Shown in pieces: positions 1-64,000 of a stretch of 64,000 bases of DNA. The stretch lies in assembly GCA_015178975.1 (NCBI GenBank), contig WHVD01000021.1, positions 124,001 through 188,000 of the forward strand, read 5' to 3'. A program made the position numbers and the translations under genes. The DNA is from Hysterangium stoloniferum. Its lineage: Eukaryota; Basidiomycota; Agaricomycetes; Hysterangiales; Hysterangiaceae. The stretch's first letter is position 1, and each line of letters opens with the position of its first letter. The notes below the pieces were generated by a model. That model saw only the letters and a list, made by a program, of their open reading frames with translations, had not been told where the DNA came from and ran no database searches.

Positions 1-266
1 AATGACGATTCATCAACTTCGTCGTCTCTGGGGAGGTTATACAGGTCCCATTCAGTTTGTGGGGTGTCCTCTGAGGTTCCAATGGGTTCTACAAGTTCTC
101 ATTGTGTGACAAAGACGGCTCTCCTCACGGGGTTATCCTCTTGTGTTTTCTCCTCAGTTCCTTTGCTGAGCGAGCTTGAAATGATTGTCGGGATATCATC
201 TCCAGCCAGACTCACTGAGTGGGCTACTCGTGGTAGTCTGGATAGGGGATCGACGTTACTGTGCAC

Positions 267-1378
267 TTATCCAGCATGATGTAGTATCTCAAGACCTGGG
301 TACGCTGCATATACTGCCCCCCATGCGGCCAGTCGTCGATTGGTGTTCTCGTATGACCTGGCCCATTGTAAAGCGGCATGGTCCGTGGTGAGGAGTACGT
401 GCTCCCCTTCCACGAACGGTTGAAAATGAACCAGGCCTTCCTTAGCAGCTAATGCTTCCCTCTCTGTGGCTGGATAGTTGCATTCCAGTTTCTTGAGGGT
501 ACGACTCCAGTACGCGATAACCCGTTCTACTGTAATGCTTCCCTCTCTGTGGCTGAATAGTTGCATTCCAGTTTCTTGAGGGTACGACTCCAGTACGCGA
601 TAACCCGTTCTACTGTAATGCGAGTATCCTCGAATGCTCTCGCCCAGGAGTCCGTCCAAGTGATCTCGGGAACTTTGGGCTTAAAATGGGTGATGAACGT
701 TGGTACTGGTTTTGACTGCTCGAATGCTGATTTCGCTTGGGTATAGATCTTCGTGTTCTTTAGGTCCCGTAGCGTCATTTTTTGTACTTGTTGCAAACAG
801 CAACCTAGGGCAAAGTCAGAGGCGTCTGTGTAGAGACGGTAGGGCATTCCGATCGTGGGATGTGCTAGGACCGGAGAAGAGCTCAGGGCTACCTTGACAT
901 CGTTAAAGGCTCGTTCCTGATCTACTCCCCAAGACCATCGTGTGCCCTTTTTGAGTAGCGAGAAAAGCGGGGATACAGTCCATGCATAAAAGGGTATGTA
1001 AGCCGAGAAGTACAAAACCATGCCCAGAAAATGTTGGAGTTTGGACACCTTAGTTGGGGTTGCTAGTTCCAATATGGCTCGTACTTTCTCTTGATGGGTC
1101 GAAAAACCTAACCGCGACACCTTGTGTCCAAGCAGGAGGATAGAGTTGTAGTCTACATAGCATTTCTTTGGAGAAAGAGTGATGCCAGCTGAAATTATTG
1201 CTTGTAGGACTCGATCCAGGTGCTCAATATGATCCTCCCAAGTTTTAGAAAAGATTACTATATCGTCTATGTAGACTAGACAGAATATCCACAGATAGGT
1301 GCCAATGTGTTTTGCATGACTCGCTGAAAAATGGAGGGTCCGTTCCTTAATCCGAAGGGCATCCTTCTGAATTGCCAT
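267..1378 (-). pseudogene. Gypsy A reverse transcriptase / RNase H fragment
   Basis: The 527-1378 frame carries the RT catalytic motif YIDD (in LVYIDDIVIFSK) near 1260, the thumb region (..FLGMVLYFSAYIPFY..) and the start of RNase H (YTDASDFALGCCLQQ). The frame then breaks at an 83-bp tandem duplication and resumes in 267-659 (CNYPATEREALAAKEGLVHF, then TTDHAALQW), which is the rest of RNase H. The text just before base 1 side (VHSNVDPLSRLPR) is the usual RNase H/integrase junction. YIDD is intact, so the inactivating lesion is the duplication. Confidence 0.85.
451..623. repeat. 83-bp tandem duplication inside RNase H
   Basis: Unit 458-540 is followed directly by a near-identical unit 541-623, both beginning CCCTCTCTGTGGCTG/A. 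The length is not a multiple of three, which explains why RNase H continues in another frame. It looks like a replication-slippage or unequal-exchange event private to this copy. Confidence 0.9.
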
Positions 1379-1568
1379 AGTCCTCGATGTGATCGAAAGG
1401 CCGTTTTGTGTCAGTCTTCCTCCAGCATTTCCAGTTGAGTAAACCTGGCTAGGGCATCAAACGAGGATAGAACATTGGATCCCGAGAGTGCTTGCATAAT
1501 TTCTGATTATCGAGGCCATGGAAACTCATCCGGGATAGTAAGGCCGTTCAGTTTTTGATAATCAATAA

Positions 1569-2336
1569 CTACGTGAGGTTTATTATTGCGATAGACCACG
1601 AAGGCAGGCACTCCCCAAGGGCTTTTGGAAGGTTCGATGATCCTTGTTGGAACCAGGTGTCCATTTGCTCATCTATGACCTTCCTGTTGGCAGGGGAAGT
1701 TTGAAACATCGGTACAGACACTGGTTGCGCATCGGTTTTCAGCGGGATAGTGGCCTTGCTATCTACTTGCGCCAGTCTGCCGTCAACTCCAAACGCTTGC
1801 ACGTTCTTAGTCAATATTAAGCTAAGGTGAGGCATAACGTCAGGAGGAATGTCAGGTCCTAAGTTGACCAATTTATGCAGATCCTCCGAGGAGAGCTTCT
1901 CCAAGGAGGGAATTTCCGAAGTCTTCGGACCTGTGGGATCGAAGTCATCTACCGTCTCGTTCTCTGGAGATACCATAGATGGTCGAGGACTGGAGGTATT
2001 GTCTTCTTCTAGCCTGGAAATACTTTCTATGAAGTGGGCAATCTTCGAGCTTGCGACTCACATCGATTCCTCTTCTGTTTGGGATCGAGGCTTCTGGGCC
2101 CAAACTCAGGCATCATCAATCAAACCTATGATCTCTCCTCTTCTGACAGTTTGAGGAGTTAAGGTCGGATTAGCCGGTGGTACCATACCTTTTTCTTTAG
2201 AGATAGCGGTTGTGGGGGCAGCAAGGATAGTCCCATCTTTGTTCTGTAGAACTATGCCCTCCACAATCCATTCCCCGTCCTTTAGATCCCCAGTAAAGAT
2301 GGGTATTAGCCTAACCAACTTGGGTTCTATGTGCAA
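1569..2336 (-). pseudogene. Gypsy A pol, protease-RT linker fragments
   Basis: Two short open pieces (2106-2336 and 1569-1976) in different frames bridge protease and reverse transcriptase. The second piece has the usual pre-RT text of Gypsy pol: an LGPDIPPDV.. LSLILTKNVQAFGVDGRL stretch, followed by a methionine- or phenylalanine-rich run before the RT fingers. The RT segment between 1380 and 1570 has no long open frame, so part of the fingers and palm is broken. Confidence 0.6.
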
Positions 2337-3718
2337 TCTTCTAGGGTTCTCGCGACTCTCTCAGTCCGCATGCCCTTGTCGGGTTTGGATGTTAGATTAG
2401 TCGGTGTGATTAGTTCGTCTTCCAGCGAGATCTTGTTGACTGAAAAGGCCAATGGGACAGGTTCGTTGGAGGAGCTGGCAGGAATGAATCCTGTCCTCCC
2501 AGGGAGGATTAATCTTGATCCCAGGGGTTGATCTTGCAATGTTCCTATCTCATAGTTGATATGGAAGTCTTCTCCTAAGAGGATAGGTACGGTCATCCCT
2601 CGTACTACATAGGTTTCTGCGTTGAATCGCAGTTGGGTCCCTTTATCATCCTTAAGGTAGACGGGGTCGTTAATATAACCCAGTACTCGGGCACTCCCGG
2701 TAAGCTGTATTAATCGCAGTTTAAGTCCTTGCTTCAGCTTAGGTTGATCCTTCAGTTTTCGGTAGAATTCCTCTGACATGAGAGACAAATCGGCTCTGGT
2801 ATCCAGTCTAATTTTGATTGGTTCTTCACAATCAGGATTCCCTACTCCTCCGAGTATATGTAGTGCTGAAACACCAACACTAGAATATCCTCCCGGTGGC
2901 TCCCTTTTTCGGTATATGATTGAGGAGTCCTCTTTCATTAGCTTACTGGATCGGGGATATTGTATTCTAGGTCGTTTTACCTCTTTTCTACGGGCTAGTT
3001 CAGCATCCCGACGTAGTTGTCTGTTCAAGATGGTCATGTCTGTTTCCCCCTCCGAGTCCGATTTGTCACTGATCAAGAGGTCGGGAGGAAGTCCGGGGTC
3101 GAAAGGAAAGGTTTCCTCCTCCATGTCGTTCCTTATGTCTTCTATGAGATGTTGCTTGTTAAGGCAGACAACCCGATCGATAGACATTTCCTCGTCCGCG
3201 ATTTCTTCAATCGATGGCAGTATATTGTTTGAGGGACTCTTAAACTCTGACAGACCTTTGTGGTGCTGACAGTGCACTTCCAAACAATCTCCCTTTTCAA
3301 TGAAATCCTCGTGAGATATAGAAATGTATACTTCCCCATGTTGGGGTTCTTCGTCTATGGGTGACCTCTCAATTATGTCTTGATCTTCAGGGGTAACAGC
3401 ATAAGCAGGAATGAAAATTGATTCGCTTTCGACATTATATACTCGCGCTCCTGTACTTAATCCGTAAACTGCCTCATATAGCCTTTGCTCCTCCACCTCC
3501 TCCGAAGGATTCTGCCCGGAGCATAGATTCAATGAGACGTAATGAGCCATTTTACCTGAGTGAGGACAGTCAATTTTGAAATGTTCTGTGCTCCCACAAA
3601 TCCAGCACTCTTTGGGGGGTCTAGTGCTACTCCGTTTGTCACTCCTCTCGAAGAAGAGTTTCCCGTGTGGTTTCCCTCGTGTCGGATCGGTCCTTCCCGC
3701 CCTGGGAGTCCTCGTCAT
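2327..3718 (-). pseudogene. Gypsy A zinc knuckle and aspartic protease
   Basis: Open frame of about 463 residues. Near residues 38-51 is a CCHC knuckle (CWICGSTEHFKIDC: C-x2-C-x4-H-x4-C), which binds RNA in the particle. An acidic linker follows. Near residue 305 is the protease site, read as DTRA where active enzymes have DTGA or DSGA, and further on the ILLG motif expected of retropepsins (PILLGEDF). The Gly to Arg change fits a C to T change at a CpG on the plus strand (near 2800), and should inactivate the protease. The frame difference from gag may be a programmed shift or a mutation. Confidence 0.8.
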
Positions 3719-3757
3719 GCCCTTGTCCTCTATTTCGCTGGAAAGGACCTGATGGGG

Positions 3758-6007
3758 CTAGATGGAATCGGGAGGGGTTGGAGTATGCTCCAGGGCGTCC
3801 AATTCTAATTCGTTTTTTTCCGCGACCATAACTTGAGGTCTAATGGGGCGAAATCTATCTCTATGTGTTTGACTCCAACCATTAATTAGAGCTTCCTGTA
3901 GGTTATTGGCGTATGCTTGGAGGCTCATGATGTCATCTATGGCTTGCCCTTGTATTAAGTATAACCATTCCGTGGGCAGGGTAAGTATTAACCGGCGGGT
4001 CTCCTCTTCCTTTTCTTGGTGGAATCCGTATAGAAATCTGTAGAGTTTAACTCTTCTTTGAATATACTGCATGAGGGTTTCGCGGTCGTGATGGGGCTGG
4101 CAAAACCTCATTTCTTCCCATTCTAGGGACAGGGATTCACGCCATCGTGTACCCAACAACCCTTCGACTATACTCCAAAGGAAAGACCTGTGTGATCGAC
4201 TGAATTCAGTGTGATGCTCATGATCCAAAGTAGTCCACCAGATTTTCGCATTCCCTTTAGGTCGTCTGGGAAGAGCGATGCCTAGAATCGTCATCATGGA
4301 TTCTGAGATTTCCGACAAGCTCATAACATCCATTATGTAGTCCAGTGCCTTAGATTGTGAGCCGTCATATTCAGGGAGATCTGACCATTTGATTTTGAGA
4401 TCATTGGTATTCAAGCTCAACTTCCCAATTTCGGTGTCAGGAGCGGCACTCTTAGTGTTCTTATTAGTGCTTGCTGGGCCTCCTGGATTTCTCGGGTTTC
4501 GCCTTCTCTCGTCCCAGTCCCTTCTGTAATCTGAATCACTGGATCCATCAGAAGAATCCCCAGGTGGCTCTCCTGGGGGAAAGAAGGGGGCCTGTGAAAT
4601 CGGCAAAGGAGGGAGAGTGCTGTTTGGGTAAGAAGTTCCCCTCTCGGGTATTTGTCCAGTGATTCCTTCAACGAATGTGGTAGCGAAGGAAGAACGGTTT
4701 CGATTTGCGACGGATCTAACAGGGACGTTGGAGTGACTAACCGTCGTAAAGGGGGAAGCTACCTCAGACCCAAAGACAACTCTACAGCGGGGAGTATCTG
4801 GCTCTTCCTTCCTCCGTGGTCTGTTTGAAGTTCCTAGTCCGCGGTCGTCCTGGGATGAGATGCCGAGGGTGTTGATTCTGCTGGCCAGAGGGACGGGTGC
4901 GATAGATTTCTCGTGGAGTCTTCCCAAGATCTCCTCCCTCGTATCTTGGGGAAAACTCTCGAGGATAGACTTACAGTTGAGAGAGTGCAGAAAGCTAGTG
5001 CCGGGAGGTCCTTGGAGATCTCGAATGAAGGTTTCGGACGTGTGAGCCGGGGAAGCGGGAACCTGGGTACTAGCATCGTAGGAGTGAAGAACTTCCATAA
5101 ACAGCTTGTCTCATTTCTCACGGCAGCGAATGAGCTTGTGTCGCAGGCTGTGATAGGCAAATGGGAGGTTCGGAGAAGCTTCGTATAGGGATCTTTCCAG
5201 TGTACGCGTATAAAGATACCGGTAATCCACCTTAGCTACCGATCCACCCTGGCCTAGGATCACGTGTAAGATCTGTAACGTGTCATCGTGCATGGCCACT
5301 AGGTCAAGAATCCGTTCGAATAACGCTAGCCTTACACGTCCTCTTCCAGCGACATTAATAGTAACGAGCTCCTCAGACCACTTGGGGAGTTGCTCCGCTA
5401 GTTGATCTATAGTACCGGTTTGGGAAAAGAAAGAATCGGTAATCACGATGCTATTCAATCTGCCTAACCAGACGGACACCTCCTTTGACATGTTGGGGTA
5501 TCTGACTGAATAATCTGAGGCTACTGCGTCAACTTCCTTCTCTTCAATTTGTTCCGAGTAGTATTTATCCCATTTGTCATTTACTGGTTCAGCGAAATAC
5601 ACCTGACCTCTGAAAGGATTCTGTAGCATCACTTGAGGCGGTGGAAATTTCAGACTGGTGTCGTTTCTGTTTGATCGAGCGGTAAGGAGTCCGAGAGTTT
5701 CCGATGACTTAAAATAGGAGTTATTCTTGCTTGTTCCAGTAGAATCACTCACGGGAAGCCCGTGTTCACCTTGTGAGGGCTCCAAGACAGTATCAGTCTC
5801 TTGAGTCATTAGCGATGATTTTCGCGTCGTGACAATACTGGGTAGTCCTAGGTCGGGGTATTCCTTTCTCGTCCGAGGGGCACCCGAAGGCGTAGGAATT
5901 CGGGAGGTTCCACCACTGGTTAAGGTCATAATACTACTACTAGTGGAATGTTCGTGTGGATCGCAGTGAATGAGGGTCCAGCCCGGATCACCACTGTAAA
6001 GGGTCAA
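3758..6007 (-). pseudogene. Gypsy A gag (capsid) ORF with one in-frame TGA
   Basis: Two open segments, 5111-6007 and 3758-5098, are in the same frame and are separated only by a TGA at 5111-5113. The context (Arg-Glu-Lys-stop-Asp-Lys) fits CGA to TGA decay. The N-terminal part is Ser/Thr/Pro-rich. The region around 3850-4300 has the helical look of a Ty3-type capsid: a tryptophan-rich stretch, then EWEEM and MQYIQRRVKLYRFL-like helices. The start at 6007 lies 13 bases inside the LTR, so the true start may be further in. Gag would form the retrotransposon particle. Family assignment rests on position and composition, not on a signature motif. Confidence 0.7.
5978..5994 (-). promoter_or_regulatory. 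Candidate primer-binding site of Gypsy A
   Basis: One base inside the LTR the minus strand reads TGGTGATCCGGGCTGG. TGG at this place is complementary to the CCA end of a tRNA, so the rest may match a tRNA acceptor stem ending in ..GGATCA-CCA. The tRNA identity was not determined. Confidence 0.4.
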
Positions 6008-6676
6008 GTAGTTTACTACTCAATGTGTGATCGCTATTGACTAATAATAGTACAAATACAACCAACTAGTAGCTTGAAGTGATCAAGTATAGAGATTACG
6101 ATTGACCCTTAAGGTGCAATCGGTAAATAATTACAAAACGGATCGACCTTGCAGTACGGTCTGATTGCGTAGCTAGCTGGACTAACTGTCAAGTAGTGGA
6201 GAGAAAGTAGGTATTATGAGGGAGAGAGAATATTCTAAGAACGTGAACTATGATGAATATTCTTATCGCGTGAACTAAGAGATAGAAGTCAAATCGAGTA
6301 GTAGTAGCTGACTTCAACTGTTTCAGTGTGAAGTGTAGCTACTGTAGATATAGTAAGAGAGATAAGGCGAAGACTAGTTTCAGACTAGGCCCCGGACCAG
6401 TACTTGCGTGTGCAGGTGATGGTTGTCAGGGTTGAAAGGTGTCTGAGTTTTATTCGTGTGACTACTACCTGTGACATGTGCATACTTCCTGTGGGCGAGA
6501 GCACCCACAAGCATACATGGAATCTCGAACTAAATAAAGGGGGTTTGACCTGTATTTATGAGATATAGAAATAGAAATAAAATATAGAACATAAAGAAAA
6601 TAATGAGACTTTAAAGCGGTTAAGGAGTAAGGCTTAGAGCCTTTAGCCACGCTTCCTATATGACTTATCCTTCACA
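5995..6676 (-). repeat. 5' LTR of Gypsy A
   Basis: 682 bp, TGTAAAGGG..CCTTCACA on the plus strand, followed outside by ATGGT (the expected target copy; its partner is off the window). It is nearly identical to the solo copy at 18807-19488, of exactly the same length. On the coding (minus) strand it runs TGTGAAGGA.. to ..CCCTTTACA. It should contain the promoter and polyadenylation signal. Confidence 0.9.
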
Positions 6677-7052
6677 ATGGTGCTCTTTCACACCAAGGTT
6701 CCTATTGTTAAGTTTTGAGACAAGAATACAAAAGGATTGAGTCTGTATATGTGGCGATGTCAGTGAATAACTTTCACTATATATTATAGTACCTGTATGT
6801 GGCTAGAAGGTGTTTTATAAGTAATAGAATAATAGTAAATGATTACACACATACCTCAGTGGGTGAATAACTTTCACTGAGGTATATGGCGAATTTTGTG
6901 TCCTTTTATTTACTTTGTAATTGTTTCGGGGAGTCTTTAGGAGAGTAAAAGGAGAAATTTAGATACTTGAAGTTTCTAGCTAATTGCATCATTAAAGGAG
7001 AAATATATAATCAAAGGAGTTAGTTTTCCCTTATGGCACTATAGTATATGTG
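6677..7052. other. AT-rich sequence with a hairpin, no gene seen
   Basis: No coding region recognised. Around 6849-6884 an 11-bp inverted repeat (ATACCTCAGTG / CACTGAGGTAT) encloses about 13 bases, and a shorter relative of its loop text occurs near 6759-6779. The sequence continues on the far side of the solo LTR at 8002. Confidence 0.4.
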
Positions 7053-7057
7053 CATAC

Positions 7058-7996
7058 TGTTACGACCGTGTCATAACCCATGTCACAACCTGACGGTCCC
7101 CGAGAATACTACCATCCATTGATGTTCCAAGTTATTGACCAAGTCATCATTTTGGCAACCTTCGAAACCTGACACTGACGTATACCTTCATGGCGATCAA
7201 ACCTCATTTACACCCCTGTCAAATATACTCGTACCATCTGGTTATGCTTTGATACATCCCTTTTCATTATGATGATCCATTTTACTCTATGTTTCATATA
7301 TGCCCATATATACTTGTAGCCCGTGGACTATTCCCTTTTCTCATAATCCCGCTCTCGGCTAAATCTCAGCTTCCGATTTTATCGTAACCTTCCGGTTTCT
7401 AGTCAAGTCTATTTGTCAAATAGTGTTTCCGCTCTTCCCTTAGTTAGTAGTTTCTAGACACCGACAACTCATATATAAACCCGCTGTAAATGTAGTTACA
7501 AGACAATCAGAATATCAACTTAGAATGTCGACTTAGAATATTGACTTAGATTGACTTAGATACCCTCTAATTTCCGACTCCATTATCTATTCATGACCAC
7601 CACATTTCGACCCCATCCGATTTACGATTCAATGTACATTTACAACTTCAACCTCAAATCTCCAACTCTCAGTCTCTGACTCTTGGTCTCTGACTCTTGG
7701 TCTCTGGCCCTGGGTCTCTGACTCTTGGTCTCTGACTCTTGGCCTCTGACTCTTGGTCTCCGACTCTTGGCCTCTGACTCTTGGTCTCCGACCCCTCAGC
7801 CCAACCTTCGACTTATCCTTCGGTTTCCGATTGGTAATTCACCGAGAGGTTTACTCAACAGGACTAGTTTCTGCCTGCCCGAAATTTAAGGACACCCGAC
7901 AGTAACTTGTGAGGGTGCAGCACATAAGCTGAAGCCAAGTTCCTTCCGTTCGGTCCCCGTCGGTCTGCCGACATCCGTCAGTTTCTGCTCTTAACA
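7058..7996 (+). repeat. Solo LTR, family B (copy B1)
   Basis: 939 bp from TGTTACGACCGTG to TGCTCTTAACA. The 5-bp target duplication CATAC is perfect (7053-7057 and 7997-8001). Inside is a minisatellite of TCTCTGACTCTTGG-like units (about 7672-7796), and near the 3' end the shared module CATAAGCTGAAGCCAAG. No internal region is attached, so it is a solo LTR left by LTR-LTR recombination. Confidence 0.93.
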
Positions 7997-8001
7997 CATA
8001 C

Positions 8002-9193
8002 ACTCGTCATTGCGGATTCAATCCCAGTCTCAGTTTATGTGAAGACTTGTATTATTAACACCTATTAAACCATACAAGTATATATCCCTTTTTCCAAGTG
8101 TGTGAAATATTTTAAGAATTATGGAACTAGCCATTAAGTACCAAATAGTAGTTATTACAATACTACACAAGTGCGTGTACTTTAAGAATAATCACGATCG
8201 TCATCCAGTTACTGGCATCAAGTCAGGTGACATGTGAAGTCACATGATCCTTCACGTGATGTGTCTGGAGAGGGGTTGAGCTGTCGTCTTTGTCTCTGTC
8301 CATATTTGGTGAGCGGACCCCCAGTGGAAGTGAGTCTGGGGGCCACAGGCTCCATTGCGCAAGCATGCTGATGGGGACATGAGTGAGCCCCAACAACATG
8401 CCATGAAAATTCAATCTAAACTATGAGTTTTAGGGCAATAGAGGAGCAGGAAAGGGTGGGATGGCAGGGAAAAAGAAAACTACTCAAGGCAAGGCTGAGC
8501 AATACCTTGAGGGCCAGCCACTCAGATGATGGTGGCAAGAGACAAAGGTGATGGGAAAAGGTTCCACTGTAGCGGAGCTTAAATGGGGAAAACACTCCCA
8601 TTCCTATTACAAAGACCGTGGTCTAATTTATTAGTCTGTTCCATTAGGCAAAGATGCATTATGTCAGCTATGTACATATGTGAGATTTGGGTTCATGCAT
8701 AGAGCATTGCCAGCCAAGAGTCATCTGGCCAGGAAGTGCAAGACCATCCAGCAGGGTAAAATAGCTTATGCATTCTAATTAGGTCAGAGCTCAGGGGACT
8801 ATGTGGCAAGCTAATTAGGTTGATACAAGAGAGTATTTGCAACTAATATATATTAGTTGCAAATACTCTCTACACAGGTTCAGTTGTTCCAGAATGGCCC
8901 CCACAGCTGGATTTAGATGCCTCCGTGTTATCACATAACCTCCCTTTTTTTAATACATTTATATACCATGTCGGATAACTAAGATACATAGCAGTTCCAT
9001 AGCATCATATAGAGCATAGCTACTATAGTATCTACAGGAGAATGAAGAGGAAGCAGGTTGGATGCGTCAGAGTGAGTGGTGGTTGGCAGGATGGTTGAAT
9101 AAAGAGAGGTGATTGTGCTGAACTTGCCCAGTGAACAGCACATGCCATTTGGGCCAAAGCCCCAGGAAGAACCCAAGATCCTGCTAACAGGTG
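8002..9193. other. Unrecognised sequence
   Basis: No convincing gene. It holds the 44-bp palindrome at 8828-8871. Around 8934 the motif CACATAACCTCC is followed by a T-run, resembling the arrangement at 9770-9791. Short open frames here have no recognisable domain. Confidence 0.35.
8828..8871. repeat. Perfect 44-bp palindrome
   Basis: Arms of 22 bp meet at 8849/8850; each arm contains AGAGAGTATTTGCAACTAAT or its complement. The same arm text (TTAGTTGCAAATACTCTCTA) appears once inside LTR I near 26460, where the other copy of that LTR lacks it. Confidence 0.9.
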
Positions 9194-9198
9194 TTGAC

Positions 9199-9473
9199 TG
9201 TTAGAGTATGATGATTACGATTAGTATTAAATCATACCTCGTATTGTGAATGTATTTTTCCGGTCTGGTTCACATGTGATTAGCTATATTTAGTTTAGTG
9301 TTCCCTTAGTTCCATGTAGCTTAGTATATAGTTACATCCAGATGAGAGTAGGACCTCATCTGGAAACCTAGCTATATCACCGGTTTACTTCTACCCGCTC
9401 AGTCCTTAGTGGCATTCACTCCAAGTGCCGAGAGTCATCGCACTGTGATCCCCCAGGCTTGCAGATCCTAACA
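9199..9473 (+). repeat. Small solo LTR, family R (275 bp)
   Basis: TGTTAGAGTATGATG..GATCCTAACA with a perfect target duplication TTGAC (9194-9198 and 9474-9478). The short length suits a Copia-type LTR. Its start resembles the reverse complement of the end of element J (28325-28573). Confidence 0.88.
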
Positions 9474-9768
9474 TTGACAACAGGCTGCAGGCACACCAAA
9501 GTCTTGCATCACTAGTGCATAAGTGAATGCTGGAGTCAGGGGTGGGTAGGAAGAAAAGACCACTGCCACACTGCAGTCATAGTTTAGGAGGTGCCAGTGA
9601 CAGTCCACAGGTGACACTGGTGTGGCTGAAGGCTGCCGACTTTTGACAGAGCAGTGAATTCAGAGGCTCCCCAAGCCTGTTCACTGTCATCCACCTCTCT
9701 GTCCTTTTACCACAAGCATGGGGGACCAACCCCAGAGGTAGATGGTGTCACGGAACAAGAGAGCCTTG
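9474..9768. other. Unrecognised sequence
   Basis: No open frame or repeat that I recognise between the small LTR and the retroposon-like insert. Confidence 0.3.
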
Positions 9769-9782
9769 TCACGTGACCTCCT

Positions 9783-9972
9783 TTTTTTTTTGTTATATTT
9801 GTATCCCGCTTCAAGCAACAATGGCTAACTGCGGCTAGGGGGTGGAAAGGCCCAGAGAAACTATGCTACGGTGGTAAGAAGTTCCGAGTGAGCTTCGTGT
9901 CTACTATGGATTTTAGAGGGCTCGAGTCAGGGTGGGGACGATGAAAGTCGGCGTACGGAGTCGGATGTAGCT
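9783..9972 (-). mobile_element. Possible short retroposed insertion (SINE-like)
   Basis: About 190 bp starting with a T-run and flanked by the 14-bp direct repeat TCACGTGACCTCCT (9769-9782 and 9973-9986). A poly-A tail (here on the minus strand) plus a long target duplication is the mark of target-primed retroposition. No clear Pol III boxes were found. The motif plus T-run near 8934 may be a relative, in which case the motif belongs to the element and the duplication reading is wrong. Confidence 0.4.
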
Positions 9973-10093
9973 TCACGTGACCTCCTAGTCAATCGCAGCC
10001 CCCTCCTGATACCCACAATCGTCAACCAGAAAACTTCTTCGTACGCCCAGCAGACGCACATCTCTTGAGGATTAGCAGAGGGAAGATGGTGAT

Positions 10094-13000
10094 GTGTTAA
10101 AGAATACTGTTATCGCCTTACTCCGCAGGGCTGTCCAGTCGGGCGTGCAAGAGTTCGATGTGGAATCGGCTGTCATGCTTCTGTCTCAGATTGCTGAAAC
10201 GGCGAATCCACCTCTCCTGCCCGCTCTAAACAACCTTCGCGATGCTCGCGAGTGTGTCGTCGAGAACGATGAGCTCTTCAACTTATTGGGCGAATGTTTA
10301 CAAAAAGGATCGTTTTTAGAGATTCGGAGCCTTGGTAAGTTTGTAGCGTATTACTCTCGCACCATTTGTCCTTATCGCCCTTATTAGAGATGCTTCAACC
10401 TGTGCGCCCCCACCTCAGTTCTGCCGGTTTGGCCAAGGGTGAAAGGATACTTGATAATGATCCTTCCATAGAAGGTGGGTAAAGCTCCGCCTACTTGTGC
10501 CTTTCCTGTCCGACCGCATTCTAGTGACGATCAAGTCGTGGTCTCACCCATTTCAAGGAAATATTGACGACATATGAGTACATAACAAAGCACAACAATC
10601 CTAATATGTATACTTGTCTCTTGCCAATTGTACAGTCCTCTGGGATGGGGAAATCACAGCTGATTGACGAGTTCTCCAAGAAGCACTTTGTAGTCCCATT
10701 TAATCTCCGTGCAGGGCACCAAGGTGACTTTTTCTCCCTGTTATCTTTACTTGTAAAGCTCTGGCGTTCTGATCCAGGTTATCCTGCTCCTGACACCGCT
10801 GTCCTACAATGGTTGACACGTCGTGGCCTCAAATCGCATGAAAGTGATGATCGCTTCAGCGCATTTCTCACTGCATTGTTCGAAAAAATATTAAAAGTGA
10901 TTGATGACCCACAATTCATCCAACAGCAAATATCCGACTCTCCTGATATCGAACACACCGAAAAGGAGGTAGCACTACAGAACTATCCTAAATCCCTTCC
11001 TGAACAATTTCGGGATTTTATGACAGTTGGGCAGACGTTTGACAAAGCAAGGTCCGCTACGTATCAACTTTTATGCAGACGTGATGAACAGAGCAGATGA
11101 GGCGAGTCGCCCACTCTATGCAGCTCCTATTTTATTCACAGTCAAAGCAGCTATATCGCGGTACTCACCCCCAGACGATGCCCTCCAAGAAGTCACCGCA
11201 AGGCAGGTTCAATACAGAAGGTATTTCGGATCATCTCTCTAAGCGTGCGCATGACCAATGCAATTTCGTTTCTCTCAAGTTCTTGATACTGTCCTCCGAC
11301 AAGTATTGCCGAAGATAAACCCATCTTTCTTGCCTAATAAAGAGCATGCTCCTATATTGTGTTTGGTGTTTGACGAGGGTCACACCCTGTCGCAGGCCAT
11401 ATATGAAACCGATCCTAGTACACAGTGGACCGCATTCACATCGCTGAGACACGCTTTGCGGAACATCCGGCCATTCCCCATCTGGAGCTTCTTCTTGTCT
11501 ACAACTGGAAGGTCTGACCAATTCGCCCCACCAGCTTACCAGGATCCCTCGAACCGCATTCTCAGAGGTGAACTTGTCGATGTGAAACCGTTCAGCGCGC
11601 TGGGATTCGATCACATGGCTCGGAAGTTTGATAAGAGCCTGACCTTGAAAGATGTTACTGAGTTGGGGTTTAGGCTTTCACTGGGTCGTCCTTTGTTCGT
11701 CCTTTCAGACCTCTCTGTCCATGTTCATGGCTTTATGTACTTATAGATGGTCAACCCGCTACCGAGTGGGCGGAGATAGTGTTCGAAAAACGGTAGTCAG
11801 ATTTGCTATCGAGAAACTTCTCTGTCGTTCTTGGCAGCCTGGTATGAAGCTGGGGATTGATGAACAGTTTGCAGTGATGTCGCGTCGTCTTGCACTGGAC
11901 TTTAATGCGACCACTCTTTCTGGTGCAGATCGAAGAGAGGCAGATGCGAACGAGATGGTCCAGGTCGAGAAATACATGCGCGTATGCTTGGGTGTCAAGG
12001 CAGGGTTCGAGTCTGTTGTCACCGTCGCAGCCTCAGAACCGATGCTCACTGAGGCGGCGGCCACGGTCATGCAGTATAGTAACTTCAAGTCTTGTCAAGC
12101 ATTGCGACAGATTTTGGAATGGCCTGGAATGAGTAAGGGAGATCGGGGGGAAGTCATTACCTGCAACATTACCATTGATACGCTAGATCGTCTCATGTTT
12201 CAAACCAAGCAGCTGGAGTCGGAGTCATTAATTGTCCCGGTGACCTCCTACTTCGACGCTCTCTTCGCGCAGGGGATCTACAACGAGCGGCTCAAGGATC
12301 GTGTCCCTTCAATGCTGAACACCATGAGTCACAACAAATCTTTCGCCGAGACGTTCAGAGATTCACGCATCTACGTTACGCATTTCATCAAAATTTATGA
12401 TTCCAACGTGCTGTCCATCGAATTTCTCTTGAGGCTTGCTGCTCGAGGGGCCGGAGCTCTTTGCGCTGATAATGATTTTGGCATTGATGTGGCGCTTCCA
12501 ATGCTCTACAAAGATCCAAATTCGGGAAAGGAGTTTGTATCGGTCATCATGAAGCAGTCCAAGAACGATTTTCGTTATTCCGACAAACCGATAGATTTCC
12601 TCTTTGATAAGATGAGCCCATTCGATCTACGCATTTTCGACAAGTCATTTGATCCTCCACCCGTGATTCGAATGGTGTATGCCCTGGCATCTTCTAAGTC
12701 CGGAGTTACCACCGTGGTGCGCGGTGCACGAAGGCAACCGTCCAGGGGAAAAAAAAAAGAACCATGCATTCCAGAAGGATCCCTACACTTCTTTTGATAT
12801 CTGGTGTGCGCAGGCTTCGTCCGAGACTTTTGGGGCCATTCGATCCGAGGACAATGAAACATACAATGAATTGCTCAAGTTATCAAAGGATGTCCCGAAA
12901 ATGTTCCAGCCCGAAGAAATATCCACCAAGGAGATTGTACAGAGTATGTATCCTGGTGCAACTTCCGACCCTGGCCATTGGAATTCATTTTTGAAACTAT

Positions 13001-13119
13001 CTATGGATGGGAGAATTGAATCGAGTGACAAGGGGCTTCGGGAATCGGAATCCTCAATCAGGGAAAGTAGTATGGCTGCAGGTGGGGGAAGCAAAAAACG
13101 CAAATTGGCATCCAAATGA
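10094..13119 (+). pseudogene. P-loop NTPase plus PD-(D/E)XK-like nuclease, Crinkler/RHS-type, decayed
   Basis: Multi-exon gene. A GTAAGT intron lies at 10335-10387 and a second intron at about 10476-10535. Walker A (SSGMGKSQ) is at 10635-10658 and a Walker B-like VFDEGH near 11365. A C-terminal block near 12478-12566 (GIDVALP .. VIMKQSKN) has the D..QxK spacing of a restriction-endonuclease-fold nuclease. The tail ends in a basic KKRK patch. Frame breaks occur near 10570, 11060, 11240, 11700 and at an A10 run (12749-12758). Such NTPase-nuclease proteins are multiplied in mushrooms and are related to Crinkler-RHS-type proteins, some of which act as nuclear effectors. Breaks may be real decay or, at the A10 run, a read error. 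Function here is inferred. Confidence 0.65.
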
Positions 13120-13474
13120 CGTTTAGGAGGAGCCAAGAGACTCTAGAGATAATTCAATCTTTTGATGTATTCGAACTGGTGTAACTTATCATGCATTCAT
13201 TATGAGTCCTCACAGATGAAATTTTTCTATGATTTGTTTTGTACCTCGGTTTTCGATGTTAGACTCGAATGTGGAAGAATAAAAGAGACTTCAGAGATGT
13301 GTGATGGTAATGACATTTTTGAGTGGTACAAGATACGTCAATCGAAAGACTGGCATCTATGCATGTCAGCATAGAAAGGATTAAAGATGACTGGAAGACT
13401 TTATCTGCTGTCGGCCCACTTCAACGACGACTCACCTGGCATGCCATATTACAATCACATATATCATAGCCTTG
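13120..13474. other. 3' flank of the NTPase gene, nothing recognised
   Basis: AT-rich sequence after the stop of the NTPase gene. Small open frames show no domain. The right edge is the target site of LTR N1. Confidence 0.3.
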
Positions 13475-13888
13475 TGTCACGAATCAAATATTCTTCAATA
13501 AAGTCGAATAATATTCTACAAATCGAATTTGGAAGCCTCGTTCGACGAAGTATATATTCGCCCTGTCGATGAAGTAAGAGGCTAATACCAGTCGCGAGGA
13601 CTCACGGAAGTATTTGTCGAAGAGGTTACGACAAAATAGATTACTAATATCACTAATATACAGATATTTCGACTGACTTCCCTCGCTTCTTTCGTAGTCC
13701 TTTTATGCTTTTCGTTGTATCGTTATGACTATGTTATGAACTAATTATGAAATCATATATGATGTCGAAAGAGATTCGATGGTGTCAATTAATGTTCGGT
13801 TTGTCGAGTCGAATTTGATAGGTCGAAGAGTTGTCGAAAGTTACCTTTGAATGTTTGTGACAATACGTGACATGTGACAGTTGTGACA
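13475..13888 (-). repeat. Solo LTR, family N (copy N1)
   Basis: 414 bp; on the minus strand it runs TGTCACAACTGTC..TTGATTCGTGACA. Perfect target duplication CCTTG (13470-13474 and 13889-13893). The other copy, N2 at 42998-45913, is in the opposite orientation and is itself interrupted. Confidence 0.9.
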
Positions 13889-13893
13889 CCTTG

Positions 13894-14280
13894 CCACCTA
13901 ATCTTTAACAGAGTGGGCTCTACGCCGGTATATCCCCTCGTTGCAAGAGCTGTTAAACCATGGCATCAAATGACCATGACATGCATTCTCCGGCTTGTTG
14001 GTGAGTTTGGGCTGTTTTTTTTCAAAGGTCTGCTGATTCACATACAAAGTTTTGATCCAGGATGAAAACTTTTGAATTTAGGATGCTCCTTGCTGATGAG
14101 TCCCAGGTGTCTATACTCTATAAATGGCTATGCAAAGTTTGTCCAAGATGAAAAATTTTGCATATGACCTCCTTGCTGGTGAACTTGCCCTATATAAGCA
14201 AAATCTGAATCCTATGTTAACCGAATCTGAACCCTATGTGAATGGAATCTGACACTCTACATGAACCCTACCATATCCAT
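13894..14280. other. Unrecognised sequence before Gypsy H
   Basis: No gene seen. Text around 14045-14080 and 14140-14160 (AAGTTTTGATCCAGGATGAAA and a diverged repeat) resembles 26055-26085, so this may be a worn repeat; TATA-like strings occur near 14117 and 14192. Confidence 0.3.
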
Positions 14281-15396
14281 GTAATTCCAAGCAACACCTA
14301 TTCAGGAATCCCTTGCCTCAACCCCTGAGCTGTATAATTCTTTCTTCAATCTGAAACCTGTCTCCAAATATTTCACCAAAATGGATGTCAGATGGGGTTA
14401 TAACAATGTCAGGATAAAGGAGGGAGATGAGTGGAAAGCAGCATTCAGGACCAACAGAGGGTTATTTGAACCACTAGTCATGTTTTTTGGTCTCACCAAC
14501 AGTTTTGCTACCTTTCAGACCATGATGAATGATCTGTTCATAGAACTGATTGATGGACAAGTTGTCATGGATGATGTCCTTATCTTCACAGAGAGCCCAA
14601 AATACATAGAAGCAGTCAAAAGTGTGCTGGAGATCTTGGAGAAAAACAAGATATATTTAAAGGCAGAGAAATGTGAATTTGAGCAGGAAAAGATTGAATA
14701 TCTTGGACTAATCATTTCACATGGCTGCATCTCCATGGATCCAGTAAAGAAAGAGGGTGTTTCCAAATGGCCTGAACCTACTACTGTAAAGGAGACACAG
14801 TCTTTCCTTGGCTTTGTCAACTTTTACAGAAGGTTTATCCAGGACTTTGCAGGCCTTGCCAAACCTCTTCATAACTTAACAAGGAAGGATACACTCTGGA
14901 AATGGACTTTGGAGGAGAAAACTGTGTTTCAAGCTTTGAAAGACAGAGCCACTTCATCCCCAATTCTTATCTTCCCTGATGACAACAAACCTTACAGACT
15001 AGAAGCAGATAGTTCTGACTTTGCAACTGGTACTGTTTTGTCTCAGGAAGGGTCCTGTGACTTTTCTCTCCAAAAGTCTGAATGAAGTAGAAAGGAATTA
15101 TGAAATCCATGATAAAGGAATGCTGGCTGTTATTAGAGCTCTGGATGAATGGAGGCACTATCTTGAGGGAAGCAGTCACTCTTTTCAGATCTGGACAGAC
15201 CACAAAAACCTAGAATATTTTATATCTGCTAAAAGACTTACATAATAGGAGGCTAGGTAGTACTTTTTTTGTCCAGGTTTGACTTTTCCCTACATTAAAG
15301 GCCTGGAAAAAGATCCTTGAAACCAGATGCCTTATCCAGAAGACCAGATCATGGAAAGGGGGATTAGGGATAATGAAAATATTGTCCTCCTTGAAC
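14281..15396 (+). pseudogene. Gypsy H pol, reverse transcriptase and RNase H part
   Basis: Plus-strand Ty3/Gypsy pol. From about 14381 the RT palm reads MDVRWGYNNVRIKEGDEWKAAFRT, with FFGLTN at about 14490 and VVMDDVLIF where YxDD is expected. SFLGFVNFYRRFI of the thumb follows. RNase H (EADSSDFATG .. HDKGMLAVIRALDEWRHYLEG .. TDHKNLEYF) needs a frame change near 15045. After 15245 worn text of the RNase H/integrase junction runs up to 15396, where LTR D3 interrupts it. The integrase half resumes at 22958. It is 5'-truncated: the gag, protease and RT fingers are absent. Confidence 0.88.
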
Positions 15397-15657
15397 TGAT
15401 AGGGCAACACTAACAAGGCTACCAAAACACAAAAAGAAACAAGAGAGAGGAACAAAATAAGGAGTAGAAGAATAGAAGTTCTAATGACTTAAGAATATCA
15501 CACTTGTATTCAGTGGAAATCCTAAGAGATTGAAACTGGAGTCTAGTTATGGGCATCTTGAGATATTTAGACTAAAGATAGTTAATTGAATAAAGTTTTA
15601 ACAACTAAACTTTAATAAAAACTAATTGAAGGTTTGAACTCTATATTTTAACATATA

Positions 15658-15888
15658 CAGTGACTTACAAAATGTATCCAATGTTTTGTAGTTTCAGCTT
15701 ATATATGCTATATCCCAGTGGATAAAATAGTAGAAATCACCAAAGTATTTGTGAATATGACCTATCATGTATATATTTATATGGTAGAATTATATTATAT
15801 AATATCCATATATGGCAACACTATGAATATTTCAATGGAGAGGGTTCATTGGATACATTTTGTAACTGACACATTTAGGCAGGAAATT
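15658..15888 (+). repeat. Left inverted repeat of Tc1 F
   Basis: Begins CAGTGACTTACAAAATG and ends shortly after the inner motif near 15865. It matches the right repeat in inverted orientation over about 230 bp with scattered mismatches. Confidence 0.85.
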
Positions 15889-15896
15889 ACTAGTAT

Positions 15897-16886
15897 TTAG
15901 TACTTAGTGTAGCCACCCTTTGCCTTTAATACATCTGAAACCCTCCTATGCATACTTTCAATCAAATCCTGACACACCTTTGCATCAATCCTGTACCATT
16001 CATCCACCACCCTCTCCCACAACTCTTCCATCCCCTGGGGTGCATTCTCATACCCTGTCAACCTCCTCTTCAGGTGACTCCATAGGTGTTCAATGGGATT
16101 CAAGTCAGGAGACTGTGCTGGCCATGAGAGAACCCTGAAACCATTTTCTTGGAACCAATTCTGGGCCTTCTTGCAGGTATGCTTGGGGTCATTGTCCTGC
16201 TGGAAGATGATACCATTGGCAGATTTACCATAGTCCTTAAGACTGGCTTGCAGGTCATCCTCCAGAATCTGGATGTAGAGATCCCCATCCATCCTTCCAT
16301 CAATCTTGCATGCATACCCAACCCCCTCCCACAGCATGCACCCCCAAACCATTAAAGACCCACCCCCAAACTTCAGGGTTCCCTCAACCAGTCTGTCACT
16401 CAAGCCCTCCCCTGCCTTTTTCCACACCCACTTCCTGCCATCTGACTCCAGCCTATTAATTTTGGTCTCATCAGACCACACCACCTTCTTCCAATCCTCC
16501 ACAGTCCAATCCTGATGTGCCAAAGCAAAATCCATCCTCTCCTTCCTATGCCTCTTAGAAAGAAGAGGCCTTTTCTTCTTTACCACAGGCTTCATCCCAG
16601 CTGCCTTGAGTCCACGACACACTGTTTGAGGATTGAGTGACTGGTTGGTGATAGTGCAAAGTGCCTTTGTTGCATCTACAGCTGTATCAGCCTTTCCAGA
16701 GCTGATAAGACGTTGTGCAAAATGGATGTTGGCTGTGGAGAGTTTGGAAGGACGACCACAAGAGGACTTAGAAAGGTGGGAACGGTGTTTAGAATGAAGT
16801 CTAGAGATAGTAGCATAACTATAGCCAGTAGAAACTGAAATATGTCTGGCAGAATGGCCAGCATCAAGTAGAGAAAGAATCTCATA
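15897..16886 (-). pseudogene. Tc1-like DD34E transposase of element F, one nonsense codon
   Basis: A continuous frame runs from 16886 down to the stop at 15897. It includes an N-terminal helix-turn-helix region (ILSLLDAGHSARHISVSTGY), a GRP-type linker (SSCGRPSKLS) and the catalytic core. The triad is D in VVWSDETK, D in FQQDNDPKHT and E in PDLNPIEHLW, with 34 residues between the second D and E. A TAG at 16887-16889 cuts the N-terminus from the upstream in-frame text (HPLSTAA), where a Gln codon is likely. Otherwise the core looks intact. It cuts and pastes DNA at TA. Confidence 0.88.
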
Positions 16887-17029
16887 CTAAGCAGCAGTGG
16901 AAAGAGGATGAATAGTTAGAATTGAGGGAATCTTAGCTGAAAAAGCCCTTCTACTTATACTGTTGTATAGAATGATCACATGACATGTTGAAAAACATAA
17001 ACAAATGCAAACAATCAACATAGGCACAT

Positions 17030-17261
17030 GGTTTTCATGCCAGAACCTGTCAGTTACAAAACATATCCAATGAACCCTCTCCATTAAAATATTCATAGTG
17101 TTTCCATATATGGATATTACATAATATAGTTCTACCATGTAAATATATACATGATTGGTCATGTTCACAAATAGTTTGGTGATTTCTACTATTTTATCTA
17201 CTGGGATATAGCATATATAAGCTGAAACTACAAAACATTGGATACGTTTTGTAAGTCACTG
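17030..17261 (-). repeat. Right inverted repeat of Tc1 F
   Basis: Inverted partner of 15658-15888, ending ..GTAAGTCACTG before the TA target copy. Confidence 0.85.
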
Positions 17262-18080
17262 TATGTATATATCAAGTGATTGTCAACATGTGTTATGACC
17301 AGAATTCCCGCCAGACTCTGGGCACTAACTTATACACACCCGTGCCCTATACACACTGATTGTCAGTTACCAGAATTCCCGCTGGACTCCGTACATCAGA
17401 CTTGACCATGTTCAACATCATTACATTGTGTATCAGTCACTGGAATACCCACTGGACTCCATCCCTGTCTATGTCTGACCCTGTCCCACGTCACTGGACC
17501 CCACTCAGAAAACCCATCATCCCTCTAACTGAGCCCTGTTCCCATTTTAGTCAAATGATCTGTCACGATTCAGACTCCCGCTCCATTTCCCATTATGGTT
17601 TATGATTTGTCATGATTCAGACTCCACTCTGTTCCATCCTGTTCCTAACACCAAATTTGGTGTTTGCTTATCTCATTCTATGTTTTGGTAGTTTCATTTC
17701 ATTATTACTGGATTTGGTATGTTATTCATTCCACAGTCTATATAGTCTGGCAGATGTTGTACAACAATCCAGTCAGAAAATTGGCTTAGATTCTCCCCAG
17801 TAATCTAGTACATTTTCTGCTCTAAACTCCTCCTTGAATTACACCTCTCTCACTAGTCGGAGCCCACAGGCTCTGATGCATCTATCTCACTTAATTATCT
17901 CAACTCCCCGACCTCACAACCCACAACCTCTGACCTATGGCCCCTAGACCCATGAACCCTGCCTGGACTCCCCAGGTTTCCCATCCACCTGTTCAAAATT
18001 GGACAACACAATCCAGTGAGGGTGCAGCCTATAAGCTGAAGCCAAGTCCTACTGGATTTCCTGTGGATTTCCCTGGAAAC

Positions 18081-19685
18081 GGTTATGACCATGTTGTAAC
18101 CCATGTCGCAGCCCGATGGTCTCCGAGAATACTACCATCTATCAATGTTCCAAGTTATTGATCAGGTCATCATTTTGGCAACCTTCAGAACACCGACACT
18201 GACGTGTATACCTTTGCAGCGATCAAACCTCATTTATGCCCCTGTCAAAATATACTCGTACCATCTGGTTATGCTTTGATATGTCCCTTTTCATTATGAT
18301 GATCCATTTTACTCTATGTTTCACATATGCCCATATATACTTGTAGCCTGTGGACTATTCCCTTTTCTTGTAATCCCACTCTTGGCTAAATCTCGGCTTC
18401 CGATCTTATCGTAACCTTCCAGTTTCTAGTCAAGTCTATTTGTCAAATAGTGTTTCCACTCTTCCCTTAGTTAGTAGTTTCTAGATGCCGATAACTCATA
18501 TATAAGACCCGCTGTAATGTAACTACTAGTCAATCAGAATATCAACTTAGATCAACTTAGAATATTGACTTAGATCGACTTAGATACCCCTCTAATTTCC
18601 GACTCCATTATCTATTCACGACCACGACATTCTGACTCCATCCAATTTATGATCCAACCTACATTTACAACTTCCACCTCTAATCTCCGACTCCCTCAGT
18701 CTCCGACTCTCTCAGTCTCCGACTCTCTCAGTCTCTGACTCTCAGTCTCTGACTCTCAGTCTCCAACTCTCAGTCTCCAACTCTCAGTCTCCAACCCCTC
18801 AGCCCATGTAAAGGGTCGAGTAGTTTACTACTCAATGTGCGATCGCTATTGACTAATAATAGTACTAATACAACCGACTAGTAGCTTGAAGTGATCAAGT
18901 ATAGAGATTACGATTGACCCTTAAGGTGCAATCGGTAAATAATTACAAAATGGATCGACCTTGCGGTATGGTCTGATTGCGTAGCTAGCTGGACTAACTG
19001 TCAAGTAGCGGAGAGAAAGTAGGTATTGTGAGGGAGAGAGAATATTATAAGAACGTGAGCTATGATGAATATTCTTATCGCGCGAACTAAGAGGTAGAAG
19101 TCAAATCGAGTAGTAGTAGCTGACTTCGACTGTTTCAGTGCGAAGTGTAGCTACTGTAGATATAGTAAGAGAGATAAGGCGAAGACTAGTTTCAGACTAG
19201 GCCCCGGACCAGTACTTGCATGTGCAGGTGATGGTTGTCGGGGTTGAAAGGTGTCTGAGTTTTATTCGTGTGACTACTACCTGTGACATGTGCATACTTC
19301 TTGTGGGTGAGAGCGCCCACAAGCATACATGGACTCTCGAACTAAATAAAGGGGGTTTGACCCGTATTTATGAGATATAGAAATAGAAATAAAATATAGA
19401 ACATAAAGAAAATAATGAGACTTTAAAGCGGTTAAGGAGTAAGGCTTAGAGCCTTTAGCCGCACTTCCTATATGACTTATCCTTCACAGCCCAAGCCTTG
19501 ACTTATCCTTTGGTTTCCAATCGGTAGTTTACCGAGAGGTTTACTTGACAGGACTAGTTTCTGCCCACCCGAAATTTAAGGACACCCAACGGTCACTTGT
19601 GAGGGCACAGCACATAAGCTGAAGCCAAGTCCTTCCATTCAGTCCCTGTCAGTCTGCCGACATCCGTCAGTTTCTGTTCTTAACA
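18081..19685 (+). repeat. Solo LTR, family B (copy B3), interrupted by A2
   Basis: Starts GGTTATGACC (first base diverged from T) and ends TGTTCTTAACA. Perfect target duplication GAAAC (18076-18080 and 19686-19690). A minisatellite of CTCAGTCTCCGACT-like units is at about 18683-18800. Nested in C1. Confidence 0.9.
18807..19488 (-). repeat. Solo LTR, family A (copy A2)
   Basis: 682 bp, nearly identical to the LTR at 5995-6676. Perfect target duplication GCCCA (18802-18806 and 19489-19493). It is the innermost and so youngest insertion of this stack. Confidence 0.95.
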
Positions 19686-20157
19686 GAAACCCACTGTGTA
19701 CGTACCCTTAACAACATGCAGCTGTGAATGGTCTTTCAAGCTTTTCATGGCTCATGTGACCACATGTGCATTCTGCCATATGACCACATATGTACATGTT
19801 GTGTTACATGTGATGCACAGCCACAAATGGTCTTTCAAGCCATTTGCATTCCCATGATGTCACACATTGTGATGTATGACAATTAAAATAAAATAAAATA
19901 AAATATATGAGCCCTGGCATACAGTAGGGGACAAAACTGTCCCAATGTTTTGATAATTCCCATTAAATGTTGTATAACTGATCACATAAATTTCCTAAAA
20001 TGGTTAGCAGATGTCCTAACATACTAACTTTCATATTCCCAAGTATTACATAATATTGAAGGAAATTGGTGTCATAGGTGAATATTTAATAATAGCCAAT
20101 CATTGGGACAGTTTTGTCCCCTGCTCTTTTTGAATCAGATACATATCTTGTTATTCT

Positions 20158-20281
20158 AGTACTTTGTATGGCCTCCCTTAGTCTTTATTACAGCAGCTAG
20201 TCTTCTTGGAATACTTTCTATAAGTTTCTGACACTCCTGAGGCTCAATCTTTGGCCATTCCACTTCCACCCTCTCCCATAG
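20158..20281 (-). pseudogene. Transposase of Tc1 G, C-terminal remnant
   Basis: Minus-strand text LWERVEVEWPKIEPQECQKL..KTKGGHTKY-stop closely parallels the C-terminus of the element F transposase (LWERVVDEWYRIDAKVCQDL..KAKGGYTKY). It is cut at 20281 by LTR B'2. Confidence 0.8.
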
Positions 20282-21682
20282 TGTTAAGTTGGATATTGTG
20301 AGGTTGTTACGACTGGACAATCCCACCAGACTCTGGGCACTAACCCGTACACCCCCATGCGCTACAAGCACCAATTGTCTGTTTATAGGATTTCCCCCCC
20401 AGACTCCATACGACAAGACTCATTACATTTGACCTCATTACGACACATATCAGTCACCGGACTTTCCCCAGACTCCATCTCTGTCTATGTCTGTCTTCAT
20501 CCCACACATCAGTCACCAGACCCCACTTAGAATCCCATCACCACTCTAATTGAGCCCCGTTCCTGTTTTAGTCAAATGACCTGTCACGATTTAGGACTCC
20601 GCTCCCACTCCATTTCCTGTTATGGGTTATGCTTTGTCACGATTCAGACTCCACTCCATTCTGTCCTGTTCCTAACACCAAACTTGGTGTTTATTATTCC
20701 CGTTTTATTTTTGTTAGTTTCATTTCATCATTACTGGATTTGGTATGTTATTCACTCCATGGACTATATAAACTGGCAGATGTTGTACATACAATCCAGT
20801 CAGAAAATTACCTTAGATTCCCCCCAGTAATCCAATAACATTTTCTGCTCTAAAACCCTACTTGATTCACACCGCTCACACTAGTCGGAGCCCACGGCTC
20901 CGGCGCATCTATCTCTCTCAACTATCTCGACTCACAACCCACGACCTCCAACCTACGACCTACGACTCACAAACCCCACCCGGATTCCCTGGGATTCCCG
21001 TCCGCCTGTTTGAAATTGGACAACATGATCTAGTGAGGGCGCAGCCTATAAGCTGAAGCCAAGTCCTACTGGATATCCCATGAGTTTCTCTGGAGACCTG
21101 CCATGTGTGTGTATCCTAACAGAGGTCAGATGTCCAATGAAGTCTGAACAGAAGGATGTGGCTTCAGCTTGTGTGCTGCACCCTCACAAAGTTACCATCA
21201 GTTGTCCTTAAATTTCAAATGTGTGAGAACTTATCTATCGGGAACCCAAACAGTGGCTGAACTGTCAGACTCCCCAGTTGGTCAAAGGCACAGAGAGAGA
21301 AAGAAGATCAGAGGTCTGAGAGAGGAATGAAGAACTAGTAGGGTAACTTAGTCAATATTCTGATTGTTCTATAACAACTTTACAGCTTTGGTATATACAT
21401 ATACAGGTTTCCAGCATCTCGCAGTACTAATGAGGAGGCAAGGGACTACCTAAGGTAGAACAAGGCTGTCGCTAATTGGGAATATGACAGGTACAGGTTA
21501 CTGAGGTTTGGGAAATATATATTGGGATGAAAAGACATAACATGTTCAGAACATATAGGTGTACTATTTGGGACACAAGGAAATGGCCTAAAAGGAGATT
21601 CAGTATCCAATGGGTATCTGAGAATGTGGGCAATGTCAGGTGATTCAGAGGTTCTATGGGATTTGGAGCACAGGTCATAACA
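20282..21682 (-). repeat. Solo LTR, family B' (copy B'2), interrupted by C2
   Basis: Plus strand reads TGTTAAGTTGG.. to ..GGTCATAACA. Perfect target duplication CATAG (20277-20281 and 21683-21687). The family is a diverged relative of B, with the same tail module (ACACAAGCTGAAGCC). Inserted in Tc1 G. Confidence 0.88.
20305..21121 (+). repeat. Solo LTR, family C (copy C2)
   Basis: 817 bp, TGTTACGACTGG..GTATCCTAACA. Perfect target duplication GAGGT (20300-20304 and 21122-21126). Same length as C7. Nested in B'2. Confidence 0.93.
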
Positions 21683-21952
21683 CATAGCTCCCAAACTCCC
21701 TTTGGTGGTGAAGGATATTGTTGGAGCTGTTTCTTCAGGTGGAACGAACCTGGACAGCATTATCCAGCCTGCCAAAGGTGATTTGATGTATGATCCTCCT
21801 TTCAGGTTTTCTTTGTCTATGTCCATCTCCTGAGCAATTGTACTGATGGTAGACTTGCTAACACCTGTGATAGAAGCCACATTCCTATTGGAGAGTCCAT
21901 TTTAGAGGACAGAGATGGCTTGTTCTCTTTTGAGAGGAGAAATAGCTTTCAT
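21683..21952 (-). pseudogene. Transposase of Tc1 G, N-terminal remnant
   Basis: Starts with a Met at 21950-21952; a helix-turn-helix region follows (NRNVASITGVSKSTISTIAQEM). A TAA is at 21902-21904, and the text after the linker needs a frame change. The part that should hold the catalytic DDE residues is missing: the N-terminal remnant meets the C-terminal remnant directly once B'2 is removed. So G was a deletion derivative before the LTR arrived. Confidence 0.7.
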
Positions 21953-22116
21953 AAGGAGAGTAATAGTTGAAAAGTGACTGTGACAGTCACATATCAATTA
22001 AAACATTGAATATATGTCACATGATTTCTTTTGGAATTTTTCCATTTCTCTAGTGGATAATATGATAGAGTGAAATCAATGAGAAGAGCAGGGGACAAAA
22101 CTGTCCCCAATGATTG

Positions 22117-22777
22117 TGTTAGGGCAACACTAACAAGGCTACTAAACACAAGATAGAATATATGTAGAAATATGAAGTGAGGAGGGGACAGCTCAATGAC
22201 AGGGGAGATCACACTTATTTTAGTGGGATTCCTAAGAGATTGAAACTAAAGACTAGCTATGTACAAGCCCCCTATTTATACTGTTTATTTATTATCACTT
22301 CAGTGCTTAACCAGCACCTCAGTGCTTGTGTCAGCACTGACTTTGTCTGTAGCAGCAGGGTGCACATCTGTGCACAGGAATGGCTTTAGACACACAGTGC
22401 TTTGCACTGTGCGTCAACCAGGCTGTGGGCAGTGGTGGCAGCCTTACAATGATGGCAGTTGCAGTGACCTTGTGATCACAGCAGCTGTGGTGGCCTTGCA
22501 ACAACAATGGCTGTGACTGTGTGATGATGGCAGTGACCTTGTGAAGGCAGTGCTGCCTTGTGATGATGGTGGCTATGGCCTTATGACAATGGTGGCTGCG
22601 GCTGTGCAACAATGGTGACTTTGCAGTGGTGTGGCCTTGTGATGGCAGTGTGATTATGTAATCATGTTTTCACCTGTATCTGTGTGTAGGTGCATATATG
22701 CACCTTATAAAATATAGAAAAATATAATAAACTTAAATAAAATAAATGGCAACCATATTATATATATTACTCTGACA
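22117..22777 (+). repeat. Solo LTR, family D (copy D1)
   Basis: 661 bp, TGTTAGGGCAACACTAAC..ACTCTGACA. Perfect target duplication GATTG (22112-22116 and 22778-22782). It lies in the right inverted repeat of Tc1 G. The middle (22420-22640) is a field of degenerate ATGGTGGCTGTGGC-like repeats. Confidence 0.92.
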
Positions 22778-22957
22778 GATTGGTTATTTTTAAATGTTCA
22801 CTGTGACACCAATTTCCATCAATATTATGTAATATTTGGGAATATGAAAGTGAGTATGCTAGGGCATCTGTAGAATACTTTCACCATTTTAGGTGATCAG
22901 TTACATATATATTTAATGGGAATTATTAAAACATTGGGACAGTTTTGTCCCCTACTG

Positions 22958-23650
22958 TAAACCATCCTACTTCAAAGTCCAGGCTCTTAAGCAGGGTCAT
23001 GCTGCCTTGATAGGTCAAGAGACAGGTGTGCTTAAAAAGATCAGACCAGGAAAGGATATGGAAGAGGTTGTGATTAGGGCAGTGGAGGAATTAAAGAAGT
23101 TAGGGAATTAGAGGAATTAAGGGAATGAATGGGAAGAGGAACAGGGTCCGATTCTCTTTAGAGGGAAGGTCAATGCACTGAGGGGTGTGGAGCTTAGAAG
23201 ACAAATTATTGAACTCTATCATGATACCTATATCAGTGGCCATCCTGGTAGGTGGAAAACCTTAGAGTTGGTATCCAGGAACTATTGGTGGCCAGGAATG
23301 TCCAGATATAATACCTCCTATACCAAAGGGTGTGGTATGTAGATGCAATAGAACAAAGACATATCCTGCCAGCCCTGGAGGGAAGCATGTACCAACCCAG
23401 ATCTCTAAAGATATTTGGGAAATCATCACTGTTGACCTAATTACTGGACTTCCAGGAAGCCAAGGATACAATGCCATTGTGGTAGTAATGGACAGACTTA
23501 GCAAAATGATTCATATACATACTACCCATGACAGACCAAACCACTTCAGAAGGTATAGCCAGGCTTTATAGACATAATTTATGGAAGCTCCATGGTCTCC
23601 CCTTACAGATCATTAGTGATAGAGGACTCCAGTTTGTCTCAAAATTCACA
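22958..23650 (+). pseudogene. Gypsy H pol, integrase part
   Basis: Continues the RNase H-bearing piece at 14281-15396. The zinc-binding region shows as YHDTYISGHPGRWKTLELV..NYWWPGM and a CRCNRTK cysteine pair. The catalytic core follows (ITVDLITGLPGSQGYNAIVVVMDRLSKMIHI; later ISDRGLQFVSKF), with D in TVDLI and D in ISDRG; the final E is not reached. Several frame changes are needed. It is cut near 23650 by the B'1 LTR and does not resume. Confidence 0.85.
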
Positions 23651-23745
23651 GATGCCAGATTTCCTTTTTGGGCCATTTCCTTATGTCCTGATTAGTATGC
23701 CCCACATGTCCAAATATGTTATGCCTTTCATCCTAGTTTGTATTC

Positions 23746-24608
23746 TGGTATGACCGGAAAACCCACCAGACTCTGGGCACTAACTTATATGCACCCACAC
23801 CCTATACGCACCAAGTATCAGTTTACCAGAATACCTGCCGGACTCCAGATGTCAGACCTGTCTGTGCTTGACCTTCATTACTTCATGTATCAGTCACCAG
23901 AATACCCACCAGAATCCACTCCTGTCTATCTCTGACCCTGTCCTATGTACCAGTCACTGGACTCCACTCAGAAAACCCATCAGCTCTCTAACTGAGTTCT
24001 GTTCCTGTTATGGACAAATGACCTGTCACGCTTTGGACTCCACTCCTGCCCCATTCCCATTATGGTTTAACTCCCTGTCATGATTCGGACTCTGCTCTGC
24101 TCCATTCCATTCCTAACACCAAGTTTGGTGTTTACTTATCTCATTTCATGTTTGCTAGTTTAGCTTTCATTATCACTGGATTTGGTATGTTATACATTCC
24201 ACAGTCTATATAGTCTGGCAGATGTTGTACATACAATCCCAGTCAGAAAATCAGCTTAGATTCCCCCTGTAATCTCAGTACATTTTCTGCTCTATTCTCC
24301 TCCTTGAAACACACCACTCTTACCTCATCGGAGCCCATGGGCTCCGTCTGACCCATCTATCCCTCGACCTCCGACTCATCACTGCCCAACCTTCTCCACT
24401 CATCACTGCCCAACCTTCTCAACTCATCACTGCCCAACCTTCTCAACCCACCAACTAGTCCCAGACTCCCCAGGATTCCCATCCACCCATCTGAAATTGG
24501 ATGATACAATCTCGTGAGGGTGCAGCCTATAAGCTGAAGCCAAGTCCTACCAGCTTTCCCACAGGTTTCTCTGGAAACCCTCCAATAAGCTCTGCATGCA
24601 ACTTAGCA
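23746..24608 (+). repeat. Solo LTR, family C (copy C3)
   Basis: Starts TGGTATGACCGG (diverged TGTTATGACC), ends ..CAACTTAGCA. The target copies GTATTC (23740-23745) and GTTATTC (24609-24615) differ by one inserted base. Alignment with B'2 confirms the empty site. Holds a three-copy minisatellite of ACTCATCACTGCCCAACCTT-like units (24365-24440). Confidence 0.78.
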
Positions 24609-24765
24609 GTTATTCTCCAAGTATCGGAAAACCTGTATTTGTTGTATTCCAATTTAGTTGTGCTCTTGTTCTACTTTAGGTACTTTCTTTATCTCCTCAT
24701 TAGCACTGTGAGACACTGGAAATCCATATATATGTATACTGAACTGTAAAGTAGTTACAGGGAAA

Positions 24766-25786
24766 TGTTAGGGCAACACTAATAAGGCTACCAAACACAA
24801 GATAAAACACAGAAATATGAAGTGAAGAGGGGGTAGCTCAATGACAGGGGAGATCACACTTGTTTTAGTGGGATTCCTAAGAGATTGAAACTAAAGACTA
24901 GCTATGTACATGCCCCCTATTTATACTAGTTATTATTTATGAGAAGTTAAAAGAAAATTCATATATGCACTGCTATTGAGCAAACTGGCACTTTGGTGTC
25001 TAACCGGCACCTCAGTGTTTGTGTCAGTGCTGACTTTGTCTGCAGTGGCGGGGTGCACATCTGTGCACAGGGACGACTTTAGACACACAGTGCTTTGCAC
25101 TGTGTATCAACCAGGCTATGGGCAGCGGTGGTAACCTCACGGCAATGTCAGCTGTGTCCTTGCAATGATGGTGGATATAGCCATGTGACAATGATGGATA
25201 TGGCTGTGCAACGACTTTGTGATGGCAGTGTGGCCTTGCATTAGCACCAATGTGAGGATGCTATATTGCCGTTGCACTGTGTGTGCACATTGCACCTCCA
25301 CAGTGCACACACATTGCGAATGCGTAATGTGCACACATTGTTAAATTTGATGATGAAACACCTTTTTATAGGGGGAGTCCACCAATTATTGCAACTCTTC
25401 ATATGAAGATGCTAATTGTGGACCATGCATTTGGAGGTTAATGTGTGTCAGAACCACTATACACCTCCCAGAGCACCAAACCTATGTTGTCAGGAGGTGC
25501 TATAACTGACACAAGATATTGAGACACAAGTACTTTCATTACAAGCTTATTAAACACTTGTAGATTGTGTATTGCAATAGAGTCAACTCATACTATTTTT
25601 AATACACATTGCAGCTGTGCAGTGCATCCATGTGTTGCGACAATGCAACTGCTTTCAACAGCAGTGGCGGCGGCATGATTACATAATCATTCTCGTACCG
25701 TGCCTGCACTGCTACATGTAGATATAGTTAAAATAAACTAAAATCAAAAATAAATGGCAAAATATATATTATATATTGCCCTGACA
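24766..25786 (+). repeat. Solo LTR, family D (copy D2)
   Basis: TGTTAGGGCAACACTAAT..TGCCCTGACA, 1021 bp. Target copies GGAAA (24761-24765) and GGCAA (25787-25791) differ at one base. Removing it joins B' text (..GTAGTTACAG / CAATCAGAATATC..), as in other B copies. The extra length over D1 is in the repetitive middle. Confidence 0.82.
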
Positions 25787-26047
25787 GGCAATCAGAATAT
25801 CGACTTAGTTACTCTACTGGTTCTTTGTTCTTCTCTTGGACCTCCAATCTTCTCTTTCTTTGCCCTCTACCAATCTGGGGATCTGATAGTTCAACCACTG
25901 TTTGGATTCCCAATAGATAAGTTCTCACACATTTGAAATTTAAAGACAACTGACAGTAACTTTGTGAGGGCACAGTACACAAGCTGAAGCCATGTCCTTC
26001 CATTTGGACTCCATCAGACTTCTGACCTCATGACATGCAACTTAACA

Positions 26048-26134
26048 CCTACATGGAAAAGTTTTCATCCAGGATGAAAGCCTTTGCATTTGCATGTATG
26101 GTATATAAAAGAAAATCATAACTCACTAGTAAGG
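26048..26134. other. Short unassigned stretch
   Basis: Between LTRs B'1 and C9. Resembles 14040-14080 (GATGAAAGCCTTTGCATTTGC versus the diverged text there). Confidence 0.3.
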
Positions 26135-27703
26135 TGTTATGACCAGAAAACCTGCTGCACCCCAGACCCCATCCTATATCCACCTGGCTCTTTGTATTAT
26201 ATGAATGACACACTGGACTCTGCCCAGACATTCTGGAACCTGTGAGGTATCAGTATTATCTCATAAAATTCTCTTAATTTTCTTTGAAATTAATTAGTAT
26301 TTTTTTGAATTTATTGAATTTTTATTATATTTTTATTGTGAAATATAAGGCCTAGTTCCTTTTAACTTCACATAATAATAGCATATATGAGCTTATATAA
26401 TGCTATTATATCTTTATTTATTTATTATAATTTTTAACTAATTATTTTATTTACTTAGTTATTAGTTGCAAATACTCTCTATTGCTTCTCGGCACATTGC
26501 TTGCTCCTATGTGCACATTTTTGGAGTCATGTGACTTATTACTTAAGTCAACTTCGAGATTGGCATTTGATTCTGACCCGGATCTTGGCCTATGAACCTT
26601 CGAGTTCAGGCTTAGATTGAAGCCCTTGTCTCAGACTGGGGAGTCATAGGATCAAAAAGGGGTAATAAATAGTTAGACATGATATCATAAAATAATTAAA
26701 TAGTTAAATAATTAGTTATCAAAATATATATAAGGAGGGCCAGAAATCCACAATAAATCATCTTATCACACACATATTTTACAGCACAGCCCAGAAGCTT
26801 ATCTCATCATCCTAAGGACAATAATAGCCTTAGTCTGATACACTAACTGCAAGCACCTACACTTGTAGAATCTAGAACTCTTTGTCAGCACTCTTGAACT
26901 TAGCTAATCATCTAAGTTCCCCCAGCCTCACAGCTACCCCTTAGGCTTATTAAATACATAATAAACCTAATAAGTATTACTGAAATCCCTGCCAACACTT
27001 AGATTATTCAAGGCCCATACCTAAGTACAAATAAGCATACAAGAAACCAAAGCTCTTATATCAAGTCTCTGCCAAGTTACTGTGCATATATTCAGCTTCC
27101 AGCCCCTATTCTCAAGGAATAGTTCTTTTATTTGCTAAAAGAGTCATATATTGTTCTATTGAACCTTTCAATAATCAAAATAAGCATTGATTTTAGTTGT
27201 TTAAGCTTAATAGCACAACTAATTAATCTATCAATATTTAAATTACTGGACTGTTGCTTGTTTTATTGTTGAAGCTCTGTGACACTATAGCATTTATTGA
27301 GCTATCTGAGAGAAACCCCTAAATACATTACAGAACCCCTTGTTCCCAATCCATCGTTGCCCCTTTGTCATCTGGTTCAGTTTACCCCTTGTTCTGTATT
27401 AGTTTTGACATCTGGTTTATTGTACTATTGTACTCTTGTTATGTGTTTTTGTATGACACTAACCTACTAGTGTATATAGCCAAGTAGTTCTTTGTGCATA
27501 CAATCCGATGAGAAATTTGACTTAGTTTCTACTTGTATTTTACCCCTTGTGTATTCTTGGAACCTACAGGGTTCCCATCCACTCCTGTTTGAAATTGGAC
27601 AATGCAATCTGCAAAGGTGTGGCACATAAGCTGAAGCCAAGTCCTTTCCCAGAACTTCCACAGGTTTCCCTTGGAGACCCACCCATGAGCCCTGCACTTC
27701 ACA
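26135..27703 (+). repeat. Diverged C-type LTR (copy C9), possible 5' LTR of the following gag element
   Basis: Begins TGTTATGACCAGAAAACC and carries the family module GCACATAAGCTGAAGCCAAG near 27620. Its end, taken as ..CTGCACTTCACA at 27703, is uncertain. It is interrupted by LTR I1. A gag frame starts 38 bases downstream, so C9 may be that element's 5' LTR. Confidence 0.6.
26241..27332 (+). repeat. Solo LTR, family I (copy I1)
   Basis: 1092 bp, TGTGAGGTATCAG..AATACATTACA. Perfect target duplication GAACC (26236-26240 and 27333-27337). A reverse partial copy is at 40752-41351. I1 contains about 20 bp (TAGTTGCAAATACTCTCT region, near 26462) that the other copy lacks and that equals one arm of the palindrome at 8828-8871. 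Confidence 0.88.
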
Positions 27704-27740
27704 GTATTTTCTAATCAAATCTTGCAGATTGTGTTGATCA

Positions 27741-28677
27741 TGCCTCCAAGAAAGAAACCATCCAAACAAGCAGAGCCCACAACACTCCAGTCATCACTCA
27801 TTTTGTATACCAGCCAGTCAACGAGAAACAACAACCCAGACACTAGGGATGAATCCTGTTTTGAAGAAGTACCAGAGAACCTGGATGGCTCTAAGCATGA
27901 GGAAGAATCCATGGGCCCCCAACAAGGGCAAAGGTGTCAAGAATCCCCCAACTATAGAACAACCACACCTTGAGGACCCCACTTCTGAATTTTTAGCAGG
28001 TACTATAGATAAGTTTATGACTCACCTGCTTGAAGAATGAAAGAAGAAGGAATGGGAACCTCTGCAGTCAAAAGTCAATGCTCTGGAACCCTTCACAGGT
28101 TCCAATCCCAACAAATTGTCCACCTTCCTCAGGCAATGTTACTTTAATTTCTGTGATCAACCCACTACATTCTCCATGGACTCCTGAAAAGTCAACTACA
28201 CACTCTCTTACCTCTTAGGATCTGTGTTGAAATGGTTCAAACTGGTCTTTAGTGGACTTACCAAGGAAGAGGTGATTTGGCTTGATGATTGGAATGCATT
28301 TGTTGAAGAATTGGAAAGGAATTTTGTTGAAACAGTTGAATAACCCTTTGCAGAATACCCCTGTGAGTGTGATTGGAAAGTAAACACGAAGGAGACTTTC
28401 CCACACCCATAGTGGACTATACTACTAGGTGCTTAGATAAGCACCTATACAGGAGGTACTGACCTAAGGTAACTCAATACTGCACCTACAGTGCTGAGAA
28501 AAATACTACAAATATCAGAAAAATATGGAGATCATACTAGACTATGTTAGAGCTGTAGTATCATACTCTAACAAATTTTGGCCTGTATGACCTGACTGGA
28601 GAAGCCAAGAATAGCCTCACAAACCAGTGCATCACAGACTATATTGTCCAACAAGGCTGTGACGCATGGGGGGCAAG
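27741..28677 (+). pseudogene. Retrotransposon gag remnant (Gypsy-type)
   Basis: Starts MPPRKKPSKQAEPT at 27741. After frame changes the capsid region follows (FTGSNPNKLSTFLRQCYFNF, then VNYTLSYLLGSVLKWFK and WNAFVEELERNF), typical of Ty3/Gypsy gag. Element J interrupts it at 28325-28573; joining the flanks reads ..ERNF-GLYDLTGEAK.., as gag should. It is lost at 28677, where LTR C4 begins. Frame changes and internal stops make it non-coding. Confidence 0.78.
28325..28573 (-). repeat. Small LTR-like insertion J (249 bp)
   Basis: TGTTGAAACAGTTG..ATACTCTAACA with perfect target duplication AATTT (28320-28324 and 28574-28578). Its reverse complement starts TGTTAGAGTATGAT like LTR R (9199). Likely a solo LTR of a Copia-type element. 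Confidence 0.85.
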
Positions 28678-29991
28678 TGTTAAGGTGCATGCAGAGCTTA
28701 GCGGAGGGTTTCCAGAGAAACCTATGGATAATCCAGTAGGACTTGGCTAGCTTATAGGCTGTGCCCTTGGGAGATCGTGGCATCCAATTTCAGACAGGCA
28801 GATGGAAATCCCAGGAATAGAGTGGAAAATATACTGAGATTACTGGGGAAATCTAAGCTGATTTTCTGACTGGATTGTATGTACAACATCTGCCAGACTA
28901 TATAGACTGTGGAATGCATGTTATACCAAATCCAGTAATAATGAAACCCTAAGGAGGGTGTTTATAATTACTATAATCTCAAATATTTACTAATAAAAGT
29001 CTTATTTTTACAAAACTCCATCTTTAAATAGTGATATCTATTCTGAAACAATTATATCATCAAAAAACAACCATCAGAAATAGTTCTCCATATTACATCT
29101 TATACAACCCATAGTTATTTAACAAATTCCATTGTATATAATTTCCTTCCTTTTACAGGTGCCTACTAATACTTTTGTTGTTAATTTGTTTTTTAAAAAC
29201 TAAACTGTAGTTATTTCCTAGTAAAATATATGAGATGTCATTGGAAATTTTTCATCCTATGGCCTTCTTTATTAAGTGAAATTACCTAGATATTCTGGGT
29301 ATGTTGAATCAAGTAGAAATCTGTTCAGATTGACAGATCTATTCCGAAGTAATACATATGTATTTAGAGGTGCCAATGATATACATATGCATGGAATGGA
29401 CTATCTAAAGATATCTATTTTTTAAAAGTATTAGTGTTTCAAACTACTAATTTCTTTTATTGTCTACTCATGTCCGGAAAGATTCTTTAGTTTGTAATGT
29501 ATGAGAGAGTTTAAAACTTTTTGAAAGTTTTAAAAACCAAATTATGTTTGAATCACATCCCAGATGTTTAAATGACCTTTAGAGTATATTAGAATTTGGG
29601 TATACTTAATAGTTTTCAGATATCCTCCTAAACAAGTAATCATGAAACAAAGCAAGTAAACACCAAACTAGGTATTAGGAATGGAGGTGGTGTCTGAAAC
29701 ATGACAGGTCATTTGACCATAACAGGAATGGGGCTCAGTTAGAGAGCTGACAGGTTTTCCGAGCAGGGTCCAGTGACTGATGTGTGGGACAGGGTCAGAG
29801 ATAGACAGGTACAACATGTGTGGGTCCCAGCAGGTATTCCAGCAACTGATGCATGAGACAAAGAGGGTCGGGCGTAGACAGGCTTGATGTCTGGGTCCCA
29901 GTGGGTTTTCCATTTTAGCTATAATGTGGTATAGTGAGTTGGGTGCATGTAGGATGGGGTCTGGAGCCTGGTGGGTTTTCTGGTCCTAACA
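28678..29991 (-). repeat. LTR, family C, reverse (copy C4), interrupted by E1
   Basis: Plus strand reads TGTTAAGGTGCATGC.. to ..GGTCCTAACA, the reverse complement of a C LTR. The flanks (GCAAG left, CAACC right) do not match, so no target duplication survives; the two sides also belong to different sequences. E1 is inserted near the middle. Confidence 0.8.
28953..29628 (+). mobile_element. Non-autonomous DNA element E1 (PIF/Harbinger-like MITE candidate)
   Basis: 676 bp, no coding capacity, ends GGAGGGTGTTTA / GGAGGATATCTG in inverted orientation (about 12 bp, imperfect), flanked by TAA on both sides (28950-28952 and 29629-29631). The C LTR empty site is visible in copy C5 (..AATGAAAGCTTAAATGGG). 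Three-base TAA/TTA targets are typical of PIF/Harbinger. No transposase is in the window. Confidence 0.7.
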
Positions 29992-30538
29992 CAACCTACC
30001 TAAGGAACAGCTGCATTTAGTGGAGGATATCGAACAGGTGGAGCTCTCCATGTTTTGGTCCCTGCTTGTCAACTCCTCTTGTGTTCTTCCTGAGCATACA
30101 CCAATCCACTCAGCTGTGGACCTCATCAACTTGTTGGAGCAACTGTTGTCAGATTCTGATGCCTTGGGAAGAATTCCCCCTGGTGGAGACGTGCTCTTCC
30201 CTGCCATCATTACACCCTCAGCCTCCTCTCATTGCCCACATTACGGACGCTTCCACTGATTGTGTTCATGCCATCATTCGAATGTGCCAGAAGGCCTACG
30301 GTCGTTGGGTCTCATCAATCCAGAAGCTGGACGGGTTGACATCCGCCAATGATGTTTCGAAGTGGGAGGACATTGCTCTTTCCTTTTGCACCAAGCATCT
30401 TGCCTGGGGAAATGCTATCCTACACCTTGGAGGTTCATTGCAGGACGCATAGGGAGGAGTTCCAAGCATCCTTCAACACCTTCTTTGACATAGCTCTTCG
30501 ACCTGGGGGGCACTGTGAGAGGTATGGTGAAATATACT
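29992..30538 (+). pseudogene. Unrecognised coding-like remnant
   Basis: Higher GC than its surroundings and coding-like in shifting frames: 30020-30259 (VELSMFWSLLVNSSC..), then 30230-30452 (HITDASTDCVHAIIRMCQKAYGRWVSS..), then a third frame to 30538 (REEFQASFNTFFDIALRPGG). I do not recognise the family. It may be a captured or broken host gene; flanked left by LTR C4. Confidence 0.35.
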
Positions 30539-30934
30539 CAGGAAATATAGTCGGATGAGCTCATACTATATTTCCTTTATTATTTCTACTTTCTCTCTAT
30601 TTTATTATACACTTATAATTAGTTCGACGACCTATGTATGTGGTACATCGACTCTTGTGGGCACATACACTCCAGACTTATGTATTCTAGCACCCGTAGT
30701 TAAAACTCAGACACTTTTTAACCTGCAACATGACTTACCCAAGACACCAATTGTGTCCTGTAAATTGTGATTGGGGTATTGTCTCTACCATCACAGATGG
30801 GCTTTAACTATCTACACAATCAGAGTTTTGAACTGTACCAGTCGAAACTCCACCTTTATCTCAATCCGCACAGACTACGCCCACACTACTCTATCACTTG
30901 GCTCTACTCATCAAATTTAATGTTTCTTTTGATA
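30539..30934. other. Unrecognised sequence with an 11-bp-stem hairpin
   Basis: Starts with an inverted repeat AGGAAATATAG / CTATATTTCCT (about 30540-30580). No gene recognised up to the Copia remnant. Confidence 0.3.
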
Positions 30935-31408
30935 GGTACATACTTGGCATTTACCTGGCTAGTATATCCGATGGCCTTTGCTTTCATCACTGAATCCAAC
31001 TCAATGTCCCTCATTGGCTTTCACTTCAAGCTTTCCTTCAGTACCCAAACCCATGTGCCCCACTCAGGGATGTCTGCCAGGTTTGGCTTCATACCATTTA
31101 GAATTTCAAGAGGTGTCTTGCCCTCCAGAACAATGGTCAACATTTGGTTTTTGAGCCATATGCTGTGTTTTAAGCTCTCTGTCCAGAGTAGCTTGGGTAA
31201 CTCAGTGGTGATGGTCATTGCATGCATGTGTTTGAGGAGTGTGCAATTGAGTCACTCCAATACACCATTTTGTTGTGGGGTGTCATGCACAGTCAGGTGG
31301 TGCTCTGTGCCTTTGGATTTCAGGTATTTGGTAAAGGCATTGTATAGGTATTCTCCTCCATGGTCAGTCTGTAGTATCTTTATTTTTCCATTGTGCTGTG
31401 TACTGACC

Positions 31409-32423
31409 TGTTATGGAGTGCATGTGGAGCTTATTGGAGGTTTCCAGAGAAACCCATGGGAAAGCTGGTAGGACTTGGCTTCAGCTTATAGGCTGTGCCC
31501 TCACGAGATCATGACATCCAATTTCAAATGGGCAGACAGGAAACCTGGGGAGTCCAGGGATAGATGATAGGTCAGGAGATGGGGAGGTCAATGGTGGGAA
31601 ACCTGTGGAGGTTGTCAATTGGTCAGGGAGGTTGAGTGATGATAAGTCAGAGGTTGAGTGATGATAAGTCAGAGGTTGAGTGATGATAAGTCAGAGGTTG
31701 AGTGATGATAAGTCAGAGGTTGAGTGATGATAAGTCAGAGGTTGAGTGATGATAAGTCAGAGGTTGAGTGATGATAAGTCAGAGGTTGAGTGATGATAAG
31801 TCAGAGGTTGAGTGATAGGGGAGTCAGAGCCTGTGGGCTCCAACAAGGATGAAGTGGTATTCTCAAAGAGGAGTTTAGAGCAGAAAAGGAACTAAGATTA
31901 CTGGGGGAAATCTAAGCTGATTTTCTGACTGGATTGTATGTACAACAACAGGCAGACAATATACAGTAGACTGTGGAATGTATGTTATACCTAATCCAGT
32001 AATAATGAAAGCTTAAATGGGTAATCATGAAACAAGAATAATAAACACGAAGTTAGGTGTTAGGAATGGGACAGAATGAGGCAGAGTCCAAATTATGACA
32101 GGTCATTAGAATGGGAATGGGGCAGGAGTGGAGTCCAAAACGTGACAGGTCATTTGGCCATAACAGGAATGGGGCTGAGTTAGAGGGTTGACGGGTTTTC
32201 CAAGCAGAGTTGGATGACTGATGCATGGAATGGAGACAGGGATAGACAGGGATGATGTGCACAGGGTCCAGGTGGGTATTCTGGTGACTGATATATGAGA
32301 TAATGAAGGTTGGATTGACATCTGGGTCCCAGCAGGTATTCTGGTTGACTGAAAATGATGTATCTAGACCACAGGTGCATATAGGTTGGTGCCCAGAGTC
32401 CAGCAGGAGTTCTGGTCATAACA
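31409..32423 (-). repeat. Solo LTR, family C, reverse (copy C5)
   Basis: 1015 bp; plus strand TGTTATGGAGTGC..GGTCATAACA. Perfect target duplication TGACC (31404-31408 and 32424-32428). Removing it restores the Copia K frame (..AYEAW-VSTQHNG..). Its extra length is the minisatellite at 31631-31821. Confidence 0.93.
31631..31821. repeat. 22-bp minisatellite in LTR C5
   Basis: Eight full units GTTGAGTGATGATAAGTCAG+AG (31631-31806) and a partial ninth, essentially perfect, so recently amplified. Other C copies have different short repeats at the same place. Confidence 0.95.
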
Positions 32424-32846
32424 TGACCCATGCCTCATATGCTGTGTAGGATTTCATGGCATCGTTCTTGAGTGCCATTGGGGTAATTGACATCCATTGA
32501 ATCTTGTCATCTGTGGTACTTCTTCACATCGTAGCTTTCTGGGCCTGATGGCCCCCATACATCTGAGTGTATCTTGTCACCAAAATCCATGGCTAGAGTA
32601 CTGGTTCACTCTTTTGGTATGGTTGTATACATCATCTTTCCTTTTGTGATGTTGGCTCACTGGACATATTAAGGTCAATTCCAGTGATGTGTCCATCCAA
32701 TATGGATTTCTTCACTGCATTTGGTTTGATGTGGCCTAATCAATGGTGAGCCTCATCTATTGACTTTTTTTCGCAATGTTGGCAGTGCTACTACTCTTGT
32801 GTTTGACTTTGTATTGTCCATTGCTGTTGAGTGGGACTTCACTTAT

Positions 32847-33206
32847 GGAGGATATCTGAAAACTATTAAGTATACCAAATTCTAATATACTCTAAAGGTC
32901 ATTTAAACATCTGGGATGTGGTTCAAACATAATTTGGTTTTTAAAACTTTCAAAAAGTTTTAAACTCTCTCATATGTACATTACAAACTAAAGAATCTTT
33001 CTGGACATGAGTAGACAATAAAACAATTAGTAGGTTGAAACACTAATACTTTTAAAAAATAGATACCTTTAGATAGTCCATTCCATGCATATGTACATAT
33101 ATCATTGGCACCTCTAAATACATATGTATTACTTCAGAATGGATCTGTCAATCTGAACAGATTTCTACTTGATTCAACATACCCAGAATATATAGGGGGT
33201 TTTTGT
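32847..33206 (-). mobile_element. Element E2, partial copy
   Basis: Left 360 bp of an E element (GGAGGATATCTG..GGGGGTTTTTG), broken off directly before copy E3. Closely matches the start of E3. Confidence 0.75.
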
Positions 33207-33209
33207 TAA

Positions 33210-33867
33210 GGAGGATATCTGAAAACTATTAAGTATACCAAATTCTAATATACTCTAAAGGTCATTTAAACATCTGGGATGTGATTCAAACATAATTTGG
33301 TTTTTAAAACTTTCAAAAAGTTTTAAACTCTCTCATACATTACAAACTAATGAATCTTTCTGGACACGAGTAGACATAAAAAAAATTAGTAGTTTGAAAC
33401 ACTAATACTTTTTAGTCCATTCCATGCATATGTATATCATTGGCACCTCTAAATACATATGTATTACTTCGGAATGGATCTGTCAATCTGAACAGATTTC
33501 TATTTGATTCAACATACCCAGAATATATAGGGGGTTTTACTTAATAAAGATAGCTGTGGTATGAAAAATTTCCAATAATATTTTACATATTTTACATGGA
33601 AATAACTTCATTACAACTTTTAAAAAACAAAGTACTAATAAAAGTATTAGTAGGCATCTGTAAAAGGAAGGAAATTATATACAATGGAATTTGTTAAATA
33701 ACTATGGGTTGTATAAGATGCAATATGGAGAACTATTTCTGATGGTTGTTTTTTGATGATATAATTGTTTCAGAATAGATATCACTATTTAAAGATGGAG
33801 TTTTGTAAAAATAAGGCTTTTATTAGTAAATATTTGAGATTATACATAGTAATTATAAACACCCTCC
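33210..33867 (-). mobile_element. Element E3, full-length copy
   Basis: 658 bp, GGAGGATATCTG..AACACCCTCC, reverse complement of E1 with a few indels. TAA precedes it (33207-33209) but TTG follows, so a target duplication is not complete. It separates Copia K from chromovirus L. Confidence 0.8.
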
Positions 33868-34106
33868 TTGGAGGATGACTGATCGCACTACCCCACCTAC
33901 AATGGCAAGCACCTCGGCACTGATTGCCATGAAGGCTTTTTACTTCCAGACAACATTCACTGCTTCATGAGTGACCCTAATCAACAGCGAAAACTGCCAA
34001 CTTCCATCAGAGTTTGAAGGGGGCATTATCCAGCCGACCCTGCGATGCTGTCTAGCTCCTCTCACCTTTCTACACCTCTGCCCATTTCTTCCATGCCCCC
34101 ACTGCA

Positions 34107-37100
34107 GTGCTTTACACCCTTTCAGAGCTGCCAGGAGGTTGTGAACCATCCACTAACCAGCCTTCTCTTCCCCTCATACCATTACCCCTCCTCTCTGCAG
34201 GACTTTCCCTCATACCACCACCCCCACCTGCACCCAAGCCCACTCCAGCACCACAGCCAACCCCACCCCCATGCACATCACCTGGCCCCCTTGTCACCAA
34301 CCTCTCTACCCCAATGCCATTGTCCCCTGCGGTGTCAGACACTCCGGTGGTCCTAGGACATAACTGGCTTACCCGCTACAATCTGTTGATTGACTGGATA
34401 GCTAACAGTATAAGATTCCGGACTCCTGTGGCGACTGAGGAAACTGTGCCTGTCTCGGCCTCCACGGCACCTGCAGTCTCGAGGACTCCTGTGATCCCTA
34501 CGGCACCAATGGCTTCCCCGGAACCCACGGCACCTCCATCCATTTCTCTCATTAATGCTGCAGCTTTTATTAGGGCTTCAAAAATGGATGGTTCCCAGGC
34601 GTTCACTATCAACTTAAAAATTGATGAAGCAACTGGACATTTTTCAACCCTGGTATCTGAATCTGAGCAAGCCGCTGACCTAGAAGGCGTCCTGGAGAAA
34701 TATCATGACTTTGCGGATGTTTTTAGCAAGTGAAAAGCTGACTGGCTTCCACCTCACAGAGAATACAACTTAAAAATCAATCTTGAAGATGGTGCCCAGC
34801 CACCCCTAGGACATATTTACCCGCTTTCGTCCATGGAACTATCCGCAATCCATGATTTCCTGGATGAACATTTGTCCATAGGTTTTATCTGACCCTCAAA
34901 ATCTCCTTTTGGAGCACCTGTTCTGTTTGTCAGAAAAAAAGATGGATCCCTTCGACTATGTGTTGATTTTAGAGGACTCAATGCTGTCACCAAAAAGGAT
35001 AAATATCCACTCCCACTTATATCTGACCTGCTCGATGCACTGCGGAATGCCCGGATTTACACCAAAATAGATCTCAAGCATGCCTATCATTTGGTCAGGA
35101 TCGCTGCGGGCGACGAATGGAAAACCACTTTTAGAACCCATTATGGGGCCTTTGAGTGGTTGGTGATCCCCTTTGGACTCACCAATGCTCCGTCTGTTCT
35201 TCAGCATTTTATCAACGACATTTTCTCCAACATACTCGATGTATGCGTATTGTTTACTTGGACGACATTCTTATCTACTCTGAGAATCCCGCGGAACATG
35301 ACAAACAAGTCCGTGTAGTTCTCCGGAGGCTCAGACAACATGGTTTATTCCCAAATGGTAAAAAATGTACTTTTGACACAGACTCCATGGAATACCTAGA
35401 TTTCATGATGGGACCCGATGGACTCCGCATGGACGAAACCAAAGTGCAAGTCATCAAAGATTGGCCCGAACCCTGAAAAGTTAAAGATATACAATCCTTC
35501 CTCGGCTTTGCCAATTTTTACAGACATTTTATCTGTGGATATTCTGACATCACAGTACCCCTTAGCCATCCTCCGCATAAGGGTACTCTGTGGAACTTTA
35601 ACGATAAGTGTCAAAAAGCTTTCAATCTTTTAAAAAATTCTTTTTCTACAGCTCCTATTCTGTCGCATTGGAAACTGGACTTCCTGCTCATTGTCGAAAT
35701 GGATGCCTCAGATTATGCACTTGGAGCCATTCTGTCTATCCAGGACTCCGACGGAGAAGTCCACCCCGTGGCTTTTCTGTCCTGGACTTTTACCAGAGCA
35801 GTGCTCAACTACAATGTTCATGATAAAGAACTTCTGGCAATATTCTCAGCTTTCAAAGCGTGGCAACACTATTTGGAAGGTTCAGGAGCTCCTATTGACG
35901 TTGTAACAGATCACAAAAACCTGGAATACTTTTCTACCACAAAACTTTTGACCCACCGGCAGGCCCGCTGGTCTGAATATCTATCTGCTTTCAACATGAT
36001 TATCCGTTTTCGACCTGGCCGTCTCGGTGGCAAACCTGACACTTTAACTAGACGATGGGATGTCTATCCTAAAGAGGGGAGCAACGACTATGCAACGGTA
36101 AATCCACACAACCTGAAACCTATTTTCACGAATCAACAGCTTACCACATCGGTCCGTGCAACTTTCCTCGTCAATCCCATTGTCTGTGGAATTATCATTA
36201 TGGATATCGAGAAGTTACATCAAGATATTCTATCGGCAATTCCACTAGACCCAGTTACTAATGCTCATCTGGACAATCCCATGGACCCCGATCAACCTTG
36301 GTGGTCTCTTGATCAACATGGTTTCATTAGACTTGACGATCACATCTATGTACCGGACTCCGACGGCCTCCGCCTCAGGATCCTTCAATACAAACATGAT
36401 CATCCACTCTCAGGACATTTCGGGTACAACAAAACTCTATCATTAATAAGAAGAGAATACACTTGGCCCAGACTCCGTGGATTTGTTAAGCACTATTGTA
36501 AACCTTGCACTACTTGTCCCCACTCGAAATCTCAGCGACACAAGCCATATGGCCTTTTGAAACAATTCCTGGTACCGGAACATCCGTGGAATTCTATCTC
36601 TATGGATTTCATTGAACACCTACCAGATTCCAAAGGCTTTTCTGCTATTCTAGTCGTTGTTGACAGATTCTCAAAACAAGGTATATTCATCCCTACATAT
36701 GATACAATTACATCTGTGCAGTTAGCGGAACTTTTCATTATCCACATATTTTCCAAGCATGGAGTTCCATCCCATGTGACTTCCGATTGAGGATCAGAGT
36801 TCGTGTCTCACTTCTTTAGATCCCTCGGAAAATCCTTGGACATGACATTACATTTCACGTCCGGACATCACCCGGAAGGTGATGGACAAACCAAACGCAT
36901 CAACCAGACATTGGAACAATATCTCCACGTATATTGCAACTATCAACAGGACAATTGGAAGACCTTGTTACCACTTGCAGAGTTTGCTTACAACAATGCA
37001 CCTTTGGCCACTACTGGTGTTTCCCTGTTCTTTGCAAATAAAGGATATAATCCAAATATTACAGTACATCCAGAATGAAATCTCACCTCTGTTCGCACTG

Positions 37101-37684
37101 AAGAGTTCACCACGGACCTCCACGAGCTCCACGAGGAACTCCAGACTGCAATATTGTCCGCCCAAGAGCAATACCAACATTCAGTGGACAAACACTGGAT
37201 CCCACCACCCAACTTCAAGATTGGCGACTGTGTTTATGTCAAAGCTCAATTCTTCCGGACTACCCGTCCATCAAAGAAGCTTGCTGAAAAATATTTAGGC
37301 CTGTTTGAAATTATCGCACAAGTAGGTTCAGTTTCTTGGACTCTACGGCTTCTGGATAGCATGCACACGGTACACCTGGTATTTCATGTTTCTATGCTAG
37401 AACCTTGTACTGCTAACACTATCCCGGATCACATGCAATCTCCGCCTCCTCCTGTCGTTATTGACAGAGAACCTGAGTTTGAAATCTCACAGATTTTAGA
37501 TTCAAAAATTGATAAGCGTCAACGCACTTGTAAGCTGCTTTACTTGGTCAAGTGGGCGGGTTACGAGGGCACCAATGAAGAAACCTCATGGATTTTGGCC
37601 ACAGAACTCGGTAATGCCACGGAAATCGTTACTGACTTTCATACAGCTTACCCACTCAAACCTGGACCATTATCTTCTCTCTGA
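34107..37684 (+). pseudogene. Chromovirus L Pol: RT, RNase H, integrase, chromodomain
   Basis: Proline-rich linker and protease end (GHNWLTRYNLLIDW, near 34360), RT (YLDD at 35255-35266), RNase H (VEMDASDYALGA near 35700; TDHKNLEYF), integrase HHCC zone (HDHPLSGHFGYNKTLSLI .. CTTCPHSK), core (SMDFIEHLPDSKGF; DRFSKQ) and chromodomain (LYLVKWAGYEGTNEETSW near 37540). One frameshift lies near 35240. The nonsense codons are all TGA: 34731, 34890, 35474, 36788 and 37076, at or near sites where Arg (CGA) is expected. Apart from these the frame is open from 35156 to 37684, so the copy is fairly young. Chromodomains steer integration to modified chromatin. Confidence 0.92.
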
Positions 37685-37882
37685 CCACACTCCGCAGACC
37701 CTGTGTTATGTTTGGACTCATTTTCATTATTCCCTGTCACCCTATGTCTCTCTTTGCTTTTACAGGTTCTGACATATCTTGTCAAGTCTTTAAGCGGACT
37801 CTCCGCAGACTTTGGCTTTGACTTTTATTTTTTATGTTTTTCACGCTTTACTTTTATGTTCAATTATTATTAAGTTTTACTT

Positions 37883-38886
37883 CTATTCTTCATCTACATT
37901 GATGGGGCTATCCTTTTTCCCCACCTCTTTTTCCGCCTCATTCATCTCCTCGGGTAGCTTCGCTATCTCCGTGGGCACCTCCTCCTCATCTGACCCGGCC
38001 TCCTCAGAACTCCCATCCTCTGGCTTGTCATATACAAAGCCGGCGTACTCCATCAGGAATTTGAAGTGGTCCCCGTGGATTGCGCAGAGATCGTTCGCAA
38101 TATAGACGCTGACTTTGTTGCTCTTCCGGAGCAACTCGTTCTGAGCTTCAATGCCCTCGGCGATCCGTCCCAAGGCTTCTTCCAGACTGGAGTACCCGTC
38201 CGACCCGCTATTCTCCCGTGAATCGGATCCTGCAGCCTGCTTGTGAACGAGCGAGCACCTCGCCTTGAGGTGTGCGCACTGATAACACCCCGGGCCCCGG
38301 CTGGACTTCCAATTGCACTCAGTGTTCCGGTCATTACAACCAGAAAACTGTGGGTCGTTCTGAGTTGGTAGGCGGACTGGCGCCACCTTCCTTGCTTTCT
38401 GTTGATACAGTTAGCTCCACAGTATACCCACGGACCCAGACTCACCTTGTTGGGGCTCTCTGGCTCCCCCTCAGACTCCGACTCGACTTCCACCACCTTG
38501 CACTGAAAATGCCAAGTCAAAAAAAAGCGACAAGTTGAACTATGGGAATTACCTTTCCTGCAACTACCGCGGCTCTCTCCGTGGCCACCCGGGCTTTCTC
38601 TGCCGCAACCCTGGCTTTCTCCACAGCCACTCACGCAGCCTCCTCCTCCTCCCTTTGCTTCTGCCTCGCAGCCTCTTCCTCCATGGCCACGGCCACCTGG
38701 TATTCCCTATTCAGGGCCTCTGCAACCTCCTGGGCTTCTCGCTCCACCTCTTCTCACTGACAATGTTGCTTGTCCCGCTGCACCAAGATTTGGGCAGCAG
38801 ACAGCAGCACCCGGTACTGACTGCCCATGGAGGGCCCGGCGGTTGGCATAGGCTTGCGTGGTGTGGGCTTTGGTCCCATGCTATTG
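37883..38886 (-). CDS. Antisense ORF inside chromovirus L: coiled coil plus Cys cluster
   Basis: On the minus strand a gene-like region starts near 38886 (MGPKPTPRKPMPTAGP..). It has a Glu/Ala/Arg-rich coiled coil (two stops, near 38758 and 38628), possible intron(s) around 38390-38560, and the 37883-38386 frame. That frame holds a cysteine group (CNDRNTEC .. GPGCYQCAHLKARCSLV), a region with GRIAEGIEAQNELLRK and an acidic tail ending near the chromodomain gene. It resembles C-x2-C..C zinc-cluster proteins common in mushrooms but I cannot name a family. Position between pol and 3' LTR, opposite strand, suggests a carried gene. Confidence 0.5.
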
Positions 38887-39075
38887 ATGATGGGGGTAAT
38901 AAAGAAGAAGAAATTTCTATTTTTTCAAATTTATATATAGGCTCATCGCGTTTGAACCTTACCTTCCAGATCACATGACTCTTTGACACATACGTGTAAC
39001 CGACATGACTTTTGACACATGCACGTAGCCGACAAGAACCTTATTTAGGTCTAGAGCCTCTTTGGGACTTCAGCA

Positions 39076-39089
39076 TAAAGGGAGGATAC
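39076..39089 (+). promoter_or_regulatory. Polypurine tract of chromovirus L
   Basis: AAAGGGAGGATAC directly before the TGTTACGACC start of LTR C6, the expected plus-strand priming site. Confidence 0.65.
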
Positions 39090-40751
39090 TGTTACGACCA
39101 GACAATCCCACTGGACTCTGGGCACTAACCTGTATGCCCCCACACGCTACAAGCACCAATCGTCTGTTTATAGGATTTCCCACCTGGACTCCGTACATCA
39201 AGACTCATTACATTCGACCTCATTACGACACATATCAGTCACCGGACCTCCCCCCAGACTCCCTCTCTGTCTATGTCCGTCTTCATCCCACGCATCAGTC
39301 ACCGGACCCCACTCAGAATCCTGTCACCACTCTAATCAAGCCCTGTTCCCGTTTTAGTCAAATGACCTGTCATGATTTAGGACTCCGCTCCCGCTCCGTT
39401 TCCCATTATGGGTTATGCTTTGTTATGATTCGGACTCCGCTCCGTTCTGTTCCATTCCTAACACCAATTTGGTGTTTACTATTCCCGTTTTATGTTTTGT
39501 TAGTTTCGTTTCGCCATTACTGGATTTGGTATGTCTGTTAGGATACACACACAGGCCGGGTCTCCGGAGAAACCCACGGGATATCCGGTAGGACTTGGCT
39601 TCAGCTTATAGGCTGCACCCTCGCTAGATCGTGTTGTCCAATTTCAAACGGACAGATGGGAATCCCGGGGAGTCCGGGCGGGGTTCGTGGGTCGTAAGTT
39701 GTAGGTTGTAGGTCGTAAGTCATGAGTCAAGATCATTGAGAGAGATAGATGCGCCGGAGCCCGTGGGCTCCGACTAGTGCGAGCGGTCTGATAAGAGTAG
39801 GGTTTTAGGGTGGAAAATATAGTAGATTAAGGGGGGAATCTAAGCTAATTTTCTGACTGGATTGTATGTACAACATCTGCCAGTTTAAATAGACCATGGA
39901 GTGAATGAACATACTAATCCGGTAATAATGAAAACAAAACTAACAAAACACAAACGGGAAATGTAAACACCAAATTTGGTGTTAGGAACGGGACGGAACG
40001 GAGCAGAGTCCGAGTTGTGACAAAGCATAACCCATAACGGGAAACGGAGCGGGAGCGGAGTCCTAATCGTGACAGGTCATTTGACTAAAATGGGAACGGG
40101 GCTCGAATAGAGTGGTGACGGGATCCTGAGCGGGATCCGGTGACTGATGTGTGGGATGAAGATGGACATAGACAGGGATGGAGTCCAGGGGAAGTCCAGT
40201 GACTGATATGTGTCATAATGTGGTCGAACATAACAAGTCTTGTTGTAACGGAGTCCGGGCGGGAAATCCTATAAACAGACGATTGGTGCTTGTAGTGTGT
40301 GGGGATGTACGGGTTAGTGCCCAGAGTCCGGCAGGATTGTCCGGTTGTAACAATGTCATTCACTCCATGGTCTATATAAACTGGCAGATGTTGTACATAC
40401 AATCCAGTCAGAAAATTAGCTTAGATTCCCCCCAGTAATCTAATAACATTTTCCGCTCTAAAACCTTACTTGATTCACATCGCTCACACTAGTCGGAGCC
40501 CACAGGCTCCAGTGCATCTAGCTCTCTCAACTATCTCAACTCACAACCCACGACCTCCGACTTACAACCCACGACCCCCAACTTACGACCTACGACCCAC
40601 GAACCCCGCCTGGACTCCCCGGGATCCCCATCCGTCCATTTGAAATTGGACAACACAATCTAGCGAGGGTGCAGCCTATAAGCTGAAGCCAAGTCCTACC
40701 GGATATCCCGTAGGTTTCTCCGGAAACCCAGCCTGTGTGTGTATCCTAACA
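39090..40751 (+). repeat. 3' LTR of chromovirus L (family C, copy C6), interrupted by C7
   Basis: TGTTACGACCAGACAATCC..GTATCCTAACA; about 840 bp without C7. It identifies family C as the LTR of this chromovirus. The right flank is GCAAA; the left partner is lost with the 5' end. It joins directly to LTR I2. Confidence 0.88.
39536..40352 (-). repeat. Solo LTR, family C, reverse (copy C7) inside C6
   Basis: 817 bp, plus strand TGTTAGGATACACAC..GGTTGTAACA. Perfect target duplication ATGTC (39531-39535 and 40353-40357). A C LTR inserted head-to-head into another C LTR. Confidence 0.95.
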
Positions 40752-41351
40752 GCAAAATATGTGAGATATGATTGTTTTTATTGGAAACTTGGCCCTCCTT
40801 ATATACATTTTGATAACTAAATAATTAACAATTTATTTATTTTATGAGGTCATTATTTAGGTCATAATGACCTCATATTCTACTTATTTTTTTACCCTTT
40901 ATTTTATCTCATGACTCCCCTCTCTGAGACAAGGGTTCCAACCTTTTGCTTGAACATGAAGGTTCAAGGCCGTGGTCCCGGGATGGAAGCAATTGCTGAG
41001 TCAGCAGAATCAAATAAGTATGTCGTTACAGTCACATTTGTGACTGTATGATATCCCGAGGTCAGAGGCTTATCTAATATGACTCCAAAAATGCGCACAT
41101 AGGAGCAAGCAATGTGCTGAGAAGTAATAACTAAGTAAATAAAATATAAATAATTAGTTAAAAATTATAATAAATTAACTAAGATATAATAGCATTATAT
41201 GAGCTCATATATGCTATTATTATGTGTTAAAAGGAACTAGGCCTTATATTTCACAATAGAAATATAATAAAAAATACAATAAATTCAAGAACATATTAAA
41301 TAATTCAAAGAAAATTAAGAGAACCTTATGAGATAATGCTGATACCTCACA
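40752..41351 (-). repeat. Partial LTR, family I, reverse (copy I2)
   Basis: Reverse complement of the first half of I1, ending ..GATACCTCACA at 41351. Its other half is missing at the junction with LTR C6, so an insertion plus deletion, or recombination, took place there. Confidence 0.75.
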
Positions 41352-42178
41352 GCACCCTACAGGCACCAATTATCAGTTTACTGGAATACCTGCCAGACTC
41401 TGGATGTCAGACCTGTCTATGCTCAACCTTCGTCACTTCATGTATTAGTCACCGGAATACCTGCTGGAACCTGCTCCTGTCTATCTCCAACCCTGTCTCA
41501 TGCACCAGTCACTGGACCCTGCTCAGAAAACCCGACATCTCTCTAACTGAGCCCCATTCCCATTATGGTTAAATGACCTGTCACATTTCAGACCCCACTC
41601 CCACCCCATTCCCATTATGGTCTAATGACCTGTCACAATTTGGACTCCACTCCACTCCATTCCATTCCTAACACCAAGTTTGGTGTTTACTTATCTCATT
41701 TCATGTTTGCTAGTTTAGATTTCATTATTACTGGATTTGGTATGTTATACAGTACATTCCATAGTCTATATAGTCAGGCAGATGTTGTACATACAATCCA
41801 GTCAGAAAATCAGCTTAGATTCTCCCCAGTAATCTCAAGTACATTTTCCACTTTAATCTCCTCTTTGAAACACACCACTTTACCTCATTGGAGCCCACAG
41901 GCTCCGACCCATCTATCACTTGACCTCTGACCTATCTATCTCAACCCCCAACTCATCTCCACCTGACCCCTCAACTTCCATGGGATTCCCACAGTCGACT
42001 CCCCGACCTCTCAACCCATGAACTCCTCCTTGACTCCCCAGGATTCCCATCCACCCATCTGAAATTGGACGACACAATCTCATGAGGGTGCAGCCTATAA
42101 GCTGAAGCCAAGTCCTACTGGCTTTCCTGTGGATTTCTCTGGAAACCCTCTGATAAGCTCCGTGCACATGTCTTAACA
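41352..42178 (+). repeat. LTR, family C (copy C8), first part missing
   Basis: C-family text from the GCACC..ACCAATTATCAG region to ..CATGTCTTAACA at 42178; about the first 70 bases are replaced by I2. Carries the module TATAAGCTGAAGCCAAGTCC. Confidence 0.8.
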
Positions 42179-43975
42179 ATATGTAACTCAACTGGAGATG
42201 TTATTTAATATGTATTGAAAAGGTATGAGATGCAATATTTCAATATTTCATCAGGATGTGATGATGTGGTCATCACTGGTGCTATATGGAGATGAAGGTC
42301 AATTCAAGGATATAATAAATGTACCTCTGATTCAATCAGTCCTGAGTGAGCCTCAGCCTAGACTCATAATTCATATCCTGCCTCATCCTCAACCTGTTGA
42401 AATAATAGAAGAAGGAACTAAATCAAGGAAAGAATCATAGTTAGTATCAGATGTACCTGTGGAACATCAAGATCTGGGAAATGATGAGAAGGCATTTGAG
42501 ATTCATTGTTAGTTGAAGAAAAGGAACTGGAAGATTCCAAGGTGCTGGTTGTTTTCTTGACTTTGGGCAATCCAACAATAGAAGAGGTATTAAATATGCC
42601 AGGAGATGAAGGAATAGTTTGGGAGGAAGTGAGACAGACAGAGTGGAGGAATATGGTGGATCATGAGGTATTTGGTCCACCTGAAGAACCACTACCTGGT
42701 ATGTGAATCTTGAAAACCAGGACAGTGTGTCAAGAATCTTATAAGAATAGTGAACTGGTCAAAAGGAAAGTATGAATCATCATCAAGGGATACAGTCAAA
42801 TCCCCAGATTACATTTCAACAAAACATACAGTATGTACCTGTTATGAAGTGGGAGTCATTTCAAATCCTATTAGCTTTGGGTGGATTAATGAATTTAGAG
42901 ACATGGCAACTTGATGTCAAACTGGCATACATACACAGGGCAATGAAAGAAAAGGACTGGGTGCAACAGACTGAAGGGTTTGAAGAGCCTGGGAAGGTGT
43001 CACAACTGTCACTGTCACAACATTGTCACAAGAATATTCAAGGTAACTTTCAACAACTCTTTGACTCATCTTCAACATATCAATTCATCTTTGACAAAAA
43101 CTCCGACTCAACATTCTATTTGACATCTTCGACACCCTTGAATTTATTTGACAAACATTTGACTTATATTTGACTTGTCTCATTTCAATGTCATATGTGA
43201 TTTCATTCATAGGTCATAGTTTAATCATAGTTTAATGAGGAAAGGCATAAAAAGGTGATGAGAAGAGTGAAGGATCTCAGTCAGAAAATCTCTCTGTTAT
43301 GTATTTAATGATTTTTCCTTTAATTTCCCCTCAAAAAACAAAGAGAATTGAGAAATTGAATAAAAATGTATTTATATCGCTTACAAAACTTTGTATACAT
43401 ATTCTTCAGACATAAATTGAATTTTTACAATTTATTTCATATTCTTAGAGTCAAATCTAAGCTAGATACAAATTTAATTCTTTTTTGTTTTAATAAAATA
43501 GAATTTGTCGGCTAGTGTTAAATGTGAGAGATCACATGATATTCACATGACATTTCAAACTCCGACAAGGACAGAACACGATTTGATATAATCACACATA
43601 GTCAAGACAATATATATTTATATATTATTATAATAAAATAGCATTATATTTATAATTAACTAAAATAAATATAATAACTATATAATAGTATCGAACTGGG
43701 AGACAGAGGGCTACTTACTATGTGACATGATATGCAAAATGCGCACCCAGCATGACACATGGGAAAATACTGTCACATATATGCTATTTCGGAATATAGC
43801 ATAAACTCCTGGAATATTCCAGTAGTTTTGAGGTATAACAGTTACAAATAGGTACAAACACTAGATAGAATATTGTAGAATATTCTATAGGATTCTAGAA
43901 AATTCTAAATGACATCATTCAATCTTCTAGCATCTTCTAAAATGTCTCAGACTAAAATGTATATAAGGAGCTCAG

Positions 43976-44727
43976 TGTTACAACCATGTTGCAACTGTGT
44001 CACAACCCGACAGTCCCCGAGGATATTACCATCAACTGATGTTTCAAGTTATCAATCAAGTCATTGCATTGGAAACGATCGGTTGCCTGACACTGACGTA
44101 TGCCTTCACAGCGATCAAACCCCATTTACGCCCTGTCAAGTTATACTCATACTATCTGGTTATGCTTTGATAGGTCCCTTTTTATTATGATGATCCATTC
44201 TACTCTATGTTTCACATATGCCTGTATATACTTGTAACCTGTGGACTATTTCCTTTTCTCATAATTCCGCTCTCAGTTAAATCACGGCCTCCGAACTTAT
44301 CATAACCTTCCAGTTCCTAGTCAAGTTTATTTGTCAGTAATGTTTCCACTCTTTCCTTAGTTAGTATTTTCTAGATGCCAATAACTTGTATATGAATTCG
44401 CTGTAGTTGTAGTTACTAGGCAATCAGAATATTGACTCAGAACACCCACATACATCTCTCATAAGTCTTACACCAAGTATCCCACTTCCCGCCTTCACAT
44501 GCGCTCACCTATCCTCGGTCTCTGACCCCTTGGCCTGACACTCGACTTATCCTTCAGTTCTGATCCATAACTCACTGTGAGGGATTTGATAGGACTAGTT
44601 TTCACCCACCCGAAATTTAAGGACACCAGACGGTAACTTGTGAGGGTGCAGCACATAAGCTGAAGCCAAGTCCTTCCGATCGGTCCCCGTTGGCCTACCG
44701 ACATTAGTCAGTTTTCTGTTCTTAACA
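43976..44727 (+). repeat. Solo LTR, family B (copy B4)
   Basis: 752 bp, TGTTACAACCATG..TGTTCTTAACA. Perfect target duplication CTCAG (43971-43975 and 44728-44732). It lacks most of the minisatellite seen in other B copies, which explains its short length. Confidence 0.93.
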
Positions 44728-44821
44728 CTCAGCTCCAGCCTTGAATAGAACATCTTACAGTATCATTTTATCAACCCATTTACACCACATCTGTGTGTCA
44801 CTGCAGCAAGCAGTTTATTGC

Positions 44822-45003
44822 CACCTCTAGTTGAGCTTCTGACAATAGTCCTACCCCCTGGTCACCTCTAGTTGAGCTTCTGCTATTAATCCTATAATCT
44901 TGTCACCTCTAGTTGAGCTTCTGATAAGCAATCTTGTTCCCCTTGCCACCTCTTAGTTGAGTAGCTGCTTTTCTTTATTACTTATCCACCTCTAGTTGAG
45001 TTG
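44822..45003. repeat. Irregular tandem repeat (about 40-bp period) in LTR O
   Basis: Five occurrences of CACCTCTAGTTGAGCTTCTG or close variants near 44822, 44863, 44903, 44947 and 44986, separated by variable text. Confidence 0.8.
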
Positions 45004-45074
45004 TTGGTTATCAATAAAAGTAATAAACAATCTTGGTTATCATTGTTGAGATTAGGAATACATTTCTAATTTCT

Positions 45075-45254
45075 ACCCGGTTTTAGACATAAATAAATAC
45101 TGAGAATATCCTTGCATGATCCTTAAGACTACATTAAGATCCTGATAAGTTAGTATCACAGTAGACCCGGTTTTAGACATAAATAAATACTGAGAATATC
45201 CTTGCATGATCCTTAAGACTACATTAAGATCCTGATAAGTTAGTATCACAGTAG
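45075..45254. repeat. Perfect 90-bp tandem duplication in LTR O
   Basis: Units 45075-45164 and 45165-45254, both starting ACCCGGTTTTAGACAT, appear identical, so recent. Confidence 0.95.
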
Positions 45255-46127
45255 ACCCTGTAGGTTAGTGTAAATAAAGCATATATTAGTCAAATAGTGT
45301 TTTATTCTATATCTAATCTTTTGACCTGTTTATAAATATTTTTACTGTTTGATAAATAGTCTAAAATATATATAAACTAGTGGAATTGAAGTCGAATCTA
45401 TTTTTGGAATCAGTGAATTGTTATTCATATTTTAGTAATTGTTTTCACAGAAAAAGAACAGCTTACAAAAGCAGCTCTCAAAACCTTCTTTGCAGAGTAG
45501 GGTGCATATATTCAAGTAAACTCTTGACTTCAGGGGTTCTAAGTCTATTCAGACTGCCACTGATTAATATCAAATACTTAAATTATTTTACCTTGCAGTG
45601 AATTGAGTATTTGCACATTTTGATAGAGCACTGGACTCCTTTTTCAAGAATATATTATTAAAATAAGGTTAATACATCACACTCTCCATTGTATATTAAT
45701 TATCTATATTATTAATCTACCTCTCAATCTTGTCTTGCATGATCATTGAAACTCTTTGACATTAACATCTGTAAGCCTTCGTGACTGGTATTAGCCTCTC
45801 ACTTCATCGACAGGGTGAATCTATACTTCATTGAATGAAGCTTCTGTATTCAGTTTTGTAGAATATATTACAATTATTATTCAACTTAATCAAAGGAAAA
45901 TTGATTCGTGTCAGAAGGATAACTTAGTGCTACCATTATTGAAAGCACTACATGGCACAAAGCAAGGAGGCAATGAATGGAGAAAAACTTTGTATGATTT
46001 TATAATGGAACTCATGTGGACATGTTCAGATTTTGACAATGCCATATTTTTTCAAGATGTGGGATGACAGTAGTTGGGCCATGATGGCTTTCTGGGTTGA
46101 TGATACCACATCTGTGGGTGATGAAAA

Positions 46128-46255
46128 TGTTAGATTGAGTAATGCTAGCAGTGTTTCCCAGGGTCAGGTGGTGTAATGGTTAACACCCCTGTTATATATA
46201 CACAAGCCCTGGGTTCAATACCCAGTCTGGCCATTCATGTTTTACACTTTTAACA
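46128..46255 (+). mobile_element. 128-bp LTR-ended mini-element carrying a tRNA-like sequence (P1)
   Basis: TGTTAGATTGAGTAATGC..CACTTTTAACA, with perfect target duplication GAAAA (46123-46127 and 46256-46260) inside Copia M. Removal restores the frame (..SVGDE-NHLLDLEK..). The body is a tRNA-like sequence with 34 bases before and 22 after it. Ends and 5-bp target are those of an integrase-inserted LTR, not of a LINE-mobilised SINE: there is no A-tail. A second copy is at 56959-57087. Confidence 0.88.
46162..46233 (+). tRNA. tRNA-like sequence in mini-element P1 (degenerate)
   Basis: 72 nt. Acceptor halves GGTCAGG and TCTGGCC pair with two G-T pairs; D arm TGGTGTAATGGTTAACAC (A box); T arm CTGGGTTCAATACCCAG (B box). 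The anticodon stem is poor and its loop reads TATATAT. No CCA is encoded. Probably not a working tRNA gene. Confidence 0.6.
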
Positions 46256-46780
46256 GAAAACCATCTTCTAGACCTAGAAAAAGCATTCAGGAAATGGTTT
46301 GGAATTTTGAGCAAAGGAGAAGCTCATTGGATCTTGAGAACAAGCATTCAATGCAACACTGGATCCAAATCCATATTTATATCTCAGAGTGATTATACCA
46401 AAAATATAGCAAAAAAGTTTAACATACAAAATTCCAAGCCCACACAAACTCCCACCCATATCACTTGGGATTAATTTTGCCTCCATTATTTGCCCAGATA
46501 CAGAAGAGGAATGAACTGAAGCTGTGAAACTGCCTTATTGCAAACTTATAGGGAGTTTGATGTTCACAGCAATTGTATCCTGCCCAGACATCATGTATTC
46601 TGTTAACAAACTGTCTCAATATTCATCAAACCCAGCAAGAACACATTGGAACTTAGCTACATAAGTGGAGCCTTCAATACCTATATACTACTCAAGATTT
46701 TGAGCTTCAATTGAGAGGACAAACTCCTTGTTTACATGGATACTCAGATGCCAATTTTGCAGGAGATAATGAGGACAGAT

Positions 46781-47621
46781 TGTTACGACCGTGTCGTAAC
46801 CCATGTCACAATCCGACGGTCCCCGAGAATAGTACAGTCTATCGATGTGCCAAGCTATTGATCAAGTCATCATTTTGGAAACCTTCGGAACACCGACACT
46901 GACGTATACCTTCACGGCGATCAAACCCCATTTACACCCCTGTCAAAATATACTCGTACCATCTGGTTATGCTTTGATACGTCCCCTTTCATTATGATGA
47001 TCCGTTTTACTCTATGTTTCACATATGCCCATATATACTTGTAGCCCGTGGACTATTCCCTTTTCTCGTAATCCCGCTCTCGGCTAAATCTCAGCTTCCG
47101 ATCTTATCGTAACCTTCCGGTTTCTAGTCAAGTCTATTTGTCAATAGTGTTTCCGCTCTTCCCTTAGTTAGTAGTTTCTAGACGCCGATAACTCTTATAT
47201 AGACCTGCTGTAAATGTAGTTACAGGACAATCAGAATATCAACTTAGATCAACTTATATACCCCTCTGATTTCCGACTCCCTCAGTCTCCGACTGTCTCA
47301 GTCTCCGACTCTCAGTCTCTGACCTCGGTCTCTGACTCTCAGTCTCTGACCTCGGTCTCCAACTCTCAGTCTCTGACCTCGGTCTCCGACTCTCAGTCTC
47401 CGACTCTTGGTCTCCGACCCCTCAGCCCAACCCTCAACTTATCCTTCGGTTTCCGATCGGTAATTTACCAAGAGGTTTACTTGACAGGACTAGTTTCCGC
47501 CCGCCTGAAATTTAAGGACACCCGATGGTAACTTGTGAGGGCACAGCACATAAGCTGAAGCCAAGTCCTTCCGTTCGGTCCCCGTCGGTCTGCCGACATC
47601 CGTCAGTTTCTGCTCTTAACA
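46781..47621 (+). repeat. Solo LTR, family B (copy B5)
   Basis: 841 bp, TGTTACGACCGTGTC..TGCTCTTAACA. Perfect target duplication CAGAT (46776-46780 and 47622-47626). Minisatellite of CTCAGTCTCTGACCTCGGTC-like units at 47274-47420. It splits the RNase H of Copia M. Confidence 0.95.
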
Positions 47622-47740
47622 CAGATGATCTACAGGAGGATATGCAATTTTCCTTGGTTTGGGAGTGGTATCTTGGTACAGTTATGCATGAATGGGAAGA
47701 ATCACCCACTAGCCTCTCGTGTGACAGCCTCAAGGTCTCT

Positions 47741-48209
47741 CACACTTGAACTCCCCTCACACTTTCCTCCCTACACCTCTTGTAGTTTCTCCTCCTTGCT
47801 GTCAAATCCCTTTAATATAATTACTCCAAAAAAGTGTTTCCTGCACTAGAAGTCAATATTACTGGTGCGACAGGTGGGTGCCATGTGGCATCTTTGAGTC
47901 TCTTAGGCTAATGTGTTCCAGGCTTCCCATTCCTTGTATCATTTCTCAGACCAAAATTTAACATTACAGGTGCTACAGCCTGAGGTGGGTGCTATACAGC
48001 ATCTTGGAGTCTCTCAGGCTGAATTCTCTTCATATTAACCTTTCCGCATCTCTCATATTTGCTTTGTTAGATTTTGGATCCCCTCAACTACATATTCCTT
48101 CAGGGATCTGGTAAACACTGCAACTGCTTTTAATGCCTCCTACAGCACCCACACAGACTCACCAGGTTAGGTGTCCCTTTTGTCAGTGCTACTTTCATAG
48201 GATCAACAC
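47741..48209. other. Unrecognised sequence with a diverged direct repeat
   Basis: No gene seen. Two related blocks (GGTGGGTGCCATGTGGCATC near 47871 and GGTGGGTGCTATACAGCATC near 47984, each followed by GAGTCTCTYAGGCT) suggest an old duplication. Confidence 0.35.
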
Positions 48210-49099
48210 ACACTTTTCTTGTTCTCTGGAGTGTAAAAGGCAATCTGCACTATTGAGCAGGTGCTGCAGACTGAGACAGAGCAGATAACCAGAGAGGAAG
48301 GTCCTTGGGAGGACATGGTGGATACTGAGCTTTTTGATGAAAATGCCACCATTTCCCAAGCTCTGATGATCTTCAGCCAATTGAAAAGTGAGTGAGTCAT
48401 TTGATGTGCTACATGATAATATAATATGCATTGCTATGCAGTGATATGCCAGAGACACAACCAGAAGCAATGCTTTACTCCAGTGAGGAGACATTCTGAC
48501 TTTATTCCAGAAAGGAATATCCCAAAGCTGGGAGGGTCATTCAAACTGACCAGACCACATATATGGATGATATTTACAAAACAGCATCTGCAGAATTTCC
48601 ATACTATTTTATAATGAGTCAGAATGGAACTTGGTTCAATGGCTTGGGACAGCTGCTTTGTCAAAGAAAAAAATCAATGACTTTCTGAATACACCATTTG
48701 TGAGCAGATAACCTTGCCTGTTGCACTGTTGGGGGATATATGTAACAGTCTAACATTAAATCACATAGGCAAAAAATCACATAGTGCCTTTTGTCATTTA
48801 AAAATGCAGATCAGATGTGGCATTTGGTTGATACATTTTTGCCACAGGGACCAAAATGGCACTCTAAAGAAATCATACTCCCTGAAGCTCCTAATGAATC
48901 TCAAATCTTGTTTTATTGAGATCCAGTGGAGTGTCTCTAATTTTTGGCACAGAATCCTACATTTGATGAAAACATGGTCTATGGACCTGTGAAATACTTT
49001 ACTGATAAAGAACTCCAAAATTGGGCCTATGGAGAAATGAATACTGGTGATGCTTGGCATTTCTATCAAAGTAAAATTGGGGAAGGTGAAACAGTCAAT
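48210..49099 (+). pseudogene. Plavaka-like transposase fragment
   Basis: In shifting plus frames: TTYMDDIYKTASAEFPYYF, then SESEWNL-type text with KKINDFLNTPF, later ESQILFY followed by a DPVEC-like string, and 48944-49147 with VYGPVKYFTDKELQNWAYGEMNTGDAWHF. These match the N-terminal half of Plavaka proteins of mushrooms (YxPF..SExEW.LA.W; YRDPIECI; Y.PxR.Y.D..R.Y.EM.TGDWWW), CACTA-related DNA transposons. Many stops; cut at 49099 by LTR S. Confidence 0.6.
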
Positions 49100-49607
49100 T
49101 GTTACAACCCATTCCCAGATTCTTCAATCTTCCGAGATTATCTGTAACTTCTGACCCAACTTCTGTCCATGGAACATTTCCAGTTCCCATACTTCCAATC
49201 CCAATCCTTGTTCTGCATTTGGTAACTTGTCAGCTGACAAGTATTCATTCATTTGCATGTTGTATTCCCATTTCAGAATACTTCCTTAATCCATCTTATT
49301 GTGATCTTAGTTTGTATTACAATAACAAAAGAACTTATATTAGTTTCTGCAAATTTGTACTTTACCTTAGATCTGATATCAACTTAGTTTCTTATTCCTT
49401 CCTTCTTTCTGTATGCTTGATATTCAGAACTCTTCAGAACTCTGAATATCTGTAATCTTCTGGTGTAAATCCCATCCCTGAAATTAAGGACATTTCAAGT
49501 GTTTGCATAGGGGCACAGCACATAAACTGAAGCCAATATCCTGACCCTATCTGGAAGTTCCTGAGTTCCCAGACTCAGGACATCGAGTTCCCATTCAGCT
49601 TTAGCAC
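49100..49607 (+). repeat. Worn LTR related to family B (copy S)
   Basis: Starts TGTTACAACCCATTCCC and has the tail module in worn form (GCACAGCACATAAACTGAAG near 49512). The end at ..CTTTAGCA is a guess; flanks TCAAT and CTAAA do not match. Confidence 0.55.
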
Positions 49608-50346
49608 TAAATTTCTTTGCATATCTATCTAATACTTAAGAATTGTAGAAAAATACATGCCGTCCAACCGTTATTTGAAGGTTGACGGTGCGTCGCCGGG
49701 GGTTTTATTCCTGAAACATTTTCATTAGGAAGTATAGAAGACTGCAACCAATTGACTCGTAAAATTGGCTGAGTGGGATTTTATCGCTCTGTATGCAACA
49801 CCTAGCCTTGCACCACTATGAATAATTTCTGTAGAGTAGTCGCAGTTGATGCCTTGCACAAGGTCTGGAGCGTGTTCCGACGCCTCTGCTGTGATCCATG
49901 ATCTCGAGGAAGCCTTCCTCGAATTGTCCATGCGGATAAAACTAGGATTTATTTCTGTTCCATTATACAAAACAAAACGGAGATTACATAGTATGGCAAC
50001 ACTCAGGTTTTGTTGGGGATGCGTTTGTGGAGGTTGCAAACACGGGGAGATTGGAAATGGGAGACTTTATAAACGCATATCGCCCACTAATTCAACCCTA
50101 TTAATTTTACAACAAGGGTGATTCACCTAGAGAATAATATCTATAATACAATACAATCTGGTTGATTGCTTCCTTGAGTAAGTAAACATTACTTTGGTAA
50201 TGATATTTACAAAAAATGCATTTGAGACCTGACATTTACTACTTCATTGCTGCTCACATGCATTGAATTCTTTTAATTTTCAAAATGACGGTGAGCCCTA
50301 GAAAAAGCGAAGTATTTCAAGAACATTAATGATCTCCGCGTGAGAT
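49608..50346. other. No gene recognised
   Basis: From about here mobile-element density falls and CpG content rises, suggesting a change to host-like sequence. Small open frames only. Confidence 0.35.
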
Positions 50347-50508
50347 CTAGATGTGTACAAGTACAAAGATATCCAGACTCATTTGAGCTATGAGGTAGGC
50401 GTGTCCGCCCGGCTGAAGGTCTGACAAGTTTCGGACGCGATGTGGATCATCGGGAGAATAGGGCAGCTGTACTGTAGGGTAAGGTCGTCCAGAACGCGTA
50501 GTCGACAT
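50347..50508 (-). CDS. Possible small protein of unknown function
   Basis: 53-residue frame starting MSTTRSGRPYPTVQLPYSPDD, ending ..DIFVLVHI. No domain recognised; could be one exon of a longer minus-strand gene, since an open frame (50447-50734) lies upstream in another phase. Confidence 0.25.
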   Translation of the reverse strand: MSTTRSGRPYPTVQLPYSPDDPHRVRNLSDLQPGGHAYLIAQMSLDIFVLVHI

Positions 50509-50929
50509 AATGTAGCTCCCCAATCTCAAAACTTGTGTTACATGACTGGTAATCGAATAGATTTAGAAATGCTTTTGGACTACGTCTAGCCTTATCGAGC
50601 GGACCACAAAATTTTGACACATTGGATGCCTCACGGCAGCCAATCTTGCAGCATTGCTCAAAGCTTGGTGCCTTCTTTCTCGTCCGAAATCGCGATGTTG
50701 GACAATAAATATAACCATCTATCCGAAATTTCATCTTTGGAGTTATGGAAAAGATTTACGATCATACATGCCCAAACCTTCGTTTCCGAAGCTTGCGACT
50801 CCGATACAGCCAATGTTGGCGTGGGTCGCGGCCGACTTGTCCATCGATCACATAGAGAACGCTAATGAGGCATCAAGCGCCAATACGGGTATAATTACTC
50901 AAATCATAAAGCAAAAATATCAGTCCTAT

Positions 50930-51841
50930 TTATACAATCCCGTTGTCGTCCTCTTCATCAAGGGCACTCCGTTCCTCGAGCTCCTGCTCCTGTGCCTCCT
51001 CATCAAGGATAAAAATTCTATCCAATCGTGCCGGAGGAACATACCCGAGTTCTTTTGCTATCGTGAGGTATGCTCCAGATATGAGTCGCCGCCGTCGTCT
51101 CGCACAACGTTTGCAGTTCTGACACTGTGCGTCGCCTGCAAGGCAGTTCGGGCACGCCGCATCCCTTACAACCCCTACAGTATGCAAGCAAGGAGCATTC
51201 GCGGCTATTCTTGATGTGCGTCCGGACTTGCTCTGCTCTTGACCAGGTTTGGTGGCAGGCAGGACTCGGACAGAAGTGTGTTAAATATTGCTCTGCTATC
51301 CGATGCTTGTGGTCTGTGGTGACAATGCGCCCATCGCAGAGCTTGATTGTATTATTGCTGATCGCGCGCAGCTCATCGCGAACATGGACCAGTGTCGCAG
51401 GGGATGGTCCAACACGGTTGCCAGACTACACACTGTCTTTCTGCAGTGCATGTTCCCATAAGGACAGGGAACTTCTGATGAAAGTAATTCGGTGTGAATT
51501 GATGAGGATGAAGAGGAGGCGGGAGACGAGGAAGAGGGGGAGGAACATTTAGGAAAATGTTTTAGTGCGATTCCCCGAGGACACTTGGGACCTAACAGGA
51601 ACCTTTTGGCACGTTTATTGCGTGGCTTTGGTTTCTGTTGCGGTATTGACCCATGTGGTATAAAAATAAAAGCGTCAGCAGGCGGATGCCCGCGGACTCG
51701 CTCGTTATTGGGGCTCCGGTATCCGCAGACAGTAAAGCTTTTACTTTCTGTCCGTGGTTCAGAACCAACATTATAACTATTGGGGTTGGCGGGTGCGCGC
51801 CTGAGTTTGTATTTTATTAGTAATTTGTTGTCAACAATCAA
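50930..51841 (-). CDS. Cys-rich, probably zinc-binding protein of unknown function
   Basis: Minus-strand gene with one likely intron at about 51397-51456. A basic N-terminal part (PKPRNKRAKRFLLG) and Ser-rich run come first, then cysteine and histidine groups (CPYGNMHC; HFCPSPACHQTWSRAEQVRTHI with Cys downstream), then CPNCLAGDAQC and CQNCKRCARRRRR, and an acidic C-terminus. A one-base frame change is needed near 51165 between CRGC and the CPNC group. The C-x2-C repeats suggest several zinc sites. The start is uncertain: the open frame begins without ATG. Confidence 0.42.
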
Positions 51842-51868
51842 TAAAATAATCCATACGTATGCGCCCCG

Positions 51869-53400
51869 TCAACCCAAGCGACGGCCGATGGCCAGTTCGG
51901 TTCCTGCTCTCTTGACACTTCCTGTGAATGAGTTGGAAATGACATCAAACTACACCACAAGTATAAGCATATTTATCGTGAAGCTCCGGTCAGAGACATC
52001 GTACCTGACAGAATCGCCTGTTTGTGTAAAGTCGGGAGCAGCAGCGGTATTGCTCCATGGATTCACGCATATGGAAGATGAATCATACGGCCTGGTCGTA
52101 GCTGACATAGTAGTTGTAGAATTGAAAAACCTAAATTTAAGCTGCGCCATCAGCGGTCCTTTGAGTTACGATCAGATCTCACATACCCGCCATTCCATCC
52201 ACCAAGTGAAGAATATGAGGGCATGCTCGTAATGCATTGAGGTTGCTGCGGTATCCCCATTGGAAACATGTTGGACGGTGCCCCCCGACCACTTGGAAGC
52301 GCCGGATCCCACTGTGAGGAATGAGATTCGTCAGAATGCATCCGTGTACTCTGGGGGAAGCTACGTGTAATAAGTAGTTAGATACCATAACGATAACTAG
52401 AAGCCTCAGACTCACGATCCGTAGCCGGGGGTCGCATCCCACCTCGAAGGGGCGCTCGTATTGGGGAAATGGGATATCCATGAGTCCAGGGTATTGCTAT
52501 AAAATAAACGAGCGTTAGAATATGTTGTATCTATGCCGAGAACTTACCTCTGGTAACTGTGTTCATTAATCCCTGGCAGTAGAGCTGAAATCGGGGCCTC
52601 TGTGTTCCTCGACCACACTCGGGACCTGTCTTCGCTAGTATGAAAATGTTGGTAGCAGGGCAAATTGAGGCCTGAAGGAACAGGCTTGCCATAGCTATGA
52701 CATAATCGTGCGTTAGATGTGAATAATTGCAAGACGTCGCATCAACCGAAAACTTACCTCGGACTCTGCCCACTGACCCCTGGCGGTGGGGCGGAAACCG
52801 ATGCTATTATATTGTCCAACCTCATTCGGGACCCCTCTTCACTGTGTAAATGTCGGTTGTACCGCGAGTTCAAGGTTGAAGGAACAAATCGGTTGTATTG
52901 CGAGTTCAGGGTTGAAGGAACAATCCAATCGTTTGGGGATACCAGTCCTGATAAATCAGGAGGGTAAACGAACTGGGGACGAGTGTCGCCAGTGTCGAAA
53001 GTAGGGGCACCCAGCGGATACTTTTCATCAGATGGTCCTTGTGAAAAAAACCATTGACAGGGATCTTCTTGCCCCAATGCATTCAGAGCTCCACCGTGGA
53101 CGCCGGGAAAATGATTAAAATCAGGGTGTGCAGCATGGCTACAGGACGATTGACGAGATAGCCCCTGCCTAAAAAATCCAGAAAATGGGAATTAATGAGC
53201 ATGCTGCGCAACATCAACACAACTAACGCACAGGTCATATGAGTTATAACGAGAAAATCTCTGGTTAGGATAAGTGGCGTCTTCCCTAAAAATGGTCACG
53301 TTAGAAGGGTGGTGGAAATATCACATGAAGAAAACACGAAATGTCGTTAAATAGAGCGTACATTATTGTGAAATTGAGAAGAACTGTTGATTCTAAGTTG
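51869..53400 (-). CDS. Spliced Ser/Pro-rich protein of unknown function
   Basis: Minus-strand exons separated by good GT..AG introns: DATYPNQRFSRYNSYD (near 53270), a block LSRQSSCSHAAHPDF..GVSGQSPR (53160-52757), PVPSGLNLPCYQH..GINEHSYQR (52690-52557), QYPGLMDIPFPQYERPFEVGCDPRLR (about 52505-52415), MHSDESHSSQWDP..GGWNGG and a last exon ending at 51869. Introns are about 50-70 bp. Composition (Ser, Pro, Gln, Asn, Tyr) suits a disordered regulator. Contains a 12-residue internal repeat (VPSTLNSQYNRF / VPSTLNSRYNRH). First exon and start not resolved. Confidence 0.42.
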
Positions 53401-56015
53401 CAGGTGACGAGTCTGTGGTGAAGGAAAAACGGGAAGAATAAATGACAGTTGGTTTGAGGTTATATACGCTTATCCCCATCAACAAACTCAAATTCAAGCT
53501 TCCCGCCCATTTCGGAAGCGGTCTACTGCTGGTAACCCTTATTATCAATACGACCGGCTAGAGATAGGAAGGAGGAGGGAAGTGAGGTATTTGCCAGGTA
53601 AGTAGAACAGCCTTCCCTTTGTTTTTCTTTGTTCTGATTTAATTAAATGGTGAAGCGCACCGCCACACTGCGTCAGCCACCGACATGAACTTGGATTGTT
53701 ATACTACAGCTCTGGTTTACAAGATATATTGTGGGTTAATTGTCAAACAAGATAGTGATAACAATAAATACTCAATAATGCAAGTCGAACACCCGTGCGA
53801 CAAGGCTGATAAACGGATGTGGCTGCCTGCCATATCAAACTTTGATCACAAGCATACACTCCCAGTTTGGAATCGTCAAATCCAAGTCATCGGATTGAGC
53901 CTTCCATTCAACAACAGCCTTCCTCCACACCACACCAGTAACATGACGTGGATAGTTTATTAAAAACCTGGTCTTCAGTGACGTCTTAATCAAGGCTAGT
54001 CATCGCATAGTTCATCAGTTCATACTGCATTCGAGACTGAGGACCATCAGAATCTGGAGAAGTTTAGGGTGTAAAGGATAGTCGACTATAAATACAACAA
54101 GTAAATGCCACTTCCAAATCTCAATGCTGTCCGCTCACAGATATACGCTGGATCTTCACGGAGTGGCATCCAGTATGGGCTTCAGAATGTATTGAAAGGA
54201 TTATTATCGGATCGCCTATTATCATCGCAGAAGCAACGCATGTTTTGGCGCTCACATCGCATGGTATGGTTACCCGAAGTGCCAATAATCATCTCAGTTT
54301 GTGTTTAGCAGCCATTTCCGATTGTTTTCTTAATGCTGTGGGAGAAAAAACGGCGGATTAGTGTCCAGGGCTTCACTGGCTCTCATCTCCTGAATGAGGG
54401 ATATAACATGTATCACTTCATAAAATTTGTGGAAAGGCTAGGTGAACCTATGTGTCGAGCAAAGGAGTTCACTGCAAATAAGTTAATTGTGCCTGTGAAT
54501 AGCAGGATGTTTAATATATATCAATCTCAGGGGTGATCACGCAGAGGAACATTAGATGGCTACTTTCTCCGGATATTATCCGCGCTGATGTGAGTCGACT
54601 CACTCAGAGTGGCTCTAAATCTCACCTTTAACACATATTTAATTGTTCAAATAGGTACCACTTTATGTAGTGCGAGATGGGAGATTGTGATATTGTGATA
54701 TTGCCAATGTGATCGTGTGGCAACAGTATCCGCGATCTTTGAATGGAAGATGTGAACAATGAACAAGGTTACAGCCAGTCAATGAGATACTAATACAAAC
54801 AGTCTCAGTTCCTCTTAATGGAAAATTGGAATGGTCAGATGAATCTGCCAGCGAGTCGGTTTATAGAGTAGTACACAGCATAGAAGTATCGCCACGATGT
54901 CAGCTCACTGCTGGCACACGTGGTGGCCAACCTGCTGCAGGCTTCACCGAGGCTGCCACCCTAGGAAAACAGAGGTAGAGAAAGTAAATACCAGCAACAA
55001 TGACCGTCGAGATGGTAAGCATTTGAGCAGATGGTTCAAACGACCCTCACAATGAGTCCCAGATATCATATCCCCATACTGTCTTTTCATCTCCACGGTC
55101 ACTCACAATATCTGCCGGTTATTTACATTCCCTAGCCTTGAGCTTTATGCTGTTCCTCCTCATTCCATCTGAATGAACGGTTGATAGAAATATATATACC
55201 CTGACCGAAGGTCTCCTATTTTCGTTTTCACATAGGCTGAATTCGTAGAATAAAAGTTATATATTCGCACTGAAAAACTTGACGCCAATCCTGGCCCCGA
55301 GCTCGAATGGCTCACCTGGACTGCATGGATAATATTATTGTCGATACCTAAGTCCTGCGTCAATAGAGCTTCTGAGTTGAGATGCCTTAAATACCATTGA
55401 CCGTTTATGTGACCTAAAAACCTTCTGTCTGAAAATATAATTTGTATCAGTATGGTCTCTATCCATCACAGAAGGTGAGGTCAGTTTGTTTCCTTCCATA
55501 AAGGGTATCTGTGATATCAATCCTCTGATAGTATTTTCTCCTTCGAGGTTCGTGGAGGCACTGACAGTAACGAGCACTGTAGCAAGCGTAAGGGGAAATA
55601 AATTGATTCAAAGAGAAGAGGGATATAACCTGGCATTGACTTTACGAGTAGATTATGGCATACCTTTGCATTCCATCTCGACAAGAATCCCCATCATTAT
55701 CAGGAACTTGGACTGTTCCAAATAGAGGTGAAGTGTTTCTCTACGAACTTTCTCACATAACTAACACAGAATAGGAGAGGAATTAATCAAGCAAATACCA
55801 CAGGTATAACTTCCTGAACTTCACCAACTGAAAGGCTGTCGTTATCAGCCTCACTTGGTCAACACGGACAGGACTAAGTTTTCTTTATTTTAGTAGCAGT
55901 ATGATACAAGATGAATGTGAGGCTCCCTAGGGAAGGGTGGGAAAGGATTGTATGGTCAAAGAAAAGATATCCTATCACTATAGGATATGGGGTTTTTTAT
56001 ATAGAGTCAAGGTGA
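53401..56015. other. Intergenic or worn sequence, no gene recognised
   Basis: Short open frames (for example 54105-54308 and 55335-55577) show no domain or codon pattern I trust. No LTR ends with target duplications found. Confidence 0.35.
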
Positions 56016-56035
56016 ATGGGGTGGAAGAACAAGGA

Positions 56036-56192
56036 ACTGCATGATCAAGCACAGGGGTGCTACTTAACAATAAAGTGGCGGATCAAGTGGCTGATGGGAG
56101 AGGTTGGTGATGATGACCGCATGATAAGGCACAAGGGTGCTACCAAGTGGCGGAACAATGAGTGGTTGATGGGAGACGTTGGTGATGACGTA
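56036..56192. repeat. Diverged tandem duplication (about 75 bp, two units)
   Basis: Units beginning GCATGATCAAGCACAGGGGT (near 56038) and GCATGATAAGGCACAAGGGT (near 56119) share GTGGCGGA and GATGGGAGANGTTGGTGATG. Old tandem copy, no coding role seen. Confidence 0.7.
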
Positions 56193-56958
56193 TGTGGTAA
56201 GGTGGCCAGGCTTACACCAACCTAGTATTTAAGCTCTCAATCTACATCTCTCTGAGAGTGCAAAGCAAGTCCTGGATATTATTTCTTTGGATATTGCTCT
56301 TTGCTAATAAATATGCCTTGGAAGTCAATGTTGACGCAGGAGGGAGTATACGCCAGTACGGTGGACGCGAAGAAAAAAGCGTTTGTCATCACAGTGAAAT
56401 TATTGCTGAACGGCCAAAACTTCAACAGATAACCCAATCACAGTCAGAATTTTATAGTACTAACAGTGGTATTCTGGTTATGCAACTTGTAAAAAATAAA
56501 AATAAAAGTATTTTTGACTGCAGCACATAGATTCTTGTGTAATCCCCCACCGTAGTACTAACAGGACGGTACTCTGGTTGACTGCGCAGATCAGACGGGA
56601 TGCGGTGCTTTCAGAGTCCTATGGCTGCAGACATCAGTCCCCTTGGTCTGCACTCTATATGAGGTCCCATAATAAATATAATAAAATAATAAAATGCACC
56701 TCAGGGAACAGGAGGCCTTTTTGTTTTCTGGGTTGGCCATCCACTACATTAAGACAAATTATCATACATTTCAGTAAAATCTACTTTAGGAATTATTGTG
56801 GCCATGTTTCCCTTGTGTGCAAGACTGTTACCTAGTTAGGTTTTCAAACTCAGACGGCGCCACCCCAAATAGAAGGCACCTATTTCTCGGCGCCATCCAC
56901 CCTTATTGTGCATTTTCAAAGAAAACAAAAAAAATGAAGATCCACTTCTGTTTCCACA
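56193..56958. other. No gene recognised
   Basis: Contains two short related strings (AGTACTAACAGTGGTATTCTGG and the like near 56456 and 56552) but no domain-bearing frame. Confidence 0.3.
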
Positions 56959-57087
56959 TGTTAAAAGTGTAGAAAATGAATGGCCAGACTGGGAATTGAA
57001 CCCAGGGCTTCTGCTTACATAACAGAGGTGTTAACCATTACACCATCCAACCCTAGGAAAGTAGTGCTAGTATTACACAATCTAACA
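56959..57087 (-). mobile_element. 129-bp LTR-ended mini-element carrying a tRNA-like sequence (P2)
   Basis: Reverse-oriented second copy of P1: on the minus strand TGTTAGATTGTGTAATAC..CACTTTTAACA. Perfect target duplication CCACA (56954-56958 and 57088-57092). The two copies match along their whole length and differ in flanks, so the unit itself moves. Confidence 0.9.
56981..57052 (-). tRNA. tRNA-like sequence in mini-element P2 (Thr-UGU-like loop)
   Basis: 72 nt cloverleaf: acceptor GGTTGGA / TCTGGCC (with G-T pairs), D stem GTGT / ACAC, anticodon stem TCTGT / GCAGA, loop TATGTAA, T arm CTGGG-TTCAATT-CCCAG. A box TGGTGTAATGG and B box GGTTCAATTCC are intact. The loop would read anticodon TGT, but position 33 is A rather than the near-universal T, so decoding is doubtful. 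Better preserved than the P1 copy. Confidence 0.7.
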
Positions 57088-57133
57088 CCACATTATTTGT
57101 CCACTACTTCATTCCAAGCCAGCCGTAACCGAC

Positions 57134-57460
57134 TTGCAACATTCTCTATCTACTTCTTCCCAGGACAACTTCAGTAAAACTTTCACCATAGATGATACAG
57201 ATAATAATATTGTTTTTTTATCTCCGACTTCTGAGTGGAGGCGTTTCAATCGCGGCCAAATGATAACGGAAGGGACTTTCTTGTTTTCCGATGCAGAAAA
57301 AGCCACTGTTACTGTTCATTTCCCTGGTAAGTTAAGTCGCCTTTCACTGTCAAAAGAGGGTTACTAAAATGTACAGTTACAGGTCTTGGAGAGCTGTAGC
57401 GCATCATGATGGAGTTGCAGTGAGGAAGTTCCGGCTGTGGCAAGGCTTGGACGGTATAGA
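57134..57460 (+). pseudogene. Fragment of a mushroom surface-protein-like gene
   Basis: Frame FTIDDTDNNIVFLSPTSEW..GTFLFSDAEKATVTVHFPG, then a GTAAGT..ACAG intron (57326 to about 57382) and an exon in which HHDG / VAVRKF can be read only in a shifted phase. The pattern 'vDDtdp.I.Ysp...W....gTf..t...gAtatf.F.G' is a beta-sandwich ectodomain found in many Agaricomycete membrane proteins. No signal peptide or membrane segment is present, so it is a piece. Confidence 0.4.
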
Positions 57461-57734
57461 TTTTTTTTGTGAGATGGTCACCGCGAGTCCTTCATGCTTG
57501 AGGGTGTGCATTTGAATTTGGATAACGAGAGATTGTGAGCATCAGGGCTCGCGTCCGCTTTGGGATTGTTGAGTTGCCCCTTCGTCCTGAACCTGTAATT
57601 GATTGGTGTTCCTTTTCTGAAAACTAAGACAATCAACAAAAATTTGCTCATTTAAATTGCGGCCTTTGATTTCCATAACTATAGTACTGTACAACTAGGC
57701 CATCTTGTAATGTCGGAAAAATCCGAAAATCCTA

Positions 57735-57910
57735 ATCAGGCCTGTCGGCCCGACTAGGTGCCGGTTTGCCTGATCCCGGCTGCCCAGGGTCTGAACAGGC
57801 GCCCAGCAGACTGGTCGTGCCTGGTGCAACCAAGATATCAGGCCGGCCGGGCTCTGCACGGACCTGCCCAGGATCGCGCAGCCTGATCGGGGTCTGCACA
57901 GATGCCCGGC
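57735..57910. repeat. GC-rich field of CAGGCC/GCCTGATC-like inverted motifs
   Basis: Dense short words CAGGCCTG, GCCTGATC, CCCGGCT and their complements; similar to 63325-63510. No gene. Confidence 0.5.
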
Positions 57911-58802
57911 TAGCCTTGGCAAGTTGTGACACATTACATAAGACATCAACTCGGCATCGACTCGCAAATTGTGGTGTGACATAGTGATCATAGGTCTCTT
58001 GCCGAATCAATGTCACATTGACATGACCATCTCTCTCTATTTTTCCCTTGTCTTTGTTTCTTCCTCTCCCATCTCACAAAATGCTTTCAGCATCTGCGAC
58101 TGTTCTTTTTTATGTAGGTTGCAATTGATATTACCGTTCACTTTCTCGGTTTCTCATATTAAAGTTTATTCATTTAGACGCAGGCTCTATCCCAAATCTT
58201 CAAGGGCGAGTACAGTGTCCCAATTGTATCAGGTCTAGATTTTGACAGCAATGAGTTAAATGCAAATGTCACCCATCAACTCGCCAAATCCGAACTCATT
58301 ACATAATGGATAGTTTCACACTTAGAATTCTCGTTGACAATTGTCGACATCAACATTGCGGCCGCCTTCTATCACTGTCATCTTTCGCTGCCGGCCACCC
58401 AATATTACCGTCATTCCCTCCACTATCACCTCCGCTGCTGCCCACTATCATTGCCGCCGCTGCCCACTGTCGCATACTCCACCTGCACCCTTTGCACCAC
58501 TTGCCTATGCGAAACAGACCGAGGTCAGTGTGACACGGCTACAGCAAGCCAGTAAACGTGAAGTCAATGCTGATGGCTTAGGAATGGCATTTGACCGAGC
58601 GGGCTACAAAACGGGATACTGAAACTACAACCGTTTCCTCTTGAGGTGTTGTGAAGGACGAGACAAAATAAAAGGATGGTAGCATTAGCTAAATATGCAG
58701 TATCGGAATCCTTCAGGGACCGATCAATACAAGCACTGCCGTGAGTAATCTTCCACTGTCTCATATAATTATTGTTAACCGGTTTTCGAATAACCATTCA
58801 TA
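57911..58802. other. No gene recognised
   Basis: Includes a C/T-rich stretch (58370-58510) with CCGCYGCCCACTATCA-like repeats; open frames there are low-complexity. Confidence 0.3.
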
Positions 58803-59515
58803 GCGCCTTCTAAAGACGAAAACATAAAGCAACTTCTCATTGAATACCACCGACGTGGCATTACCAACCGTATGGTACTCAGCAAGCTACTTCTTGCAAA
58901 GCATGGGATCCAGATGAGGTACGACTCATCGCTCTCTAGACATTCAACCTCACTTTTTTCTTTTATTAGCGAAGCCACTATTGCTCGCCGTTGCAGGCAG
59001 CTTGGATTACAAGGCAGCGGCGCTACAATGAAGAGTCTCCCGAATACCATGAAGCGGCAACTCGTTCTTGACCAAATGGCTCAGGATCCCACAAGCCAAC
59101 AAGGACCACGGGTAGTGAAGGAAGCCATTGCTGCAGGGACTGGGGTTAACTTAACACGGTATGTGTGTGCATTGCAGCGTACTGCATTTTTTAATAATTC
59201 TTTCTAGAAGTTTTATTACACAAACTATGCGGCTTCAAGACCCAACCAATTTCGCGATCAGACAACCAAGTGCAAGAAAGATAAATCGTTCGCCCCTTCT
59301 GCTATTGGGCCCTCATCAAGAGTGGAGCGGTCATGGTCATGGCAAACCTGCAGCGATTGGTTTTCCACTGTGGGCCATACGAGATTTATGTTCAGGGGCA
59401 TGGCCGGGGATCCAGGTGCTTCCAAACAATCGTCTAAAGGTGGCGATTGCGCATTTGTATTTGAGCTTCTTCGATCCCTGGCTTTATTTTTATATCGCAG
59501 ATAGAGATGTTGACT
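58803..59515 (+). pseudogene. Fungal rve-like integrase-core protein, 3'-truncated
   Basis: Exon 58803-58917 (IKQLLIEYHRRGITNRMV..KHGIQM), intron 58918-58971 (GTACGA..TTATTAG), exon 58972-59160 (EATIARRCRQLGLQGSGAT..KRQLVLDQMAQDP..QGPRVVKEAIAAGTGVNLTR), intron to about 59220, then MRLQDPTNFAIRQPSARKI..LGPHQEWSGHGHGKPAAIGFPLWAIRD..VPNNRLKVAIAHLYLS. This is the N-terminal HTH and the start of the core of a widespread mushroom gene with an integrase catalytic-core domain. The first D-containing strand (EWSGHGH, where D is often found) lacks D. It ends before the later catalytic residues, where Copia text begins. Confidence 0.7.
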
Positions 59516-59589
59516 CATCCACAAAGTGTCGATCGAAAAGATGGGCGGTGAGTTCTCCACCTGACAATTTATTGTACTGATGTGATCCA

Positions 59590-59962
59590 CAGAACTACTG
59601 GCTCCCTAACTCATACTCCAACGTCATAACACGTCCCAACATCTGGGCTGGTCCAATTGCAAAGGAGCTCACAGTGATGAACGAATGCAATGTTTAGGAC
59701 ATTATTGATCCCCCCGCTGGTGCTCGTTTAATCCAAACACGCTGGACTTTTGCCAACAAGTATAATGGGGACGGTAATCTAGTCGCACAAAAAGCACGCC
59801 TGGTCGCAAGGAACTTCACGCAAATTCCCGGAGTTGATTTCTTCAAAACATGTGTCTGTAGTCAGGTATGTGTCACTACATATGAACCTCGCCATAGCGG
59901 CTGCCATGGACATGGAGGCATGGCAGATCGACTATGTAGCGGCTTACTTGAATTCCCATCCA
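59590..59962 (+). pseudogene. Ty1/Copia reverse transcriptase fragment
   Basis: Plus-strand text [60 protein letters not shown], then in another frame [38 protein letters not shown]: the start of the Copia RT domain. It meets casein kinase text at about 59963 with no LTR or target duplication between. Confidence 0.8.
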
Positions 59963-61817
59963 CAGGCAATTACCTATATCGGACCCTCGCTGGTACACCC
60001 GGAATCCCCCAGGTCCATCATTTTGGTCAAGAAGGCCTCCATAATGTCCTCGTCATCGACCTCTTCGGCCCAAATCTTGAAGATCTTTTCGACATGTGCG
60101 GGCGCAAGTTTAGCGTCAAGTGTGTTTGCATGTTAGCGCGGCAGATGGTGTGTATTTAACTGTGTATATTTTGAGGATATGTGCTCATATTATACGGTTA
60201 ACAGCTAACGCGGGTACAAGCTATACGCGACAAGAGCCTTATATATCGTGACATAAAACCCGACAACTTTCTCATCGGTGCGCCGGGGACGAAGAATGCA
60301 AATACTATCTACGTGATCGGTGAGCACCTTAACTTTGACCGTCTGTCTCCGCATCTAACGTTTTTCTCTAGACTTTGGCATGGCTTTACACTACCGCGAT
60401 CCAAAGACAAGGCAACACATTCCCTACCGAGCCGAGAACGGAAGAGCCTCTCAGGCACGGCCCGATACATGAGTATAAACACCCATCTCGGTCGAGGTAA
60501 GTTTTCGAATGTATTCGCCATAGCAGCTCAAACCCATTACCCTAACCCTAGAACAATCACGCCGCGACGACTTGGAGGGACTCGGCCATGTGTTCATGTA
60601 CTTCCTCCGCGGCGGTCTTCCATGGCAAGGTCTCAAGGCACAGACCAACAAGCAGAAGTACGAGAAAATTGGGGAAAAGAAGCAAACGACACCGATTGCA
60701 GAGCTTTGTGAGGGCTTCACAGGTAAGTTATAGGCTCATTAATCTTCGCTGCCTTCGTGATATCGGTGTCATCCTAAACCCCTGGCATCACACCCCTTTC
60801 TTCATGAGTCATCCACTTATCTCCTGTTCACTACTCGTGAAAAAACAAACATTGATCCATTCTCTGCTCCTCTCGTAGGCGAATTTGCAATTTACATGAA
60901 CTATGTCCGCAAGCTCGGCTTCGAAGAACAGCCTGACTACGACTTTCTCCGCGAACTCTTCTCCAAAGTCCTTAAGTTCAACAGTGACGTCGACGATGGG
61001 GTCTTTGGTTGGATGTTGTTGAATCGCGGAAAAGGGTGGGAAGCTGGTAGTGTGCGTGGATTCTGCTTCGTTGATTTTATTCGAGGCAATAGACTTGGAC
61101 GCTAATGATATCGTGTACTTTTCTTTGTAGAGCTCGGCCCTATTGGCACAAGCCCACGCAACAGGAGGAACGGGCGGAGCAGGCCGCGATAAAGACCGTG
61201 AACGCGAGCGGGAGCGACGGCATCGCGCCCATCGAGAGCAGCGCGAACGCGAAAGGGAACGTGAGCGGGAAAGGGAGAGGGAACGCGATCGTGACCAACC
61301 AACGCTGATGCCTACGCCCCCAACAACGACTGCATCACCTGGCAAAAGACGCACAGCTAATAGGTGAAATTATTTTCTCGATCCTCACCTTTGAACTAAC
61401 CGCCGCGTGATTCCCTCAGTGTTCAACCCGCTGCTGCTGGATTATCCAACATTGCCATCCCCCCTCAATCCCGGAATGGGTATGCCCTCCCACCCCGCCA
61501 CGCCCAATCCTAACATGAACGCCACTAACACGCACCCCTACGCGCAAGTGCAAGTGCAGCCCTCCCTCCTCCAACACCCGCGCTCTTCATCCCCCTACAC
61601 ATCGATCCCGACACCTCAATATGGGCAGGCACAGACACAGCCTCCGCTACAGACGCGACAAATGCGGGGCTATTATGGCAGTGATGGCGGCGCGGGTGTT
61701 ATGGGTAGTGGCGTTGGGACTGGGCATGGGCATGGGAGTGGGATGCCGATCCAGGATGGGGGTGAGGAGGAGCGGGGGAGACGCGGCGGATTTTCGGACG
61801 TGTTTTGTTGTAGGTAA
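59963..61817 (+). pseudogene. Casein kinase I, 5'-truncated and frameshifted
   Basis: Seven exons with clean splice sites: about 59963-60147, 60205-60319, 60372-60496, 60552-60722, 60879-61051, 61131-61363 and 61420-61817. Motifs: [23 protein letters not shown], catalytic [58 protein letters not shown] basic Arg-Glu tail and a Pro/Gln-rich tail end in Cys-Cys-Arg, like the palmitoylated C-termini of fungal plasma-membrane CK1. The first lobe with the ATP loop and lysine is gone, replaced by Copia RT. A 5-bp duplication (CCGAG, 60427-60436) shifts the frame after HIPYR. The last exon may need a further shift. So no kinase is made. Confidence 0.88.
60427..60436. repeat. 5-bp tandem duplication in the kinase domain
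   Basis: CCGAG CCGAG within exon 3. With one copy removed the frame reads through HIPYRERKSLSG as in other CK1 proteins. Confidence 0.85.
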
Positions 61818-63061
61818 GGGGTTGTGCGGTTGTGGGTTGTGCAGTGGGGTTGTGCGGTGGGGTTGTGGGATAGGTATGGATAGGGGAGGTGAGGGTTGGG
61901 TGGGTGAATGGACCGGACGGTGAGAGGTGTTGTTGAGATGGAACGGAACGGCTGGTCGGTTTCGGTGGATTGTCGACCATGGCGTTGATGTGCGATTTTC
62001 CCTTATCATGGCGGGTGAGGGATGGGATGCATTACATGTGTGCCTATTCGCCGTCCAAGGGTGTTTTCAGAAGGCTCGCATTGGCTACCTTGGATTTTGG
62101 ATTCGATGGAGTGGTTTGGAGCCAGGGTCTACCTCCAATTACCAGACGGCGCAACCGTGGATGGAGAGATCGGACGTCTTAACAAGATACTTTACAGGAC
62201 TATGGATGGAGTGTCCAACTGGGCCAAAGCGTTGGAGAATGAGATGGGGGGAGCTAGGGTTGATATAGTGGTAATCACGATTTGTATATCACAGTGCGTG
62301 TACCTTGTGCCAAAATCTAGGTGGGCATCTTTCGAATTTACGATTTGATGATGGAACTTCATACTGACTTCTTTTCTCCAAATTCGGCATATCCTCGTCT
62401 CAAGTGTTGCATATAATCTGCCAGAGTATGAACTAATATGCCAAGATGGCCATCACAGGGTTCCCCATCCTATTGGCATGGAAGGACCCCCGGGGGGTAT
62501 TTTCACACGTGTATACACTGGAAAAATACTCCACCACCTCAAGTGATCTACCATGATTATGCATGGTGGTAGAATCCCGGTCAATTTTTCAGTGGCGTCG
62601 GGTGTCTGTGAGCCAACAGTTGCAGGTTGAACAATGCAAAATGCTGTGCTGGCAATTCAATCGTCGTGTTCGTACAAACAAAGATTAACCAGAGATATTC
62701 AAGTGAGATATTTGATTCGAGATTGTGATGTCATCAAGAAAGATTTAAGGGTGGGCTCTGACGATTTTCCATTCAAGTATTTGCTACGTGGACCGTATTT
62801 AAGTAATAAATGTCATTCAGCTATCAGCAAAAGCCAAAATAACCGAGTGTCCTTTTTCATTGTATGTAATTGAATATTAGGTACCGGAGTAGCCACCTGA
62901 CGCTACTATAAAAATGGAACATATCTATCTATCTATCATATTTATATACATAGAGCTCAGGTAGATAAGTCAAAAGTGACCATAGAATGAAGCTGATATT
63001 GTTTTATATTAAGTGGAGAAATTGTTGGTAGTTATCTAGACCATGCAAGATGTTTACTTAT
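61818..63061. other. Downstream of CK1, no gene recognised
   Basis: 61820-61925 is a GTTGTGSGGT-type simple repeat. A small TATC microsatellite lies at about 62920-62936. Open frames in 61927-62348 lack domains. Confidence 0.35.
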
Positions 63062-63146
63062 AAAGGTCTTATAGTCTAGTTGTAATATTGTATCATTGTG
63101 AGTATGTAAGCTATTTGTTGGTCATGTGTTCGATTCGTGTTTTGTG
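63062..63146 (+). ncRNA. tRNA-like or SINE-head sequence
   Basis: A box TAGTCTAGTTG (63072-63082) and B box GTGTTCGATTC (63126-63136), with a weak T stem ATGTG / CGTGT. Acceptor ends do not pair well. Either a decayed tRNA gene or the head of a tRNA-derived SINE; no A-tail or target copy was found. Confidence 0.35.
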
Positions 63147-63324
63147 TAAATTAATTAAAGATCATTTGCTCCGTGTACCTCTTGGGCGCCTAATCATCGG
63201 CCACAATGAGAGCTAGTAATCAAAGATTTAATTAAAGCTGGGACAAACATAAGAGGGGAGGGAGTTGTGTGGTCGGTCCTGTCAGGTTGTTTGACCTGCT
63301 CCACCCTTTTTTATTTTTATTTAG
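63147..63324. other. No feature recognised
   Basis: AT-rich spacer with no open frame. Confidence 0.3.
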
Positions 63325-63510
63325 TTGACATGACCTGTCCAAGCCTGAACAGGCCTGTTCAGGCCACGTGACCTGTTCAGGCCTAAGCAGGTCACCTGAC
63401 TAGCCTGGACAGGCCATGTCCAAGTCTTCCACGGAATCAGGCCTGATCCGTCAGTCGGCAAATCTGAGCATCTGACTGACCTGCTCAGGCCTGCTTAGGT
63501 CTGAGCGGAG
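63325..63510. repeat. Field of CAGGCC/CCTG(TT/AA)CAGG inverted motifs
   Basis: Six occurrences of CAGGCC within about 155 bp, most in palindromic settings (GAACAGGCCTGTTC, TCAGGCCTGA). Could fold into several hairpins. Confidence 0.7.
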
Positions 63511-63572
63511 GTTTTCTATTTTTGTGACATATATAAATTTGTCTCAGAAACCGATTTTTAAGTCAAAGGGTT

Positions 63573-64000
63573 TCACATAACTGCGATCACATGCTTAACA
63601 ACCGCCTCCAACTCTGGGCTTTCGAAGCCCCCCAAAGGCCTGCTCTGATGACTATTCCTAGTTGCCCTACAGTTCAGCCCGTGATGTTTATTACTGCGAG
63701 TTATGGTACAACCGTCAACTGGTTCCGGCTTGGGGTCGCCTCCAATCCAGTTGGTGGAAATCTCAACCTCGCCATCATTGACATCGACAGGGATCATACG
63801 TGCAGGCACCATGATGGTGCTCTTGAGTGCCGGTAACTCGAACTCCGTGTAGGCTTCGGTGAGCTGTTTAGGCTTCGCAATAAGACCGAATACATGCAGA
63901 GCGTCAGATTCCACATCGGCCTCGAGGAGTGCGTGCACCAAATCAGGGTACTTGGACGGGTCACATCCGCCATTGGTAGTGAACTCGTAGGGGACTAAAG
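63573..64000 (-). CDS. Hypothetical protein, C-terminal part, continues off the right edge
   Basis: A single minus-strand frame is open from the window edge (VPYEFTTNGGCDPSKYPDLVHALLEADVESDALHVFG..) to a stop at 63573, about 142 residues. No intron, membrane segment or motif recognised. Codon-level look (high CpG, no stops, mixed residues) supports a real gene. It differs from its surroundings by being unbroken. Family unknown. Confidence 0.6.
   Translation of the reverse strand, partial: LVPYEFTTNGGCDPSKYPDLVHALLEADVESDALHVFGLIAKPKQLTEAYTEFELPALKSTIMVPARMIPVDVNDGEVEISTNWIGGDPKPEPVDGCTITRSNKHHGLNCRATRNSHQSRPLGGFESPELEAVVKHVIAVM

Follow-up and report, generated by a model that had tools for sequence, protein, structure and literature searches.

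A tRNA-bearing 128-bp unit in Hysterangium stoloniferum as the probable LTR of a Helenus-type miniature retrotransposon

The window analysed here, a stretch of 64 kb from the genome of Hysterangium stoloniferum (Agaricomycetes, order Hysterangiales; assembly of 111 Mb in 554 contigs), contains two opposite-strand copies of a unit with TGTTA..TAACA ends, one of 128 bp and the other of 129 bp, flanked by 5-bp duplications (GAAAA and CCACA, respectively). The initial annotation had described the ends, lengths and duplications in these terms, and all proved exact. We assign both copies to one Helenus-type element, H1, as long terminal repeats (LTRs) of its subfamilies A and B, with the following features:

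46123..46127, + strand: target duplication GAAAA, 5 bp, left of copy 1 (flank reading)
46128..46255, + strand: copy 1, solo LTR of H1 subfamily A, 128 bp (self match 100%)
46162..46233, + strand: tRNA-like part of copy 1, decayed, no tRNA call (placed by comparison with L009:291-362)
46169..46179, + strand: box A-like TGGTGTAATGG (LTR columns 42-52)
46212..46222, + strand: box B-like GGTTCAATACC (LTR columns 85-95)
46248..46251, + strand: TTTT, candidate weak Pol III terminator within the LTR (from sequence; putative function)
46256..46260, + strand: target duplication GAAAA, 5 bp, right of copy 1 (flank reading)
56954..56958, + strand: target duplication CCACA, 5 bp, low-coordinate side of copy 2 (flank reading)
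56959..57087, - strand: copy 2, solo LTR of H1 subfamily B, 129 bp (self match 100%, next 97% over 1-129)
56981..57052, - strand: tRNA-like sequence of copy 2 (ARAGORN tRNA-Thr(TGT); Rfam tRNA 51.2 bits; cloverleaf-like minimum-energy fold)
57088..57092, + strand: target duplication CCACA, 5 bp, high-coordinate side of copy 2 (flank reading)

The two copies are 88% alike over 102 ungapped bases, and the best non-self match of copy 1 in the genome search is 96% over 1-128. The sequence surrounding copy 1 is a Copia element with further stops and frame breaks. Removal of copy 1 had been said to restore its frame, and with the 133 inserted bases subtracted, the two flanks, translated separately, are indeed in phase. 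On the left, a 60-aa piece gives a weak Pfam RVT_2 match (E 0.00099; 19.2 bits, below the 31.6 cut-off), and on the right a 70-aa piece gives no Pfam match and is Copia-like by eye only. No empty site emerged from a search with copy 1 and its flanks, which was swamped by LTR matches, nor did one emerge when the flanks were aligned with a paralogous stretch nearby, a comparison that yielded one 135-base match at 72.6%, far from the insertion. The primer-binding site (PBS) GGTTATGGGCC is absent from the whole window at up to one mismatch; there is thus no internal region, and both copies are solo LTRs, which would have arisen by recombination between the LTRs of full elements.

Several other features share the window. 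A 90-bp perfect tandem duplication (45075-45254) lies near copy 1. A 5S rRNA gene (56515-56632, - strand; Rfam 82.5 bits), apparently dispersed rather than arrayed within this window, is separate from copy 2 and about 330 bp from it. A Tc1/mariner-type transposase piece occupies 15897-16622 on the - strand (DDE_3, E 2.7e-15; HTH_Tnp_Tc3_2), and Gypsy-like reverse transcriptase, RNase H and integrase pieces occupy 527-6007 (-) and 34107-37684 (+), with a Pfam basis for 527-1378 and 35699-36790 and by position only for the remainder. A tandem repeat of 22-bp units (GAGGTTGAGTGATGATAAGTCA) spans 31628-31825.

First, we consider the tRNA-like body of the unit. The proposal of a tRNA-like cloverleaf stands for copy 2 and for many other copies, with tRNA-Ile(TAT) or tRNA-Thr(TGT) predicted by ARAGORN in 18 of 21 scanned loci and Rfam tRNA scores of 46.6-51.2 bits for H1 copies. 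It fails for copy 1, the very copy in its title, where neither program calls a tRNA and the minimum-energy fold is not a cloverleaf; the locus used to place its decayed tRNA-like part, L009:291-362, is a tRNA by both. We take the motifs TGGTGTAATGG and GGTTCAATACC to be the putative box A and box B of an internal promoter from which RNA polymerase III would transcribe H1. Within the H1 sample, these boxes show no significant excess of conservation over other LTR columns (40 of 128 circular shifts are as low). The H1 LTR also contains TTTT runs, at which Pol III could terminate short of a full-length RNA, and this makes it a question how transcription would extend to the 3′ LTR. One practical consequence is that tRNA counts are inflated in genomes with such mobile LTRs.

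Second, the unit is part of a larger whole. The initial annotation had thought of a solo LTR of a very small element and had pictured two direct units enclosing a PBS and a purine tract; this form exists, as direct LTR pairs 283 bp apart arranged LTR(128)-155-LTR(128), 411 bp in all. The 155-bp internal region begins with the PBS GGTTATGGGCCCC right after the 5′ LTR and ends with the purine tract AAGGGAGTG directly before the 3′ LTR, which starts TGTTAG. Scoring the best 40 of 403 candidates for copy 1, 40 of 128 for the internal region and 40 of 521 for copy 2, we obtained 113 chains, reduced to 89 elements after removal of repeats by flank; being best matches, the fetched copies lean to the young. 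They comprise 34 single LTRs, 33 LTR-INT-LTR elements (30 of exactly 411 bp), four LTR-INT-LTR-INT-LTR tandems and 18 partial or chimeric forms; a PBS follows two of the 34 single LTRs, those of L064 and L068, which therefore do not count as true solo LTRs. An exact 5-bp duplication flanks 64 of the 71 complete copies (29/34 single, 31/33 full, 4/4 tandem) and is absent in seven, as compared to a mean of 0.975 of 71 when right flanks are shuffled, and 62 different sequences occur among the 64. Only one pair of the 71 (L069/L078) has shared flanks; counted as one duplicated locus, it leaves 63 of 70 distinct sites with an exact duplication. The two LTRs are of equal length in 31 of the 33 full elements, being identical in 26 and differing by one mismatch in four and by three in one, which points to recent H1 activity. 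Genome-wide, at up to three mismatches, we counted 309 H1 LTR ends and 76 internal regions, and none in backward controls. Three further arrangements were seen: fragments of a more diverged H1 relative (LTR end and internal part) lie directly beside an intact LTR at L021:13-149; an H1 with its own duplication GCAGG is inserted into the LTR of an older H1 at L092:835-1664; and a tandem H1 at L048:1369-1901 begins within the internal region, its flanks sharing the six bases AAGAAT.

Third, the PBS connects H1 to potential sources of enzymes. Presumably GGTTATGGGCCCC fits the anticodon region of initiator tRNA-Met, a 5′ fragment of which would then prime minus-strand synthesis, as in copia and Ty5; the single pattern tried for the host initiator tRNA gave no match in the genome. 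The 16-mer PBS context AACAGGTTATGGGCCC occurs 631 times in the genome (control, 0), and several of the PBS sites listed have an RVT_2 match, among the best 150 of 1270 candidates, some 2.9-3.4 kb downstream. Copia elements of two types in the same genome, F1 and F2, carry RVT_2 and this identical PBS context, and like H1 start with TGTTA and make 5-bp duplications. They differ from H1 in their autonomous length, with open frames of 1284-1416 aa, and in their LTRs, which measure about 305-352 bp in the four elements read at both ends, each with its duplication (C24, ATAAG; C1, AATCT; C13, CTGTA; C43, GCCAT). These LTRs share only short matches with that of H1, and ARAGORN called no tRNA in the Copia ends tested (L107, L108 and L113-L115). 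H1 is probably mobilised by Copia machinery, with reverse transcriptase and integrase supplied in trans by F1- and F2-type elements; the initial annotation had likewise proposed a substrate of an LTR-retrotransposon integrase.

A second family, H2, has an LTR of 251 bp and an internal region of 66 bp, with identical LTRs in the one full copy read; within its LTR lies a tRNA-like sequence, predicted as Tyr-ATA by ARAGORN and scoring 48.6 bits with Rfam. Among scored matches, H2 LTRs and F2 Copia cluster on contigs C534, C35, C543, C60, C14 and C109, possibly reflecting a heterochromatic region or targeted insertion. H2 is also found joined to F2 at the common PBS, exactly at the LTR/PBS boundary. 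One such hybrid (C35:906200-911900) consists of an H2 5′ LTR, an F2 internal region with a 1385-aa open frame and an F2-type 3′ LTR, between AGAGA and AGAGA within an AG-rich stretch; a second, on C14, has the unmatched flanks GACCA and GGAAC. A pattern for the H2 end followed by the F2 internal start occurs at 50 places, six with H2 ends and 44 with F2's own, and is biased to H2, since copies with F2's own LTR already spend the two mismatches permitted, which H2 joins do not; when only joins without any further mismatch are counted, there are two H2 versus 44 F2. Of the six H2-end joins, those on C35 and C14 were read across the LTR and that on C256 adjoins an H2 LTR match, while C259 has H2 internal sequence upstream of the H2 LTR, a tandem form, and lacks the expected 3′ end at the place read; two of the six rest on ten bases each. 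H1 itself takes part in one comparable join. In L105 (L025/L105), an H1 internal region plus LTR (5433-5715) sits between the 120-bp 5′ LTR and the PBS of a gag-only element, whose 265-aa Copia-type gag (Pfam E 3e-29; 148 matches to relatives) is separated from the 3′ LTR by only about 340 bp, and GCCAT stands on both sides of the whole. It is the fifth INT-LTR chimera and has a foreign 5′ LTR with a matching duplication; a search for such an LTR around the other four (L056, L064, L066 and L071) gave none.

For these hybrids we favour an origin in particles containing both RNAs, by reverse transcription or by recombination of cDNA. Alternatively, elements already integrated might have recombined ectopically across their 13-17 bp of PBS homology to give the joins to Copia, without any co-packaging, and the mobiliser of H1 could be another family. 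The unmatched flanks of one of the two H2/F2 5′-LTR hybrids and the tandem form on C259 are what such recombination might leave behind; the matching flanks of the C35 hybrid, albeit in an AG-rich stretch, the GCCAT on both sides of the gag-only chimera and the precision of the joins at the LTR/PBS boundary all argue against it, and we regard this alternative as rather unlikely, though a serious contender.

Additional information comes from four insertions (L030, L039, L050 and L057) that each measure 365 bp. In all four the 5′ LTR is missing its first 46 bases, so that the insertion opens with TAATGG, and each has a duplication of its own on both sides (GTTTT, GAAGG, ATCAC and GTCCG, respectively). 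Their left end is equivalent to base 46174 in copy 1. Just before this point in intact LTRs lies AGGTGGTG, which resembles the purine tract GGGAGTG, and both are broken after GTG. The shared start base of four insertions with independent duplications suggests that plus-strand mispriming at a second tract, inside box A, would give the 365-bp form, which is our preferred reading. Could the left end instead be the 5′ end of an RNA, or a reverse-transcriptase stop? A cDNA extended to an RNA 5′ end would look alike, with one start base and independent duplications. Against this, the base falls within box A, not a place at which Pol III would be expected to start, and AGGTGGTG is similar to the true tract, down to the break; we consider an RNA end or enzyme stop rather unlikely. 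Mispriming and the hybrids can be brought together in a tentative proposal, for which we would claim somewhat less than even chances: in shared particles, strands pass between the miniature tRNA-LTR elements and Copia cDNA at the PBS that both possess, and the tRNA-derived box A, being similar to the purine tract, serves as an additional plus-strand primer that gives rise to the recurrent 365-bp product. If so, the genome keeps physical records of trans-mobilisation, and the tRNA-like promoter shapes the reverse-transcription product besides transcription.

Two other explanations for the unit as such can be dismissed briefly. A tRNA-derived SINE moved by a non-LTR retrotransposon would account for the tRNA-like head with box A/B motifs and for the short length, yet the initial annotation had already remarked that the unit has neither the A-rich tail nor the longer target copies normal in SINEs, and we reject it on the paired-LTR structure, with LTR-INT-LTR forms and TG..CA-type ends, duplications of 5 bp rather than long and variable ones, and AAAA at the end of none of the 71 complete copies, making this origin extremely improbable. 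It is just as improbable that the copies are tRNA genes of the usual kind, or a tRNA locus spread by segmental duplication: the ARAGORN calls are what this would predict, but the flanks are distinct (the single shared pair apart), each copy has its own 5-bp duplication, and the tRNA-like part is always within the same mobile LTR in the elements read.

Very probably, then, the 128-bp unit represents the LTR of a Helenus-type TRIM, a miniature LTR retrotransposon that is non-autonomous, with the route proposed above by Pol III, tRNA primer and Copia as its likely way of moving. Given the young copies and the named likely helpers, the dependence on Copia, the use of the primer and the role of the tRNA-like promoter are testable in this fungus. 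The tRNA-bearing TRIMs are a published but computational class, and here they occur in a genome with young copies.

How do these elements compare with known systems? SMART and TRIM elements are short LTR elements without coding sequence; they have a PBS and a polypurine tract (PPT) and are moved in trans. H1 resembles them in all of these respects, its movement in trans being the probable one described above, and differs in having a tRNA-like part in its LTR, which is unlike those of the candidate helpers beyond short matches.

Cassandra of plants is a TRIM with a 5S rRNA sequence in its LTR (per Kojima, 2024, PMC10886601). Like H1, it combines a small-RNA gene sequence in the LTR with a putative Pol III promoter; unlike Cassandra, the present unit gives tRNA and not 5S with Rfam, and identity with Cassandra is rejected on this ground. 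The initial annotation's idea of a tRNA counterpart of Cassandra in a fungus is apt, and such elements have already been published as Helenus, a group of TRIMs whose LTRs contain a tRNA-like sequence (Kojima, 2024, Biology 13:119, PMC10886601), the only paper on Helenus that we found.

As described in the main text of that paper, Helenus elements range from 311 to 1263 bp, and the fungal ones have 5-bp duplications and mostly a tRNA anticodon-loop PBS, including the initiator-tRNA anticodon type, that is common with Copia (Kojima, 2024, PMC10886601). The likeness to H1 extends to the size (411 bp falls within the range), a pair of short LTRs enclosing a small non-coding internal region, the tRNA-like LTR, the presumed type of PBS, the PPT before the 3′ LTR, the length of the duplications, a PBS region but not an LTR in common with Copia, the presence of several families per genome, and solo LTRs. 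The order Hysterangiales is absent from the main text and Table 1 of the paper, and its main text makes no mention of Copia hybrids or of a recurrent 5′-truncated form (PMC10886601); the H2/F2 hybrids, the gag-only chimera join and the recurrent truncation are thus beyond that main text, without our claiming that they are unpublished in general. Since all essentials of the 128-bp unit fit Helenus, it is a new member of the class, and H1 and H2, as placed by their anatomy against the published description (Kojima, 2024, PMC10886601), are new Helenus families.
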